Assembly: GCA_009926865.1 (NCBI GenBank)
Contig: RFOD01000004.1
Span: forward strand, 1 to 64,000
Length of the DNA stretch: 64,000 nucleotides
Direction of reading: 5' to 3'
Source of the DNA: Gammaproteobacteria bacterium
GTDB taxonomy: Bacteria; Pseudomonadota; Gammaproteobacteria; Steroidobacterales; Steroidobacteraceae
Part shown: one piece after another, positions 1 through 64,000 of the stretch
How the letters are laid out: every line of letters begins with the position of its first letter
Numbering within the stretch: the stretch's first letter is position 1
Notes under the pieces: model-generated
Database searches by the model: none
What the model saw: the letters and a program-made list of their open reading frames with translations, nothing else
Told to the model about the DNA's origin: nothing
Program-made: the position numbers and the translations under genes

Positions 1-2608
1 CCTTCGCCGAAGGTCTCATCGAGGCCGCGCGATCCGTCGGACTGCCGGCTGATCGCGTGCCCGGCATGGTGTCGGAACTGCTTCTCGGGTCGGCGACTCT
101 GCTGGCTGAGCGGGGCGACGCCGCAGCGTTACGAATCGCGGTGACCTCACCAAATGCAACCAGTTCACGCAACTGGCTGAGCGATCGCGTATCAGGTCGA
201 ATCAAAGAATCTGTCAACGGAGCGCTTGGCGATGGGTCGAAGGTCCACTCTAAATCCAATAGATCGCCCAATTTGCGCAACACCTCCACATGCTTGATCG
301 GACGTAAAAACGTCGCGGCAAAACGCGCCGAACCCGTCCAGCCAGGTGGCGCGTGGGGTAACGCCGCCGAAACCAGCAAGACGGGCGTGTCAGGCTGGCG
401 TTCATGGACCGCCCATAGCACCCACCAACCGTCCCCATCGGCCATAAACTGATCGGTGATTACAGCATCAAAGCACTGGCCTTTTTCTAAAATCTGCTCA
501 GCCTCCTGCCCGCTGTGAGCCATCTCAATCTCGAAGCCGACACCTTTCAAAAGATTAGCCAAAATCTCTATTGAGTGATCATCATCATCCACAATCAATA
601 ATCGTTGCCGTGATCCTGCATAGCCTCGCACCGACGTGAGCGATGCGTCTACGCTTTCTTTGACGGTTTCACTTGAGCGCTCAATGGGGATTTTGACTGA
701 AAATCGGGCGCCGCGACCCGACGCGCTCATCAAGCTTAGTTCTCCGCCCATGAGGGCCGTCAACTGCCGCGCAATGGGTAGCCCCATGCCGGTGCCGACC
801 CCGCCAGCCAGTCTAGATCGATCTAAACGTTGGTAAGGCTCAAAAATACGCTCATGATCTTTAGGGTCGATCCCACAGCCCGTATCTTCGACGTATAAGT
901 GTAAGTACTGCTGATGAGGCGCTCGCGTCATGGCCTCCAGCGATCCACCGAGCGTAATCACACCAGACCGGGTGTAGCGCGCTGCGTTCACCAATAAGTT
1001 ATCCATCACTTGCCGCAGACGACCGGCATCGATCTTAAAAATAGGGGGCTGATCAACAGCCGACAGGTCTTCAAAACGAGAGACAAAGCGGTTGCGATTT
1101 CTGGCAGCTAACATTTCGCCCGTACGCTCAAGGCCCGCCCACCAAACATCGAGCCGAGTGGCCACGGGCTCAGCTTTAAGCACGCCGGTGAGCCCCCGTG
1201 CGTAGTCCAACAACTCATCAATCATTCCGAGGAGATGTCGGCCGCTATCCAGCATGATTTTGAGAACTGAGATCTCCGGCGGGCGATCACGCTGGCGCAA
1301 GAGTAGTTGCGCATTACCCAGAATCGTGTCGAGCGGCGTGCGCAACTCATGGCTAATTCGTGCAAACATCGCCAACTGCGAGCGAGCACTCGCCTGGAGT
1401 CCCTCGATCTCGCGGCGGGAACGTAAGCTACGGATCGCGAGACTCGATAATAGCCACGCTCCCTGAATCAAACTGATCAGGAGAAACCAGAGACCGCTCG
1501 TCTCACTCTCTGGCCACAACCCATAGGCTAATAGGACTCTAAATAAAACCGAACCTGACCACAGGAGAAGCGGGATAAATAAGTAACCCGCAAGCTCATT
1601 ACCTTGTTGCCAGGCCCGAGCACTTAAGATTGTCGCGAAGACCGATGCGAGCGCTGCACAAAACAACCATAGATGTGCACCCGCAGCGAACGAAACCCCC
1701 GTAGACCAAAAAAGACCCATGCTACCGAGTACAGTCATCGCGACGTATACGCCAGAGAGCCCAGAACTCACCGACACGAGATCCAAACTCTTTCGAACCA
1801 AGACGGTCCCCGCCCAGGAAAACGCCGCGACGCCCACTAAGACGACCCACGATCGCATCGGCCAATCTGGCGGCCAGAGCGTCCGCTGCAAGACACTGGA
1901 AAAATGTATTTCAATCACCAGCTGACCGAGAAACGCTATGGCAAACAGGGCGTAGGTCGACTCTCGCGCGTAAAAACCAAAAATGAGTGCGAGCATCACC
2001 AGTGCGAGACCCATCCCCAGCCACAACACCCACAGGCCATCGGAGCGATCTCGTAGAGCGCGTAGGTCCTCCACCGGCCAGAGACGTAAACTGAGTGCGA
2101 CCAGTGTGTCGGATTGGATACGTAGCCACACATCTGTCGAACTCATCGCAGGTAGCATCAAAGAAAATGCGGCAGCCTCACGCATCGCGTAGGACTGGCG
2201 ATTACGCGGGTAGGCCATTCCACCTTGTTGCCAGTGCCCAGCACCCGTGGCATCAGGTGCGTAGAGAGCGACACTCTGCATTCGGTTATTGCCGAGCGTC
2301 AGCCAACGCTCGATGGGTTCGGGAGCTTTATTAATCACAGTCAAACGAACCCATAGGGTTGCCTCCCCTTGGGAGAGTAGTCCTGAAGGTTGGGTGAGGT
2401 TTTGCCACCGACACGCGGTACTGCGAATGGATTCAATCGAATCTGCGTTCGGCGCCACACACCATTGCGCCGAAAACTGAACAGGCTCAGCGCCCCAGAG
2501 GGCCGCAGGCCATCCAAAGAAAATCAGCCACCAAACATAGCGCCTCAATACCTGCAAACCGAGCGCCCCCTCGATCGTCATCCGGAGTATGTTGCAAAGG
2601 TAACGCAT
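1..2608 (-). CDS. 7TMR-DISM hybrid sensor histidine kinase/response regulator, 3' end broken
   Basis: A membrane sensor kinase of about 869 visible codons, starting at the ATG at 2608 (alternative ATG at 2581). In order: an N-terminal hydrophobic export segment; a periplasmic 7TMR-DISMED2-like beta domain (about residues 45-190, with WVRLTV and WLRIQSD); a run of about seven hydrophobic segments (about 195-400); a HisKA domain with ISHELRTP and the phosphoacceptor H420; a HATPase domain with DNLLVNAARYT, DTGCGIDP and GTGMGLPIA; and a receiver domain with DDDD and putative phospho-Asp 719. The usual receiver KP pair reads RP (FLRPIK). After the receiver, LRELVAFGEVTAIR matches a tail found in such kinases, then similarity ends near base 131 and the frame is antisense to proC to the window edge. 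The ligand is unknown. Confidence 0.8.
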   Translation of the reverse strand, partial: MRYLCNILRMTIEGALGLQVLRRYVWWLIFFGWPAALWGAEPVQFSAQWCVAPNADSIESIRSTACRWQNLTQPSGLLSQGEATLWVRLTVINKAPEPIERWLTLGNNRMQSVALYAPDATGAGHWQQGGMAYPRNRQSYAMREAAAFSLMLPAMSSTDVWLRIQSDTLVALSLRLWPVEDLRALRDRSDGLWVLWLGMGLALVMLALIFGFYARESTYALFAIAFLGQLVIEIHFSSVLQRTLWPPDWPMRSWVVLVGVAAFSWAGTVLVRKSLDLVSVSSGLSGVYVAMTVLGSMGLFWSTGVSFAAGAHLWLFCAALASVFATILSARAWQQGNELAGYLFIPLLLWSGSVLFRVLLAYGLWPESETSGLWFLLISLIQGAWLLSSLAIRSLRSRREIEGLQASARSQLAMFARISHELRTPLDTILGNAQLLLRQRDRPPEISVLKIMLDSGRHLLGMIDELLDYARGLTGVLKAEPVATRLDVWWAGLERTGEMLAARNRNRFVSRFEDLSAVDQPPIFKIDAGRLRQVMDNLLVNAARYTRSGVITLGGSLEAMTRAPHQQYLHLYVEDTGCGIDPKDHERIFEPYQRLDRSRLAGGVGTGMGLPIARQLTALMGGELSLMSASGRGARFSVKIPIERSSETVKESVDASLTSVRGYAGSRQRLLIVDDDDHSIEILANLLKGVGFEIEMAHSGQEAEQILEKGQCFDAVITDQFMADGDGWWVLWAVHERQPDTPVLLVSAALPHAPPGWTGSARFAATFLRPIKHVEVLRKLGDLLDLEWTFDPSPSAPLTDSLIRPDTRSLSQLRELVAFGEVTAIRNAAASPRSASRVADPRSSSDTMPGTRSAGSPTDRAASMRPSAK
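3..161 (+). pseudogene. proC: 3'-truncated pyrroline-5-carboxylate reductase (ProC) fragment
   Basis: The frame starting at base 3 reads like the C-terminal helical domain of ProC, the NADPH-dependent last enzyme of proline synthesis. It contains FAEGLIEAARSVGLPADRV, then LLLGSATLLAERGD, then VTSPNATS, which corresponds to the family signature VTSPGGTT. After about base 161 the similarity stops. The frame stays open to 452 but is then only the antisense of the sensor-kinase receiver domain. About 40-50 C-terminal residues of ProC are therefore missing, and the 5' part lies outside the window. Either a deletion removed the end of proC or the sequence is chimeric here. The family call is good; the cause of truncation is unknown. 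Confidence 0.65.
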
Positions 2609-2684
2609 TTCGTGCGGCGATGAATCATCTATGCACCTGAAGGATTCACGGCTGCGACAAACTGATTCTACGCTTCGTCACATC

Positions 2685-3056
2685 ATGGAAACCCGTCCTA
2701 CCGTGTTGTACCCCGAGCGTGCTTCATTTGATCGGTCCCAGGAATCCAGACTGGACGCTCTTCCTTCGGATCGTCCCACTTCGTCACCCACACCGAGCTT
2801 GCCGATCGAAGATCTCGATCCGAGCGCAATGCATGTCGAGGACCACCTGCTCGCCTTACGCGACGGGATGGACTATCTCTCAGGGGTGCTACAACTTCTG
2901 GATGAGCACCTGCAAGCCGCCAACCCGGATAGGCACAGTCACGGCGTGGCGGCGGTGGCTCACCAAGGTGTCGAGCGAACCCGAGTCCTACAGCGCCATC
3001 TCGATGCGCTGACCGAAGATTTTCTGGCGCGGATGCGCGAAGGCTCAGGCGATTAA
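2685..3056 (+). CDS. hypothetical protein, 123 aa
   Basis: I do not recognise this protein. The ATG at 2685 gives 123 residues; an upstream in-frame ATG at 2631 would add 18. The first half is Pro/Ser-rich and looks disordered. The second half (about residues 65-120) is predicted helical and acidic, with LLALRDGMDYLSGVLQLLDEHL and a C-terminal helix ending RMREGSGD. No signal peptide or membrane segment is seen and no strong Shine-Dalgarno site precedes either start. It lies between the divergent sensor kinase and the transporter gene, 82 bp from the latter. A real small soluble protein is plausible but not certain. Confidence 0.45.
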   Translation: METRPTVLYPERASFDRSQESRLDALPSDRPTSSPTPSLPIEDLDPSAMHVEDHLLALRDGMDYLSGVLQLLDEHLQAANPDRHSHGVAAVAHQGVERTRVLQRHLDALTEDFLARMREGSGD

Positions 3057-3138
3057 TCAAGCGGCTCTGCGTCTGGGGAGCCCAGTTCTGGCATAGTCAC
3101 GGCTTAAATCCCTGCGGGACTGACCGGGATAAGTCGAC

Positions 3139-4995
3139 ATGTTGCTAGACCAATTTCTGATCATCGCCGTGCTGATGTCGGCTGTGGCACTCTTTATTTG
3201 GGGCCGCTGGCGGCACGATATGGTGGCGCTGGCTGCGTTGCTACTCTGCGTGGCGGTAGGAGTCGTCCCCTCTGCGGGTGCCTTTAGCGGCTTCGGACAT
3301 CCTGCGGTGATCACCGTCGCCTGTATTCTCGTGCTCAGTCAGGGCTTACAAAGCTCGGGGGCCATCGATGTGATTGCTGACCGGTGGATCCCCACCAGCA
3401 CCGGCCCCTTCCTGACGATCGCAGCGCTGACGATTCTCGCTGCTCTGTTGTCGGCTTTCATGAATAACGTCGGTGCACTCGCCTTACTGATGCCGGTCGC
3501 TTTGCAGCTCGCGGCACGTCAAGGGCTACCGCCGGGTCGTTTACTTATGCCGCTCGCCTTCGGCTCGATTCTGGGTGGCATGACAACGCTGATTGGCACG
3601 CCCCCCAATCTCATCGTCTCAAGTTTTCGTCAGCGTGAAGGGATCGATGGCTTTGCGATGTTTGATTTCGCGCAAGTAGGGGTGCCCGTGGCGGCCGCAG
3701 GCGTGCTCTTCATCGTCATCCTCGGCTGGCGATTAGTGCCAATGCGTAAAGGCAGCGGAGTTGAAACGTTTGATACGGGGAGCTATCTCACGGAAGCCCG
3801 CGTCCCTGAGCGTGGCAAAGTCGTTGGGCTCAACCTACGTGAGATCGATACGATCTTGGATGATGTTGGCGCCCAGGTCGTCGGACTCGTGCGTAAGGAC
3901 GTTCGAATCGTGGCGCCCACCCCATCTCGCATCGTTCAGGGCGGCGATATTCTAGTGATCGAGTCTGAACCCAAAATGTTAACGGCTGCCCTCTCGGTGC
4001 TGAATCTCAAACTCGAAGAATCTACGAGTGACTCGACGCTCGTCGCGACTACCGCTGAGGAAGACCCAGACGGTACTGAAGAACCTAACTCAAAGAATGA
4101 TGTAGCGGATACCGCAAGTATCGCGACTCATAATGCTGAAAGCGTTTTACGCGAACTCGCCGTATTACCGAACTCCAGTGTGGTCGGTCGATCCGCTACC
4201 GAAATCGATTTGCGCACGGTGTTTGCCATCAATTTACTGGCGCTGTCGCGGCAAGGGGATCGGTCCACTACGCGCTTGCGCACCACCGCGATTGAAGCCG
4301 GCGATGTGCTCTTGATGCAGGGCACTGAAGAGGCGATTGCCCGTTTTGCCTCGCAGTATGGCTGCGTTCCTCTAGCAGAACGTGCGCTGCGTCTCCCCGA
4401 CAAACGACGCGCTTGGCTTGCCGCCCTCATCATGTCAGGTGGCATCGCCTCAGCAGCGCTCGGGATCGCTTCGGCTGCGATTTCTTTTACCGTGGCACTG
4501 CTAGCCACCATGGTGTTTCGTGTGATCCCGCCGAGACGTATTTACGATGCCATCGATTGGCCCGTGATCGTGCTTTTGGGCGCGATGATTCCCGTGGCCG
4601 ATGCGATGGCGAGCACCGGCACCGCCGATCTAATCGCCCGCGGTTTACTGGAAGTGCTCGCCCAAGGCAATGCCGTGATCGCCATGGTCGTTTTATTGAT
4701 CGTCACCATGACACTCTCGGACTTTATGAACAACGCCGCCACGGCGGCGGTGATGTGCCCGATCGCCATCAGCACGGCAAACACCTTGAGCGTGAACCCC
4801 GATCCTTTTTTAATGGCCGTCGCAGTGGGCGCCTCTTGTGCCTTCCTCACACCGATCGGACACCAGAACAATACTTTGATTCTGGGTCCGAGCGGTTTTC
4901 GCTTTGGCGACTATTGGCGGCTCGGCTTGGCCATCGAGCTGATCGTCCTCGCCGTAGGTATTCCAATGATTTTAAAGGTCTGGCCGCTCGGCTAA
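3139..4995 (+). CDS. SLC13/DASS-type anion permease with two RCK_C domains
   Basis: A 618-residue inner-membrane transporter of the ArsB/NhaD/SLC13 superfamily. The N-terminal half has several membrane helices with the conserved NNVGALALLMP motif near residue 110 and a GTPPNLIVSS loop. Two TrkA-C (RCK_C) cytoplasmic domains follow, at about residues 215-285 and 334-415, joined by an acidic linker. A second set of helices carries the repeated motif MNNAATAAVM near residue 530. This SLC13-RCK2-SLC13 layout is common in bacterial permeases annotated as sodium/sulfate or dicarboxylate symporters; the substrate cannot be told from sequence. The gene stands alone and converges on the M14 peptidase gene with a 21-bp gap. 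Confidence 0.85.
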   Translation: MLLDQFLIIAVLMSAVALFIWGRWRHDMVALAALLLCVAVGVVPSAGAFSGFGHPAVITVACILVLSQGLQSSGAIDVIADRWIPTSTGPFLTIAALTILAALLSAFMNNVGALALLMPVALQLAARQGLPPGRLLMPLAFGSILGGMTTLIGTPPNLIVSSFRQREGIDGFAMFDFAQVGVPVAAAGVLFIVILGWRLVPMRKGSGVETFDTGSYLTEARVPERGKVVGLNLREIDTILDDVGAQVVGLVRKDVRIVAPTPSRIVQGGDILVIESEPKMLTAALSVLNLKLEESTSDSTLVATTAEEDPDGTEEPNSKNDVADTASIATHNAESVLRELAVLPNSSVVGRSATEIDLRTVFAINLLALSRQGDRSTTRLRTTAIEAGDVLLMQGTEEAIARFASQYGCVPLAERALRLPDKRRAWLAALIMSGGIASAALGIASAAISFTVALLATMVFRVIPPRRIYDAIDWPVIVLLGAMIPVADAMASTGTADLIARGLLEVLAQGNAVIAMVVLLIVTMTLSDFMNNAATAAVMCPIAISTANTLSVNPDPFLMAVAVGASCAFLTPIGHQNNTLILGPSGFRFGDYWRLGLAIELIVLAVGIPMILKVWPLG

Positions 4996-5016
4996 TGGCC
5001 TCACAGCGCGTCTCGA

Positions 5017-7769
5017 TCAATACCGACTCGCCTCGTGGGTCATTGCGGCACCACGAAAGATCGCGTTCATAAAAATCAGGTTTAAGCCTGCCATATGCGC
5101 CCGAAAATTCGGGTCTGCGGTGAAACCAATCACAAGTCCTCGTCCGCTGCGTTTGCTCACCACAAATGGCTTGAACGCAAGCTGCTTGCGGTTCTCTTCC
5201 CACAGCACACCTGAGGCCAGCACATCCTCAGGTGCCGCAAAACGAGCCACTGTGTCGGCTTCATCGCGTCGCACCGGCGTGTAGATGTCATTCCCCGTCA
5301 CGAGCACATGCAAGCGATCCTGCACGCCGGCTGCTAACCAATGATCAGACTCCGTTGTCGCCCGTGCCAGTACGCCAGCCACGGGGCGCGGCGGCGCCTC
5401 GAGGGGTCGCTCCGCCGCCTCTAACTCATCCACGCTAGTGATCGCCGTGCCGGCGACTCGACCCGAGCTTTCGTCTTTATCGGACTCTGCCTTTGCATTC
5501 GACTTTTTCTTTGAGCCTTGCTCACTGGTAGCGTCCGATACTAAAGCGCTCTCGAGCTTCAAGGGCAATAAGTCAGCCTGTGCCTCAGAGAGATACCGAG
5601 TCCCGCTCCCAAGAGCAATCAATACCCCGCCGCCTTCCACCCAGGATTTCAGATTCTCAGCGCCCTTTTTACCTAGCGCGCTCGTGTAGCTACCGCTCTG
5701 CCCGGGCAACACCAGCACATCAATCCCATCCAGGTTCGCGGACGCGAGGCGTCGCGTACGTATCAGCGTCACGGGATAGCCAAATTGACGCTCGAGTACA
5801 AACCGAGCGTGGCCTGCCGAATACCGATCGGTCGGCGCATCCCAGGCGAGCGCAATACGCGGCGTCGGCATGTTGAGCATATTCGGCGACCCGAGGCTGA
5901 TGCCCGAATCGACCCAGCTCTCATCAATCGCAACGGCTTGCACGCCCGCTTGTTGCGCAATCTGCGCAACCTGAGTCGCGACCCTCGAAGGCTCGACCGC
6001 GGCGTCAATAAATAAGGAACCGGCCGGATAGTCGACCCCCGCCAAAGAAAAGCGCTTATTCGCTGACTTGATCGCAAGCCCTGCGCGTAAGCCCGCCGTC
6101 AGAAACCGAACCGATGCAGTACTGCCCCATGGCACTACAAAACCGACTGCGCTTTGGCCGCCGCGTACCCCGCCCGCAAGACGCCAGTCAGCATCCACCA
6201 TCGGGCCCTCGATGATTGGATTGGTATTGCAAGCGACCACCGGCACGTTGAACATCAACGGCAAGGACCACGCGGTCACATCATAGATTTCATCCGGCAA
6301 ACCGCGATTGACGCGTTGCTCCTGCTGCTTGATGAACTCGGCATCCATTTCCGTCTTTTCATCTAGCAACGTTCGGATCAAGCGTTTGGCAGGCTGCGCG
6401 GCAGACACGACGTAGCTACCGGCCGAAAATGTGCGCCCGCAAACGGAGAAACGCTCGACCGCGGACTGCACTTCAATCCCGTTACGTACCAGCGTACTCG
6501 CGAGTCGTGCCGCCATATCGGCATCGGGCTCCGCTGGGATCACGTAAGACTTGATCGCCTCACGCTGACCCTCACGGATCGCGCTGGCGCGAAAATCCAC
6601 AAAGTCGCGTAAAAATTGTTCGCGATTACTCGCAACGACTTCGATGGTCGAGAGCGAGGCGATGAATTGGCTTTTCACTGTATCAGCAAAGTGCAGCAAA
6701 GACCCATCTGAGCGCTGCGCCACCAAGCCACGCGAGGAGCCCTGCTCATAGCGCCTTGATAATTCGGCCAGCCACTGCCATATCCTGGGAAAAACCCGTC
6801 AAAGATTTCACGATTGAAATAGCGTAGTCCAAATTGATCGAACCACGCGGCGTGATTGCGCGCAATACGCTCCACGTTCTTCAGCTGCGTGCTCGTCAAA
6901 TTCGGATTCAGCGGATCCGCCTCGGGCGGGAAGAAATACGTCTGATTCGTTCCCATCTCATGCACGTCGGCTACAGCCACCGGCATCCACTCGAGCATTA
7001 TCGCCACATGCGCACGCATCTCTGGCTGAGTCTGCGTGAACCAGTCACGGTTCATATCAAAAATATAGTGATTCATGCGACCGCCCGGCCAAGGCTCATC
7101 ACGCTCAGCTGAAAGCGGTGAGGGATCGGGCTCAAGGCCCCTCGCCGCCTGATTGCTGTTAATAAAGCGCTCACGACCGTCGGGGTTTTGTAGTGGCACG
7201 ATGACGACGAGTGTCTCATCCAACATTCTGGCGACTCGCGCATCTCCGCGCGAAGCCAGCAAGTGATAGGCCGTCATTAAGGCGGCATCGGTGGTGCCGG
7301 GTTCATTACCGTGCACTGAATACGCAAGCCACACGACGGCGGGGTTATCCTGAATCAACGTCTCCGCTTCACCCTTGGCAAGTTTTCGCGGATCCGCTAA
7401 GCGCTTCATCGCCGCCTTAATATCGGTTAAACGCGCGATATTCTTTGGACTCGAAATCACACCATAGATCAGCTTACGGCCTTCCCAGCTTTCGCCATAT
7501 TCAAAGACCTTCATTCGCTCCGGAGCAGCCGCCGATAAAACTTCAAAATAACGCGTCACCTCGGCGTGGCGTGCCATCTCGCGACCGATCTCAAAACCGA
7601 GTATTGAATTCGTCGTGGGGATGGCAGCGTCATAGTTCGCCTCTGACCACACCGTTGTCAGCGACGGGGGCGGCGCAATCACCGGACGAGCGAGTCCCGC
7701 AAGCGGAAGTCCCGCTATCAATAAGGCTCCTAACCAAGCGAACGAACCTAAGCGTTTTGTCCTTGTCAC
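5017..7769 (-). pseudogene. M14 family zinc carboxypeptidase, frameshifted
   Basis: One secreted M14 metallopeptidase gene split over two frames. The 5' part (7769 to about 6750) has a signal peptide and the zinc ligands H153 and E156 in HGNEPGTTDA and H270 in DVHEMG. The 3' part (about 6750 to 5017) continues as YEQGSSRGLVAQR and a long C-terminal region with a ThuA/DJ-1-like flavour (VLVLPGQSGSYTS). In homologues the junction reads roughly QGA-IGM-x-YEQ. Here the codons between QGA and YEQ are missing, and the loss of probably 10, 13 or 16 bases (not a multiple of three) moves translation out of frame near 6750. The in-frame ATG at 6726 is internal to the domain and not a credible separate start. 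Either a pseudogene or a sequencing/assembly indel. Confidence 0.8.
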
Positions 7770-8266
7770 AGCTGCATCCTCCCCAATAGCAAACCCCCGC
7801 TATCCTGTGTGAATCGACGCAAATACTCAATGCACCCGACCGAGCTAATCCTCCGCAAGGGAGTGACCACCCTCGAATCTTTGGTACGGTCTTCGCGGAT
7901 CGAGGCGACGACTCACAGCTCACTATCATCGGCGAATGATGCAGCCCTCATTACCCTATGTTGGAGAGCATTTTTCATTTTCAAATGCTGGGTGCACTGG
8001 AGTTTTTCGTTCTTATGATTATTTGTTTCAGTATTACGGGCGCGATCGCGGAGCGATTTATAACAGATTCAAAGCGGAGTTTGGGTAAGCATGCAGAGCG
8101 TTATAGATCTAGCGTTAGCGATCTGTCTTGGCTAGCTTCCCTCAGTATCGCGTCTTTATCTTTTTGCCGGGCCATCATCCAAACGTAAGATAGCTTGGCT
8201 ACGTCCGAAGCAAGATACGTGTGTAGGTCGCCAAGCCTTATCGGAGTCGACACACCACGTTAGCTG
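7770..8266. other. gene-poor stretch; one doubtful small ORF
   Basis: Nearly 500 bases with no recognisable gene and a visibly lower GC content than the neighbours. The best candidate is a 76-residue plus-strand ORF at 7958-8188 (MLESIFHFQMLG...) with one hydrophobic segment, FFVLMIICFSITGAIAERF, which could be a single-pass membrane peptide. It has no clear ribosome binding site and an irregular C-terminus. I see no terminator, repeat or RNA gene here. Confidence 0.3.
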
Positions 8267-8569
8267 CTACTTGATAGAGACGCAGTAATTGCCACTTGCA
8301 AACCAACCCGACGGACAGCTACCAACCCGTGCGATCACTGCTTTTGCAGATTCGGTCGAGGCGATGCAGTAGTTACCACTCGCGAAGTACCCGCTGGGGC
8401 ATGAGCCATCGCGTTTGATTGCGAATTTGGCGGAACTCGTAGGGACGCAGTACTGATTACTGGAGTAGTAGCCGCTTGGGCACGAACCGTCGCGGGGCAA
8501 TGGCTGCGCCGGTGGAGCAGCGTTGGCGGTAGGTGTGAATAGCATGAAGAAAAGCAACCACAGTCTCAT
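8267..8569 (-). CDS. small secreted protein with three GSCPSGY...YC repeats
   Basis: A 100-residue protein with a clear signal peptide (LWLLFFMLFTPTANA, likely cleaved after residue 17). The mature part is three tandem repeats of about 27-28 residues, each built on G-S-C-P-S-G-[YW]-[YF]-x-S-x-x-Y-C. The repeats begin near residues 28, 55 and 83, and the last is shortened. Each unit has exactly two cysteines nine residues apart, so one disulfide per repeat is likely after export. Similar GSCPSGY repeats occur in uncharacterised proteobacterial secreted proteins. The function is unknown. It sits alone in the accessory patch between the broken peptidase and an IS remnant. Confidence 0.65.
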   Translation of the reverse strand: MRLWLLFFMLFTPTANAAPPAQPLPRDGSCPSGYYSSNQYCVPTSSAKFAIKRDGSCPSGYFASGNYCIASTESAKAVIARVGSCPSGWFASGNYCVSIK

Positions 8570-8655
8570 GGGATATATCTCTCCTGCGCCCGCATTATTG
8601 CCGTGATGGTCGTCAGACCTCCTGCTTCAGGGTCAAACGCTAGACAATTCCTTAA

Positions 8656-8847
8656 CTAATTTCCGGGGGGCGTCGCCTTCATCCGCGTCATCCGCGACAC
8701 GTCCATGACACCGTACTCGCTGCGCCACTGATAGAACGTCGCCGTGCTGATCCCTTGCTCTCGGCACAGATCTGGCACCGCCGTCCCCGCCTCAGTCTGC
8801 TTCAGCTCCGCCAAGATCTGGCTATCCGTAAATCTCGATCGCCTCAT
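8656..8847 (-). pseudogene. IS3-family transposase OrfA remnant
   Basis: The 63-residue frame begins MRRSRFTDSQILAELKQTE and continues through VPDLCREQGISTATFYQWR. This is the N-terminal helix-turn-helix of IS3-family (IS407-like) OrfA proteins. Full OrfA has about 85-90 residues followed by a leucine zipper and a frameshifted OrfB with the DDE catalytic domain. Here similarity ends after MDVSRMTRMK, a short unrelated tail follows, and no OrfB is present. It is a dead fragment. A purine-rich GGAGGAGG site lies just upstream of the ATG, as in intact elements. I could not define both terminal inverted repeats. Confidence 0.8.
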
Positions 8848-9040
8848 GGGGAACCTCCTCCAATGAGAAAATTCTACTTCTCAGACCCTCACCTCAGTGG
8901 GGGAATTACCGGCGCTCAGCAGCGCCCTGTACGCACCCTAGCGAATTAGTGGAAACCGTCGAGAGTCCCTCATCCTATGATGGGTTTTGTGTGGGGCAAA
9001 AGCTAAGTTAAGCTCTAACCCTTTGTTTTTATTGGTTTAG

Positions 9041-9130
9041 TGGCGGAGAGGGTGAGATTCGAACTCACGATCCCCGTGAGGGGACGCCGGTTTTCAAGAC
9101 CGGTGCATTCAACCGCTCTGCCACCTCTCC
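9041..9130 (-). tRNA. tRNA-Ser (TGA anticodon)
   Basis: Read on the minus strand this is a 90-nt class II tRNA with an encoded CCA end. The acceptor stem GGAGAGG pairs with CCTCTCC, the anticodon loop is CTTGAAA giving anticodon TGA, a long variable arm (CGTCCCC...GGGGATCG) is typical of tRNA-Ser, and the T-arm has GTTCGAATC. It lies directly beside serS, whose product charges it, with 6 bp between them. Its 3' end faces the accessory patch with the IS3 remnant. Confidence 0.97.
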
Positions 9131-9136
9131 GTATGA

Positions 9137-10435
<1,299 letters not shown>

Positions 10436-10465
10436 TCACACGCGCTGGGCGCGCATTGTACCGAA

Positions 10466-11758
10466 TCAGTTGGCCTTGGAGCGGGCCCGAAACCGAGCGA
10501 GCGCCTCGCCGATCTTAATTTCTAGCCCTCGATCGACGGGTTGGTAGTAGCGCCGATCCGGAAGGTCATCGGGCAAGTAGCGCTCGCCCGCCGCGAACCC
10601 GTCTGGTTCATCATGGGCATAGCGATAGCCCGCCCCGTACCCAAGCTCCTTCATGAGTCGCGTGGGCGCATTACGCAGGCGCAGCGGCACCTCAAGACTT
10701 CCGAATTCTTTGACATCACTACGGGCAGCACCGAAGGCTCGGTAGACCGCATTACTTTTGGGAGCACAGGCGAGATACACGATCGCTTCCGCGAGTGCTA
10801 AATCGCCTTCGGGACTACCGAGTCGCTCATAGGCGCCCCACGCATCAAGCGTGATCTGCAGCGCACGTGGATCAGCAAGACCGCTATCTTCAATCGCCAT
10901 ACGTACCATACGCCGTGCGAGATAACTCGGATCACAGCCGCCATCGAGCATCCGCGCCAGCCAATAAAGCGCGGCGTCAGGATCACTTCCGCGCATGCTC
11001 TTGTGTAGCGCAGAAATCTGATCGTAAAACTGCTCGCCCCCCTTATCGAAGCGCCGTAATGTACCGCCTGCGACCTCGGCTGCGTGCGCTGCGGTGATCA
11101 CTCCGCCACTTGCTAAATCAGCCGCGATTTCGAGCATGTTGAGCGCTCGCCGAGCATCCCCATCAGCCGCTTGGGCGAGTATGTTCAGGCCCTCAGCGTC
11201 GATGCGAAGACCTCGCTCACCGAGACCCCGGACAGGATCTGCTAGCGCAGATTGTAAAAGTTCAGCCAAGCTTTCCGCTGTCAGCGCCTGCAGCACGTAA
11301 ACGCGCGCACGCGATAGCAAGGCGCTCACCACTTCAAAGGAAGGGTTCTCAGTGGTGGCACCAATGAAAATGAGCGTGCCGTCCTCAACATAAGGTAGAA
11401 AGGTGTCTTGCTGCGATTTACTGAACCGATGTACCTCGTCCAGGAAAAGCACCGTCCGACGACCCTTCTCCCGGCGCGCCTCCTGAGCACGCTCCACCGC
11501 CGCTCGAATATCCTTGACACCGGCCATGACCGCCGAGAGCGCAATAAAATCTGCTTCTGCCGTGCGAGCCAATAGCCGCGCGAGCGTGGTTTTTCCACTA
11601 CCCGGTGGCCCCCAAAGAATCAGCGAATGGAGTTGCCCTGATTCAATCGCGGCCCGCAGCGGCTTGCCCTCGCCGACGACCTGCGTTTGACCGAGAAATT
11701 CGTCGAGATTACGCGGGCGCATACGCTCGGCGAGCGGCACCCATGGAGCACTCGTCAC
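10466..11758 (-). CDS. rarA: replication-associated recombination protein A (MgsA/RarA AAA+ ATPase)
   Basis: A cytoplasmic AAA+ ATPase of about 430 residues acting at stalled replication forks. Visible motifs: RPRNLDEFLGQ at the N-terminus, Walker A GPPGSGKTTLA, Walker B LFLDEVHRF, and the sensor region FIGATTENPSF. The C-terminal tetramerisation part has RGSDPDAALYWLARML. I chose the GTG at 11758 because its GTGA overlaps the stop of the upstream vanZ-like gene by 4 bp; an upstream ATG at 11815 would add 19 unconserved residues. The lolA-vanZ-rarA-serS order suggests a transcription unit running from ftsK. Confidence 0.95.
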   Translation of the reverse strand: MTSAPWVPLAERMRPRNLDEFLGQTQVVGEGKPLRAAIESGQLHSLILWGPPGSGKTTLARLLARTAEADFIALSAVMAGVKDIRAAVERAQEARREKGRRTVLFLDEVHRFSKSQQDTFLPYVEDGTLIFIGATTENPSFEVVSALLSRARVYVLQALTAESLAELLQSALADPVRGLGERGLRIDAEGLNILAQAADGDARRALNMLEIAADLASGGVITAAHAAEVAGGTLRRFDKGGEQFYDQISALHKSMRGSDPDAALYWLARMLDGGCDPSYLARRMVRMAIEDSGLADPRALQITLDAWGAYERLGSPEGDLALAEAIVYLACAPKSNAVYRAFGAARSDVKEFGSLEVPLRLRNAPTRLMKELGYGAGYRYAHDEPDGFAAGERYLPDDLPDRRYYQPVDRGLEIKIGEALARFRARSKAN

Positions 11759-12168
11759 GGAGACTCCGCCGATTGATGGGGCGCGGCGCGTTTTAGCACC
11801 CGCTGCTCCAACCATTCTAGCCAGGAGCGTTGATACCCGATAGAGAGCAACCCGGCGACGATAATCCCTGCCCCATCAGCCCAGAAGTCATTCCACTCGG
11901 GGCGCCGACCCAGTGCCATCCAACCCTGAGCTAACTCAATCATACCGCCCACCGCAAGCAAAAAGAGCCCGAGCCAGAGGTAGTAGCGACGTTGAAAGAG
12001 CGCGGCATACCAGAACATCAGTACAAAGAAACCAACCCCATGTGCCAGCTTATCCCCGCCTGGTAAATCTCGTTCAAAAGCGGGCGCCGAGAGTGTGAAA
12101 TACAAGACCAGCGCGAGGAGCACCACACCAAGCGCGAGCCAAAAAAACCGATAGTGCAGAGGGCGCAT
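11755..12168 (-). CDS. VanZ-like family membrane protein
   Basis: A 137-residue inner-membrane protein with four predicted helices: FFWLALGVVLLALVLYF, then LAHGVGFFVLMFWYAALF, then LWLGLFLLAVGGMIELAQ, then GAGIIVAGLL. The sequence DKLAHGVGFF...GMIELAQGWM...EWNDFWADGAG matches the VanZ-like fold (PF04892), whose key polar residues are kept. The biochemical role is not established for chromosomal members. It lies 5 bp after lolA and overlaps rarA by 4 bp, so it is translationally coupled to both neighbours. Confidence 0.85.
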   Translation of the reverse strand: MRPLHYRFFWLALGVVLLALVLYFTLSAPAFERDLPGGDKLAHGVGFFVLMFWYAALFQRRYYLWLGLFLLAVGGMIELAQGWMALGRRPEWNDFWADGAGIIVAGLLSIGYQRSWLEWLEQRVLKRAAPHQSAESP

Positions 12169-12173
12169 CGCGA

Positions 12174-12875
12174 TTAAGGCTCAACCGGCGTACCGATCAA
12201 ATCCGCCCCCTCGGGCACCACAAAGCGCAAGACACCCGCATCTAAGGTTTGATTACGACGACTACGGGAAAACTCCAGCACTACTTTTTGACCCAGCTTA
12301 TCGAATAGCTCCATGCGCTTGAGCATGTCCTTTTCAAAGCCCAGACGCGCCTCTCGAAACTCGGCATCCTCGGCCTTCGGAGTCACTTGCACCCAATCAA
12401 GCCCCGATCGTCGCGGCATGGGCTCCAAAGAAAACCCCTCACGTAAGGGCACACTACCCGCCAGTAAACTCGCGGGCGTCAGTGTCAGAGATTCACTCGA
12501 ACGACGCACCGTCACTTGCTCTAAGTCACGATCATAGAACCAAAGATTGGCGCCATCTGCCACCATGACTTGTAGCGGCTCAGGTGACCCCAGCTGCCAA
12601 CGAAAGCGTCCAGGTCTCTGTACCCAAAGCCGACCGGCCTGAGGCACTTGCTCGCGGCCTCTCGCATCGGTGATGGTTTGCTCGAACTCTGTCTCCCAGC
12701 TACGTAGATTCGAGAGAAAACGATCGAGCGTCGTGACGGACTGAGCAGCCAACTCGGCTACCCGCGCAGGCGGAGCGGGCGGCATTTGCGCAAGTGCCCT
12801 ATTCAGGATGGGCACCGTGCCAGAGAGCGCGATGAGCACCGCCCAGCGCCCTACTCGGCGCGTGAGGCCACTCAT
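12174..12875 (-). CDS. lolA: outer-membrane lipoprotein carrier protein LolA
   Basis: A 233-residue periplasmic chaperone that accepts lipoproteins from LolCDE and hands them to LolB. A signal peptide (about residues 1-30, ending ALAQ) is followed by the LolA beta-sheet domain with [32 protein letters not shown] and the [17 protein letters not shown] strand pair. It overlaps the ftsK stop by 4 bp (ATGA), the conserved ftsK-lolA arrangement. Its partners lolC, lolE and lolD are about 40 kb away in this window. Slightly longer than E. coli LolA, mainly in the signal region and C-terminus. Confidence 0.93.
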
Positions 12876-15202
12876 TCGCCGTTAGGTGGCGGGACTAAGA
12901 TTTCCCGCCCGCCATTTGATTGTAAGGGCCCCACAAGACCCGCCGCTTCCATCGATTCGATCAACCGAGCTGCGCGGTTGTAGCCAATTTTGAGTCGTCG
13001 CTGAACGTACGAAATCGACGGCTTACGCTCGGTGATCACAATTTTGACGGCTTCGTCATAGAGCGCATCCTGTTCCGCATCGCCGCCATCGCCACCCGCC
13101 CCATCTTCAGACGGCAGACCCGGGATCGCCGCACTGGGTCCTGACAGCACTTCATCAATATATTCGGGTTCACCGGCTGCACGCAGTGCCTTCACCACGT
13201 TGTGAACTTCATGGTCCGCCACAAAGGCGCCATGGACGCGGGTCGGCATCGACGTGCCGGCGGGGAGATACAGCATATCGCCATGACCGAGCAAAGACTC
13301 TGCACCACCTTGGTCCAAGATAGTTCGTGAGTCGACTTTCGCCGACACCTGAAACGCAATCCGGCAGGGAATATTCGCTTTGATCAAGCCCGTAATGACA
13401 TCCACCGATGGGCGCTGAGTCGCCAAAATGAGGTGGATACCCGACGCGCGGGCTTTTTGCGCGAGGCGTGCGATCAGCTCTTCGACTTTTTTACCCACGA
13501 TCATCATGAGATCCGCGAGCTCATCGATGATGACCACGATAAATGGAAGCGGCTCCAGATCCGGAATCTGCGACTGATCGATACTCGGATCGTTGGCCGC
13601 TCGCTGCATCAGGAGCGGATCTTTGATCGGCTTACCCTCATCGATCGCATCACTGACCTTTCGGTTAAAGCCCGCGATATTGCGCACACCCATCGCAGCC
13701 ATGAGCTGATAGCGCCGCTCCATCTCTGCCACACACCAACGCAGCGCATTCGACGCCTGTTTCATGTCGGTCACGACAGGCGCCAACAAATGCGGGATTC
13801 CCTCGTACACAGAAAGCTCGAGCATCTTCGGGTCGATCATGATCAATCGCACATCTTGCGCCGTGCTCTTATAGAGCAGCGACAGCACCATGGCGTTGAT
13901 GCCGACAGATTTACCCGAACCCGTGGTACCCGCGATCAATAAATGCGGCATCCGCTGCAAGTCCGCGACGATCGGTGCTCCGCCGATATCTTTGCCTAGG
14001 GCGAGGGCCAGTGGCGAGCTGATCTCATCATAAGCCGTCGATTTGATGATCTCACCGAGTGTGACGATCTCGCGTCGCTCGTTCGGGATCTCGAGCCCCA
14101 TGACGGATTTACCCGGAATGACTTCGACCACGCGCACACTGATCGCCGAAAGCGCTCGTGCTAAATCTTTGGCGAGTGAACTGATCTGACTGGCTTTCAC
14201 ACCAGGCGCCGGACGCATCTCAAAACGCGTAACCACTGGCCCCGGGAGCACCGCGACGACTTCTACCTCGACCCCAAAGTCTTTGAGCTTGAGCTCGACC
14301 AGTCGCGACATTGCCTCAAGCGCCTCGTCCGAATACGCCGCTTCCTGCGGCTTCGGATCGTCAAGCAGTTGAAGCGGCGGCAGTTCGCCGGGTTTAGCGG
14401 TAAAGAGTGGAACTTGTCGCTCCTTCTCAACGCGCTCACTCTTGACCGGTTGCGGTGCAGGGGCCTCGATACGTGGCTTCTTGCGCGTTGCGCTACGCTC
14501 TTTCTCAAGTTCCAAAACTTCTTTTCGGGCCGCACGCCGTTCATCACCGGCCGCCTCATCGCGCTGACGCTGTCGCCATTGACGTAGGCGATCCACCCCC
14601 TGCCAGACCGACGCCCCAAGCCCATCGGTGACTGCGAGCCAAGACACACCAAAAGCAAGCGACACGCCGCTCATTAAACAGGCGAGTAAGAGCAGTGTCG
14701 CACCGGTGAAGTTAAGGTTCGATGAGAGCCATTCGCCTATGAGCCCCCCCATCACGCCGCCAGCCGTTTGCCGTAGGTAGCCCGGCGGCCAGTGCAAGGT
14801 GGCCAGTGCACAGGTCGCAGCCAGCAATACCGCAAAGCCTCCGATCCGAACGAGCGTATTCAACCGCGACAGCTCAGGTGCATCCCGATGACGTACCGCG
14901 TGCACACACGCTCCCGCCAGCACTGCGGGAAATAAATAAGCCGGCCAACCAAAGAGGAAAAAGAGCGCATCGGCTAACCAAGCGCCCTGCCGACCGATCA
15001 GGTTATGGGTGCCCGCCCCCACTTCAGCGCCTGCGATCCCCGTAAATGAAAAGCCGGGATCGAGTGGATCGTAGCTGGAGAGTGCCACGAGCAGCATCAG
15101 CGCCAAGGCGCCCGCGAGGATGACTGCACCTTCGCGCAGAGCGCGCGCGACGGCGGCACTGAAGCGCGATCCCAGCGCCTCTTTCGGCGCGGCATCACCC
15201 AT
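12872..15202 (-). CDS. ftsK: DNA translocase FtsK
   Basis: A 776-residue septal DNA pump that clears chromosome dimers at division with XerCD. Four membrane helices occupy about residues 30-190. A short charged linker (about 200-270) replaces the very long linker of enteric FtsK. The motor domain has Walker [11 protein letters not shown] near residue 427, Walker [14 protein letters not shown], and the C-terminal gamma winged-helix domain ([20 protein letters not shown]) that reads KOPS sites. Divergent from trxB with 91 bp between the starts, and first gene of the ftsK-lolA-vanZ-rarA run. Confidence 0.96.
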
Positions 15203-15266
15203 GGGGCTGGCTCCATGTCATAAGGGTACGCACAGGATGCATTCTACCATTGATGGCATGGCGTAA

Positions 15267-17451
<2,185 letters not shown>

Positions 17452-17455
<4 letters not shown>

Positions 17456-18153
17456 GTGGCCTCATCTGGCTCGACCCGCAGGGAGATCCACGAGCCTTTC
17501 CACCGTGTGACCGCGCACTGAAGGAACCCGCCGGGTTGCTCGCAGCCGGGGGCGATTTGCGTCCAGAGCGAATACTCGCGGCATATCGGCGCGGCATTTT
17601 CCCTTGGTACTCCCCCGAGCAACCTATCCTCTGGTGGTCACCGGACCCCCGTGAGGTGCTGTTCCCTGAGTCGTTTCGTCGCTCTCGTAGCCTCGCTAAA
17701 CGCGAACGTCAGGGGGGATGGGACGTGCGGACTAACAGCGATTTCGCCGCTGTGATTGATGCCTGCGCTGGAACCCGACGGGGTGAGCATGGTACGTGGA
17801 TCACACCCGAGATGCGGGCGGCGTATCTACGCTTGCACACCCTCGGCTATGCCCACAGCATCGAGACGTGGTTTCAGGATGAACTTGTGGGCGGGCTCTA
17901 TGGCCTACAAATCGGCCCGGTCTTCTTCGGCGAGTCGATGTTTTCGCGGCGAACCGATGCCTCGAAGATCGCCCTATCCGCGCTCGTTCGTGCGGCACCC
18001 GCGCGACAAATCGCCCTGATCGACTGTCAGTTACCCTCCGCTCACCTCAAGAGTCTTGGCAGCCGATCGTTGCCTCGGAGCGATTTTCTGCATCTTCTTC
18101 GGCAATTGATCGATCCGCTCGATGGCGATTCTTCCCAAGCCGAGCGGTTCTGA
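17452..18153 (+). CDS. aat: leucyl/phenylalanyl-tRNA--protein transferase
   Basis: A 233-residue cytoplasmic enzyme of the N-degron pathway that moves Leu or Phe from tRNA to proteins with N-terminal Arg or Lys. It shows FPPCDRALKEPAGLLAAGGD, YRRGIFPWYS, ILWWSPDPREVLFPE, GVSM-like EHGTWITPEM and the core VGGLYGLQIGPVFFGESMFS. It overlaps the preceding gene by 4 bp. The products of clpA and clpS, which recognise and degrade the substrates it makes, are encoded 0.3-3 kb downstream on the opposite strand, so the bacterial N-end-rule pathway is clustered here. Confidence 0.97.
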
Positions 18154-18216
18154 TTGATTCGTCGGGCGGCTTTCGGCAGAATCGCCGCTTCTTTTTTGCC
18201 GGGTGTCCGCATACTG

Positions 18217-18435
18217 ATGTCGAAAGAAGACGCGATTCAATTGGATGGTGAGGTCGTCGAGACGTTGCCCAACACCACCTTTCGCGTGAAGCTGAAGAAC
18301 GGACACGTCATCACCGCGCATATTTCCGGCAAGATGCGCAAAAACTATATCCGCATTCTCACGGGCGATACTGTCACGGTCGAAGTCACGCCCTACGATT
18401 TGACCAAAGGTCGCATCGTTTACCGGGGCCGCTAA
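18217..18435 (+). CDS. infA: translation initiation factor IF-1
   Basis: A 72-residue S1/OB-fold protein that binds the 30S A site during initiation. Translation from the ATG at 18217 gives [19 protein letters not shown] through RGRIVYRGR-type ending (KGRIVYRGR), the full IF-1 sequence. The frame is open further upstream but those residues are not part of the family. It lies 63 bp after aat and converges with clpA. Confidence 0.97.
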
Positions 18436-18477
18436 GCCACAACTTGGCCCCTAAGCGCTAGGCCGTCAAGACCCTCG

Positions 18478-20748
18478 CTACGCGGGGACTGCCGTCTCCT
18501 CGTGAGCTTCACACTCGAGCACGAGCGATGCCCCATCATCGCTGACCGAGACCTTGACCACACCGCCCCCGACCAATTTACCAAAGAGCAATTCTTCCGC
18601 GAGTGGACGTTTGATGTGCTCTTGAATCACCCGAGCCATGGGCCGAGCACCCATCTTGGGATCATAGCCTTTGACAGCTACCCACTGACGCGCCGCATCA
18701 TCGAGTAGCAAGCTGACGCCTTTAGACTCGAGCTGCGTTTCCACTTCGACCAATAATTTCTCGACCACACGCTCGATGGTCGCCGCATCCAGGCCACCAA
18801 ACTGAATGACGGCATCGAGGCGATTTCTAAACTCGGGCGAGAACAATTTTTTGATCGCCTCCATCCCGTCGGTGGTGTGGTCTTGTTGCGTAAAACCAAT
18901 CGAGGTACGCGCCATATCCGCAGCGCCCGCATTGGTCGTCATCACGATGATCACGTGACGAAAATCAGCCTTGCGTCCGTTGTTATCCGTGAGCGTGCCG
19001 TGATCCATGACCTGCAGCAGCAAATTAAATACATCGGGATGCGCCTTCTCGATTTCATCGAGCAGCAGCACTGCATGCGGATGTTTCGCGATCGCTTCTG
19101 TCAACAAGCCACCCTGATCAAAACCCACGTACCCCGGGGGCGCGCCAATCAGACGCGAGACGGTGTGACGCTCCATGTACTCAGACATATCAAATCGGAT
19201 AAATTCAATCCCGAGTGCGATAGCAAGCTGCCGCGTGACTTCGGTCTTACCGACGCCGGTGGGCCCTGCAAAGAGAAAACTACCCACGGGTTTACGCTCA
19301 TCACCCAAACCCGAGCGCGACATCTTGATCGCCGATGAGAGCGTCTCAACCGCTGCATCCTGCCCGTAAATCACCAATTTCAAATTACGCTCGAGATTAC
19401 GCAAAATTTCTTTGTCATTACTCGAAACGGTCTTTGGCGGGATACGCGCAATCCGCGCGACGACCTCTTCAATCTCATTCACATCAATCGTGTCGCCCCG
19501 CTCTGCAGCGGGCTTGACGCGCTGACGCGCACCCGCTTCATCGACCACGTCAATTGCCTTATCGGGCAAGTGCCGATCATTAATGTGGCGGGCAGAGAGT
19601 TCCGCTGCAGCCTGCAAAGCCTCATCGGTATATTTGACCTGATGGTGCTCTTCAAAGCGCGAGCGTAAACCCTTCAAGATCTCAACTGTCTCAGCAACCG
19701 TCGGCTCCACGACATCAATCTTTTGAAAACGGCGCGCTAGTGCATGATCTTTTTCAAAGATTCCACGGTATTCCTGGTAAGTCGTTGAGCCAATGCAGCG
19801 TAATTCGCCATTAGTCAATACCGGCTTAACCAAGTTCGACGCATCCATCACGCCACCTGAAGCGGCCCCCGCTCCAATGATGGTATGAATTTCATCAATG
19901 AATAAAATCGCACCCGGTTGCTTTTTGAGCTCCGCGATGACGCCTTTCAAACGCTTTTCAAAATCGCCTCGATACTTCGTACCGGCAATCAACGAACCCA
20001 TATCGAGTGAGTACAGCGTCGCGCCTTCAAGCACCTCAGGCACTGAGCCCTCAACGATACGACGCGCTAAGCCCTCAGCAATCGCTGTTTTACCGACCCC
20101 AGCCTCGCCCACATAGAGTGGATTGTTCTTACGTCTTCGGCACAAGATTTCGATCGTTCGCTCAAGCTCCATCTGTCGCCCGATCAAAGGATCAATCTTG
20201 CCCTCTTCAGCGAGCCGATTGAGGTTCGTCGCATACTTATCGAGCGCGCTTTCGGCTTCCGCCTCTCGAGATTTAACCGAGGCGCTCTCCTCGCGAGACT
20301 CGACGGACGCATCCTCCACCTTGGACATGCCGTGCGAAATGTAATTGACCACATCGAGCCGAGACACGTCTTGTCGCGCGAGTAAGAACACCGCGTGGCT
20401 TTGCTTTTCGCTGAAAATCGCCACTAGCACATTGACCACGCCCACTTCCTTACGGCCACTGGACTGGACGTGAAACACGGCGCGCTGCAGGACACGCTGA
20501 AAGCCAAGCGTCGGTTGGACTTCGCGCTCCTCGCTCTCCGCGACTCGTGGCGTATTCGAATCAATGTGTTCGCGTAGCTCGTTCGACAAGCTATCGGGGT
20601 CGGCGCCACAGGCGCGTAACACCTCTTGCACTTTCGGTGTATCTAAAATCGCCAGTAGTAAATGCTCGACCGTCAAAAATTCGTGACGACCCTCACGCGC
20701 CATCTGGAAGGCGCTATTGAGACAAGTTTCAAGTTCGTTGGACAACAC
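18478..20748 (-). CDS. clpA: ATP-dependent Clp protease ATP-binding subunit ClpA
   Basis: A 756-residue AAA+ unfoldase that feeds ClpP. The N-domain (about residues 1-145) binds the adaptor ClpS. The first ATPase ring has Walker A GEAGVGKTAIAEGLA near residue 213 and Walker B ILFIDEIHTI. The second has GPTGVGKTEVTRQLA near residue 497 and LLLDEIEKAHPDV. A C-terminal D2-small domain ends the protein. Upstream on the same strand lies clpS (39 bp gap); clpP is not in the window. Confidence 0.97.
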   Translation of the reverse strand: MLSNELETCLNSAFQMAREGRHEFLTVEHLLLAILDTPKVQEVLRACGADPDSLSNELREHIDSNTPRVAESEEREVQPTLGFQRVLQRAVFHVQSSGRKEVGVVNVLVAIFSEKQSHAVFLLARQDVSRLDVVNYISHGMSKVEDASVESREESASVKSREAEAESALDKYATNLNRLAEEGKIDPLIGRQMELERTIEILCRRRKNNPLYVGEAGVGKTAIAEGLARRIVEGSVPEVLEGATLYSLDMGSLIAGTKYRGDFEKRLKGVIAELKKQPGAILFIDEIHTIIGAGAASGGVMDASNLVKPVLTNGELRCIGSTTYQEYRGIFEKDHALARRFQKIDVVEPTVAETVEILKGLRSRFEEHHQVKYTDEALQAAAELSARHINDRHLPDKAIDVVDEAGARQRVKPAAERGDTIDVNEIEEVVARIARIPPKTVSSNDKEILRNLERNLKLVIYGQDAAVETLSSAIKMSRSGLGDERKPVGSFLFAGPTGVGKTEVTRQLAIALGIEFIRFDMSEYMERHTVSRLIGAPPGYVGFDQGGLLTEAIAKHPHAVLLLDEIEKAHPDVFNLLLQVMDHGTLTDNNGRKADFRHVIIVMTTNAGAADMARTSIGFTQQDHTTDGMEAIKKLFSPEFRNRLDAVIQFGGLDAATIERVVEKLLVEVETQLESKGVSLLLDDAARQWVAVKGYDPKMGARPMARVIQEHIKRPLAEELLFGKLVGGGVVKVSVSDDGASLVLECEAHEETAVPA

Positions 20749-20787
20749 GACGGGCCAATCTCCTTAGCGATCCTAAGATCTATTCCG

Positions 20788-21102
20788 CTAAACCTCTTCC
20801 AACGTGCACATCAGCGGGTGCTGATGATCGCGCGCGTACCGCGTCACCACCGCCACCTTGGTCTCGGCGATCTCATGGGTGAAGACCCCACAGACCCCTT
20901 TACCGCGCATGTGCACTTCCAGCATGACTTGGGTCGCTTGAGTGCGGCCCATACCAAAGAAACGCTCGAGTACATCGACCACGAACTCCATGGGCGTGTA
21001 GTCATCGTTCAGTAACAGTACTTGGAACAACGGCGGCTGTTTGAGTTCCGGCGTCGCCTCAGCCACCGTGGCATCCAGATCTGGGCGTTCCTCGCTCGAC
21101 AT
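20788..21102 (-). CDS. clpS: ATP-dependent Clp protease adaptor ClpS
   Basis: A 104-residue adaptor that binds N-degrons and delivers them to ClpA. The core motif [20 protein letters not shown], then [18 protein letters not shown], then [19 protein letters not shown] are all present. The ATG at 21102 was chosen because an AAGGAGAGC ribosome binding site sits just before it; the longer open frame upstream is not conserved. It precedes clpA and is divergent from gspC. Confidence 0.97.
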
Positions 21103-21234
21103 GCTCTCCTTATAGGGGTCACTTGGAGCGAACTCAAGTGGAGGCCATGTAGCGGCTAGGCCATGGAACGGACCGTGGCGCGGGCTAAGGGGGTAGCACT
21201 GGGGCCGCCCGCGAATATCAGGCACACTATCACT

Positions 21235-22089
21235 ATGCCCGCCTACCCGCCCCGTTGGCTTTCGGTTGTGCTTGGCAGTCTGACTGCCTTTTTGGCTGCG
21301 CTCTGGCTCGGTCTGCTTTGGCAGCACCCGGCAGATGGACGCGTGCCGAATCCCCTCACGCCGCGTTCGTTTCAAACCGACCCCGCCGCATCCGGCGCCG
21401 AGTGGGACGCTCTGATCGCCGCCGCACCCTTTGGTGTGACCGAGGAGCCCAACCAGCGTGCACCTCAGACGCAGCTGCCATTACGTCTGCTCGGTGTGGT
21501 TGCCAAAAGCGACCCACGTGCAGGGCGCGCGCTCATCGCAGCAGGAGGCGGCGGGAGTCAGGTCTACGCTGCTGGCGCAGCCCTCCCCGGGGGTGCGACG
21601 CTGCTCGAAATATGGCCAACGCAGGTCATTCTGCAACGGGGCGGTCAGCGCGAATCGCTCACGCTGCCCGAAAACACACTCGCCCCGAGCACGTCCGTCG
21701 CGAACAACCCGCTCACGAACTCAGCCCGTAGCGCTGGCGCCGCGAGTCCTGAGCGCGCGGTCCCGCCTCGCGACCCACCCCCGTCCAACGCGCCGAACGC
21801 CCTCAGCCGTGTCATGACTTGGCAAACCGTACTGCGCGCCGGCCAGCCCAGCGGGGTTCGAATCTACCCGGGGGCCGATGCCACCACTTTTGAGACCCTC
21901 GGCTTACGCCCTGGGGACCTCGTCCTCACCGTCAATCAAGCGCCGGTCGCGGACATGAATGGCGGCCGTGACTTTGCGGCGCTACTCTCCTCTTCACCCC
22001 TGCTGCAACTCGGGATCGAGCGCGATGGGCGTCCTCAAACATTACAAATTGATGTCAGTCAGCTCGCGGCCGCGGGTCCCTCACCTTGA
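21235..22089 (+). CDS. gspC: type II secretion system inner-membrane protein GspC
   Basis: A protein of 284 residues from the ATG at 21235; an earlier in-frame ATG at 21163 would add 24 unconserved residues. It has one N-terminal membrane helix ([19 protein letters not shown]), a periplasmic HR domain ([20 protein letters not shown]...[23 protein letters not shown]), a Ser/Pro-rich linker, and a C-terminal PDZ domain ([20 protein letters not shown]). GspC joins the inner platform to the secretin GspD, encoded 18 bp downstream. Confidence 0.9.
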
Positions 22090-22107
22090 GCTTGGTATAG
22101 TGCACAC

Positions 22108-24147
22108 ATGAACTCTGTTTTCCCGCATCGGGGAGCGCTGCTGCTCACACTTTTGGGATGGGCCCTCGCGCCAGCTTTGGTACACGCCCAATCCGCGGAC
22201 GGCCCACGTATCACCCCTAATTTCAAAGATGCGGATATCACTCAGGTGATCGAAGCCGTCGCCGCGGCGACGGGTCGTAACGTGATCATTGATCCGCGGG
22301 TACGCGCGCAAGTCACCATGCTCTCGCAGACGCCGATGAGCCCCGATGAATTCTATGAGGCGTTTCTCGCGCTACTACAGGTGCACGGCTTTGCTGCCGT
22401 TCCCTCTGGGCAGGTGGTCAAAATCGTCCCCGATGCGAACATGCGCACGATGCCGGGCAACGATCTCGCCCCCGATGTCAGCGCCACCTCCGATGAGCTC
22501 GTCACGCAGGTCGTCAGCGTCAATAACGTGAGCGCCGCGCAGCTGGTCGCCATTCTGCGACCCCTGATGCAGCAAAATGCGCATCTCGCCGCTTACCCCG
22601 CCTCAAATACTTTGATCCTCTCGGATCGAGCCAATAACGTGAATCGGATGCTGCGCATTATTCGTCGCATCGATCAGGCCAATGATTCGGATATTGAATT
22701 AGTCGCCATGCAAAATGTTTCGGCGGCCGAAGTCGTGCGCACGATTAACGCCCTGAATCCCGCCCAGACCCAAGGCGAAGGTGGCATGGCGCCGCTACGC
22801 ATGGTGGCTGATGAGCGCTCCAACAGTATCCTGCTTGCGGGCGATGCCACCCAGCGTTTGCGCGTACGGACCCTGATCGCCTATCTCGATACGCCGCTCG
22901 CAGAAGGCGGTGACACACGAGTGCGCTATCTGCGCTATGCCGATGCCGAGGCAATCGCGACTAAGCTCAAAGAACAAATGGCCGCAAGCGGGACAGGTGC
23001 CGCAGCTGCCAACAGCACTTCGACGGGCGGCATCACCACCACTATTTGGGCTGAACCCGAGACCAATGCGCTCGTCATCACAGCGCCCGCCAAAGTCATG
23101 AAATCTTTGATGGGTGTGGTGGACAAACTGGATATCCGTCGCGCACAAGTCATCGTCGAGGCCATTATTGTCGAAGTGTCCGCTGATAAATCCGCTGAGC
23201 TCGGGGTCAATTGGCTGGTCGACGGCTCACTTGCAGATAATGCCGTCGGCGGATTCATTGAACCTGTCGGTGGCGTGAGTATTGTCGATCTTGCCCGTGC
23301 GGCGAACGACCCCACAACCCTGACCTCCGTTCCACGCGGCACCACCGTCGGAATCGGCCGACTGGGCGATACCGGCGTGAATTTCGCCGCCATCCTTCGT
23401 GCGTTGCGTGGCGACTCCACCACTAACATTATCGCTACACCGTCGATCGTCACGATGGATAACGAAGAGGCCGAAATCAAAGTCGCACAGGAAGTGCCCT
23501 TTGTCACTGGCCAATATTCCAGCACAGGCGGTAACGCCAACAATAATTTCCTCAATCCCTTTCAGACGATTCAGCGACAGGAAGTCGGCACGATTCTGAA
23601 AATTACCCCGCAAATCAATGAAGGCGATGCGGTGATGCTCAAGATCGAGCAAGAGAGCTCAAGTATCGCCGCGACGAGCTCTGGCGCGGTGGATCTGGTC
23701 ACGAATAAGCGCACCATTAGCACCCACGTGTTGATTGAAGATGGTGGCACGGTCGTGCTCGGGGGATTAATCCAAGATTCACAGACGGGCGGCGAGCAGC
23801 GCGTACCATTTTTGGGTCGGATCCCTGTGATTGGCGAAGCCTTTCGGACCCGCAGTGCCAAGAAAACCAAAACGAACTTGATGGTCTTTATTCAGCCACG
23901 CATCTTGCGTGATGGCACGGATACTCGTATCGAGACCAATCAAAAATATAACTATATGCGTGATCAGCAATTGCGGTTGGGGCCCTCAAGCGGGCGTATC
24001 CCGCTGTTGCCGGGTGAGCGCCGAGCCGAATTACCCGCGATCCCGACGACCACTCCGCCCACGACCACCCCGCCCACGAGCGCGCCGTCTACAGCGACGC
24101 CTTCCGCCTCATCCGTCACAGACACGCAAGACGCGCCCATCGATTAA
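22108..24147 (+). CDS. gspD: type II secretion system secretin GspD
   Basis: A 679-residue outer-membrane channel subunit. A signal peptide (about residues 1-28) precedes the N0 domain ([20 protein letters not shown]), three KH-like N1-N3 domains, and the secretin core with VPFVTGQYS, the [17 protein letters not shown] strand and the conserved [17 protein letters not shown] end. A Thr/Pro-rich tail (about residues 640-679) takes the place of the S-domain. Its TAATG stop/start overlap with gspE implies coupled translation. Confidence 0.95.
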
Positions 24148-25610
24148 TGAGTGAGTCCTTTGTATTACCTCTAAGCTTTATGCGTCGGCACGGCGTGCTG
24201 CTACGCAAACTGGAACCCGGGGTCGCCACGTTGGCGCTGCGAGCCGATGCCAACCCGAGCAGCATTGCCGAAGCACAGCGACACCTCGAAGTACCCCGGG
24301 TGATTTTAGAGCCCGTCAGTCACGATATCTTTGAACGCTGGTTACGCGAGGCGTATGAAAGCGGCCAAGATGCCGCCGTGGCGGCCGGCAGTCTAGATGA
24401 GGCGAGTGATCTGAGCTTTCTCGCCCAGGATCTTCCAGAGCAGGCGGACCTGTTAGAAAGCGATGACGACGCACCGATCATTCGCCTTATCAATGCGCTC
24501 TTGGCCCAAGCTGTGAGAGATAACGCCTCGGATATTCATATCGAGCCCTATGAAAATCGATTGATCGTACGCTTGCGGGTCGATGGCGTATTGCGCGAGG
24601 TCTTACAAACCAAGCGAGCGGTCGCCGCTGCAGTCGTCTCACGTATCAAAGTAATGGCGAAACTCGATATCGCCGAAAAGCGCTTGCCGCAAGATGGGCG
24701 AATCGGGCTGCGCGTCGCGGGACGCGCAGTGGATGTGCGCGTCTCCACCATCCCGTCGGGTCATGGCGAACGCGTTGTACTGCGTCTACTTGATAAACAG
24801 GCTGGTCGCCTGGACTTGGCGGAGCTCGGTTTAGCGCCTGAACTGCAAGCGCAGCTCGATGCCCTTATCCATAAACCCAATGGGATTTTATTGGTGACTG
24901 GCCCTACCGGCTCGGGCAAAACGACGACGCTTTACTCCGCACTTAGCCGCCTCAACGATGCGACGCGCAACATCATGACGGTCGAAGACCCGATTGAATA
25001 TTACTTAGATGGCGTTGGCCAAACACAAGTCAATCCAAAAGTCGATATGAGCTTCGCGCGCGGCTTACGTGCGATTTTGCGCCAAGATCCCGATATCGTT
25101 ATGGTGGGTGAGATTCGCGATCTCGAGACCGCGCAGATTGCAGTCCAAGCTTCACTCACCGGGCACCTAGTCCTCTCCACGCTACACACCAATACCGCGA
25201 TCGGCGCGATTACCCGTCTGCGCGATATGGGAATAGAGCCCTTTTTATTGGCCTCGAGTTTGATTGGGATTGTCGCGCAGCGTCTCGTGCGTACACTCGA
25301 TGAGTCGCGCCTGGCCTACACCGCATCAGACCTCGAGCGTAGCGCACTCAATATTGAACCGACCGCCGCAGAGACCACCCTCTATCGGGCGAACCCCAAT
25401 ACAGCGGGCTTCCGCGGTCGCACAGGAATCTATGAAGTCGTGGTCGTCGATGACACCCTAAGACGCTTAATTCACGATGGCGCCTCAGAGGCCGAGTTGG
25501 AGCAGCACGCTCGCACACTCACCCCCTCGATTCGTGAGGATGGACGTGCCAAAGTATTACGCGGCGAGACGACGCTCGACGAAGTGCTGCGCGTCACACG
25601 CGAAGACTAA
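24147..25610 (+). CDS. gspE: type II secretion system ATPase GspE, no zinc cysteines
   Basis: A 487-residue cytoplasmic hexameric ATPase driving pseudopilus assembly. It shows the N2 domain, [19 protein letters not shown], Walker [14 protein letters not shown] near residue 251, the Asp box [11 protein letters not shown], Walker [17 protein letters not shown] and the His box [16 protein letters not shown]. The region between about residues 380 and 425, where GspE proteins usually carry a zinc-binding tetracysteine module before YRGRTGIYE, has no cysteine at all. The rest of the ATPase motifs are intact. The start overlaps the gspD stop by 1 bp. Confidence 0.93.
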
Positions 25611-25631
25611 ATGGTGAGTTAAGAGTCGGCG

Positions 25632-26873
25632 ATGCCCGCATTCGAGTACACAGCGATCGATGCGAACGCCCGCGAACAGCGTGGTGTATTGGAGGGTGAT
25701 AACCCCAAGCAGATCCGTCAGCAGCTACGTGACCGGGGTTGGTTACCGACCTCGGTAGAGCCGCTGACTACGAACGCACGCCGCTCGGATCCGGCCCAGC
25801 GCGAGAGCCTGCTCTCCCGCCGTATCGAATGGCGGGCACCGGTGAACGCCCAGGATCTATCGCTACTCACTCGACAACTCGCCACCCTTGTCCGTGCAGC
25901 GCTACCTCTGGATGAAGCCCTGCAGGCGGTCGCCGAACAGTCAGAAAAGCCCGCCGTGCAACGCGTGGTGCGCGCCGTGCGCGCGCGGGTCGTGGAGGGC
26001 GAGCCTTTGGCTGCTGCGCTCAGTGAATTCCCACGCGTTTTTACGCCGCTTTATCGCTCAACCGTGGCTGCAGGTGAACAGGCGGGTAAACTCGATATCG
26101 TGCTCGAGCGACTCGCCGATTACACCGAGAGCCGTGATGTGATGCGCCAACGCGTCCTCGGTGCGCTCCTCTACCCCATGGTGCTCACCGTCATGTCACT
26201 GGTCATCGTGGCAGGACTCTTGACCTATGTGGTACCCAAGGTGGTCGAAGTCTTTGAGGCGGGCAATAACACCCTGCCTTGGCTCACCCGCGCGCTACTT
26301 TTTTTAAGTGACGGCCTACGCGACTACGGCCTACTGTTACTAGCGGTCATCCTGCTCGCTAGCCTGCTCGGTTGGCGAGCTCTAAAAGAACCGCAGACCC
26401 GTCTACGTGTGGACGCTTGGCTACTCAAGACGCCGGTGGTCGGCCGCATCTTGCGCGGGATGGAAACCGCCCGCTTCACCCGCACATTCAGCATCTTGAC
26501 AGGGAGTGCGGTACCCGTGCTCGAGGCACTGAGCATTGCGGCAGGCGTGATCGCCAATCGACCCATGCGACAGGCGGTTGAACATGCGGCCGAGCGGGTA
26601 CGCGAAGGCGCCGCAATCGGTCGCGCCTTGGCAGCGAGTAAACTCTTTCCGCCTATGATGGTGCACCTCATTTCAAGCGGCGAATCGAGTGGCCGGCTCG
26701 AGGACATGCTCGAGCGTGCGGCGGCCAACCAAGAGCGCGAACTCGACAGTATTCTGACAGCCATGGTGGGGCTGCTTGGACCTTTGCTGATCATCGCCAT
26801 GGGGGTCTTCGTGCTCCTGATTGTGTTTGCCATGCTGCTACCGATTTTCGAGATGAATACCCTCATCCGTTGA
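25632..26873 (+). CDS. gspF: type II secretion system inner-membrane platform protein GspF
   Basis: A 413-residue polytopic protein of the secretion platform. It opens with the family motif MPAFEYTAIDANAREQRG and has two homologous cytoplasmic domains (LLTRQLATLVRAALPLDEAL... and FTRTFSILTGSAVPVLEAL...), each with the glycine-rich GEQAGKLD or GESSGRLE signature, and membrane helices near residues 175-200, 225-245 and 380-405. It is 21 bp after gspE and is the last gsp gene here: no pseudopilin or gspL/M follows, so the rest of the system must be elsewhere. Confidence 0.95.
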   Translation: MPAFEYTAIDANAREQRGVLEGDNPKQIRQQLRDRGWLPTSVEPLTTNARRSDPAQRESLLSRRIEWRAPVNAQDLSLLTRQLATLVRAALPLDEALQAVAEQSEKPAVQRVVRAVRARVVEGEPLAAALSEFPRVFTPLYRSTVAAGEQAGKLDIVLERLADYTESRDVMRQRVLGALLYPMVLTVMSLVIVAGLLTYVVPKVVEVFEAGNNTLPWLTRALLFLSDGLRDYGLLLLAVILLASLLGWRALKEPQTRLRVDAWLLKTPVVGRILRGMETARFTRTFSILTGSAVPVLEALSIAAGVIANRPMRQAVEHAAERVREGAAIGRALAASKLFPPMMVHLISSGESSGRLEDMLERAAANQERELDSILTAMVGLLGPLLIIAMGVFVLLIVFAMLLPIFEMNTLIR

Positions 26874-26882
26874 GCCAAGTTG

Positions 26883-26912
26883 ACAGGTTTCACAATTGTT
26901 GAAACTCCCTGT
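26883..26912 (+). terminator. imperfect hairpin after gspF
   Basis: ACAGG-TTTCA pairs with TGAAA-CTC-CCTGT around the loop CAATTGT, with a 3-nt bulge. It starts 9 bp after the gspF stop. There is no clean T-run after it (GCAAGTTTTCTTC), so it may be a weak terminator or an mRNA-stabilising 3' hairpin. Confidence 0.4.
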
Positions 26913-26940
26913 TGCAAGTTTTCTTCGGTGGCCCTAAATT
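26912..26940 (+). promoter_or_regulatory. putative sigma70 promoter of the acidic small gene
   Basis: TTGCAA and TAAATT are separated by exactly 17 bp, in the gap after gspF. Initiation would be about 40 bp upstream of the ATG at 26989. It is a consensus match only. Confidence 0.4.
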
Positions 26941-26988
26941 TCGCGCCAGCAGCTTTATCCATCCACCTCACTTTGGGCTCGCGAGTCC

Positions 26989-27246
26989 ATGAACGAACGA
27001 CCAGAACAAGACGAATTCGATGATGAGGACGCGCTCGATTCAGATGACAACTTGGATGATGTCTTTCGCGATATAGATCAATCACGCCGACGTAGCGCAG
27101 CCCCCAAGGGGGGAGATCCGGCTTGGCGCCGTCTGGAACGTCTGCGGGAAGAAAAACATACCGCCGAACTGACGAGCGACTTCGATGACTACGACATCGG
27201 CTTCGATGAGGACGGTGGAGCCCGTAAGGTTCGTCGGCGTCAATGA
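26989..27246 (+). CDS. small acidic protein, PA3496-like
   Basis: An 85-residue hydrophilic protein with an acidic N-terminus (DEFDDEDALDSDDNLDD), a basic centre (RRLERLREEKHTAEL) and a second acidic segment (DFDDYDIGFDED) before a basic end. The pattern of an RRLERxREE helix followed by an FDDYD stretch resembles the small PA3496 family of Pseudomonas, put forward as envelope-integrity proteins, but I cannot confirm homology by eye. There is no signal peptide or membrane helix. Its 3' end overlaps the 3' end of dnaE2 by 7 bp in convergent orientation. Confidence 0.55.
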   Translation: MNERPEQDEFDDEDALDSDDNLDDVFRDIDQSRRRSAAPKGGDPAWRRLERLREEKHTAELTSDFDDYDIGFDEDGGARKVRRRQ

Positions 27247-30200
27247 AAGTCTCGACTACGGGTCAATAGTTGGCCGAGCCAGGCGCTGAGATCGCGCACT
27301 CGGCTCACGACCACATGGGTCACGCCCGATTGACGCTGCACTCGTCCCTCCACCTGCATGAAGCGTGCACCGAGGAGTGCGGATCGATAGCGCTGTGATA
27401 GCGCTCGCCAGACGATGAGATTGATATAACCCGTATCATCTTCAAGCGTCACAAACGTCACGCCGCCGGCCGTCGCGGGCTTTTGACGTGCGGTGACCAG
27501 CCCCGCTACCGACACCTGAGCGCCTGAAGGTCTTTGGGCAAGCGCCGTGGCGGTTAATACGCCTAGCGTATCCAGACGGGATCGCAATAGCGCGACAGGG
27601 TGACGACCCAGCGTCAAGCCAAGGTGCCGGTAATCCGCCACGATATCCTCGCCTTCTGTGGGTGCTCTGAGCAACGGCACCGCCACCTCTGCCGACGCTG
27701 GCGCTAACGGTAGATTTTTCTCGACGCCCGCCACTTGCCAAAACGCTCGATGGCGATGCCCACTCAACCCCGCAAGCGCGCCGGCAGCGGCGAGGGCCTC
27801 AAGATCGCCACGATCAAAACCGTACTGCTGCAAGATCCCAAAGATATCTATCACCGCCTTTTCATCGATAGCCCGACGCCCTTCAAGCCAACGCATAACA
27901 GGCGCTTGCGATAAGCCTCGCACCATACGCAGCCCTAGGCGAATCGCGGGTGGTTCGAGTGTGCAGTCCCACTCGCTACGCATGAGATCAACGGGCTCAA
28001 TCGGCACCCCGTGCTGTCGCGCATCACGGATCAGCTGCGCCGGAGCATAAAAGCCCATGGGCTGACTATTGAGTAGTGCTGCGGTAAAGGCCGCAGGCTC
28101 ATGGCACTTGAGCCAAGCCGACACATAGACGAGTAAAGCAAAGCTAGCCGCATGTGACTCCGGAAAGCCATATTCACCAAAGCCTTTGATTTGCTCAAAG
28201 ATTCTTTGTGCGAAATCTTCTTTATAACCCCGCTCACGCATCCCACGAATGAGGCGTTCACCAAAGTGCCCTAAACCGCCTTGGCGCTTCCAAGCTGCCA
28301 TCGCGCGGCGCAAGGCATCCGCCTCACCCGGCGTGAAGCCTGCAGCCACCACAGCAAGCTGCATCACCTGCTCCTGAAAAATAGGTACGCCCAACGTACG
28401 CCTGAGGACGTCAGCCACCGCCTCACTGGGATAGGTCACGGGCTCCTCACCATTACGGCGGCGCAGATAAGGATGCACCATGTCACCTTGAATCGGACCA
28501 GGTCGCACGATCGCTACCTCGATCACAAGGTCATAGAAATTGCGTGGTCGTAAACGCGGCAGCATTGCCATTTGCGCGCGTGACTCGACTTGAAACACCC
28601 CGACTGAATCGCCGCGGCATAACATGTCATAGACTTGTGGATCCTCCGCAGGAATATCCGCGAGTGTCAATTCGCTCTGGTCCTGCGCTTTGCGCCAAGG
28701 CGCCAATAATTGCAGCGTTCGTCGAATGGCACTTAACATCCCGAGCGCCAAGACATCGACCTTAAGGAGCCCGAGTACATCCAAATCATCCTTGTCCCAC
28801 TGAATGACCGTTCGCTCGGGCATACTCGCGTTTTCGATCGGCACCAAGCTTGCCAACTCATCACGCGCAATCACAAAGCCCCCCACATGCTGCGACAGGT
28901 GACGGGGGAAGCCCAATAATTGCGGCGCGAGTTCCATGATGGCAGCCACTCGCCGCGCTCGCTGCGGATCGCGGATATCGCTCATATCAAAACCGGCTTC
29001 TCGCAGTCTCTCTGGGTCAATCGCCCTGTCCCAATGAGACACCGCTTTGGCAAGCTGCTCCACCTCGGGCAAGGAAAACCCTAGGGCTTTACCCAGATCT
29101 CGCAACACGCTACGTGGCCGATACCGAATGACCGTGGCCGTCAGGGCTGCGCGATGCCGACCATACTTTTGATAAATATATTGAATGACCTCTTCACGTC
29201 GCTCGTGCTCGAAGTCGACATCAATATCGGGGGGCTCGTTACGTTCACGAGAAATAAATCGCTCAAATAACATCGACATCCGCGCAGGATCCACTTCGGT
29301 GATCCCTAGGCAATAACAGACCGCCGAATTGGCGGCCGACCCTCGGCCCTGACACAGGATCTCTCGCTGACGAGCAAAGCTAACGATATCCTCGACCGTC
29401 AAAAAATAAGATTCATAACCTAACTCGGCAATCAGCTGTAGTTCGTGCTCAATCAGTGCGCGCACATACGCAGGCACTCTCTCACCCCAACGCTTTCGGG
29501 CACCGACTTCGACGAGCTTTCTTAACCATTCGCTAGCTGTGTAACTTTCAGGGACTAGCTCTCGCGGATACTCATAGCGTAATTCTTTGAGATTGAAGTG
29601 ACAGCGCGCCGCGATCTTCACAGTCTCAGCTAGTAACGAACGCGGATAGAGCCTCGCAAGTCTAGGTCGCTCGCGTAGATAGCGTTCACCATTAGCCAAA
29701 CTGCGACGACCCAAGCTGTGCACGGGCTGATTCAGACGAATCGCGGTCACTGCGTCATGCAAACGCCGGCGCGCGCGACTATGCATACACACCCCACCCG
29801 TGGCGACCTGTGGTAAGCCACTTGCGGCAGATAAGACCTCTAGATCGGCGAGCTGTTGCGTCTCAAACCCATCGCGCAGTAACTCGACCGCGATCCAAGC
29901 AGACCCCTGAAAATGCGCTTGTAGCCAGCGCGCACATTCCAATGTCGCCTCTTCCACCCCAGTTAATATGCGCTCGGGTACCCAAAGTAATAAGCAGTGC
30001 TCCGGCTGTACACAGTGCAATACATCATCGCGCGATAATCGGTAATCACCCTTCTCGGCAGCGCGGCGCCCACGAGTAATCAGCTGGCATAACTGTCCGT
30101 AACCTTGTCGATCGGCCGCTAGGATGATCAACTGCATCCCACACTGCAGACGACACTCACTACCAATGATCAAAGAAAATCGCTCGCGAACTGTATCTGG

Positions 30201-30410
30201 CAATGCGCGCCAAGCGGCATAGGCACGTACGACGCCGGCGACGGAACATTCATCTGTCACGGCCAAGGCACGATAGCCAAGTTCCGCAGCCCGCTCGATG
30301 AGCTCCTGCGGTTGCGACGCTGCACACAAGAAACTGAAGCTCGTCAGACAGTGCAACTCTGCATACGCGGGGATATCCGCAGCGGGAATCCCATCAACCA
30401 AAGACGCCAT
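27240..30410 (-). CDS. dnaE2: error-prone DNA polymerase DnaE2
   Basis: A C-family polymerase of about 1056 residues used for SOS mutagenesis together with ImuA and ImuB. The N-terminal PHP domain reads YAELHCLTSFSFLCAAS and LAVTDECSVAG. The polymerase active site shows GRGSAANS and PDIDVDFEHERR, with its Asp triad partner further on (VDVLALGML). The OB domain near the C-terminus has VTFVTLEDDTGYINLIVW. I chose the ATG at 30410 (MASLVDGIPAADIPAYAELHC) because family proteins begin near the PHP domain; it lies 17 bp inside imuB. Last gene of the lexA-orf74-imuA-imuB-dnaE2 operon. Confidence 0.95.
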   Translation of the reverse strand: MASLVDGIPAADIPAYAELHCLTSFSFLCAASQPQELIERAAELGYRALAVTDECSVAGVVRAYAAWRALPDTVRERFSLIIGSECRLQCGMQLIILAADRQGYGQLCQLITRGRRAAEKGDYRLSRDDVLHCVQPEHCLLLWVPERILTGVEEATLECARWLQAHFQGSAWIAVELLRDGFETQQLADLEVLSAASGLPQVATGGVCMHSRARRRLHDAVTAIRLNQPVHSLGRRSLANGERYLRERPRLARLYPRSLLAETVKIAARCHFNLKELRYEYPRELVPESYTASEWLRKLVEVGARKRWGERVPAYVRALIEHELQLIAELGYESYFLTVEDIVSFARQREILCQGRGSAANSAVCYCLGITEVDPARMSMLFERFISRERNEPPDIDVDFEHERREEVIQYIYQKYGRHRAALTATVIRYRPRSVLRDLGKALGFSLPEVEQLAKAVSHWDRAIDPERLREAGFDMSDIRDPQRARRVAAIMELAPQLLGFPRHLSQHVGGFVIARDELASLVPIENASMPERTVIQWDKDDLDVLGLLKVDVLALGMLSAIRRTLQLLAPWRKAQDQSELTLADIPAEDPQVYDMLCRGDSVGVFQVESRAQMAMLPRLRPRNFYDLVIEVAIVRPGPIQGDMVHPYLRRRNGEEPVTYPSEAVADVLRRTLGVPIFQEQVMQLAVVAAGFTPGEADALRRAMAAWKRQGGLGHFGERLIRGMRERGYKEDFAQRIFEQIKGFGEYGFPESHAASFALLVYVSAWLKCHEPAAFTAALLNSQPMGFYAPAQLIRDARQHGVPIEPVDLMRSEWDCTLEPPAIRLGLRMVRGLSQAPVMRWLEGRRAIDEKAVIDIFGILQQYGFDRGDLEALAAAGALAGLSGHRHRAFWQVAGVEKNLPLAPASAEVAVPLLRAPTEGEDIVADYRHLGLTLGRHPVALLRSRLDTLGVLTATALAQRPSGAQVSVAGLVTARQKPATAGGVTFVTLEDDTGYINLIVWRALSQRYRSALLGARFMQVEGRVQRQSGVTHVVVSRVRDLSAWLGQLLTRSRDFH

Positions 30411-31812
30411 GCAAATACCAAGCATGCGGCGGCCGACGTTCACGAAAGACCCAAACTTCAGCACCTTGCGGATCGAGGGCGTGATAGTAGTCACGCATCA
30501 CATCACGCCCATCCCACCAACCTGTTTCGATGCGCTCAGGTCCCGATAACCACTGTAACTGTCGCCAACACCATGGCAGAGGGTGTGGCTCGTGCAATAA
30601 CCAGAGCGGACGACGCGGAAGCCGCATCGGAGTGGCCTCAGAAATCGCAGCATATGCAGCACTCGTCCCAGCGCTCGTTGTAGCTAAACGCGGCTCAGCC
30701 ACACGATAAGCACACTCCGGTCGATGCTCATCGACAAGACAAAGACCGTACACCGCTTCATGTCCGAGCCGTGCCCGTAATCGCTCGATGAGAGCCGGAG
30801 ACTCTCGCCCCATTGCACCGCCGTGCTCACCGGGCTGCCAAAGATGATCACTCTGAGCCGTCATCGGTAAGAACACTGCCGCACGTAACTCCAAACCGAT
30901 CACGGTATCCGGTAATCGCTCCCGCGCCAGGCGCTCAGCGAACCAACGGGCGAAAGGCTCTGCGTGTGAGCTCGCCTGCGCGAGCGTCGCGCGCAGGAGG
31001 GTGTACTCGGGTGTCACTTGCAGAGAGCGTGCGCGATGTTGCAAACGCAGCTGCAAACACTCGATCGCTCGTTGCTGACGACGCAAAAATTGTTCAAGCG
31101 TCTGTAGCATCGGCTGTAGCTCACGCAAGATGAGTGCAGTATCGCGCAGCTCAAAATCCAGAGATCGCTGCACGCGAAAACGTAACGCCGAGGTCAGTCG
31201 TGGACGTGGGTCAGCCTGTCGACCGAGCAGACGATCTAGACTCGTAAGGCAACTGCGCCCATAGCGACGCGTGAACTCCGCGCGAGGTAAACGCAAAGCG
31301 GCACCGATCTCACGGACACCAATCGCCGCCAAACGCTCCACCGTCCGCTCTGGCCATCCCAGTGACGCCAAAGGTAATGAGGCTACTGCACTCACCAACT
31401 GGGAGCGCTGTAACACCATCTGACCCGGTACCGCACGAGCCAAAGCCAAAGCCGCCAAAGGGGTAGGTGCTAGGCCCCATCTGGGTTTGAGTTTAGCGCG
31501 CTGACAACGCTGCTGTAATCGCGCAAGTAAACGTTTGAGACCTCCAAAATATTGACGACTACGTCCTGCTTCGAGCAAAACCCCATCGGGAGCTTCGAGA
31601 CTGACTTGAGAACTGAACGCTTGCGCGATCTGACATAAACGTCTCTGTTTATCACTCTCTGGCTCACTGAGCGCGAGCCATAACTCCCGTGCCGACAGAC
31701 CTTCAGGCTCTTCACTGATCAGCTCTAATTCAGCCGAGGCGGGAGCGACTGCGGAGCGTGCACCCTGAGTTGGCGCAGCTATAGGTAATAAGGGTCGAGC
31801 ACTACGTCTCAC
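30394..31812 (-). CDS. imuB: ImuB, Y-family polymerase-like mutasome hub
   Basis: A 472-residue Y-family homologue that links DnaE2 to the beta clamp. It starts with GTG at 31812, overlapping the imuA stop by 4 bp. Recognisable parts are FSSQVSLEAPDGVLLEAGRSRQYFGG, the helix-hairpin-helix region LAAIGVREIGAALRLPRAEFTRRYG, and the little-finger region. Family members normally begin with an LWLxL strand at residue 1-5 and about 60 residues before the FTPxVSLE segment; here a different Ala/Pro-rich N-terminus precedes LWLAL near residue 45 and the usual leading segment is shortened. ImuB proteins lack polymerase catalytic residues, as seems the case here. Confidence 0.88.
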   Translation of the reverse strand: MRRSARPLLPIAAPTQGARSAVAPASAELELISEEPEGLSARELWLALSEPESDKQRRLCQIAQAFSSQVSLEAPDGVLLEAGRSRQYFGGLKRLLARLQQRCQRAKLKPRWGLAPTPLAALALARAVPGQMVLQRSQLVSAVASLPLASLGWPERTVERLAAIGVREIGAALRLPRAEFTRRYGRSCLTSLDRLLGRQADPRPRLTSALRFRVQRSLDFELRDTALILRELQPMLQTLEQFLRRQQRAIECLQLRLQHRARSLQVTPEYTLLRATLAQASSHAEPFARWFAERLARERLPDTVIGLELRAAVFLPMTAQSDHLWQPGEHGGAMGRESPALIERLRARLGHEAVYGLCLVDEHRPECAYRVAEPRLATTSAGTSAAYAAISEATPMRLPRRPLWLLHEPHPLPWCWRQLQWLSGPERIETGWWDGRDVMRDYYHALDPQGAEVWVFRERRPPHAWYLHGVFG

Positions 31813-32507
31813 AGCGGCGTCGCGCCCACACGAGAGTTTGGCTCAGATACTCTTTCAAACTCTGACCAAAGAAATTGACAGGGATTGCGTGATCCTCCCC
31901 GACTTTTGATGAGCTGAACTTGACCGCCGAGCCTCAACGGCTCGAATGTAAGACGTAACTCGGCGGTAGAAGGCTCGCGTAAGGCTTCCCAATCACGAAA
32001 CAAAAATACCGGAAAGCCACTGCGCTGCGCCGCCCATTGCAATCTGCGCAACATCTGGGCACGCTGCGCCGCCCGCGCATGCAAACCCCAGCATAGCGCC
32101 ACCGCACATGCTCCAGACTCCAAAGCCTGCTCAAGTGCCCATGCGGTCTCCGTCGTGCGAATCACTAACTGCCCAGCGAGTGGCATGCCATAGGCTTGTA
32201 GCGCCGGTGCATAGGGTTCAAAAGGAGGCGCCACCCACACCACCCAGCGTGCAGGGATGTGTTGACCCACCCTGCGCAACAAGGGGAGCAAGAGTCGTAA
32301 TTCGCCAAGCCCTGTGCGGCGCGTCAGGATCTCCGTCAGCCCGCCTGCAGGCCAACCCCCGCTCGGCAACTGAGCATCGAGTACTGCGCTGCCGCTCGAC
32401 AGCGTGGGACGCGTAGCCGCCTGTCGTCCGCGCCACAACGCCGGATGTTGTAGCAAGGACTCAAGCGAGGTATCGCCCGTCGTCTGCTGCGGACGGACCG
32501 AAGACAT
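31809..32507 (-). CDS. imuA: ImuA, RecA-like SOS mutasome protein
   Basis: A 232-residue RecA-fold protein of the translesion mutasome. It shows ALWRGRQ near residue 25, SGSAVLDAQLPSGGWPAGGLTEIL, a central strand WVVWVAPPFEPYAPALQAYG and TETAWALEQALESGACAVALCW. This matches the ImuA/SulA-like family rather than RecA itself, since no complete Walker A GPESSGKT is present. A GAGGGG ribosome binding site lies 7 bp before the ATG, inside the 11-bp gap after orf74. It is translationally coupled to imuB. Confidence 0.92.
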   Translation of the reverse strand: MSSVRPQQTTGDTSLESLLQHPALWRGRQAATRPTLSSGSAVLDAQLPSGGWPAGGLTEILTRRTGLGELRLLLPLLRRVGQHIPARWVVWVAPPFEPYAPALQAYGMPLAGQLVIRTTETAWALEQALESGACAVALCWGLHARAAQRAQMLRRLQWAAQRSGFPVFLFRDWEALREPSTAELRLTFEPLRLGGQVQLIKSRGGSRNPCQFLWSEFERVSEPNSRVGATPL

Positions 32508-32518
32508 GACACCACCCC

Positions 32519-32743
32519 TCAGTCCGTCAGGAGAGGCGCAGCCGGCGACGACACCCCGGGAGTACTCAGCGACGTTGCGCTACGTAACGAGCGCGGCTGA
32601 GAAAACCAGCCGGTCCGACCGCAACCACACGGACAACTAAATCGCCGTAGTGATGATTTTTTTGAAGGACGAGAAGCTCGGCCGTTTTTGAAGACAAAGC
32701 CGCTCCCAACGCCCGGTGACGGGCGCAGTTCGAAAGTAGACAT
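32519..32743 (-). CDS. unrecognised 74-aa protein inside the SOS mutasome operon (orf74)
   Basis: A small basic Ser/Pro/Arg-rich protein that I do not recognise. It has a compact central motif, SCPCGCGRTGW, with three cysteines in CPCGC spacing that could bind a metal or form a disulfide. It fits tightly between lexA (18-bp gap) and imuA (11-bp gap) on the same strand. A CGAGG ribosome binding site lies 6 bp before its ATG. No LexA box or obvious promoter sits between lexA and imuA, so if expressed it would be induced with the operon. Composition is low in complexity, so a non-coding spacer with a chance ORF remains possible. Placement by position resembles the sulA-type slot after lexA in pseudomonads, but no SulA similarity is seen. 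Confidence 0.5.
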   Translation of the reverse strand: MSTFELRPSPGVGSGFVFKNGRASRPSKKSSLRRFSCPCGCGRTGWFSQPRSLRSATSLSTPGVSSPAAPLLTD

Positions 32744-32761
32744 GATTAACCTCGGTAGGGT

Positions 32762-33388
32762 TTAGAGGGTCTTACCCTGCTCAGCACCGCGACGCAGTAC
32801 ACCCACCACCACGCCCTCAATAATCAAGGGCTCTTCACGCACATTGACCCGAATGGGTTCAAAGTCGGGATTTTCGGGTAGCAACCAGACGGTGGGACCT
32901 TCCTGCTTATAGCGCTTAACAGTGACCTCGTTCTCGAGTCGGGCGACGATGATCTGACGATTGCGCACATCGGGCGTACGATGCACAGCCACCAGATCGC
33001 CATCAAAAATACCGGCATCCTTCATGGACATGCCCACCACCTTCAGTAGGTAATGGGGACGAGGTGAAAAAATGCCAGGATCGATATCAAACCGTGCTTC
33101 GATATTCTCTTCTGCGAGAATGGGGCGCCCGGCGGCGACCCGCCCGATCAGCGGCAAACCCAGCTGTTCACGCAAAATATCTTTAAGCTGGATACCGCGC
33201 GATGTGCCCGGCACGAGTGAGATGACGCCCTTGCGCGCCAAGGCGCGTAAATGCTCTTCGGCCGCGTTGGCTGAGCGAAAGCCGAGCTCGTCGGCAATCT
33301 CAGCACGGGTGGGCGGCATGCCGGTTTCGGCAATGGTGCGTTGAATGAGACGGAGAATTTCGGTTTGTCTGGGAGTGAGATCTGACAT
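32762..33388 (-). CDS. lexA: LexA repressor
   Basis: A 208-residue SOS repressor and self-cleaving serine peptidase. The N-terminal winged helix has [30 protein letters not shown] and [12 protein letters not shown]. The cleavage site is A86-G87 in GRVAAGRPI. The catalytic dyad is S121 ([10 protein letters not shown]) and K158 (EVTVKRY). I chose the ATG at 33388 ([10 protein letters not shown]) for family fit; further upstream codons are not conserved. The gene carries its own LexA box 10 bp upstream and heads the mutasome operon, so it is autoregulated. Confidence 0.97.
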
Positions 33389-33397
33389 GGGACACCT

Positions 33398-33413
33398 CTG
33401 TTTATCCATACAG
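33398..33413 (-). promoter_or_regulatory. LexA (SOS) box
   Basis: The palindrome CTGTATGGATAAACAG on the minus strand is a perfect match to the enterobacterial/pseudomonad SOS box CTGT-N8-ACAG. It lies 10 bp upstream of the lexA ATG and 5 bp upstream of the GTG start of the divergent oxidoreductase gene. Confidence 0.93.
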
Positions 33414-33438
33414 TACCTGTGAATACATCCAGTCGCAA
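33410..33438 (-). promoter_or_regulatory. putative lexA promoter overlapped by the SOS box
   Basis: On the minus strand TTGCGA (33438-33433) and TACTGT (33415-33410) are 17 bp apart. The -10 element overlaps the first half of the LexA box, as expected for a LexA-repressed sigma70 promoter. The -35 element lies inside the first codons of the divergent gene. Confidence 0.55.
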
Positions 33439-35068
33439 GCCCTCGGGCGAAAAATTCGATGCCGTGATCATTGGCGGCGGACACAACGGTCTTGTCTGCG
33501 CCTGCTACCTTGCCTGCGCGGGCTGGAAAGTCGGGGTCTTCGAGCGTCGAGAGCGTGTTGGGGGCGCGGCAGTGACCGAAGAGTTCTGGCCGGGCTTTCG
33601 TAACTCCAGCGCGAGCTATACCGTCTCACTACTCGACCCTGAGATCATTCGTGACCTACATCTAGCGGCGCACGGGCTGCGGATCCTGACGCGGCCAATG
33701 CAGAATTTTCTGCCTCTAGAGCAAGGTGACTCATTCAGTGCTGGACCGAGCGTAGCCGATACCTTGGCAGAGGTCAGACGGTTCAGCGCACGCGATGCCG
33801 CACGACTCCCCGAATTCAATGAAATGCTCGGGCATGCGCTCACACTACTGCGCCATCTACTGAAGCGCACTCCCCCTACGGACCTTCAGCGCGGCCGTGA
33901 TCTATGGGAAGCCTTACGCTTTGGCTGGGAGCTACGCGCACTACCGTTACGGGTCCAGCGCGAACTGCATGAACTTTTTACGCGTAGCGCGGGTGAAATC
34001 TTAGATCACTGGTTTGAAAGCGCACCGCTCAAAGCCTTGTATGGTTTTGATTCTGTGGTCGGCAACTACGCAAGCCCTTACACGCCAGGTAGTGCCTATG
34101 TATTGCTGCACCATGCTTTTGGTGAGGTCAATGGCCAACCCGGCCTTTGGGGTCATGCGGTCGGCGGCATGGGTGCCATCAGCGATGCGATTGCTGCCGA
34201 GGCGCGTGCACTCGGTGTATATATTGAGTGCGATGCTCCGGTGAGTCGTATCCTGACGCGCCCTACCCGCGGGTCCAGCGCGTATGCTGCGATCGGCATT
34301 GAACTGGCTGATGGCAGACAGATGCTGGCCTCGCGTGTGGTCGGTAATCTTGGGCCAAAGCCCCTATTCTTGAATTTATTGTCTGCGGACGAGCTTCCCA
34401 AAGATTTCCGCGAACACATCGAACGCTGGCGAGTCGGCTCTGCCACTCTGCGTATGAATCTTGCGCTGTCGGAACTGCCGCAGTTCGCCGCCAAACGCTC
34501 GCGCACCGACACCCATCATCTCGGCGCGGGCATCATCATCGCGCCCTCACTGGGCTATATGGATCGCGCCTATGCCGAAGCGCGACTGCAGGGCCTCTCT
34601 TCAGAGCCCATCATCGAAATGCTGATTCCCTCAACCTTAGATGACAGTCTCGCCCCTCAAGGCCAGCATGTGGCGAGCCTCTTTTGCCAGCACTTTGACT
34701 ATCACGCTCCAGCGGGACGCAGTTGGCTTGATGAAGATTTGCGCACCGAGGCCGTCACTCGCATCTTCACCCAACTTGAGCGCCACATCCCCAATTTCCG
34801 CCGTAGCTTACTCGGCTACAGCCTACTGACGCCGCTCGATCTTGAAACGCGCTTCGCATTGGCAGGTGGCGATATTTTTCATGGTGCACTCGGACTCGAT
34901 CAGCTCTGGGCCGCACGTCCCGCACTCGGTTTTGCCGATTATCGTAGTCCCGTGCACGGACTCTATCTCTGCGGCGCGGGCGCTCATCCGGGTGGCGGGG
35001 TGACGGGTTTGCCCGGTCGTAATGCCGCGCGCGAAATACTACGTGATGGACGCAGCCGCGGACGTTGA
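33419..35068 (+). CDS. FAD-dependent oxidoreductase, phytoene desaturase/PYROXD2-like
   Basis: A 549-residue flavoprotein starting at GTG 33419. The N-terminal Rossmann fold reads [19 protein letters not shown], followed by [18 protein letters not shown]. The C-terminal FAD motif reads [23 protein letters not shown]. This is the CrtI/PYROXD2-type amine oxidase fold, but no carotenoid genes are near and the substrate is unknown. No ribosome binding site is visible ahead of the GTG, and the LexA box ends 5 bp before it, so the true 5' end is uncertain and LexA could affect this gene too. It is followed 12 bp later by the FkbM methyltransferase gene. Confidence 0.85.
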
Positions 35069-35080
35069 TACCATGCGCGC

Positions 35081-35881
35081 ATGACAATCCTGCGCACGCT
35101 CACCCACTTCGTCCACCGTTGGATTCTGCACTCGCCGCATATCACCGCGCAGATCCCTGAATATGATCTGCAACTCGAAGTGAGCCCAGCCGATGTCATC
35201 GGTCGACATCTTTATAAGTATCGACGCTACGAACCCGCCCTCGCCGCGACACTCGAAAAACATCTGGATCTACGCTCAGCGGATCTCATGATCGATATCG
35301 GCGCGAATATCGGTTGGTATTCTTTGTTAGTCAGCCGACTCTCCCAAGGGCGTTGCCAAGTGTTGGCCTTTGAACCTGACCCAGATAACTTTGCTCGTCT
35401 ACAACGCAATCTGAAGCTCAATGGCATCGATCAAGTCAGCGCTTTCAATCTCGCCGTCGGCGAACACGCCGCGACCTTGCAACTGCACCGCTACGGCAAA
35501 AGTAATGCCGGCCGACATTCGCTAGTGGATCTACATGCAGGCGAAACGATCCCCGTACAAGTGGTCTCCCTCGATGACTGGTCGACGAACTCCCTGCCAG
35601 AGGGGCCGATCCGTCTATTAAAGATGGATATCGAAGGCTACGAAGTCTTTGCGTTACGCGGTGCGCGCCATCTGCTCGCCCGTTGCGAGTGGTTGCTACT
35701 AGAGCACTCCCCTGCCTATCTTGAACGCAGCGGTGCAGGCATCGATGCACTGATTGATTTACTGCAGGAATCAGGGTTTAAGCCTTACCTACCAAATGGC
35801 GATGTACCCCTGCAGCCAATTAATATCAAAGAATTACGCCAAGACCCTGCGCAAAGAGATGTGCTGTGGAGACGTCACTGA
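35081..35881 (+). CDS. FkbM family SAM-dependent methyltransferase
   Basis: A 266-residue class I methyltransferase. The SAM-binding motif I reads LMIDIGANIGWYSLLVSRL (about residues 68-88), motif II is VLAFEPDPDNFARLQRNLKLNG, and the typical FkbM end-of-core reads IRLLKMDIEGYEVFALRGA. FkbM members methylate sugars or polyketides; the glycosyltransferase gene next door, convergent with a 7-bp overlap, suggests a cell-surface glycan target, which is inference only. Confidence 0.87.
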   Translation: MTILRTLTHFVHRWILHSPHITAQIPEYDLQLEVSPADVIGRHLYKYRRYEPALAATLEKHLDLRSADLMIDIGANIGWYSLLVSRLSQGRCQVLAFEPDPDNFARLQRNLKLNGIDQVSAFNLAVGEHAATLQLHRYGKSNAGRHSLVDLHAGETIPVQVVSLDDWSTNSLPEGPIRLLKMDIEGYEVFALRGARHLLARCEWLLLEHSPAYLERSGAGIDALIDLLQESGFKPYLPNGDVPLQPINIKELRQDPAQRDVLWRRH

Positions 35882-36657
35882 CGTCGCTCGGCATCTAGTA
35901 CCCAAAGATGTAAATATTTTTGGCGTACATAGTTGGCTTCGATCAGCGACCATACGAGCCCACGCCAGCCATCGAGGAAGCCCAGCCGCAGCACGTAGCC
36001 GCGAATAAAACGCCAAGTCGGGTTGAATAGCAGCTTACTCAAGCTCCCCCGTTTACCATGGGCGTGCATTTGCTCGCCCATTAGACGCGCGTAGCGGGAT
36101 AATTTTTCAATCTGGTGCGCGAGATCTCGATACGAGTTATGCAGAATTTGCCCTTGCAGGCGTCCGATCCTGCCATCCGTCTCAATCCTTTCATGGATTT
36201 CGTAGCCGCCAAAGCGACAGCGGCGGCGGTCAAAGACACGCACATGGCTCTCTCGGGCCGTATCGCCAAAGCGCAGTAAACGTCCCAAGTAAATCGAGCG
36301 AAAGGGGATGCGATAAGCCGCGTGCGCGTGCGACGCACCCTGCTCACGCAACTGCCGTAACTCGGCGATCAGCGCCTCGCTCGCCTGCTCATCCGCATCC
36401 AGAAACACGATCCAGTCGTAACTGGCCGCATCGACTGCAAATTGCTTCTGGCTGCGATAACCGCTCCACTCACGCTGCAAGACGCGCGCCCCCGCCGCAG
36501 CGGCTTTCTCACGCGTCTGATCGGTGGAACCTGAATCGACAACGAGTAACTCATCACAACAGTTTGATAAGGATTGCAGGCAGCGCTCAATGCGCCCCTC
36601 TTCGTTGCGCGTAATCACGCAACCACTGATTTTGCCCATACCTTGCGGAGCGTTCAT
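35875..36657 (-). CDS. family 2 glycosyltransferase, WaaE/KdtX-like
   Basis: A 260-residue GT-A glycosyltransferase. It opens ISGCVITRNEEGRIERCLQSL, has the nucleotide-sugar segment LLVVDSGSTDQTREKA and the metal-binding WIVFLDADEQASEAL (DxD-like). The following RIPFRSIYLGRLLRFGD and VHE-type FGGYEIHERIETDG resemble LPS core beta-1,4-glucosyltransferases of the WaaE/KdtX group. Probably acts on LPS core or another surface glycan at the cytoplasmic face. No membrane helix is obvious. It is transcribed away from the lipoprotein gene, leaving a 261-bp gap. Confidence 0.88.
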   Translation of the reverse strand: MNAPQGMGKISGCVITRNEEGRIERCLQSLSNCCDELLVVDSGSTDQTREKAAAAGARVLQREWSGYRSQKQFAVDAASYDWIVFLDADEQASEALIAELRQLREQGASHAHAAYRIPFRSIYLGRLLRFGDTARESHVRVFDRRRCRFGGYEIHERIETDGRIGRLQGQILHNSYRDLAHQIEKLSRYARLMGEQMHAHGKRGSLSKLLFNPTWRFIRGYVLRLGFLDGWRGLVWSLIEANYVRQKYLHLWVLDAERRQ

Positions 36658-36835
36658 GTGCCGATATATCGCCGCTTAACTGAGCGATGACTCTCCCTCA
36701 TGGTGAGCATATTAGCCGTAAAATAGCGGCGATCAGCTGTGGGATGGGATTTATGTGCACCCGCACACCCCGCTGCGTGGAACTGCGGATGAAAATACGT
36801 GTCCATCAGCTGTCCCCATCTGCTTTTGATATCGC

Positions 36836-36841
36836 TATAAT
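36836..36841 (+). promoter_or_regulatory. putative -10 element of the lipoprotein gene
   Basis: A perfect TATAAT lies about 78 bp upstream of the lipoprotein ATG. No good -35 hexamer is found at 16-18 bp spacing, so an activator or another start is possible. Confidence 0.35.
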
Positions 36842-36918
36842 CGATGCGAATGGGGTCGACCACACGGCGGCCTCGAGTTCGCCAAGAATCAGTAACAATT
36901 TGAGAGGACTTGACCACC

Positions 36919-37233
36919 ATGAAGACCCCGATCATCGTCAAAATCGCCGCCGTCGCGGCAGTCGTCGGTTTGGCCGGCTGCACCGACCTCAAGCCGCTGC
37001 AGGCCGAAGTCGACGGCCTGAAGACCCAGGTCGCGAGCCTTCAGTCGCAGCTGTCTGCCGTGAAGGGCACGGCCGACTCAGCCAGCAGCGCCGCGGCCTC
37101 GGCCAACAGCGCCGCTCAAGGCGCACAGTCGACCGCCAATCAGGCGCTCGCCGCTGCTCAGGCCAGCCAGTCATGCTGCGATGCGACCAACGAAAAAATG
37201 GATCGCATGTTCAAGCGCTCGATCTCGAAGTAA
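36919..37233 (+). CDS. Lpp/OprI-like alanine-zipper outer-membrane lipoprotein
   Basis: A 104-residue lipoprotein from the ATG at 36919, with a GAGAGG ribosome binding site 11 bp upstream. The signal peptide ends in the lipobox LAGC with lipidated C21. The mature part is a coiled coil (LKPLQAEVDGLKTQVASLQSQL) followed by Ala/Ser heptads, and it ends in lysine (RMFKRSISK), as in Lpp and OprI where the final Lys is linked to peptidoglycan. An unusual Cys pair (C86-C87) sits near the C-terminus. Strongly biased codons and a perfect terminator suggest high expression. Lol genes elsewhere in the window would deliver it to the outer membrane. Confidence 0.87.
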   Translation: MKTPIIVKIAAVAAVVGLAGCTDLKPLQAEVDGLKTQVASLQSQLSAVKGTADSASSAAASANSAAQGAQSTANQALAAAQASQSCCDATNEKMDRMFKRSISK

Positions 37234-37260
37234 GTTCTTCGCGATCTGCCTTTGGGCAAC

Positions 37261-37292
37261 AAAAACGCCGCGCTCAGCGCGGCGTTTTTTTT
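37261..37292 (+). terminator. Rho-independent terminator of the lipoprotein gene
   Basis: The perfect GC-rich stem CGCCGCGCT/AGCGCGGCG (37266-37284) is followed by eight T residues and preceded by an A-run, so it could also work for the convergent fabH transcript. It lies about 30 bp after the lipoprotein stop. Confidence 0.92.
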
Positions 37293-37315
37293 GGTGTGCG
37301 CTCGATACAGGGTCA

Positions 37316-38296
37316 CTAATATCGAATCAATGCGGACCCCCACGTCAGCCCACCCCCGAATGCCTCCAACAAAATCAGATCGCCCCGCTTGATGCGTCCA
37401 TCACGCACCCCCGTATCGAGCGCGAGCGGCACTGAAGCGGCGGAGGTATTGCCATGATCTTGCACGGTCACGATGACCCGCTCCATCGGCATCTCCAGCT
37501 TTTTCGCGGTGGCCTGGATAATGCGAATATTGGCCTGATGGGGCACCAGCCAATCAATGGCCGATTGATCTAGTCCGTTTGCGGCTAATGTCTCATCAAC
37601 AATCGCCCCCAAAGATTTGACGGCAACCTTGAATATTTCGTTGCCACTCATGCGAATAAAGGCATCAATACGACCTTGCTCATCTTGCTTAAATCCCTTA
37701 GAGGGGCCACCCGAGCAGTACAACAAATCTTTGAAGGAACCATCCGCATGTAGGTGCGTTGAAAGAATGCCTGGCTGATCATCGGGCTTAAGCACCACCG
37801 CCCCAGCGCCATCACCAAAGATGATGGCCGTACTCCGATCCGTCCAATCCACAATCCGACTCAAGGTTTCCGCCCCAACTACGAGGGCGCATTTTGATTC
37901 GCCTAAGCGAATAAATTTATCGGCGACCGATAAACCGTAGACAAAGCCACTACAGGCGGCCTCCATGCCAAGCGCCGGACAGTGACTACGAATCCCTAGG
38001 CGATCTTGCAGTAGCGCTGCGCAGTTGGGAAACACCAGATCCGGCGAGGTCGTGCCAAACACAATGAGATCGACCTCAGAGGCATCGACTCCCGCGGCAT
38101 CGAGTGCCCGACGGGCTGCCTCAGCGCCTAAATCCACCGTCGTCTCACCCTCAGCAGCAATATGTCGCTGACGAATACCCGTGCGCTCTTGGATCCATTG
38201 GTCGGAAGTGTCCACCATCTTTTCCAGATCAGAGTTGGTCATCACCCGACTGGGCAGATAGCTGCCGGTACCGGCAATGCGTGAATACTTCAGCAT
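37316..38296 (-). CDS. fabH: 3-oxoacyl-ACP synthase III (beta-ketoacyl-ACP synthase III)
   Basis: A 326-residue condensing enzyme starting fatty acid elongation from acetyl-CoA and malonyl-ACP. The catalytic triad is visible: Cys115 in [12 protein letters not shown], His in [11 protein letters not shown] (near residue 253) and Asn in [11 protein letters not shown] (near residue 283). I chose the ATG at 38296 ([15 protein letters not shown]) since GGGGGT precedes it; an ATG 18 bp upstream is less likely. It is 32 bp after plsX on the same strand, the conserved rpmF-plsX-fabH order. Confidence 0.96.
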
Positions 38297-38328
38297 GTCA
38301 CCCCCAATGACCAAAGAAAAAGATCGAA

Positions 38329-39354
38329 TCAGCTACGAAAGGCACTTTCCACATGCCGTACCAGCTGGCTGGACACCGCTGTGGAGGCAATACGAATGGC
38401 CTCAGACATTGCCACACGATCCGCTCCACCGTGGCTTTTTACCACGACCTGACGCAAACCCACCATGACCGCGCCGTTATAGCGACGCGGATCAAGCGAT
38501 TGTGAGACTCGCTTCAAGACAGGTCGCGCCATTAACGCTGCGAGCTTGCTCGGGAGATCCGCTGTGAACTCCTGACGCAAGCGCGAGCTGATGAGTCCGG
38601 CTAAACCCTCCATGGTCTTTAGGGCGACGTTCCCGGTAAAACCATCGGTCACGACCACATCGACCTCACCACCAAAAATATCGTGGCCTTCGACAAATCC
38701 GTAGTAGTCAAAAGTCTCTCGTCGCGCGCCCTCACGCCAGGCGAGAAGCCGCGCGTGGGCCTCCTGTACGAGGTCATTACCCTTCTGCTCTTCTTCGCCA
38801 ATATTAAGTAGCCCCACCCGAGGTCTTGCGATGCCATGGACATCGCGCGCAACGATCGCGCCCATGATGGCAAATTGCTCAAGCTGCAAAGCGGTTGCTC
38901 GGACGTTCGCCCCCAGATCCAACACATGCGTCATACCCTTTACATTGGGTACCGCCGACATAATGGGCGCTCGCTCCACCTCAGGTAGACACTTGAGCAC
39001 AAAATGCGCAATCGCCGTCAACGCGCCCGTGTTACCCGCACTCACCGCCGCTTGGGCCGATCCGGCATGAACCTGATCGATGGCAAGACGCATGGAGGAT
39101 TGTTTTTTGCGTCGAATCGCTTCACGCGGCGAGTCATCCATCGTGATGATCTCACTCGCGTGGATGACCGCTATTCTTTGGGATAGCGAGCTATCGCGCC
39201 CGACTTGCTGCGCGAGCGCTGCGCGTATCGTTGACTCATCACCCACTAACTGGAGTTGTAGTTGGGGATTAGCTCGCAAGGACAACAGGGCTGCCGGAAT
39301 GCATTCACCGGCACCCAGATCGCCACTCATCACATCGAGCGCGATGGTGATCAT
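38329..39354 (-). CDS. plsX: phosphate acyltransferase PlsX
   Basis: A 341-residue enzyme converting acyl-ACP to acyl-phosphate for phosphatidic acid synthesis. It shows [18 protein letters not shown] at the start, where most homologues have DxMGGD(H/F)[33 protein letters not shown]; the [18 protein letters not shown] segment and [19 protein letters not shown]. The motif is slightly divergent but the rest is standard. Its ATG abuts the T-run of a terminator-like hairpin and lacks a normal ribosome binding site. Confidence 0.95.
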
Positions 39355-39358
39355 GAGA

Positions 39359-39402
39359 AAAAACGCTCCACGTGGGAGCCTGCTGCACTCACTGTGCAGC
39401 AG
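39359..39402 (-). promoter_or_regulatory. two hairpins between rpmF and plsX, the second terminator-like
   Basis: On the minus strand, a perfect 9-bp hairpin CTGCTGCAC-AGTGA-GTGCAGCAG (39402-39380) is followed at once by GCTCC-CACGT-GGAGC and then GTTTTTT. The U-run ends 3 nt before the plsX ATG. The second element looks like an intrinsic terminator placed where it could attenuate plsX-fabH after rpmF. Confidence 0.6.
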
Positions 39403-39408
39403 TGGACC

Positions 39409-39603
39409 TTAGCTTGACGCTTCTTCGTCCGGCGCCTTCTCGATGACGCGCTTGCCGCGATAGAAACCATCGGGCGTGATGCGATGACGGAAGTGGGTCT
39501 CACCCGACTGCGGATCCACCGACAAAGCCGGTTTGGCGAGCGCCGAGTGTGAACGGTGCATTCCGCGCTTAGAGGGCGTCTTGCGACTTTTTTGAACAGG
39601 CAT
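39409..39603 (-). CDS. rpmF: 50S ribosomal protein L32
   Basis: A 64-residue ribosomal protein: [19 protein letters not shown] at the start, the [15 protein letters not shown] segment and an acidic tail. The zinc cysteines of some L32 proteins are absent, as usual in gammaproteobacteria. It sits between yceD and plsX, the conserved linkage of ribosome and lipid synthesis genes. The tail ([10 protein letters not shown]) is a little longer than in E. coli. Confidence 0.96.
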
Positions 39604-39655
39604 GTCGGCTCCTTAAAACAATCTTCGCGACGGACCATCAATGAAATCCGACGCG

Positions 39656-40162
39656 TCACGAATCCCGCTGCAGCAATTTGCCCAAATCAGCAAACGGCCT
39701 CTGCACTGCCGCCTCATCCGGCGCTATCGCGGATGTCGGCTGACACTGCTCCGACTCGCCATGCCGCGGGATCAGCGGCATGGCCAGTAATAACTCTTCC
39801 TCCAGCACCGCTTGCGGTGCCATCTTCCACTGCGGCGCGAGCGTCGGTTCGACCGAAGGCTCAAGCCCATCCGCCTCGCTCTCCTCGCTGACGAACCAGA
39901 CCTCTGATTCGCCGGCAACCTCTACCCAGACCGGCTGCAGGCAGCGCTGGCAGCGTAAGGGCAGTTTGGCTTGCACACTCACCTGCACCATCGGTCGGCC
40001 CTTGCGTCGCGCGAAGCGTAAATCGCCGCTCACCGTACCCTCTGGCCGCGATAACACATCACGTAAACGCGGCATCTCGACTGCCGGAACCGACACCGCG
40101 AGGTGCTCGGCTAAGTCAGCCAGACGCTCTACATCAACAGGACGCGACCAGTCTCGGCGCAT
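39656..40162 (-). CDS. yceD: YceD family protein (DUF177), 23S rRNA accumulation protein
   Basis: A 168-residue cytoplasmic protein of the YceD family needed for normal 23S rRNA levels. The signature LPLRCQRCLQPVWVEV with its C-x-x-C pair is present, as is the acidic stretch SEESEADGLEPSVE and the end segment FADLGKLLQ. The length is normal. Upstream of rpmF by 52 bp, the standard position; divergent from maf with 67 bp between them. Confidence 0.92.
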   Translation of the reverse strand: MRRDWSRPVDVERLADLAEHLAVSVPAVEMPRLRDVLSRPEGTVSGDLRFARRKGRPMVQVSVQAKLPLRCQRCLQPVWVEVAGESEVWFVSEESEADGLEPSVEPTLAPQWKMAPQAVLEEELLLAMPLIPRHGESEQCQPTSAIAPDEAAVQRPFADLGKLLQRDS

Positions 40163-40229
40163 GGGGCGCGTATAATAGGTGCGACAATCCGGCGAGTCAA
40201 AACATACTCCACCTTAAGCTGTTGTTTCT

Positions 40230-40841
40230 GTGGCCGAAAAGCACCCTACCTCGACATCCCCCCCTAGCCCACTCTACCTAGCCTCAAGCTCGCGGTACCG
40301 ACGGGAGCTCTTGGCGCGCCTGGGCTACCCCTTTGAGTGCGAAGCGGCTGATCTCGATGAGAGTCGCCGCGAGGGCGAGTCACCCGTCGCGCTAGCCGAA
40401 CGTTTAGCGCTCGAGAAGGCCAAAGTGGTGGCCGCCCGCCATCCTGAGGCGATCGTGATTGGCTCCGATCAGGTCTGTGCGCTCGGCGATCGTTGCCTCG
40501 GTAAACCGGGGAGCGCGCAAGGCCAAGCGGCCATGTTGGCGCAGCTGTCAGGGCAGACCGTCACCTTTCACACCGCCGTCGCGGTAGTCGGCATGGCGGC
40601 AGGCATTTGGCATCGGCATCGTGACGATACGCATTGCCGCTTTCGTGAACTGACCGAGTCAGAAATCGCTGACTATGTGGCAAGAGAGCCCGCGACCGAT
40701 TGCGCCGCTGGCTTCAAAAGTGAGGGTCTTGGCATCACCTTGCTCTCGCAGCTCAGTAGCGAGGATCCCACCGCACTCATTGGGTTACCGCTTATCTGGC
40801 TCGCCGCCGACCTGCGCGCGATTTACGCGCCGCGTCGCTAA
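40230..40841 (+). CDS. Maf family nucleotide pyrophosphatase (YceF-type)
   Basis: A 203-residue house-cleaning enzyme hydrolysing non-canonical nucleoside triphosphates (7-methyl-GTP for YceF). It starts at GTG 40230. The motifs LYLASSSRYRRELLARLG, ESPVALAERLALEKA, VIGSDQVCALGDRCLGKPG and ATDCAAGFKSEGLGITLL are intact. The position beside yceD/rpmF fits YceF rather than YhdE. Its last 50 bp overlap the end of rluC in convergent orientation. Confidence 0.94.
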   Translation: MAEKHPTSTSPPSPLYLASSSRYRRELLARLGYPFECEAADLDESRREGESPVALAERLALEKAKVVAARHPEAIVIGSDQVCALGDRCLGKPGSAQGQAAMLAQLSGQTVTFHTAVAVVGMAAGIWHRHRDDTHCRFRELTESEIADYVAREPATDCAAGFKSEGLGITLLSQLSSEDPTALIGLPLIWLAADLRAIYAPRR

Positions 40842-41880
40842 GCTGATCAATCACGGCCGCTAAATCCTCGGGTAACGGCGCGTTCACACTAAACGGCGTG
40901 CCCTTATCTGGCCAGGTAAACGAAATACTCGATGCGTGCAGAAACATGCGCTCGAGTCCGTAGTCACGCATGATTTCATTGAACTCACGATCTCCGTATT
41001 TGTCATCTCCGGCAACAGGATGACCGGCATATTCCGCGTGCACACGAATCTGATGCGTACGGCCCGTCAAAATCGATACTTCCATCAAACTCGCCATCCG
41101 ACCAAAAAATTGCACCGGACGAAAATCACTGACTGCCTCTTTACCATCTTCGCGTACGCGCACCGTCCGCTCACCGCCTGAGCGCAAATCGGTACGTAGT
41201 GGTAAATCGAGCCGCTTCTTCCCCAGCTGCCATTGGCCTTTTAGGAGCGCGAGATACCGTTTCTCGAACCCCTCACCCTCACGCAAGCTGGCATGCAACA
41301 TACGCAGCACCGCGGGCTTACGAGCGATCAACAGCACGCCACTCGTATCCCGATCGAGTCGATGCACGAGCTCTAAGTTCTCATCCGGCCGAGCGGCTCG
41401 TAGCGCCTCAATGATCCCGAAACTCACTCCGCTACCGCCGTGGACAGCGATGCCTGCGGGTTTATTCACGACGAGTAGACGCTCATCCTCATGCAAGATC
41501 GCCTCCGTCACGGACTGCAGTAAGCCACTTGGAACGCGCCTGCGTCGCACCGTCGCGGGCTCACCATCGCGCGAGCGTGCCAAACCCGTGAGCACCTCCC
41601 CGTCAGCCGACACGGAAATCGATCCCGCCTCATCGGGCTTCTCGCGTAAAGGTGGCAGACGAACGGCATCCCCCAGCGCGAGCCGGCTATCCACCGCCGC
41701 GCGCTTACCGTTCAGTCGTACCTCCCCTTTGCGAACCATGCGAAACACACGAGTCCGCGGCGCACCGGGGTATTGCCGCAATAAAAACTTATCGAGCCGG
41801 GTCCCTGCATCGTCTTCGCCGACCGTGATATGACGCACGGTCTGATATGCAGATTTTTCCGTAAGATCTTGTTTTTCCAT
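40792..41880 (-). CDS. rluC: 23S rRNA pseudouridine synthase RluC
   Basis: A protein of about 362 residues making pseudouridines 955, 2504 and 2580 in 23S rRNA. An N-terminal S4 domain (LDKFLLRQYPGAPRTRVFRMVRKGEVRLNG) precedes the catalytic motif VHRLDRDTSGVLLIARK with the active Asp, and the end motif GRTHQIRVHAEYAGHPVAGD. The start is either the ATG at 41880 (MEKQDLTEK) or ATG 41916 with 12 more residues; I prefer the first. It is divergent from rne, an order conserved from E. coli. Confidence 0.93.
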   Translation of the reverse strand: MEKQDLTEKSAYQTVRHITVGEDDAGTRLDKFLLRQYPGAPRTRVFRMVRKGEVRLNGKRAAVDSRLALGDAVRLPPLREKPDEAGSISVSADGEVLTGLARSRDGEPATVRRRRVPSGLLQSVTEAILHEDERLLVVNKPAGIAVHGGSGVSFGIIEALRAARPDENLELVHRLDRDTSGVLLIARKPAVLRMLHASLREGEGFEKRYLALLKGQWQLGKKRLDLPLRTDLRSGGERTVRVREDGKEAVSDFRPVQFFGRMASLMEVSILTGRTHQIRVHAEYAGHPVAGDDKYGDREFNEIMRDYGLERMFLHASSISFTWPDKGTPFSVNAPLPEDLAAVIDQLSDAARKSRAGRRRAR

Positions 41881-41916
41881 AAGCTTTGACTTATCCTCGG
41901 CCCGTTGCAACATCAT

Positions 41917-42343
41917 CCGTCCGAGGTTGGCAAGGCTGAAATCAGCGGCCCCTCGTGAGTCGAGATGGCGCAGACATCAGCGCGGTGCGCGCGATCCGGG
42001 GTGGGCAGTTTGCCACTTTTGGAGCGGGCGCCGCATATTAGTTGGTCCTCGGTAACGAGGCCATCGAGCAGGCCGACAGTCGCCGTGTGGGGCGTTGAGT
42101 CATCCGAAAGGACTCCCCCGACACGCCATCGGTAATAGAGAGACCAGGGCAGTGGGACATCAGGGCCAACCTTGATGCCCGCGAGCACGAACAATACTAA
42201 CGTGACCCACGTCAACGCGTTCGCGCAGCACATCACCGCATTGGTTAGATCCGCCGTTTTCCTTGAAACGAGCGGAGACCGGGCAGCGTTGTTCTCAACG
42301 CCTGCCGCCGTACTGTCGGCCCCACTTTCCCAACGAGGGGCCC
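41917..42343. other. rluC-rne intergenic region and probable rne leader
   Basis: A 427-bp gap between divergent rluC and rne. RNase E genes usually carry a long 5' UTR through which the enzyme represses its own mRNA, so this gap probably holds that leader. A 107-codon frame on the minus strand covers most of it but has no family likeness and no good ribosome binding site. No RNA family can be claimed by eye. Confidence 0.5.
42172..42200 (+). promoter_or_regulatory. putative rne promoter
   Basis: TTGATG and TACTAA separated by 17 bp, which would give a leader of about 135 nt before the rne ATG. It is a weak consensus match, offered as a candidate only. Confidence 0.3.
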
Positions 42344-45214
42344 ATGAAAAGAATGTTGGTCAACGCGACGCAAGCCGAAGAGCTACGCGTCGCTCTGGTT
42401 GATGGTCAAAGGCTGTACGATCTTTCGGTCGAACTGCCCTCCAAAGAACAAAAGAAGTCGAATATTTATAAGGGGCGTATCGCCCGGATCGAGCCGTCGC
42501 TCGAGGCGTGTTTCGTGGACTACGGCGCCGAGCGTCATGGTTTTCTACCGCTTAAAGAAATCTCTCGCGAGTACTTCTTGAAGCAACCCGCCGGCGGTCG
42601 CATCAACATGCGAGAGGTCCTGCAGGAAGGTCAGGACATCGTGGTTCAGGTCGAAAAAGAAGAGCGTGGCAATAAGGGCGCTGCTCTCACCACCTTCATC
42701 TCGCTGGCTGGGCGATTTCTCGTCTTAATGCCCAATAGCCCGCGCGCGGGCGGCGTCAGCCGTCGCATCGAAGGTGAAGAGCGCGATCAGATGAAGAGCA
42801 TCATGGATGCGCTCTCAATCCCTGCTGGTATGGGAGCGATCGTGCGCACCGCAGGTCTAGGACGTGCGGTCGAGGAGCTGCAGTGGGATCTCGATAATCT
42901 CAAGATCCAATGGGATGAGATCGTCAAAGCGGTGCTTGAGCGCCCATCGCCCTTTTTGGTGTACCGGGAAAGCGATCCTGTCACCCGCGCGCTACGGGAT
43001 TACTTCTCCGAGGACATTGGCGAAGTATTGGTCGACGAGCCGGGTGCTCATACGATCGCACTCGAGTACATGCAGCGCTTCATGCCCGCCGAAGGCGGTC
43101 GTCGGCTAAAGATGTACAGCGATGACATCCCCCTCTTCACGCGTTTTCAGATCGAAAGTCAGATCGAATCCGCCTATGCCCACAAGGTGCAACTCCCCTC
43201 GGGTGGCTCGATCGTTATTGATTACACCGAAGCGCTGGTCTCGATCGATATCAACTCAGCACGCGCCACGCGTGGTGGAGATATCGAAACCACCGCGACG
43301 AACACGAACCTCGAAGCAGCCGACGAAATCGCTCGACAGCTGCGTATCCGTGACATCGGTGGCCTCATCGTCATCGATTTCATTGATATGGAGGAAACGA
43401 AAAACCAGCGCGCAGTCGAAGATCGTCTACGCGATGCCATGAAGATGGATCGTGCCCGTATCCAGATTGGCCGTCTATCGCGCTTTGGCCTCTTGGAGAT
43501 GTCGCGTCAAAGATTGCGACCCTCACTCAGCGACTCCAGTCATGAGGTCTGCCCGCGCTGCCAAGGTATCGGCAGCATTCGTACGGTCGAATCGATGGCG
43601 CTCGCCATGCTTCGCCTCATAGGCGAAGAGGCTCGTAAGGATCGCACCGCCAAGGTCATTGCCGAGGTACCTGTGGAAGTTGCCACGTACCTCATCAATG
43701 AAAAGCGCGAATGGTTGCGAACGCTTGAAGATAAGAGCGACGTGGAACTCATCATCGTCCCGAATTTGAACATCGATACGCCTGAGTACTCGATTCGCCG
43801 CGTACGTGACGATGAGTCGGAGCAGACCGAGTTCAAGCGGCTCTCGTATCAGATGCCAACGCCTGCCAAAGTACCGGACCCGTCTGGTACTCGCGAGCAA
43901 AAAGCACCTCAAGAAGCGCCTGCGGTCCCAACCTTCCTACCGACCACCCCGGCACCCATCGTGCAGGCACCCACGCCTGTCGCGGCAACGGTCGCCGCAC
44001 CCAGCGGACCTCGCCCGGGTATTTTTGTGCGTCTATGGCGGTGGTTATTTGGCGACCCCGTTCCCGAAAAAACGGAACCCTCACGCGATCAAGGCTCGCG
44101 CAACACCCGTGGTCGAGATGATCGTGACCGTCGTGATGGTCGCTCGGGGCGCGGTCGAGATCGACATCGCCGAGACCGAGACTCGCGCGAGTCGCGTGAT
44201 TCCAAAGAATCTCGTGAATCGCGGCCGGAACGTGAGACCCGTGATGCCGACTCGCCTGAGAGCCGTGGCGGTGACCGCTCGCGCGGTAATCGACGCGGTC
44301 GCGACGACCATCGCCGGCGCGGCGAACGTGATCGATCCGCATCGGGCACGCCGAGCACAGCCGTCGCGGCTACGGTCACGGCTACGGCCACGGCCACGCC
44401 AACTGCCACCGCGGCCTCGGCGTCAACGTCTGCACCTGTCTTGCCATCTCGCGCTGAGCCGACTGGTGAGTCCTCAGCCCTTACGCCAGCGAGTGTCAAC
44501 GAATCGGGCGCTCCCACCCCGGCACAAGAGGGCGAAGCCCGTGACTCGCGCCGCGGTCGCCGTCGGGGCCGTCGCGGTCGTCGTGGCGGTAGTCACGGAC
44601 GTGAGCTGGCCGTCACGGAAGGCGAAAATGCTGCTGACACGTCGGTTGTCTCGGAGTCTTTAGCGACGGGATCTATGACCACAGAGTCTTTGGCTACCGA
44701 GTCTTTGGCTACCGAATCTTTGATGACAGGCGCCTCGACGCCAGAAAGTGCGTCGTCGGACACAACGGTGTCACCGATCGCTACTCCAGACGCTGCGCTC
44801 GCCCCGCCCGACCCAGCCCCTGCCAGTTGGACGGGCTTAGTGCCCGCCGTCCAGACGCCGCCGACCACAGAAACACCGTCGATCGCCGCATCCACACCGG
44901 TTGAAGTCGCGCCCACACCCATCGAGGTGACTGCGACACCAGTGGAGCCCGAACCGCAGCCGGTTGCGCAAAGTTCCGCCGAACAGCGCGTGGAAAGCAC
45001 CACGGTGGAGGTCGCTACAGTGGACACGCCTACAGTGGACACGCCTACAGTGGACACCCCTGCAGCGGATGAAGTCACCACCCAGACAGGGGCGACTCCG
45101 ACCGATGAGGACACAACGAAACCTGAGAAAAAAGTGGTCTGGTCATCAGGACCCGCGCCGACTCGCGCGACCTTTGGCCCCAGCTCAGGCGCCTCGCGAC
45201 GCAACGACTACTAA
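42344..45214 (+). CDS. rne: ribonuclease E
   Basis: A 956-residue endoribonuclease, the core of the RNA degradosome. From ATG 42344 (GAGGGG ribosome binding site) it reads MKRMLVNATQAEELRVAL. The S1 domain covers about residues 35-125. The catalytic Asp pair lies in VSIDINSARATRGG (near 302) and GLIVIDFIDM (near 345). The zinc-link CPRCQGIG is near residue 404. The C-terminal half is disordered: an Arg-rich RNA-binding block (about 590-680), then Thr/Ala/Pro tracts with 15-bp tandem repeats, and a short conserved end KKVVWSSGPAPTRATFGP. A membrane-anchor helix seems to be LWRWLFGD near residue 565. Confidence 0.96.
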   Translation: MKRMLVNATQAEELRVALVDGQRLYDLSVELPSKEQKKSNIYKGRIARIEPSLEACFVDYGAERHGFLPLKEISREYFLKQPAGGRINMREVLQEGQDIVVQVEKEERGNKGAALTTFISLAGRFLVLMPNSPRAGGVSRRIEGEERDQMKSIMDALSIPAGMGAIVRTAGLGRAVEELQWDLDNLKIQWDEIVKAVLERPSPFLVYRESDPVTRALRDYFSEDIGEVLVDEPGAHTIALEYMQRFMPAEGGRRLKMYSDDIPLFTRFQIESQIESAYAHKVQLPSGGSIVIDYTEALVSIDINSARATRGGDIETTATNTNLEAADEIARQLRIRDIGGLIVIDFIDMEETKNQRAVEDRLRDAMKMDRARIQIGRLSRFGLLEMSRQRLRPSLSDSSHEVCPRCQGIGSIRTVESMALAMLRLIGEEARKDRTAKVIAEVPVEVATYLINEKREWLRTLEDKSDVELIIVPNLNIDTPEYSIRRVRDDESEQTEFKRLSYQMPTPAKVPDPSGTREQKAPQEAPAVPTFLPTTPAPIVQAPTPVAATVAAPSGPRPGIFVRLWRWLFGDPVPEKTEPSRDQGSRNTRGRDDRDRRDGRSGRGRDRHRRDRDSRESRDSKESRESRPERETRDADSPESRGGDRSRGNRRGRDDHRRRGERDRSASGTPSTAVAATVTATATATPTATAASASTSAPVLPSRAEPTGESSALTPASVNESGAPTPAQEGEARDSRRGRRRGRRGRRGGSHGRELAVTEGENAADTSVVSESLATGSMTTESLATESLATESLMTGASTPESASSDTTVSPIATPDAALAPPDPAPASWTGLVPAVQTPPTTETPSIAASTPVEVAPTPIEVTATPVEPEPQPVAQSSAEQRVESTTVEVATVDTPTVDTPTVDTPAADEVTTQTGATPTDEDTTKPEKKVVWSSGPAPTRATFGPSSGASRRNDY
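44654..44728 (+). repeat. five 15-bp tandem repeats in the rne C-terminal region
   Basis: Five consecutive 15-bp units of the type GAGTCTTTGGCTACC, encoding the pentapeptide ESLAT with variants. The third and fourth copies are identical and the others differ by a few bases. The unit length is a multiple of three, so copy-number change keeps the frame. Confidence 0.9.
45016..45060 (+). repeat. three 15-bp tandem repeats in the rne C-terminal region
   Basis: Three adjacent copies of TACAGTGGACACGCC (third copy with one change), encoding TVDTP repeats. In frame, so slippage would alter tail length only. Confidence 0.9.
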
Positions 45215-45233
45215 CCGTCGCGTACGGATCCGC

Positions 45234-45992
45234 TTAATCGCAACGGTCAGTCTCGCCTAACAAGCGAGCACTGACCCGCGCGAGATCCTCAACCGTATTG
45301 ACATCGGGCCCCGGCAACGTCACCGCTTCGCCCACTCGGATCTCCAAATCATTGAAGAGCGCCCGAAGCTGCTCAAGCTTTTCAGCCACCTCAGGGGGTG
45401 CCGGCGGCAGCGCCGCCAAACGTCGCAGTGCACCAACTCGATAGGCGTATAAACCGATGTGACGCCGCGCACCTGGCAGGGAGCCCATGGGCGCTTCGTC
45501 TCGATACCAAGGGATCGGCGCACGACTAAAATATAGCGCTCGTCCTTCGCGATCAGTTACGACTTTGACCGTATTCGGATCAAAGTATTCATCTCGATCC
45601 CGTACCGCTGCCGCCAGTGTTGCGATATCCGCATCGGGATACTCTTCTAGTAGCGCAGCGACTTGCTCGATCAGCGCCGCTGGCATTGCAGGCTCATCGC
45701 CTTGCAAATTGACCACGATGTCTTGCTCGGCCCAGCCCCGCTGCACCGCGACCTCGGCAATCCGATCGGTGCCACTTTGATGATCGATGGAGGTCATCAC
45801 GACGTCGGCGCCGAACCCACGCGCGACCGAAGCGATCCGCTCATCATCGGTTGCGATCAAAACTTCGATCGCCGCACAACATCGCGCGCGCTCATAGACC
45901 CACTCCAGCATGGGTTTACCTGCGATATCACGCAGCGGCTTACCCGGTAGGCGGCTCGATGCGTAACGCGCCGGAATGACAATGCGATACAT
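45234..45992 (-). CDS. kdsB: 3-deoxy-manno-octulosonate cytidylyltransferase
   Basis: A 252-residue enzyme that activates Kdo as CMP-Kdo for LPS inner-core synthesis. It opens MYRIVIPARYASSRLPGKPL with the CTP-binding loop, then MLEWVYERA, the metal site VNLQGDEPAMP and the YFSRAPIPWYRD segment. Length is normal. It lies 29 bp after the Trm112-like gene at the end of the msbA-lpxK-Trm112-kdsB operon and converges on rne with a 19-bp gap. Confidence 0.97.
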   Translation of the reverse strand: MYRIVIPARYASSRLPGKPLRDIAGKPMLEWVYERARCCAAIEVLIATDDERIASVARGFGADVVMTSIDHQSGTDRIAEVAVQRGWAEQDIVVNLQGDEPAMPAALIEQVAALLEEYPDADIATLAAAVRDRDEYFDPNTVKVVTDREGRALYFSRAPIPWYRDEAPMGSLPGARRHIGLYAYRVGALRRLAALPPAPPEVAEKLEQLRALFNDLEIRVGEAVTLPGPDVNTVEDLARVSARLLGETDRCD

Positions 45993-46021
45993 GCGGGCTG
46001 CTCGTCGCGCGCGATAGAGAC

Positions 46022-46210
46022 TTAACGGGCCAGCAACGGATCATCCGCTGCCAACACTCGCGCCTCTTCTTCTAACATCACAGGAATGCCATCTTGAATC
46101 GGAAAGGCCAAGCGATCGGCGCGACACACGAGGACCGCCTCGTCTTTGTGGTACACCAACGGACCTTTGCAGAGCGGGCAGGCCAAAATATCCAGTAACC
46201 GAGTATCCAT
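46022..46210 (-). CDS. Trm112 family (YcaR-like) small protein
   Basis: A 62-residue protein from the ATG at 46210, preceded by a GGGGAG site; longer upstream codons are not conserved. It reads [20 protein letters not shown] and [17 protein letters not shown]. Unlike four-Cys Trm112 members, the second pair is reduced to a single Cys ([10 protein letters not shown]), common among YcaR-type proteins. The position between lpxK and kdsB is conserved in gammaproteobacteria. The function is unknown. Confidence 0.92.
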
Positions 46211-46214
46211 CTGC

Positions 46215-47384
46215 TCAACTCCCCGGAGTGATCCCCGTTTTTGGCTTCGTGTTGCGCTCATAAAGCGCCCAAATATCCGCGACCAAGGCCTCACCCTGTT
46301 CAGGCGACAAGTGCGCCGCGACCGGCACTTCCCACAGGCGCGCATCGGCGAAGCTTTGACATTTTACGGCATCCTTACTGGTCATCAGCACGGGAACCGA
46401 TGGATCGGCAGGCATATCCGCCGCGGTGAACGCGTGATGATCAGGGAAACTACGACTGTGCACACTCAAACCCGCCGCGCGCAGCATAGAAAAAAAACGC
46501 TCCGGTCGCCCGATCCCCGCGAGCGCATGCACCGTCTGGCCGCGCCAGGCCGACCAAGACTGGGATCGTCCATCGAGCAACGCCCTCGGCTCTGCGGCGC
46601 CGAGCTGCATTTCTAGGCAGCGCGGTGAGTCGCCTAACACAAGCCCCAACCCATCGCCGACTCTTCGGTTCAAACGCTGGTGCGGGCGATCGGGACGCAT
46701 CGCTGGGCCCGAAGGCGGTCGCGTGACACCCTCGTCGCGCACATCAGTCGGTGTCAGCGGTGCCGTGTGCCAAATCAACCAATTCACCGAGTGCAAACGG
46801 CTGCGCCCTTCTCGAAGGGGCCCTGCCGGCAATAACCAGCCGTTACCGAGGCCACGCGCTTCATCTACGACGACGACTTCTAAATCACGCGCCAGCGCGT
46901 AGTGCTGCAACCCATCGTCGCTCAGAATCAGATCGACCCCCTCGCCTTCGAGTGCCTCGGCACCCGCGCTGCGTTCTGCTGCTGCGATCACGACGGCACG
47001 CGTCTCGCGCGCAAGTAGGCAAGCCTCATCGCCCACCAGGCGCGGGTCACTCTCCGCCGCGACTCGCTGCACACCACGCCCACGACCGCCGTAGCCGCGC
47101 GTCAAAATCCCAACCTTTAGGCCACGACTGACCAAAATATTCGCAAGCCAAATCACTAAGGGCGTTTTTCCAGTCCCGCCCACCGACAAGTTACCGATAA
47201 TGACCACCGGACAGCGCGCACGATAGACAGTTAGCCCGCTACTTTTAAAGAGCGAGCGACGAAAACCCGAGCCGACATCAAAGATCACTGCCAGTGGCCA
47301 CAAAATCGGCGCAAATACAGTACGTAACAACATAATCGGCAAGCTCGGCCGGGCGTACCACAGAGCTTCGAGCAATCTGCCCAT
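46215..47384 (-). CDS. lpxK: tetraacyldisaccharide 4'-kinase (lipid A)
   Basis: A kinase of about 389 residues that adds the 4'-phosphate to lipid A at the inner membrane. An N-terminal membrane segment (about residues 15-35) precedes the P-loop [19 protein letters not shown] near residue 68, then [24 protein letters not shown] and [17 protein letters not shown]. It exceeds the usual 330-340 residues because of a Pro/Arg-rich insertion of about 45 residues near 220-265. I chose the ATG at 47384 since the earlier codons overlap the msbA end and are not conserved. Confidence 0.95.
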
Positions 47385-47394
47385 ACTCAATCCG

Positions 47395-49293
47395 CTATAC
47401 CGCAAACTGCAGACGGTGTAGCTGCGCGTATTTACCGTCTCGGGCGATCAAAGAGGCATGATCACCCATTTCCACAATACGCCCTTCATCGAGCACGATG
47501 ATGAGATCTGCTTGCTCAATCGTCGATAGACGATGAGCGATCACGAACGTTGTTCGGTTACTGACGAGCTTGCTAAGCGCCTGCTGAATACGGCGCTCCG
47601 ATTCGCTATCGAGCGCACTCGTCGCCTCATCTAAAATTAGGATCGGTGCATCTTTTAACAGCGCCCGCGCGATTGAAATTCGTTGTCTTTGCCCACCTGA
47701 GAGCAAAGACCCCCGCTCGCCTACCGGCGTATCCAGCCCAAGTGGCAGCTCTTTAGCAAAATCATTGACAAAGGCCGCCTCAGCGGCCGACTCGACCGCA
47801 GGCGCTTCAGCGGACGTCAACCCAAAAGCGATATTACGACGGATCGTATCGTCAAAGAGCATCACCTCTTGACTGACCAGACTGATTTGATCACGTAGCG
47901 CATTGAGTCGATAGTCGCGCAAATTAACCCCATCTAAATAAATCATCCCCGATTGGGGCTCGTAAAATCGGGGCAGCAAACTCACCAGCGTGCTCTTGCC
48001 TGAACCGGATCGACCCACCAGCGCCACGGTTTGGCCCGGCACCACTTTGAACGAGATCTCTTGTAGCGCCGCTTCCGACGGATCTGCGTAGTGGAAATTC
48101 ACGTGACGGAACTCCACCTCACCCCGCGCGCGCGTCAGCGTCCTATCACCCGTATCCACTTCGGCTGGGGTATCGAGCACTTCAAATACACTCGCGCCCG
48201 CTGCAATGCCTTGCTGCAAGGGCCCAAAGACTTGCACCAAGCGCCGCAAGGGCGCCGTCATCAAGAGTAAGGCGGTCAAAAACGCCAAAAATTGATCGAC
48301 CCCCATCCGGCCATCAAAGACCTGTTGGATAGAGAAGAACAGTACGCCAGCCAAGCCCACCGAAGCGATCATCTGCACGACCGGATTCGCTAAGGCTCGA
48401 GCACTAATGAGTCGCATATTGCTATGGCGATTGCGCTCGTTAGCGCCATCAAACAACACTTCTTCGTACTTTTGCGCGTTGAAGACCTTGATCACGCGAT
48501 GAGCGTCTAAGGCTTCTTTGGTCACTCGGGTGACATCACCCATCGAAGCCTGGATCCGCGCGCTGTAGCGACGGAACGAGCGATTGATGAACTGAATCAA
48601 CCAAGAGATCGGCGGTGCGAGTACGAGTACGAATGCTGCCAGACGCCAGTTCAACCAGAACAACATCCCGAGCAGACCCAGAATCGTCAAAGTATCGCGA
48701 ATAATAATGGTGATCGCATGCGTCGTAGCTTCAGCGACTAACTCAATGTTATAGGTCAGGCGCGATAACATCCCACCTGTCACAGCGCCATCAAAATACC
48801 GTGTCGGTAGACGCAGGTAATGAGCAAATAATTCCGCTCTCAAGGACTTGATGACCTGTCGACCCACCCAACCCGGGAAATAATTGGCGACGTAATCACC
48901 GATACCCCGGAAAAAAAACAAGGCCACCGCACCCAATGGGATCGCCCAAAGAATCCGCGGATCGGGGTCGACAAACGCTCCACCCAAAAAACGCTGAACG
49001 AGATAGGCCAGCAAGGAATCGGTCGCAGCGAACATCGCCATCCCCACCACGCCGATGGAGAACATACCGAGGTGGGGTCGGGCGTAACCCAGCAGTCGCC
49101 GATACACCGCGCCGGCGTCGATGACCTCTACGGGCGCCAGAATCGGACCCGACAGCGCACCCGTACTCGACGCCGCGCTGACGTTCGTGGTGTTGGCCGC
49201 CGTCGCCGTCCCCGTCGCCGTCCCTGTCGCCGTCGTTGATGGAGTCGCCGTCCTGGCATTGGACGCCGTGTCTGCGGATTGGCTCGCGGTCAT
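47395..49293 (-). CDS. msbA: lipid A export ATP-binding/permease MsbA, with low-complexity N-terminus
   Basis: A 632-residue ABC exporter that flips lipid A-core across the inner membrane. Six membrane helices (about residues 75-360) precede an ABC domain with Walker A GRSGSGKSTL near residue 428, signature LSGGQRQRISIARALL and Walker B ILILDEATSALDSESER. The normal protein begins near VYRRLLGYARPHLG; here about 60 residues of Ala/Thr/Ser-rich, helix-poor sequence (TGTATGTATAANTT) come first, encoded by ACGGCGACGGGG-like repeats. It is followed by lpxK with almost no gap, the standard arrangement. Confidence 0.94.
   Translation of the reverse strand: MTASQSADTASNARTATPSTTATGTATGTATAANTTNVSAASSTGALSGPILAPVEVIDAGAVYRRLLGYARPHLGMFSIGVVGMAMFAATDSLLAYLVQRFLGGAFVDPDPRILWAIPLGAVALFFFRGIGDYVANYFPGWVGRQVIKSLRAELFAHYLRLPTRYFDGAVTGGMLSRLTYNIELVAEATTHAITIIIRDTLTILGLLGMLFWLNWRLAAFVLVLAPPISWLIQFINRSFRRYSARIQASMGDVTRVTKEALDAHRVIKVFNAQKYEEVLFDGANERNRHSNMRLISARALANPVVQMIASVGLAGVLFFSIQQVFDGRMGVDQFLAFLTALLLMTAPLRRLVQVFGPLQQGIAAGASVFEVLDTPAEVDTGDRTLTRARGEVEFRHVNFHYADPSEAALQEISFKVVPGQTVALVGRSGSGKSTLVSLLPRFYEPQSGMIYLDGVNLRDYRLNALRDQISLVSQEVMLFDDTIRRNIAFGLTSAEAPAVESAAEAAFVNDFAKELPLGLDTPVGERGSLLSGGQRQRISIARALLKDAPILILDEATSALDSESERRIQQALSKLVSNRTTFVIAHRLSTIEQADLIIVLDEGRIVEMGDHASLIARDGKYAQLHRLQFAV
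49200..49252 (-). repeat. imperfect hexamer repeats in the msbA 5' end
   Basis: The first codons of msbA contain consecutive near-copies of a GGGACGGCGAC hexamer motif, translated as TGTATGTATAA. Slippage-prone, in frame. Confidence 0.6.
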
Positions 49294-49391
49294 GCCTTGT
49301 GCTGCCTGTGATCGGCCATACCCTGCGATGATAGCTGAGCGTCGCCGGCGATATCACTCGCATGCTGATTTCTAGTGGTCAAGCGGGGTGA

Positions 49392-51800
49392 TCAGCGCTT
49401 CGACCCGATCGAGGGTCGCCGCCAGACCCCAAAGCGGAAAGTCTGCTGGTAGCCCTCAAGGCGTCCGGGATCACGTGCGGATAACACCAGTGTTAACGCG
49501 CCCTGCCGAGCGGTGCTGGACCAGCGTGTCGCCGCGAGACCCCAGCGCTGCGTAGCTACACTCTGTTGTGAATCGCTCCACATCCGCGAGCTCACCAACA
49601 CCTGCTGGGTCTCGGTCGCTTCGATAAAATCAGCGGACACGGCACGCACCGAGCCCCGTCGGGGTGCCAACACCCAATCGGCTCTCAGAAAATCGGGATC
49701 TTCAACAGCAATCGCTTGCGCAGCCGTGCGATCGAGTCTCTCGGCTATCAGTAAAGCCGGACCAGCAAGCACTTTGGCGCGTAACACACAAAACTGCGCC
49801 GAGTGACCGGCTGGGCGTATTTGAAACTCCACTCCATCACGTCGCCAAATGACCTTGTGATCGCAAGGTTTCGCGAGCGGTGGTGGAGAGCGCCAATCGG
49901 TGGTGTGTCGGATTTCTTTGACAGGCAGCAAATTGGCAAGAGTCGCCGCTCCCAGTAACCGTAGCGTTGTGACCGATCCCAAGACCAAAAGATCCACCGA
50001 ATCGATACCCCACTCGCGTAGCGCAGGGAGCACACGCGCTCGCGCACCCCCGCCTTGCGAGCCAAATGATTCGCCTGTGTCGTAAACGATCACCTGATGG
50101 CGAGTGCGCAGAATCACGGCGGCGCCATCCCCGACATCAAGGATACGCACCCAAAGCTGCCCCTCAGGGACCGACGCACGCCACTGAGCGCTGATCAGGA
50201 GCACCGCTGATAACCCGAGGATGAGGGTGCGTCGCGTGAGATAACGCTCAGCAAATACCCTGCGCTCGATCGGTAACCACAACCAGATGGCAATCGTTGC
50301 GGCGGCGAGCACTATCCAGATGAACGGTGGGGAAAAATTCAGCACGGCCCAGTCGCTTTGGGCGATCGCATGTAGGGGCGGCCATATCAAGTCATGTACC
50401 CGCTCAGCTAACCACCACACCGGCGCTGCACTTCCCACCCAGATCGACTGCAAAGCGGCACCGAGCAGCACCAAAGGGACGAGTACAAACGAGAAAATTG
50501 GGATCGCCAGTAAATTCACCACCAGCCCTGCGACCGAGACACTTTGAAACCAGATCAACGTCAAAGGTAATAGTGCGATACCGATCCGCCACTGTACGCG
50601 CAGTAACGTACTCACACTTCGCCAAAGACGCTCGATGAATCTTTGATTCGTCGCACTCGAAGGATTCCCCGCAGCAGTGTCTGCGGTCATCAAGGTCGCC
50701 ATCGCTACGAATGACAACCAAAAGCCCGCCGATAAGGGTGCGAGCGGATCGATCAACCACACCGCCACTAGCGCAAGGCCAAGGATGGCGAGATCCGAGT
50801 GATGGCGTCCCGCCAACCGCATCGCCCACCAAACAAATAACATCACGACCGTGCGTTGAGTCGGCACCCCAAATCCTGCCAGGAAAGCATAGAAGGTCGC
50901 CGCACTGACGCCGAGTACACCCGCAAAGAATTCGCGATCACATCGATACATAAGCGCGGGTATTCGTGACCAGAGACGACGCGCCATCGCGGCCATCAAC
51001 CACGCAAACAGGGTCACATGCATACCGGAGATGGCGACCAGATGCGTCGTACCCGTGACACTAAAGACGCGCCATTGCTCGGGCGAAACGGTTTCCGTCG
51101 CGCCCACCGCGAGCCCCGCGAACAAGGCGGCAGCATCCCGATCCACGATACGCTCGCGAATAGACGCTGCGATATGCGATCGTAAACGCAGCCAACTCGG
51201 ACGCGCCTCGGCGACTCGCTCGGTGGCCGCCCACGGCAGCACGCGTGCACGCGCATGGATTCGTTCGACAAACGCTTGGCGTGCAGCGTCATACCCACCG
51301 GGATTACGCGCGGGGGTAGGCGTCTCTAAACGCAGGAGCACCCGCCAACGCTCACCCACCTGCGGCAACGGTCGAGGCGGCTGCGACCACTCTACCTCGG
51401 CTCGTAATGTCCTCGCCCAGGTGCGAGGTGATTCGATGCTGAGCCGACCCTGAAACTGGAGTCTCTCACCCTCGCCTTCGATCAACGAATCGATGGTCAG
51501 GAGCCCAATCACGCGCTCGCCCCCTGTGTCTGCCGGCCATCGCCGCTGCAGTTCATCGGAGGCGACCCAAGCGGTCCAGGCGGCGGCGAGACAGAGCACT
51601 AAAATCTCGGCAGCAAGGCGGCGTCGCCAGCGGGTGCGGGCCCGTTGACCCAGCCAGGCAAGGCCCGCACCGACCGCGCCGACAAGCATCACCATCAGCG
51701 GCCAAGGCAGGCTTAAAGCCAGACCGCAACCCAGTAAGACACTGAGCCCCACGAAAGGCGGCAAACTGCCGGCGACACTGCTAGAGTCGCGCCCTGCCAT
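49392..51800 (-). CDS. comEC: DNA internalisation competence protein ComEC/Rec2, degenerate nuclease-like domain
   Basis: An 802-residue inner-membrane channel for single-stranded DNA uptake. It has the N-terminal DUF4131/OB region, then the competence domain (ALFAGLAVGATETVSPEQWRVFSVTGTTHLVAISGMHVTLFAW) and about ten membrane helices. The C-terminal metallo-beta-lactamase-like domain starts at DVGDGAAVILRTRHQVIVYDTG (about residue 552), but where family members carry SHxDxDHxGG this protein reads LGSVTTLRLLGAATL, and the later LLTGD-type motif is also missing. The channel part seems complete. Divergent from the DUF2062 gene, whose ATG overlaps by 2 bp. Confidence 0.9.
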   Translation of the reverse strand: MAGRDSSSVAGSLPPFVGLSVLLGCGLALSLPWPLMVMLVGAVGAGLAWLGQRARTRWRRRLAAEILVLCLAAAWTAWVASDELQRRWPADTGGERVIGLLTIDSLIEGEGERLQFQGRLSIESPRTWARTLRAEVEWSQPPRPLPQVGERWRVLLRLETPTPARNPGGYDAARQAFVERIHARARVLPWAATERVAEARPSWLRLRSHIAASIRERIVDRDAAALFAGLAVGATETVSPEQWRVFSVTGTTHLVAISGMHVTLFAWLMAAMARRLWSRIPALMYRCDREFFAGVLGVSAATFYAFLAGFGVPTQRTVVMLFVWWAMRLAGRHHSDLAILGLALVAVWLIDPLAPLSAGFWLSFVAMATLMTADTAAGNPSSATNQRFIERLWRSVSTLLRVQWRIGIALLPLTLIWFQSVSVAGLVVNLLAIPIFSFVLVPLVLLGAALQSIWVGSAAPVWWLAERVHDLIWPPLHAIAQSDWAVLNFSPPFIWIVLAAATIAIWLWLPIERRVFAERYLTRRTLILGLSAVLLISAQWRASVPEGQLWVRILDVGDGAAVILRTRHQVIVYDTGESFGSQGGGARARVLPALREWGIDSVDLLVLGSVTTLRLLGAATLANLLPVKEIRHTTDWRSPPPLAKPCDHKVIWRRDGVEFQIRPAGHSAQFCVLRAKVLAGPALLIAERLDRTAAQAIAVEDPDFLRADWVLAPRRGSVRAVSADFIEATETQQVLVSSRMWSDSQQSVATQRWGLAATRWSSTARQGALTLVLSARDPGRLEGYQQTFRFGVWRRPSIGSKR

Positions 51801-52317
51801 GCCCCGCCAGTTTCTCCGTCAGCTCTCGCGCCACGCACAGGCCATCCGCGATAAGTGGTACGTACGTCCTTTCGCACAGTCTGTATTTGATCCGCGTCTA
51901 TGGTCCTTACAGCGCCGTAGCGTGACGACCGGGTTTGGCATTGGTATCGCCATCTGCTTTATCCCTTTGCCCTTGCAAGTACCAATCGGCCTCTTTGTGG
52001 CTTTGGTGGCACGACTCAACGTACCTGCCATCGTGGGCGCGACCTTTTTGGTCAACCCGTTTACGGCGTTACCGGTTTATTTGATGTGCTACACCCTGGG
52101 CACTTGGATGCTGGGCGTACCCATCTACCCGTTTGCCTTCGAGCCGAGCTGGGATTGGGTGCAGAACGAACTGCGTTTGATCTGGCGACCGTTACTACTC
52201 GGATGCCTGACCTGCGGTTTGATCGCGGGGGTTGGATCGTGGTTTTTGCTCGATCGGTTCTGGCTGTGGCGGGTTCGCAAACAGTACCGCGAACGCCATC
52301 GTCGATCGAAGCGCTAA
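51799..52317 (+). CDS. DUF2062 domain-containing membrane protein
   Basis: A 172-residue protein of the DUF2062 family. It begins with a basic segment (MPRQFLRQLSRHAQAIRDKW), contains the family motif WSLQRRSVTTGFGIGIAICF followed by PLQVPIGLFVALVARLNVP and FLVNPFTALPVY, and has three membrane helices with a basic C-terminal tail. Function unknown; such genes are often beside comEC or lpxK. Its start overlaps the comEC start by 2 bp and it ends against lolD (convergent). Confidence 0.87.
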   Translation: MPRQFLRQLSRHAQAIRDKWYVRPFAQSVFDPRLWSLQRRSVTTGFGIGIAICFIPLPLQVPIGLFVALVARLNVPAIVGATFLVNPFTALPVYLMCYTLGTWMLGVPIYPFAFEPSWDWVQNELRLIWRPLLLGCLTCGLIAGVGSWFLLDRFWLWRVRKQYRERHRRSKR

Positions 52318-53013
52318 TCAGCGCTCGTTGACGAGTTTTCCGTCTTGCAAATGCAGTTGTTGGTCGAGCTGCGCTGCTAACGACAAATCATGGGTGACCA
52401 CGATCAAACTGGTGCCTCGGTCACGCCGCAAGCTTAGAAGTAGCTCAAAGACTTGCGTTGCATTACGACCATCCAGATTACCGGTCGGCTCATCGGCAAA
52501 GATTAAAGCAGGCTCCGTCACAAGCGCCCGCGCCACTGCGGCGCGTTGACGCTCGCCGCCCGAGAGCTGATACGGCTTGTGATCTAAACGCTCACCGAGA
52601 CCGACTTCTCGCAGGACCCGACTCGCCCGCTCGCGCGCTTCCTCGACCGAGGCACGACGCAAAAGCCAAGGCATCGCCACGTTTTCAAGTGCAGTGAATT
52701 CCGGCAGTAAGTGATGAAACTGGTAGATGAACCCCATGGTCTGATTACGCAACGCGCCCCGCGCAGCTTCATCCATCTGATGCAGATCTTGACCGAGAAT
52801 CGACACGCGTCCACTACTCGGGCGATCTAAGCCACCTAAGATTTGCAGAAGCGTCGTCTTACCTGAACCGGAAGCACCCACGATCGCCAGACTATCTCCC
52901 GCCTGTACCACGAGTTCCAGGTCTTTGAGGACCTGCAGCCGGTGTGTGCCTTGCTGGAAGTGACGGCTGATATGCTGCGCTTCGAGCACGTTGACGATAC
53001 TGCCCTCAGTCAT
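52318..53013 (-). CDS. lolD: lipoprotein-releasing system ATP-binding protein LolD
   Basis: A 231-residue ABC ATPase that powers lipoprotein release from the inner membrane. Walker A GASGSGKTTLLQILGGLD lies near residue 48, the signature is LSGGERQRAAVARAL and Walker B reads LIFADEPTGNLD. The ATG at 53013 (MTEGSIVNVLEAQ) overlaps the end of the preceding permease gene by 8 bp. It comes last in the order lolC-lolE-lolD. Confidence 0.94.
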   Translation of the reverse strand: MTEGSIVNVLEAQHISRHFQQGTHRLQVLKDLELVVQAGDSLAIVGASGSGKTTLLQILGGLDRPSSGRVSILGQDLHQMDEAARGALRNQTMGFIYQFHHLLPEFTALENVAMPWLLRRASVEEARERASRVLREVGLGERLDHKPYQLSGGERQRAAVARALVTEPALIFADEPTGNLDGRNATQVFELLLSLRRDRGTSLIVVTHDLSLAAQLDQQLHLQDGKLVNER

Positions 53014-54259
53014 GTCGCAACACCTCCGCCGGCTGCATCCGCGCGGCACGCCATGCAGGGTAAACCGTCGCCAACGCACACAGCGCAAACGCGACGCCCG
53101 CCACCTGCCACACATCTTCGGCCAAAACCGTCGCCGGCAGATCGCTCATGAAATACACCTCGGCATTGAGAAACTGTACATCAAAGAGACGCTCGATAGC
53201 GGCGACAATCGACTCAACCTGCCATGCCATCGCCACACCAAGAACCACACCCGCAAGGGTTCCCACCAAGCCAATCAACACGCCCTGGGTCACGAAACTC
53301 GTAAGAATGCTTGACGGGCTTGCCCCGAGCGTACGCAAGGTTGCGATATCCGCTGATTTTTCTTTGACGATCATCACCAGCGTTGACACGATATTAAACG
53401 CCGCAACTCCTACAATGATCGACAAAATAATGAACAATAAGCCTTTGGTGAGCTCAATCGACTGGAAAAAGTTTGCATGGTTACGAGTCCAGTCACTAAT
53501 AAAATAGCCACCCCCAAGCGCCACAGCGATCTCGCGTACGAGCGCGGGCGCCTCCAGCGGCTCTGTCAAAGCTAAACGCAAACCACTCACCTCACCGCGC
53601 ATACGTAGTAAGCGAGCGGCATCCTCTAAATGCATCAGGATCAATCCGCGATCAAATTCGTACATCCCACTATCAAAAACACCGGCCACGGTCAGACGAC
53701 GCATACGCGGCATGACCCCCTCTGGCGTCACGCTACCCTCAGGCACGATCAGCACGAGCTGATCTCCTAGGTCAAGTGATAATTCTTTGGCGAGCGTCGC
53801 ACCCACGACGACGTTCCATGCTCCTGCGCGGAGCTGCTCAAAATCGCCTGCTACCACACGCTCGGCGAGCCCCGTCGCCTCGCGCTCAAGATCGGGATTA
53901 ACGCCTCGCAGCCCGACACCAAGCACCCTCGCCCCCCGCGCCACCATCGCCTGAGATTCGATGTAGGGCACCGCATGAGTCACCCCGGGCGTCTGCAAGG
54001 CAAGCTCGCGCGCGTCCTGCCAATCATCGAGCGTACCCTCTAAACCCATCAAGGTCGCATGTGAGGTCACCGCGAGCATTCTCGATCGTAGTTCTCGTTC
54101 AAAACCATTCATGACTGACAAGACCACGATCAGGACCGCTACGCCGAGCATCAGACCGACGACGGAGATTCCGGCCACGAACGAGATAAACCCACGACGG
54201 TGCGTTGAGCGCAGGTAACGACTACCGAGCCAGATTTCCCAAGGCCGCCACATACTCAT
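53006..54259 (-). CDS. lolE: lipoprotein-releasing permease, LolE-like
   Basis: A 417-residue FtsX-type permease: an N-terminal membrane helix (FISFVAGISVVGLMLGVAVLIV), a periplasmic domain of about 210 residues, then three helices, with a C-terminal PAWRAARMQPAEVLRHD. The N-terminus, ISVVGLMLGVAVLIVVLSVMNGFERELRSR, is closer to LolE than to LolC. The assignment of LolC versus LolE is based on the start sequence only. It overlaps lolD by 8 bp and follows the other permease by 12 bp. Confidence 0.85.
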   Translation of the reverse strand: MSMWRPWEIWLGSRYLRSTHRRGFISFVAGISVVGLMLGVAVLIVVLSVMNGFERELRSRMLAVTSHATLMGLEGTLDDWQDARELALQTPGVTHAVPYIESQAMVARGARVLGVGLRGVNPDLEREATGLAERVVAGDFEQLRAGAWNVVVGATLAKELSLDLGDQLVLIVPEGSVTPEGVMPRMRRLTVAGVFDSGMYEFDRGLILMHLEDAARLLRMRGEVSGLRLALTEPLEAPALVREIAVALGGGYFISDWTRNHANFFQSIELTKGLLFIILSIIVGVAAFNIVSTLVMIVKEKSADIATLRTLGASPSSILTSFVTQGVLIGLVGTLAGVVLGVAMAWQVESIVAAIERLFDVQFLNAEVYFMSDLPATVLAEDVWQVAGVAFALCALATVYPAWRAARMQPAEVLRHD

Positions 54260-54271
54260 CGAATTCTCTGC

Positions 54272-55582
54272 CTATTCATAACGGAGCGCCTCCGCCGGCG
54301 CGACCTTTGCCGCCTGTCGTGCGGGATACACACTCGCCAACGTGGTCAGTAATAGCGCCGAGCCACCGACAATCGCCACTTGCGACCAACGCACCTCCGA
54401 AGGAATACGCGTGACGTAATACACACTAGGATCCATCAAACTAAAGCCAAAGATTCTCTCAAGCCAGGGCACGATATCACCCACATTAAGCGCAAGGACG
54501 ACACCGAGTGCGACCCCGAGCACCACGCCGCCCCAACCAATCACCCAGCCTTGCGTCAAAAATACCCGCGTCACATCGCTTGGGCTCGCGCCGAGTGTAC
54601 GTAAAATGGCGATATCGGTGCGCTTGTCCGTAACCACCATCACCAGCATCGCCACGATATTGAATGCCGCCACGGCCACGATCAGCAACAAAATCAAGGC
54701 CATCATGGTTTTTTCAATACGGATTGCCCGAAAGTAATTCGCATGATCCTGCGTCCAATCCCGAATCGAGAGGCCGCTGGGCAGCGATATAGCAAGATCT
54801 GCGGCCGCTCTCGGCGCAAGCAAGGCATCGCTAAATCGAAGTTGCAAAGAAAAAGCAGCTCGATCCTCTTGGGCAAGGGCGGCGACATCAGCGAAATGGC
54901 CCAGCGCGAGCGTGCCATCGTGATCTTGTAAGCCCACCTCAAATAAACCCGCCACCAAAAATTCTCGAAGTCGCGGTAACGGGGTACCTCCTGCCGTCAC
55001 GGTCGGTACCAGAACGGTTACCCGATCGCCCACACCGACGCCCAATAATTTGGCGACGACGCTACCGAGTACGACTCGATCAAGACCCGGCTCAAGTGCC
55101 GAGAGCTCCCCAGCAATCACAGACTCCGCCGCACGCGAGACCGCGGGCTCGGAAGTCGGTACCACTCCACGCAAGCGGATTGGGAGCATCTCAGGCGTGC
55201 GTAGCGCGAGCGCTTGAATCTCCACCGCGGGCGCCGCACCTTGCAAGGATCCTTTTGACTGCGCTGTCAGCCTCGCGGCCAACGCGTCCCACTGCGAGAG
55301 CGAGCGGACATCAAAGATGGCAGACTCTGTCGTTTCGGGTGCTGAGGGGGTATCGCCTATCGGCACGGTCAGTGCCTGCACATGCGCGTGGCTACTTAGG
55401 GCCAGTAGTCGTTCGCGTAGCTCACCCTCAAAACCGTTCATCACCGACAGAATCACGATGAGTGCAGCCACGCCTACACCCACCCCGGCGAGTGACACCC
55501 AGGTAATGAACGAAACGAAAAACTTGCGGGTCCGTGAACGGACATAGCGCAAGCCAACGAACAAAGGCCATGGTTGAAACAT
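54272..55582 (-). CDS. lolC: lipoprotein-releasing permease, LolC-like
   Basis: A 436-residue FtsX-type permease and partner of LolD. It begins MFQPWPLFVGLRYVRSR, like LolC (MYQPxALFIGLRY), and has LAGVGVGVAALIVILSVMNGFEGELRERL, the periplasmic domain, three C-terminal helices and the end motif YPARQAAKVAPAEALRYE. First in the lolC-lolE-lolD operon and divergent from mfd, with 56 bp between the starts. Confidence 0.87.
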   Translation of the reverse strand: MFQPWPLFVGLRYVRSRTRKFFVSFITWVSLAGVGVGVAALIVILSVMNGFEGELRERLLALSSHAHVQALTVPIGDTPSAPETTESAIFDVRSLSQWDALAARLTAQSKGSLQGAAPAVEIQALALRTPEMLPIRLRGVVPTSEPAVSRAAESVIAGELSALEPGLDRVVLGSVVAKLLGVGVGDRVTVLVPTVTAGGTPLPRLREFLVAGLFEVGLQDHDGTLALGHFADVAALAQEDRAAFSLQLRFSDALLAPRAAADLAISLPSGLSIRDWTQDHANYFRAIRIEKTMMALILLLIVAVAAFNIVAMLVMVVTDKRTDIAILRTLGASPSDVTRVFLTQGWVIGWGGVVLGVALGVVLALNVGDIVPWLERIFGFSLMDPSVYYVTRIPSEVRWSQVAIVGGSALLLTTLASVYPARQAAKVAPAEALRYE

Positions 55583-55638
55583 GCGAGTAAGGATTTAACC
55601 ACAACACCTTTGCCGAAGTGGTCTAAGCTTGCGCGCCC

Positions 55639-58600
55639 ATGACTCGGCTGCTCTCACCCCCGATCCCGGATTCACAACGACCGGCGGTTCACTGGTGCCA
55701 ATTGCACGGTAGCGCCTTGGCGCTCGCCCTCGCGGATGCGCTCGCAGAGCCGACCGCCAGCGGACTGTGGATCATCCTTGAAGCCGATGCCCGAAGCCTC
55801 GAGCGACGCCAGGCGGAACTGAGCTTTTTCCTTGCCGAGCCGCTTGCTCGGGGCGAGCTTGAGCTCTTGACTCTGCCGGACTGGGAGGTGCTGCCGTACG
55901 ACGTATTCTCACCCCACGCCGACATTATTTCAGAGCGACTGAAGGCGCTCTCAAGGTTACCGAGCCTGCAGCGCGGCGTGCTTTTGGTGACGCTTGATAC
56001 CCTGCTGCAACGCCTGCCGCCGCGTATCTATATCGATAGCCGTAGTTTTTGCCTGCGCGTCGGGGAGCGTCTAGCACTTGAAGCCTTCCGATTACGTCTG
56101 GCAGAGGCGGGCTACGCGAGCGTCAGTCAGGTCAGCGACCCGGGCGAATTTGCCCTGCGCGGCTCTCTGCTCGATGTATACCCGATGGGCAGTTCCTCCC
56201 CGCTGCGTATCGATCTCTTTGATGATGAGATCGAGGCGATTCGACGCTTTGACCCTGAATCCCAGCGTTCGCTCGAGACGATCAGTGAGATCACCTTGCT
56301 ACCGGCACGAGAACTGCCGTTGGATACCGATGCGGTACGCGCCTTTCGTCGCCGGTACCGTCAGCGCTTTGAGGGCGACCCCACGCGCAGTGCCATTTAT
56401 CGCGGGGTGAGCGATGGCATAGCACCATCCGGAATCGAATTTTATTTACCTTTATTCTTTGATGATACGGCCGATCTTTTTGCCTATCTGCCGACAGGTA
56501 CGCGACTCCTCAACACATTAAGTGATACCGAGACCGCCATGGCACAGACCCTGCAGGCGGTTGATCTTCGCTACGAAGATCGCTGTGGTGACATTGAACG
56601 GCCTCTGCTCCGCCCCGAAGAAATCCTACTGACCGCAGAGGAAGTCACGCGTGCGCTTGCCGCACTGCCTCAAGCTAACGCCAGCGCGCTGCGCGCAGAA
56701 TCCGACAATTCGGCTACGCACGTGGACTTAGGGTCACGCTTGCCGCGAAATTTACACTTGGAACTTCGCGCTGAACGTCCTCTGGCACCGCTTCAACAAT
56801 TCATTGAGCAATTCCCAGGGCGCGTGCTCCTCGCCGCGGACTCCGCTGGTCGACGTGAAGTCCTCGGCGAACTCCTGCGTGGAGCGTCGCTCAAAGCGAC
56901 CGCCGTCAACGGCTGGGAAGCCTTTCGGGATGGCGATATGCCGCTTGCGCTGACCGTGGCGCCTGAACTGGCGGGGCTCGAACTCATTCAGCCGCCGCTC
57001 ACCATTCTCTCAGAGTCGCAACTCTTTGGGAGTCGCGCCCGTCAGGAACGTCGCCGCCGCAAAGTCACGGCCGATCCCAATGCCATTTTGCGCGACCTGC
57101 AAACCTTGTCTGCTGGCGCTCCGGTCGTACATGAAGAGTACGGGGTTGGCCGCTATATCGGCCTACAAAGCATGCGCGTCGGGGATCAGGACGGTGAGTT
57201 TCTGGTACTCGAATACCAAGGCGGTGATCGGCTCTACGTGCCCGTGCATGCGCTCCATCTAGTCAGCCGCTACTCGGGCGCCGCACCGGAAAACGCGCCA
57301 CTACACAAGCTCGGCACTGATCAATGGACCCGGGCACGCAGGCGTGCAGCCGAAAAGGTTCGTGATGTCGCAGCCGAACTACTCGATCTCTACGCACAAC
57401 GGCGCGCGCGGCGCGGGACACCGCTCTCGCACCGAGAACTTGAGTATCAAAGTTTTGCGAATGCGTTCCCATTTGAAGAAACCGCTGATCAGGCTGAGGC
57501 GATCGGTAAAGTCATCGAGGATCTCGGTAAAGAACAGCCCATGGACCGTATCGTTTGCGGCGATGTGGGCTTTGGAAAAACCGAGGTGGCCATGCGCGCG
57601 GCCTTTGTCGCCGTGCAAGCGGGCAAGCAAGTCGCCGTGCTTGTGCCGACCACGCTCCTTGCGCAGCAGCATGCGGCGAACTTTGCCGATCGATTTGCCG
57701 ATTGGCCGGTACGCATTGAATCTTTGTCACGATTTCGCTCAGGCAAAGAATCGGCTGCCGTACTCGAAGGGATCGAAAGCGGACAAGTCGATATCGTCAT
57801 TGCCACACATCGACTACTCCATGCAGATGCTCGATTTAAAGACTTAGGTTTAATCATCGTCGATGAAGAGCATCGCTTTGGCGTTCGTGATAAAGAGCGT
57901 CTCAAAGCCCTGCGTGCTGAGGTGCATGTGCTCACCTTGACGGCGACGCCCATCCCACGAACCCTTAATATGGCTCTGGGTGGACTGCGCGAACTCTCTT
58001 TGATCGCCACGCCTCCCGCCGAGCGCTTGGCCATCAAAACCTTCGTCAGCGAATGGAGTGATGCGACGATTCGCGAGGCGATCCTCCGCGAACTGCGTCG
58101 CGGTGGTCAAGTGTACTTTGTTCACAACGAAGTCAAAAGTATCGAGAAGTTTGCTACTGATCTTGCGAAACTGGTTCCGCAAGCCTCCATCCGTGTCGGC
58201 CATGGCCAGATGCGTGAGCGGGACCTAGAGAGCTTGATGGTGGATTTTTATCACCGACGCTTTGATATTTTGGTCTGCACGACCATCATCGAAAGTGGTA
58301 TCGATGTGCCGACCGCCAATACGATTTTGATTGATCGGGCAGATCGATTTGGTCTGGCGCAACTGCACCAAATGCGTGGGCGTGTGGGTCGCTCGCATCA
58401 TCGAGCGTATGCGTATTTGCTCGTGCCCTCGCGTAAAGCCTTGGCAGGCGATGCCCTCAAACGTCTGGAGGCGCTCGAATCATTGGAGGATCTGGGCGCA
58501 GGCTTCGTGCTCGCAACCCATGATTTAGAAATTCGGGGTGCGGGTGAGTTACTCGGCGAAGAGCAAAGTGGCGAGATGAGCGAGGTGGGCTTGAGCCTCT

Positions 58601-59136
58601 ATCTTGATCTACTGGAACGCGCGGTGTCGGCACTCAAAACAGGCCGCACGGTAGATCTCGAAGCGCCCATCAGCGCGCAGAGCGAGGTGGAATTGCGCGT
58701 GCCTGCCTTACTGCCAGAGGACTATGTGGCCGATGTGCCGCTGCGTCTTGCGCTCTATAAGCGACTCGCCGCTGCAACCGATAAATCGACTCTCGATCAG
58801 TTACTGAGCGAACTCATCGACCGTTTTGGCGACCTGCCCCAGGCGACACAAAATCTACTGCAGAACGCACGCTTGAGGCTCTTTACGCGCGCGCTCGGTA
58901 TTCGCAAACTCGACTTCGGTGCCCATGGTGGTTATGTGCAATTCGAGGCGCAAAATCATGTGGATCCCGCTGCCGTGATCACACTCATTCAAGACCGCTC
59001 GCGACAGTACCGACTCGAAGGCCCGCTGAAGCTGCGCATCACTTCAGATTTAAGTGACGAAACCGAACGCTATGCGTTCGTGCGTCGCTTGCTACAGCGC
59101 CTCGCGCCGCCGTCGTTTATCATGCCGGACGCATGA
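55639..59136 (+). CDS. mfd: transcription-repair coupling factor Mfd
   Basis: A 1165-residue DNA translocase that removes RNA polymerase stalled at lesions and recruits UvrA. The N-terminal UvrB-homology region (LPDWEVLPYDVFSPH) is followed by the RNAP-interacting domain (VHEEYGVGRYIGLQSMRV) and a superfamily 2 motor with Walker A CGDVGFGKTEVAMRAAF near residue 641, DEEHRFGV near 743, LTLTATPIPRTLNMAL, GRVGRS and the TRCF end domain. Full length. Its end overlaps csiV by 4 bp. Confidence 0.97.
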   Translation: MTRLLSPPIPDSQRPAVHWCQLHGSALALALADALAEPTASGLWIILEADARSLERRQAELSFFLAEPLARGELELLTLPDWEVLPYDVFSPHADIISERLKALSRLPSLQRGVLLVTLDTLLQRLPPRIYIDSRSFCLRVGERLALEAFRLRLAEAGYASVSQVSDPGEFALRGSLLDVYPMGSSSPLRIDLFDDEIEAIRRFDPESQRSLETISEITLLPARELPLDTDAVRAFRRRYRQRFEGDPTRSAIYRGVSDGIAPSGIEFYLPLFFDDTADLFAYLPTGTRLLNTLSDTETAMAQTLQAVDLRYEDRCGDIERPLLRPEEILLTAEEVTRALAALPQANASALRAESDNSATHVDLGSRLPRNLHLELRAERPLAPLQQFIEQFPGRVLLAADSAGRREVLGELLRGASLKATAVNGWEAFRDGDMPLALTVAPELAGLELIQPPLTILSESQLFGSRARQERRRRKVTADPNAILRDLQTLSAGAPVVHEEYGVGRYIGLQSMRVGDQDGEFLVLEYQGGDRLYVPVHALHLVSRYSGAAPENAPLHKLGTDQWTRARRRAAEKVRDVAAELLDLYAQRRARRGTPLSHRELEYQSFANAFPFEETADQAEAIGKVIEDLGKEQPMDRIVCGDVGFGKTEVAMRAAFVAVQAGKQVAVLVPTTLLAQQHAANFADRFADWPVRIESLSRFRSGKESAAVLEGIESGQVDIVIATHRLLHADARFKDLGLIIVDEEHRFGVRDKERLKALRAEVHVLTLTATPIPRTLNMALGGLRELSLIATPPAERLAIKTFVSEWSDATIREAILRELRRGGQVYFVHNEVKSIEKFATDLAKLVPQASIRVGHGQMRERDLESLMVDFYHRRFDILVCTTIIESGIDVPTANTILIDRADRFGLAQLHQMRGRVGRSHHRAYAYLLVPSRKALAGDALKRLEALESLEDLGAGFVLATHDLEIRGAGELLGEEQSGEMSEVGLSLYLDLLERAVSALKTGRTVDLEAPISAQSEVELRVPALLPEDYVADVPLRLALYKRLAAATDKSTLDQLLSELIDRFGDLPQATQNLLQNARLRLFTRALGIRKLDFGAHGGYVQFEAQNHVDPAAVITLIQDRSRQYRLEGPLKLRITSDLSDETERYAFVRRLLQRLAPPSFIMPDA

Positions 59137-59747
59137 GACGCTCGAATAGGCATCACTGGCACGTCACCCTGTTCTCAGTCGGGGGGGTCTTGGGCACCCT
59201 GCTCATGACGCTGGGTAGCCCCGCTGCTTTTTCCCAAGCGGATAACACGACCCCAGAATCCACCTACCACGTTGAAGTCCTGATCTTTGAGGGTAAAGGC
59301 CCGAAAGATGAAGGAATCGATGGGGCCATGCCACCTCGGTCGCTGACCGAACTCACCTTAGAGGCCAAAGACGATCAAGTCGGCCGTGTACTCGCCACCC
59401 GCAGTGGCTCTGCGCTACAACTGACTGGCTTACGCGAGCGACTCAGCAAGCGCGGTTACGTCGTGCTGGCTCATAGCGGCTGGACGCAAACGGCAAGTCA
59501 ATGGAGAACTCGCGCCGGTATTCCTTTGAGTAAGGTTGGTATTCGCATCCCCGGACTCGAGGGTGCCTGGGTGCTAGAGCGCGGCACGCTACTGCACTTT
59601 GGTATGCATCTCGATTACACCGACCGTCGCGGTCAAAGCTATCAACTGAGCGAGTTACGTCGGATCCGCTTCAATGAACGCAACTACTATGACAACCCCG
59701 GTATTGGGGTCATCGCCGTGGTCAGCCCCGGGGTGCGTTCAAAGTAA
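59133..59747 (+). CDS. CsiV family periplasmic protein
   Basis: A 204-residue exported protein: a signal peptide (about residues 1-34, ending AFS), then YHVEVLIFEGKG, RLSKRGYVVLAHSGWTQ, RTRAGIPLSKV, a strand pair LHFGMHLDYTDRRGQ and the end NERNYYDNPGIGVIAVVSPG. This follows the CsiV pattern (PF10972, putative peptidoglycan-binding/CTP-interacting), seen next to mfd in other gammaproteobacteria. The molecular role is unclear. The last 26 bp overlap the end of nagZ in convergent orientation. Confidence 0.78.
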   Translation: MRRSNRHHWHVTLFSVGGVLGTLLMTLGSPAAFSQADNTTPESTYHVEVLIFEGKGPKDEGIDGAMPPRSLTELTLEAKDDQVGRVLATRSGSALQLTGLRERLSKRGYVVLAHSGWTQTASQWRTRAGIPLSKVGIRIPGLEGAWVLERGTLLHFGMHLDYTDRRGQSYQLSELRRIRFNERNYYDNPGIGVIAVVSPGVRSK

Positions 59748-60774
59748 GTGACGGCGCCCTCGCGGCTTTGCTCAGCAGGCTACGCGCCTCAGCCCAGCGA
59801 GTCATCTCTTTAAGCTTTGACGGCTCAAATACACTACGCCCGCGCAGACGCACGCGCCGTAGTGCCGAGGCGGGATCGTCCGGAACCCCCAAAGAATTTA
59901 ACAACTGTTCGACACTCGGTCGGTGATTACAGACCGGCAGGACATCGCAACCCGCCCGCAGGGCTCGCTCGGCGCGCTCGGTAATATCGCCGCTCGCCGC
60001 TGCACCCTTCATGGAAAGATCATCTGCGAACACCACCCCTTGAAAACCCAACTGCTCGCGTAGGACGTGGCGAATCCAAAATTCTGACGCACTTGCAGGC
60101 CATCGATCTTCGGCGGGATAACATACGTGCGCCATCATCACGCCGACCAATCCGTTGGCGATCAAACGCCGATACGGCAGGATGTCCTCGGATAGATCAA
60201 CGAGTGCCCGCCGATCGACGGCGATCGCGTGATGCGAATCAGCCACCACTGCGCCATGACCTGGGAAATGTTTAGCGGTTGCCACCATCCCCGCTTCGCG
60301 CATCCCGCTCATGTAAGCGACAGCAAGCTCGCCAACGATTTCGGCGCGCGCGTGAAAGGCGCGATCACCAATCACTTCACTCACGCCGTACTCGAGATCT
60401 ACGCAGGGAGCGAACGACAAATCCACACCCACCGCGCGTAACTCCGCGGCCATCAACCAGCCCATGTCGCGAGCGAGCGCTCGTCCCTCTGCGGCGGAGA
60501 TGTCGTACTCATGCCCGATCCGTCGCGCCGACGGCAAGACCGAGAAGCCCTCTCTAAATCTTTGGATACGCCCGCCCTCGTGATCGACGGCAACCACTAA
60601 ACTCGGCGTTCTCACGGCATGAATCGACTGCACGAGCGCTTTGAGCTGCACTGGATCTTGGTAGTTGCGCGTAAATAAAATGACCGAACCCACTAAGGGG
60701 TGTTGCAAGAGCTCGCGCTCCTCAGGCTTGAGCTCAAAGCCCTCAACATCCACCATCAGCGGCCCGAGGGTCAT
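59722..60774 (-). CDS. nagZ: beta-N-acetylhexosaminidase NagZ
   Basis: A 350-residue cytoplasmic glycoside hydrolase family 3 enzyme in peptidoglycan recycling, removing N-acetylglucosamine from muropeptides. The conserved VAVDHEGGRIQRFREGF, DLSFAPCVDLEYG, KHFPGHGAVVADSHHAI loop (acid/base His) and VVFADDLSMKGAA (nucleophile Asp) are visible. The ATG overlaps the rlmD stop by 4 bp. No signal peptide, as usual for NagZ. Confidence 0.95.
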   Translation of the reverse strand: MTLGPLMVDVEGFELKPEERELLQHPLVGSVILFTRNYQDPVQLKALVQSIHAVRTPSLVVAVDHEGGRIQRFREGFSVLPSARRIGHEYDISAAEGRALARDMGWLMAAELRAVGVDLSFAPCVDLEYGVSEVIGDRAFHARAEIVGELAVAYMSGMREAGMVATAKHFPGHGAVVADSHHAIAVDRRALVDLSEDILPYRRLIANGLVGVMMAHVCYPAEDRWPASASEFWIRHVLREQLGFQGVVFADDLSMKGAAASGDITERAERALRAGCDVLPVCNHRPSVEQLLNSLGVPDDPASALRRVRLRGRSVFEPSKLKEMTRWAEARSLLSKAARAPSLTLNAPRG

Positions 60775-62108
60775 GGTCGACGCTCCAGCAACGCGATGGA
60801 TTCAACGTGATTGGTATGGGCGAACATGTCAATGACCCCCGCCGCCTGCAACTGAAAACCCTGCTCGTGACAAAGTATACCGACATCGCGAGCGAGCGTT
60901 CCGGGATGACACGACACATAGACGATTCTTTGGACTTCACTGGCACCGAGGGCGGCAAGAATGGGCTCAGCACCCGCTCGAGGCGGATCCAGTAACACAT
61001 GTGTGACACCAGCCAAATGGCCAGCGAGCGAATCCGGCTCAAACAGATTGGCGACACCAAAATGTGCATTCTCGATACTGTTCAGTTTTGCATTATGGGC
61101 CGCCCGGGCCACCAGCCCCGCATCACCCTCCAGACCTTTCACCTCGCCCGCCTGCTGCGCGAGCGCCAAGGTAAAGTTTCCGAGTCCACAAAAAAGATCG
61201 AGCACGCGACTCTCAGGCCTTGGCGCTAAGAGTTCAACCGCCTGCGTAATCAGTAAACGATTCACCGCCGCATTGATCTGCACAAAATCCGTCGGCTCGA
61301 ATTCAAACTGCAAGCCCTGCTGCGGTAGGTGATAGCGTAGTAAACGTGCCTCGCCTGCGAGCGGCTGAATGCTATCGGGACCTGCGGACTGCAATAAGAC
61401 CTCTACCGAGTGTGTCGAGGCAAAGGCCGCAAGGCGCTCGCGATCTTCAATCGATAATGGCTGTAAATGCCGAAACACCAACATCGTATCGGGTGAACCA
61501 TCGACACTCTCACCGATCGCGACTTCAATCTGTGGAATATGACTGCGACTCTCCATCGAGCCGATCAAAGACGCTAACGGTTGAATAAGCTTATCCAAGG
61601 GCTCTGCCAAAATCGGACAACCCGTCAATGCGGCGATATAGGGTGCTTTACGTTCACGAAATCCCACCAAGACTTCGCCCCGCTTGGTCACGTACTTCGC
61701 GCCTAAACGGGCTCGCCGACGATAATTCCAACTGGACTCAGCAGCAAGTGGCACAAGCCAGCGCTCGGGCGTCACCCGACCGATGCGTTGCAAGGTCTCG
61801 GCCAAAGATTGTTGCTTCAGAGTCAGCTGCGCATCGCTCGTCAGATGCTGTAACGCACACCCCCCGCAGACGCCGAAATGCGCACACTGTGCGCTCGTAC
61901 GATCTTGAGAGGGTTCGAAGATTTCAAGCAGACGTGCCTCATCGTGCTGCCGATGAAATCGCCAACGCTCGAAACGAATTCGCTCGCCGGGTAAGGCGCC
62001 GGGCACGAAGGCGACTTTCTCGCCGCGAATAATGCCCTCCCCATCGTGATTGAGCGCTGCGACCTGCCCCTCCTCGGGTGGTGATGCGACCCGTTGACGC
62101 TTAGCCAA
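60771..62108 (-). CDS. rlmD: 23S rRNA (uracil(1939)-C(5))-methyltransferase RlmD
   Basis: A 445-residue SAM-dependent methyltransferase with an N-terminal TRAM domain and an Fe-S cluster site CAHFGVCGGCALQHL. The SAM fold has LDLFCGLGNFTLALAQQ, and the catalytic region shows LLDPPRAGAEPIL followed by the nucleophile Cys in IVYVSCHPGTLARD. Length is normal. The start overlaps the end of the upstream exonuclease by 8 bp; nagZ follows with a 4-bp overlap. Confidence 0.95.
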   Translation of the reverse strand: MAKRQRVASPPEEGQVAALNHDGEGIIRGEKVAFVPGALPGERIRFERWRFHRQHDEARLLEIFEPSQDRTSAQCAHFGVCGGCALQHLTSDAQLTLKQQSLAETLQRIGRVTPERWLVPLAAESSWNYRRRARLGAKYVTKRGEVLVGFRERKAPYIAALTGCPILAEPLDKLIQPLASLIGSMESRSHIPQIEVAIGESVDGSPDTMLVFRHLQPLSIEDRERLAAFASTHSVEVLLQSAGPDSIQPLAGEARLLRYHLPQQGLQFEFEPTDFVQINAAVNRLLITQAVELLAPRPESRVLDLFCGLGNFTLALAQQAGEVKGLEGDAGLVARAAHNAKLNSIENAHFGVANLFEPDSLAGHLAGVTHVLLDPPRAGAEPILAALGASEVQRIVYVSCHPGTLARDVGILCHEQGFQLQAAGVIDMFAHTNHVESIALLERRP

Positions 62109-62880
62109 GACGCGGCTCCCAGGCCCCTAAAAATTCCTGCCAATGCGCCTCCGGAGACTCCTCGAGAAACCGACGCACTCGCGCACTCTCAGCCGTGAAT
62201 TCTTCGCGATCTAATCGACCTCGCATACGCTGAAAATGTAAGTACACGAGCCAAGTATTTAAAACATCGGTCTCGCAATAATGACGGATCCCCGCCAAAT
62301 CACCGGCTTGATAGGCAGGCCATACCCGCGCACCGGAAAACCCCAGCTTCCCGGGTAAGCCCAAAAGCTCAGCCATGTCGCTTAAACTCGCGCGCCCCCG
62401 CGGTTGATAGGCGGCCAACACGTCCATGAGATCTGTGTGTCGCTCGTGAAAACGCGAGAGATAGTTATTCCAGCGAAAGCTTTGATCGCGCTCGCCACTC
62501 TCCCAATAGCGCTCAGCAATCACGCCATGACGCAGCGCCCGATAATGTAAGACTGGGAGATCAAAGCCCCCTCCGTTCCAGGAGACCAAGGTGGGTGAGT
62601 GACGCTCGATCCCATCAAAGAATCTTTGTAGTAGCTCCTCCTCGGAGGACTCAAGCTCGCCTAGGCTCCAGACTTTGAAGCTACTCTCACGACGCATGAC
62701 GCACGAAATCGCCACCACGCGGTGCTGCTCAAGAGGCAAAAAATCACTCCCCGAGCGCTGTCTTGCGAGTGTGAACATGGCATCGGCGACCTGACTATCA
62801 TCGAGACCTTCAAGGCCCAAGGCCCGCCGACCAAGTTCCACATCCGGCACTGTCTCGATATCGAAAACCACCGTGGTCAT
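62101..62880 (-). CDS. PolB-like 3'-5' exonuclease (DEDD fold)
   Basis: A 259-residue predicted exonuclease of the PF10108 family. Motif I is VVFDIETVPD with D-x-E, motif II is SWNGGGFDLPVLHYR, and motif III is YCETDVLNTWLVY with the terminal Asp. Thus all acidic residues of the DEDD site can be seen. Substrate unknown; the ribonuclease H-like fold suggests DNA or RNA. It is coupled to rlmD by an 8-bp overlap. No other polymerase domain is present. Confidence 0.88.
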   Translation of the reverse strand: MTTVVFDIETVPDVELGRRALGLEGLDDSQVADAMFTLARQRSGSDFLPLEQHRVVAISCVMRRESSFKVWSLGELESSEEELLQRFFDGIERHSPTLVSWNGGGFDLPVLHYRALRHGVIAERYWESGERDQSFRWNNYLSRFHERHTDLMDVLAAYQPRGRASLSDMAELLGLPGKLGFSGARVWPAYQAGDLAGIRHYCETDVLNTWLVYLHFQRMRGRLDREEFTAESARVRRFLEESPEAHWQEFLGAWEPRLG

Positions 62881-62922
62881 GACACCTCCCCTCTCATCAT
62901 CGACTTGCCGCGACCCATCGCA

Positions 62923-63669
62923 TTAACGCCGCGCCGCGAGCATGGCCTGCTTCATTTCGTTGACCGCCTGCGGCAAACCCACGAATACCGCTCGCGCAAT
63001 GATCGAATGGCCAATATTGAGCTCGGTAATCTCAGGAATCGCTGCCACGGCCGATACATTCTCTAAAGTCAGTCCGTGACCTGCGTGCACTTCTAAGCCC
63101 AATGAATTCGCAAGACGAGCCGCTGCCTGCAAGCGCGCTAGCTCTTGCGCTTGTGACCCTGAGGTTGCACCGCGCTCGCCCTGCAGATGACCCGCCTCAC
63201 AGTAAGTGCCCGTGTGCAGTTCCACCACCGATGCACCGGTGCGAGCACAGGCTTCGATTTGATGCAGATCGGGATCCACAAAGAGCGCAACCCGAATGCC
63301 TGCATCGCGCAACCGCGAGACGGCCGACGTTAAACGGGGGATTTGCGCAAGTACATCCAACCCACCCTCAGTGGTGAGCTCCTCGCGACGCTCTGGTACG
63401 AGACAACAGTCAGCGGGTTGTATCGCGCAGGCAAACTCCAGCATCTCATCGGTCACCGCGATCTCTAAATTCATGCGCGTCTGTACGCAGCGACTTAAGC
63501 GCCGAACGTCATCGTCTTGGATATGTCGACGGTCCTCGCGCAAATGCAGCGTGATGTTATCGGCGCCCGCGCGCTCAGCGATTAAGGCCGCTTCAACCGG
63601 ATCGGGATAGGTCGCACGACGGACCTGTCGTAGCGTTGCCACATGATCGATGTTGATACCCAACTCCAT
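62923..63669 (-). CDS. pdxJ: pyridoxine 5'-phosphate synthase
   Basis: A 248-residue TIM-barrel enzyme making pyridoxine 5'-phosphate from deoxyxylulose 5-phosphate and aminoacetone phosphate. It opens [17 protein letters not shown], with [34 protein letters not shown] and the later [11 protein letters not shown] and [13 protein letters not shown]. Length is normal. Its ATG follows the recO stop directly with no gap, the conserved recO-pdxJ order. Confidence 0.97.
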
Positions 63670-64000
63670 TTACTCATCTCCCGATTCCGACCGTATCGCC
63701 TCTGCACTAATCTTTTGATGACGCGAGACCGCTTTAGCCACCTCGCGCGTCCGTAACTCGCGACCCTCCAAGGCGTGATCGAGCGCGGCTCGAAATATCC
63801 GACGCGCCTGCTCCAACGTCGCCGCCTCGCGCCAATCTTCCGCGTCGATCGCTTGCAGCACCGCACCCACACAGACTTTCGGCTGCGGCGCCTCGCCGGG
63901 CGCCGACGCTTGGGTCTCCACAAATCCCAACTCAGGGTGAAAATGATAATACGCGTCGGCTTGTATCGCCCGCCCGCTACGCGCATCGATATCAAATACT
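63670..64000 (-). CDS. recO: DNA repair protein RecO, C-terminal part (truncated by window edge)
   Basis: Only the C-terminal 109 codons are inside the window. They read VFDIDARSGRAIQADAYYHF, then PKVCVGAVLQAIDAEDW and QARRIFRAALDHALEGRELRTRE, the typical end of RecO where LLGxxxLKSRE closes the fold. RecO loads RecA on gapped DNA with RecF and RecR. A C-terminal extension of about 25 residues (VAKAVSRHQKISAEAIRSESG) follows. The pairing with pdxJ supports the call. Confidence 0.85.
   Translation of the reverse strand, partial: VFDIDARSGRAIQADAYYHFHPELGFVETQASAPGEAPQPKVCVGAVLQAIDAEDWREAATLEQARRIFRAALDHALEGRELRTREVAKAVSRHQKISAEAIRSESGDE

Follow-up and report, generated by a model that had tools for sequence, protein, structure and literature searches.

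A conserved gene for a small basic protein between lexA and imuA in the lexA operon of one bacterial genus

Between lexA and imuA of an SOS mutasome operon we found a gene of 74 codons, orf74, which is a genuine protein gene under purifying selection. The small protein that it encodes had not been classified before and is so far known from a single genus, whose members are mostly freshwater bacteria. The initial annotation of the window (the whole 64-kb stretch of DNA analyzed here) had described an unrecognised gene in the lexA operon, and our results bear this out: the gene is conserved, protein-coding and without a family match. With roughly even confidence, we regard orf74 as a genuine, genus-restricted gene of the lexA operon that encodes a lineage-specific, very basic SOS protein, possibly with a metal knuckle, acting on the LexA side.

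Structure of the operon and LexA boxes

The features of the locus in the window are as follows.

27240..30413, minus strand: dnaE2 (imuC), error-prone polymerase (NCBIfam NF004225; start codon not settled, the ORF list runs to 30494)
30394..31812, minus strand: imuB, named from operon position and conservation
31809..32507, minus strand: imuA (NCBIfam NF033429, over the cut-off)
32519..32743, minus strand: orf74, encoding a conserved, small and basic protein of 74 aa that has a CPCGC core (homologues and codon test)
32597..32641, minus strand: conserved core of orf74, residues 35-49, FSCPCGCGRTGWFSQ (alignments A1 and A2, codon test by region)
32744..32755, minus strand: ribosome-binding region of orf74, CCGAGGTTAATC, directly 5' of the ATG
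32762..33388, minus strand: lexA (NCBIfam TIGR00498, E=9.9e-71)
33398..33413, minus strand: exact LexA box CTGTATGGATAAACAG, whose start is 25 bp upstream of the lexA ATG
33417..33432, minus strand: second LexA box CTGGATGTATTCACAG, one mismatch, 19 bp further upstream

The 74 codons of orf74 run on the minus strand from the ATG at 32743 to the end of the TGA at 32519, leaving an 18-bp gap to the end of the lexA stop (32762) and an 11-bp gap to the imuA start (32507). CCGAGG, which contains the ribosome site CGAGG, precedes the ATG, and the product contains the motif SCPCGCGRTGW. ORF, strand, gaps, ribosome site and motif thus agree with the initial annotation. The cassette genes lexA, imuA, imuB and dnaE2 stand in that order under a LexA box, imuB being assigned by position and conservation only; its frame gave no Pfam or NCBIfam match at 1e-5. 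Convergent secretion genes (T2SSE and T2SSF, 24147-26873) lie 3' of the operon and a divergent FAD oxidoreductase lies on its lexA side.

The single exact CTGTN8ACAG in the window is the box at 33398-33413 upstream of lexA. With up to one mismatch, nine matches were observed versus 15.5 expected by chance, which leaves the tandem pair at the promoter, with its exact box, as the only meaningful one; a further match, with one mismatch, falls within imuA at 32312-32327. The interval from lexA to imuA is free of LexA boxes, as had been annotated, the tandem pair being located upstream of lexA. Because this pair with its exact box precedes lexA, SOS co-induction of orf74 is likely, and the earlier proposal that orf74 is co-induced with lexA is probable, the boxes being present in the DNA and the transcript predicted from them. 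In the interval 32300-33500 there were no promoter-like sites and one terminator-like match, which lies inside orf74; neither count exceeded that of shuffled sequences.

Tandem LexA boxes preceded lexA in all 17 loci scored among the 22 fetched; for the remaining five, the start-codon search had missed the lexA start. A one-mismatch, box-like match in or at the end of lexA occurred in two of the 17 (G017 and G004). Across the window's own genome, CTGTNTNNNNNNACAG had 7 strand matches versus 13 for a control pattern, and a looser LexA-box pattern had 12 versus 5 for its control; these counts show that lexA is boxed, not that other genes are box-free.

Upstream of recA, no CTGTN8ACAG at up to two mismatches was detected in the 250 bp before the start used, in four of four genomes (loci L164, L165, L166 and L167 of G007, G016, G013 and G000); for G016 this start was an upstream GTG, and the scan left out the 48 bp before the ATG. 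An inverted outward pair, TATACAG ... CTGTATA, about 20 bp apart, is common to all four recA upstream regions by eye, and control of recA may differ here. A perfect LexA-like box, CTGTATAAATAAACAG, was also seen downstream of imuB in G007 (L140 1501-1516; G007:C22:29412-29427), where it adjoins two small ORFs of 94 and 104 aa. These gave no Pfam or NCBIfam match at 1e-5 and presumably resemble a BrnT/BrnA-type toxin-antitoxin pair.

Conservation, distribution and history of orf74

Frame conservation in relatives, by which the initial annotation had wanted its ORF to be judged, held up well. A profile search revealed orf74 homologues in 19 of the 24 genomes of the genus, the window's own included, each with a single copy, and none of the 19 frames contains an internal stop, compared with stops in 18 of 19 in the +1 frame and 13 of 19 in the +2 frame. 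All copies begin with ATG, after the start had been shifted in G009, G010 and G015 from a TTG further upstream to the conserved ATG and set by hand in G002, G014 and G021, and all length differences among them are whole codons. The gene follows lexA at 18-56 bp in 18 of the 19 carriers (G021 being counted from a 39-residue end of lexA at a contig edge), and in G011 a GST-glyoxalase gene lies between the two (L090 4708-5832; Pfam). By our count, orf74 directly precedes imuA in 18 of 19 carriers.

Selection at the codon level was measured in five hand-picked, phylogenetically independent sister pairs, which together had 79.5 synonymous differences over 286 sites and 51.5 nonsynonymous ones over 767 (pS 0.28 versus pN 0.07; p ~2e-15 in a binomial test that ignores transition bias). 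Nonsynonymous divergence was also below synonymous divergence in 171 of 171 orf74 pairs, which share history and are not independent. The constraint is concentrated in residues 1-12 (pS 0.51, pN 0.19) and the core (pS 0.67, pN 0.18), and the tail is near neutral (pS 0.62, pN 0.60). Invariant in alignment A1, which comprises 17 rows without G002 and G020, are M1, L6, G11, C37, P38, C39, G40, C41, F47, Q49 and R51; C37, P38, C39, G40, C41, F47 and Q49 are invariant in A2 as well. The CPCGC core is present in 18 of 19 homologues. In G002 the frame is open, but CPWSCDR stands in place of the core and the counterparts of F47 and R51 are altered as well; this suggests decay or a poor assembly (completeness 86%, contamination 6%). 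At loci L033 and L108 of this genome the damaged core suggests that the decay is recent.

No orf74 match was found in five genomes of the genus. Four of them (G006, G013, G018 and G022) have an intact, short lexA-imuA slot, in which imuA homology begins about 100 bp after the lexA stop; the fifth, G019, was not scorable, lexA not being found and imuA being cut at a contig end. The slots of G013, G018 and G022 retain an ATG...LRP..GA remnant at the old orf74 start, a sign of deletion. In a lexA plus imuA protein tree, built without G019 and with support below 0.9 at several deep nodes, the carriers G011 and G017 form the deepest branches of the genus. The simplest history is therefore a gain at or before the genus base, followed by losses in G006 and in the G013/G018/G022 clade. 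These at least two losses on the tree, together with the core damage in G002, indicate that orf74 is dispensable. In the same clade, dnaE2 lies about 35 kb from imuB in G013 (C2 91574-94792 versus 130885-132153) and G022 (C5 52691-53974 versus 88469-91666), the operon being split, and in G018 the two genes are on different contigs.

Several members of the genus bear names pointing to lakes (Erken, Baikal). Outside the genus we found no convincing relative in searches of 60, 396 and 369 genomes, the best weak match being one in G116 (E=2e-4). The order-wide sample gave matches at E<=0.01 in 33 of 396 genomes, which were 16 genus members and 17 weak matches (E 2e-4 to 0.0095), and the class-wide sample gave matches at 0.001 in 4 of 369, namely the window's own genome and three weak matches; both searches scored about 14-15 first-look candidates per genome, and a diverged relative could be missed at that depth. 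We took the weak extra-genus matches as chance; 25 weak-match loci from the 60- and 396-genome searches had no lexA or imuA match; a 33-residue, 48%-identical match in G025, which lies inside an imuA match, was dismissed likewise. When 84,980 species genomes were scanned with one pattern around CPCGC, 39 stretches were obtained, of which 17 were confirmed, all with ORFs identical to those of known genus members. Two public bins titled Klebsiella pneumoniae (L093, L100) carry the lexA-orf74 locus of the genus and are evidently mislabelled.

The lexA-imuA slot seems to accept varied genes. In other genera of the family, a glyoxalase-like ORF fills it by eye in G033 (L054) and G036 (L053). It measures 60-81 bp or is an overlap in G024, G026, G029 and G035, 275 bp in G027 and 18 bp in G031, and its 238 bp in G032 hold no ORF of 30 aa; in G025, G028, G030 and G034 lexA was not found within the stretch. 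The glyoxalase-type gene of G011 suggests that an ancestral lexA-VOC-imuA order was followed by the gain of orf74 and then by loss of the VOC gene. We propose that orf74 originated in the lexA-imuA gap or moved into it, no later than the base of the genus.

Properties of the protein and comparison with known families

The members of the family are 62-81 aa long with a pI of 9.8-11.8, and 18 of 19 have exactly three Cys, with no conserved His. None of the 19 has a membrane-like hydrophobic stretch, the largest 19-residue mean hydropathy ranging from -0.23 to 1.17. AlphaFold2 on 18 sequences returned a poor model (mean pLDDT 59.8, pTM 0.23) in which the only strands, both short and of low confidence, are residues 33-36 and 44-47. 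These data picture a basic protein that is flexible over most of its length and has a small hairpin with the Cys residues.

Searches against Pfam, NCBIfam, PHROGs, PDB and PADLOC gave sub-threshold matches or none. The sub-threshold candidates, DUF6527, zf-nanos, Ntox8, lachnocin, phrog_15183, phrog_35236 and PADLOC E2, were rejected. DUF6527 (Pfam PF20137) matched 15 of 17 members with a best E of 0.018; here, 11 residues around CPCGCG align with profile positions 5-15 of 63 (E 0.02), whereas the other 52 positions are unmatched and the score of 15.1 bits stays below the cut-off of 23.6. Comparison with the proteins of its own operon likewise yielded nothing: hhalign of A1 against the window ImuB gave a probability of 0.1% and against ImuA 0.0%, and no similarity to LexA was found.

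Among described systems, the imuABC cassette of the Pseudomonas/Xanthomonas type shares with the window operon its gene order, the LexA box before lexA and the LexA, ImuA and DnaE2 families (PMC3901139, PMC8072749). The window operon differs in having the extra conserved gene between lexA and imuA, which is kept by one relative without the whole imuABC part. A further parallel is found in Deinococcus, where lexA-imuY-dnaE2 operons hold a gene of about 80 aa that was first called hypothetical and later a standalone ImuB-C (PMC3901139, PMC8072749; ImuB-C is described in PMC3765255). Both genes are thus small additions of similar size to an SOS mutasome operon, but the Deinococcus gene sits between imuY and dnaE2 and orf74 between lexA and imuA. 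Judged against its own operon's ImuB, to which it is not similar even at the C-terminus, orf74 does not look like ImuB-C. Clustering of uncharacterised operon neighbours has, as outlined in PMC3765255, given two superfamilies, ImuB-C and DUF159/SRAP; for the latter, orf74 has no DUF159 model match and is far smaller than its 220-260 residues (PMC3765255). The titles and abstract openings among the papers listed mention no gene located in the lexA-imuA gap.

A metal knuckle in orf74 is plausible from the CPCGC conserved in 18 of 19 members, and its composition and this motif suggest that the protein may bind metal and nucleic acid, or perhaps protein. From a conserved peptide at its N-terminus, M..FELRPSPGA, it would continue through a basic linker of variable sequence to a short CPCGC core, perhaps shaped as a hairpin. 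This core probably binds metal as a knuckle, perhaps with ligands shared by two chains, because each chain has only three Cys and no conserved His.

Role of orf74 beside LexA and the mutasome

The relation of orf74 to its neighbours is best seen in genome G016 (1.4 Mb, 83% complete). On one 5.4-kb contig, the FAD oxidoreductase and tandem LexA boxes are succeeded by lexA and orf74, with convergent T2SSF and a T2SSE-like ORF coming directly after. This is the window locus minus imuA-imuB-dnaE2, T2SSF being the gene after dnaE2 in the window. Neither imuA nor imuB was found in the G016 assembly, and dnaE2 was not found either: the sole DnaE2 match is 30% identical and resembles the second, presumably replicative, copy seen in four of the five other genomes of that search. 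The orf74 core of G016 remains constrained in comparison with six relatives (pN 0.13-0.28, pS 0.83-1.00), and its ribosome site is weak by eye. Conversely, G006, G013, G018 and G022 keep imuA, imuB and dnaE2 without orf74, the imuA match of G006 holding one TGA, so that this gene may be broken. Since either part occurs without the other, neither appears to need the other, and a single mutasome-less carrier thereby argues for a role of orf74 on the LexA side rather than with the mutation-making enzymes. The loss of imuABC in G016 could be recent.

According to the proposed LexA-side role, the lexA promoter would drive orf74, the tandem boxes would make it DNA-damage inducible, and its product would be a cytosolic, strongly basic protein of 62-81 aa. 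More tentatively, we suggest that orf74 might be an SOS effector or feedback regulator that is new, born in this lineage and partnered with LexA. If this were true, the LexA operon of the streamlined G016 would consist of lexA and orf74 alone, and orf74 would maybe be among the very few LexA-controlled outputs left there, the stretch scanned before recA of G016 having shown no LexA box. With its CPCGC core, orf74 would then be a damage-response protein that resembles no known SOS protein. Cassettes of the lexA-imuABC kind are widespread and give rise to damage-induced mutation, and a conserved extra gene outlasting the missing mutagenic part suggests that the LexA response itself has a lineage-specific component.

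The G016 locus and the four opposite cases also weaken the earlier suggestion of an accessory factor of mutagenesis. Such a protein would aid ImuA-ImuB-DnaE2, for example in recruitment to DNA or RecA, and the position directly before imuA in nearly all carriers, with a transcription unit that is probably shared, is what one would expect of it. However, the gene persists where the three mutasome genes were not found, is absent from four genomes that have them (with the caveat on G006 imuA) and lacks similarity to the window ImuB, LexA and ImuA, and we consider this role unlikely.

Rather improbable, in our estimate, is an SOS cell-division inhibitor in place of SulA-, SidA-, YneA- or SosA-type proteins. 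Several small SOS division inhibitors adjoin lexA, and orf74 is kept with lexA in G016; its strong basic charge, however, is unlike the small membrane class of division inhibitors, and Pfam and NCBIfam returned no SulA match for it. Small damage-inducible inhibitors are known in several lineages (PMC4211646, PMC6851548, PMC6051672). With SidA, DidA, YneA, SosA and SulA orf74 shares small size, SOS linkage and proximity to lexA, whereas it differs in its charge, its Cys core and the missing SulA match, and the absence of a hydrophobic segment in all 19 members contrasts with the membrane-bound class of PMC6051672. Of the earlier idea of division arrest, the position near lexA stands, but the "sulA position" is held by ImuA, the SulA-like protein of the imuABC cassette (PMC3901139), and the window ImuA indeed matches the SulA family. 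Beyond the position the idea has no support, and the lack of a membrane segment speaks against the best-known type of small inhibitor.

That orf74 is a remnant or a toxin/antitoxin-like selfish gene parked in the operon appears very improbable to us. Lineage restriction, the fast-evolving linker and tail and the repeated loss would fit such a gene, but no conserved partner was seen beside orf74 except lexA and imuA, all 19 copies are single and at the lexA locus, and relatives on mobile elements were not found: 61 pattern matches in viral contigs included none confirmed as orf74, and plasmids and phages gave no match to the window protein. A chance ORF or a conserved non-coding element (leader or hairpin) between lexA and imuA is hardly credible. 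Some species do allow small hairpins to be drawn close to the ribosome site, but codon-level selection is strong, length changes are in frame, Rfam gave no match and the 51 nt around the start fold no better than sequences with shuffled dinucleotides (z averaging 0.33 over the 19 copies, compared with 0.06 for a control region downstream of the stop).

The gene is also a tractable example of a small orphan taken up by a core stress operon; its presence, decay and loss can all be seen inside a single genus.
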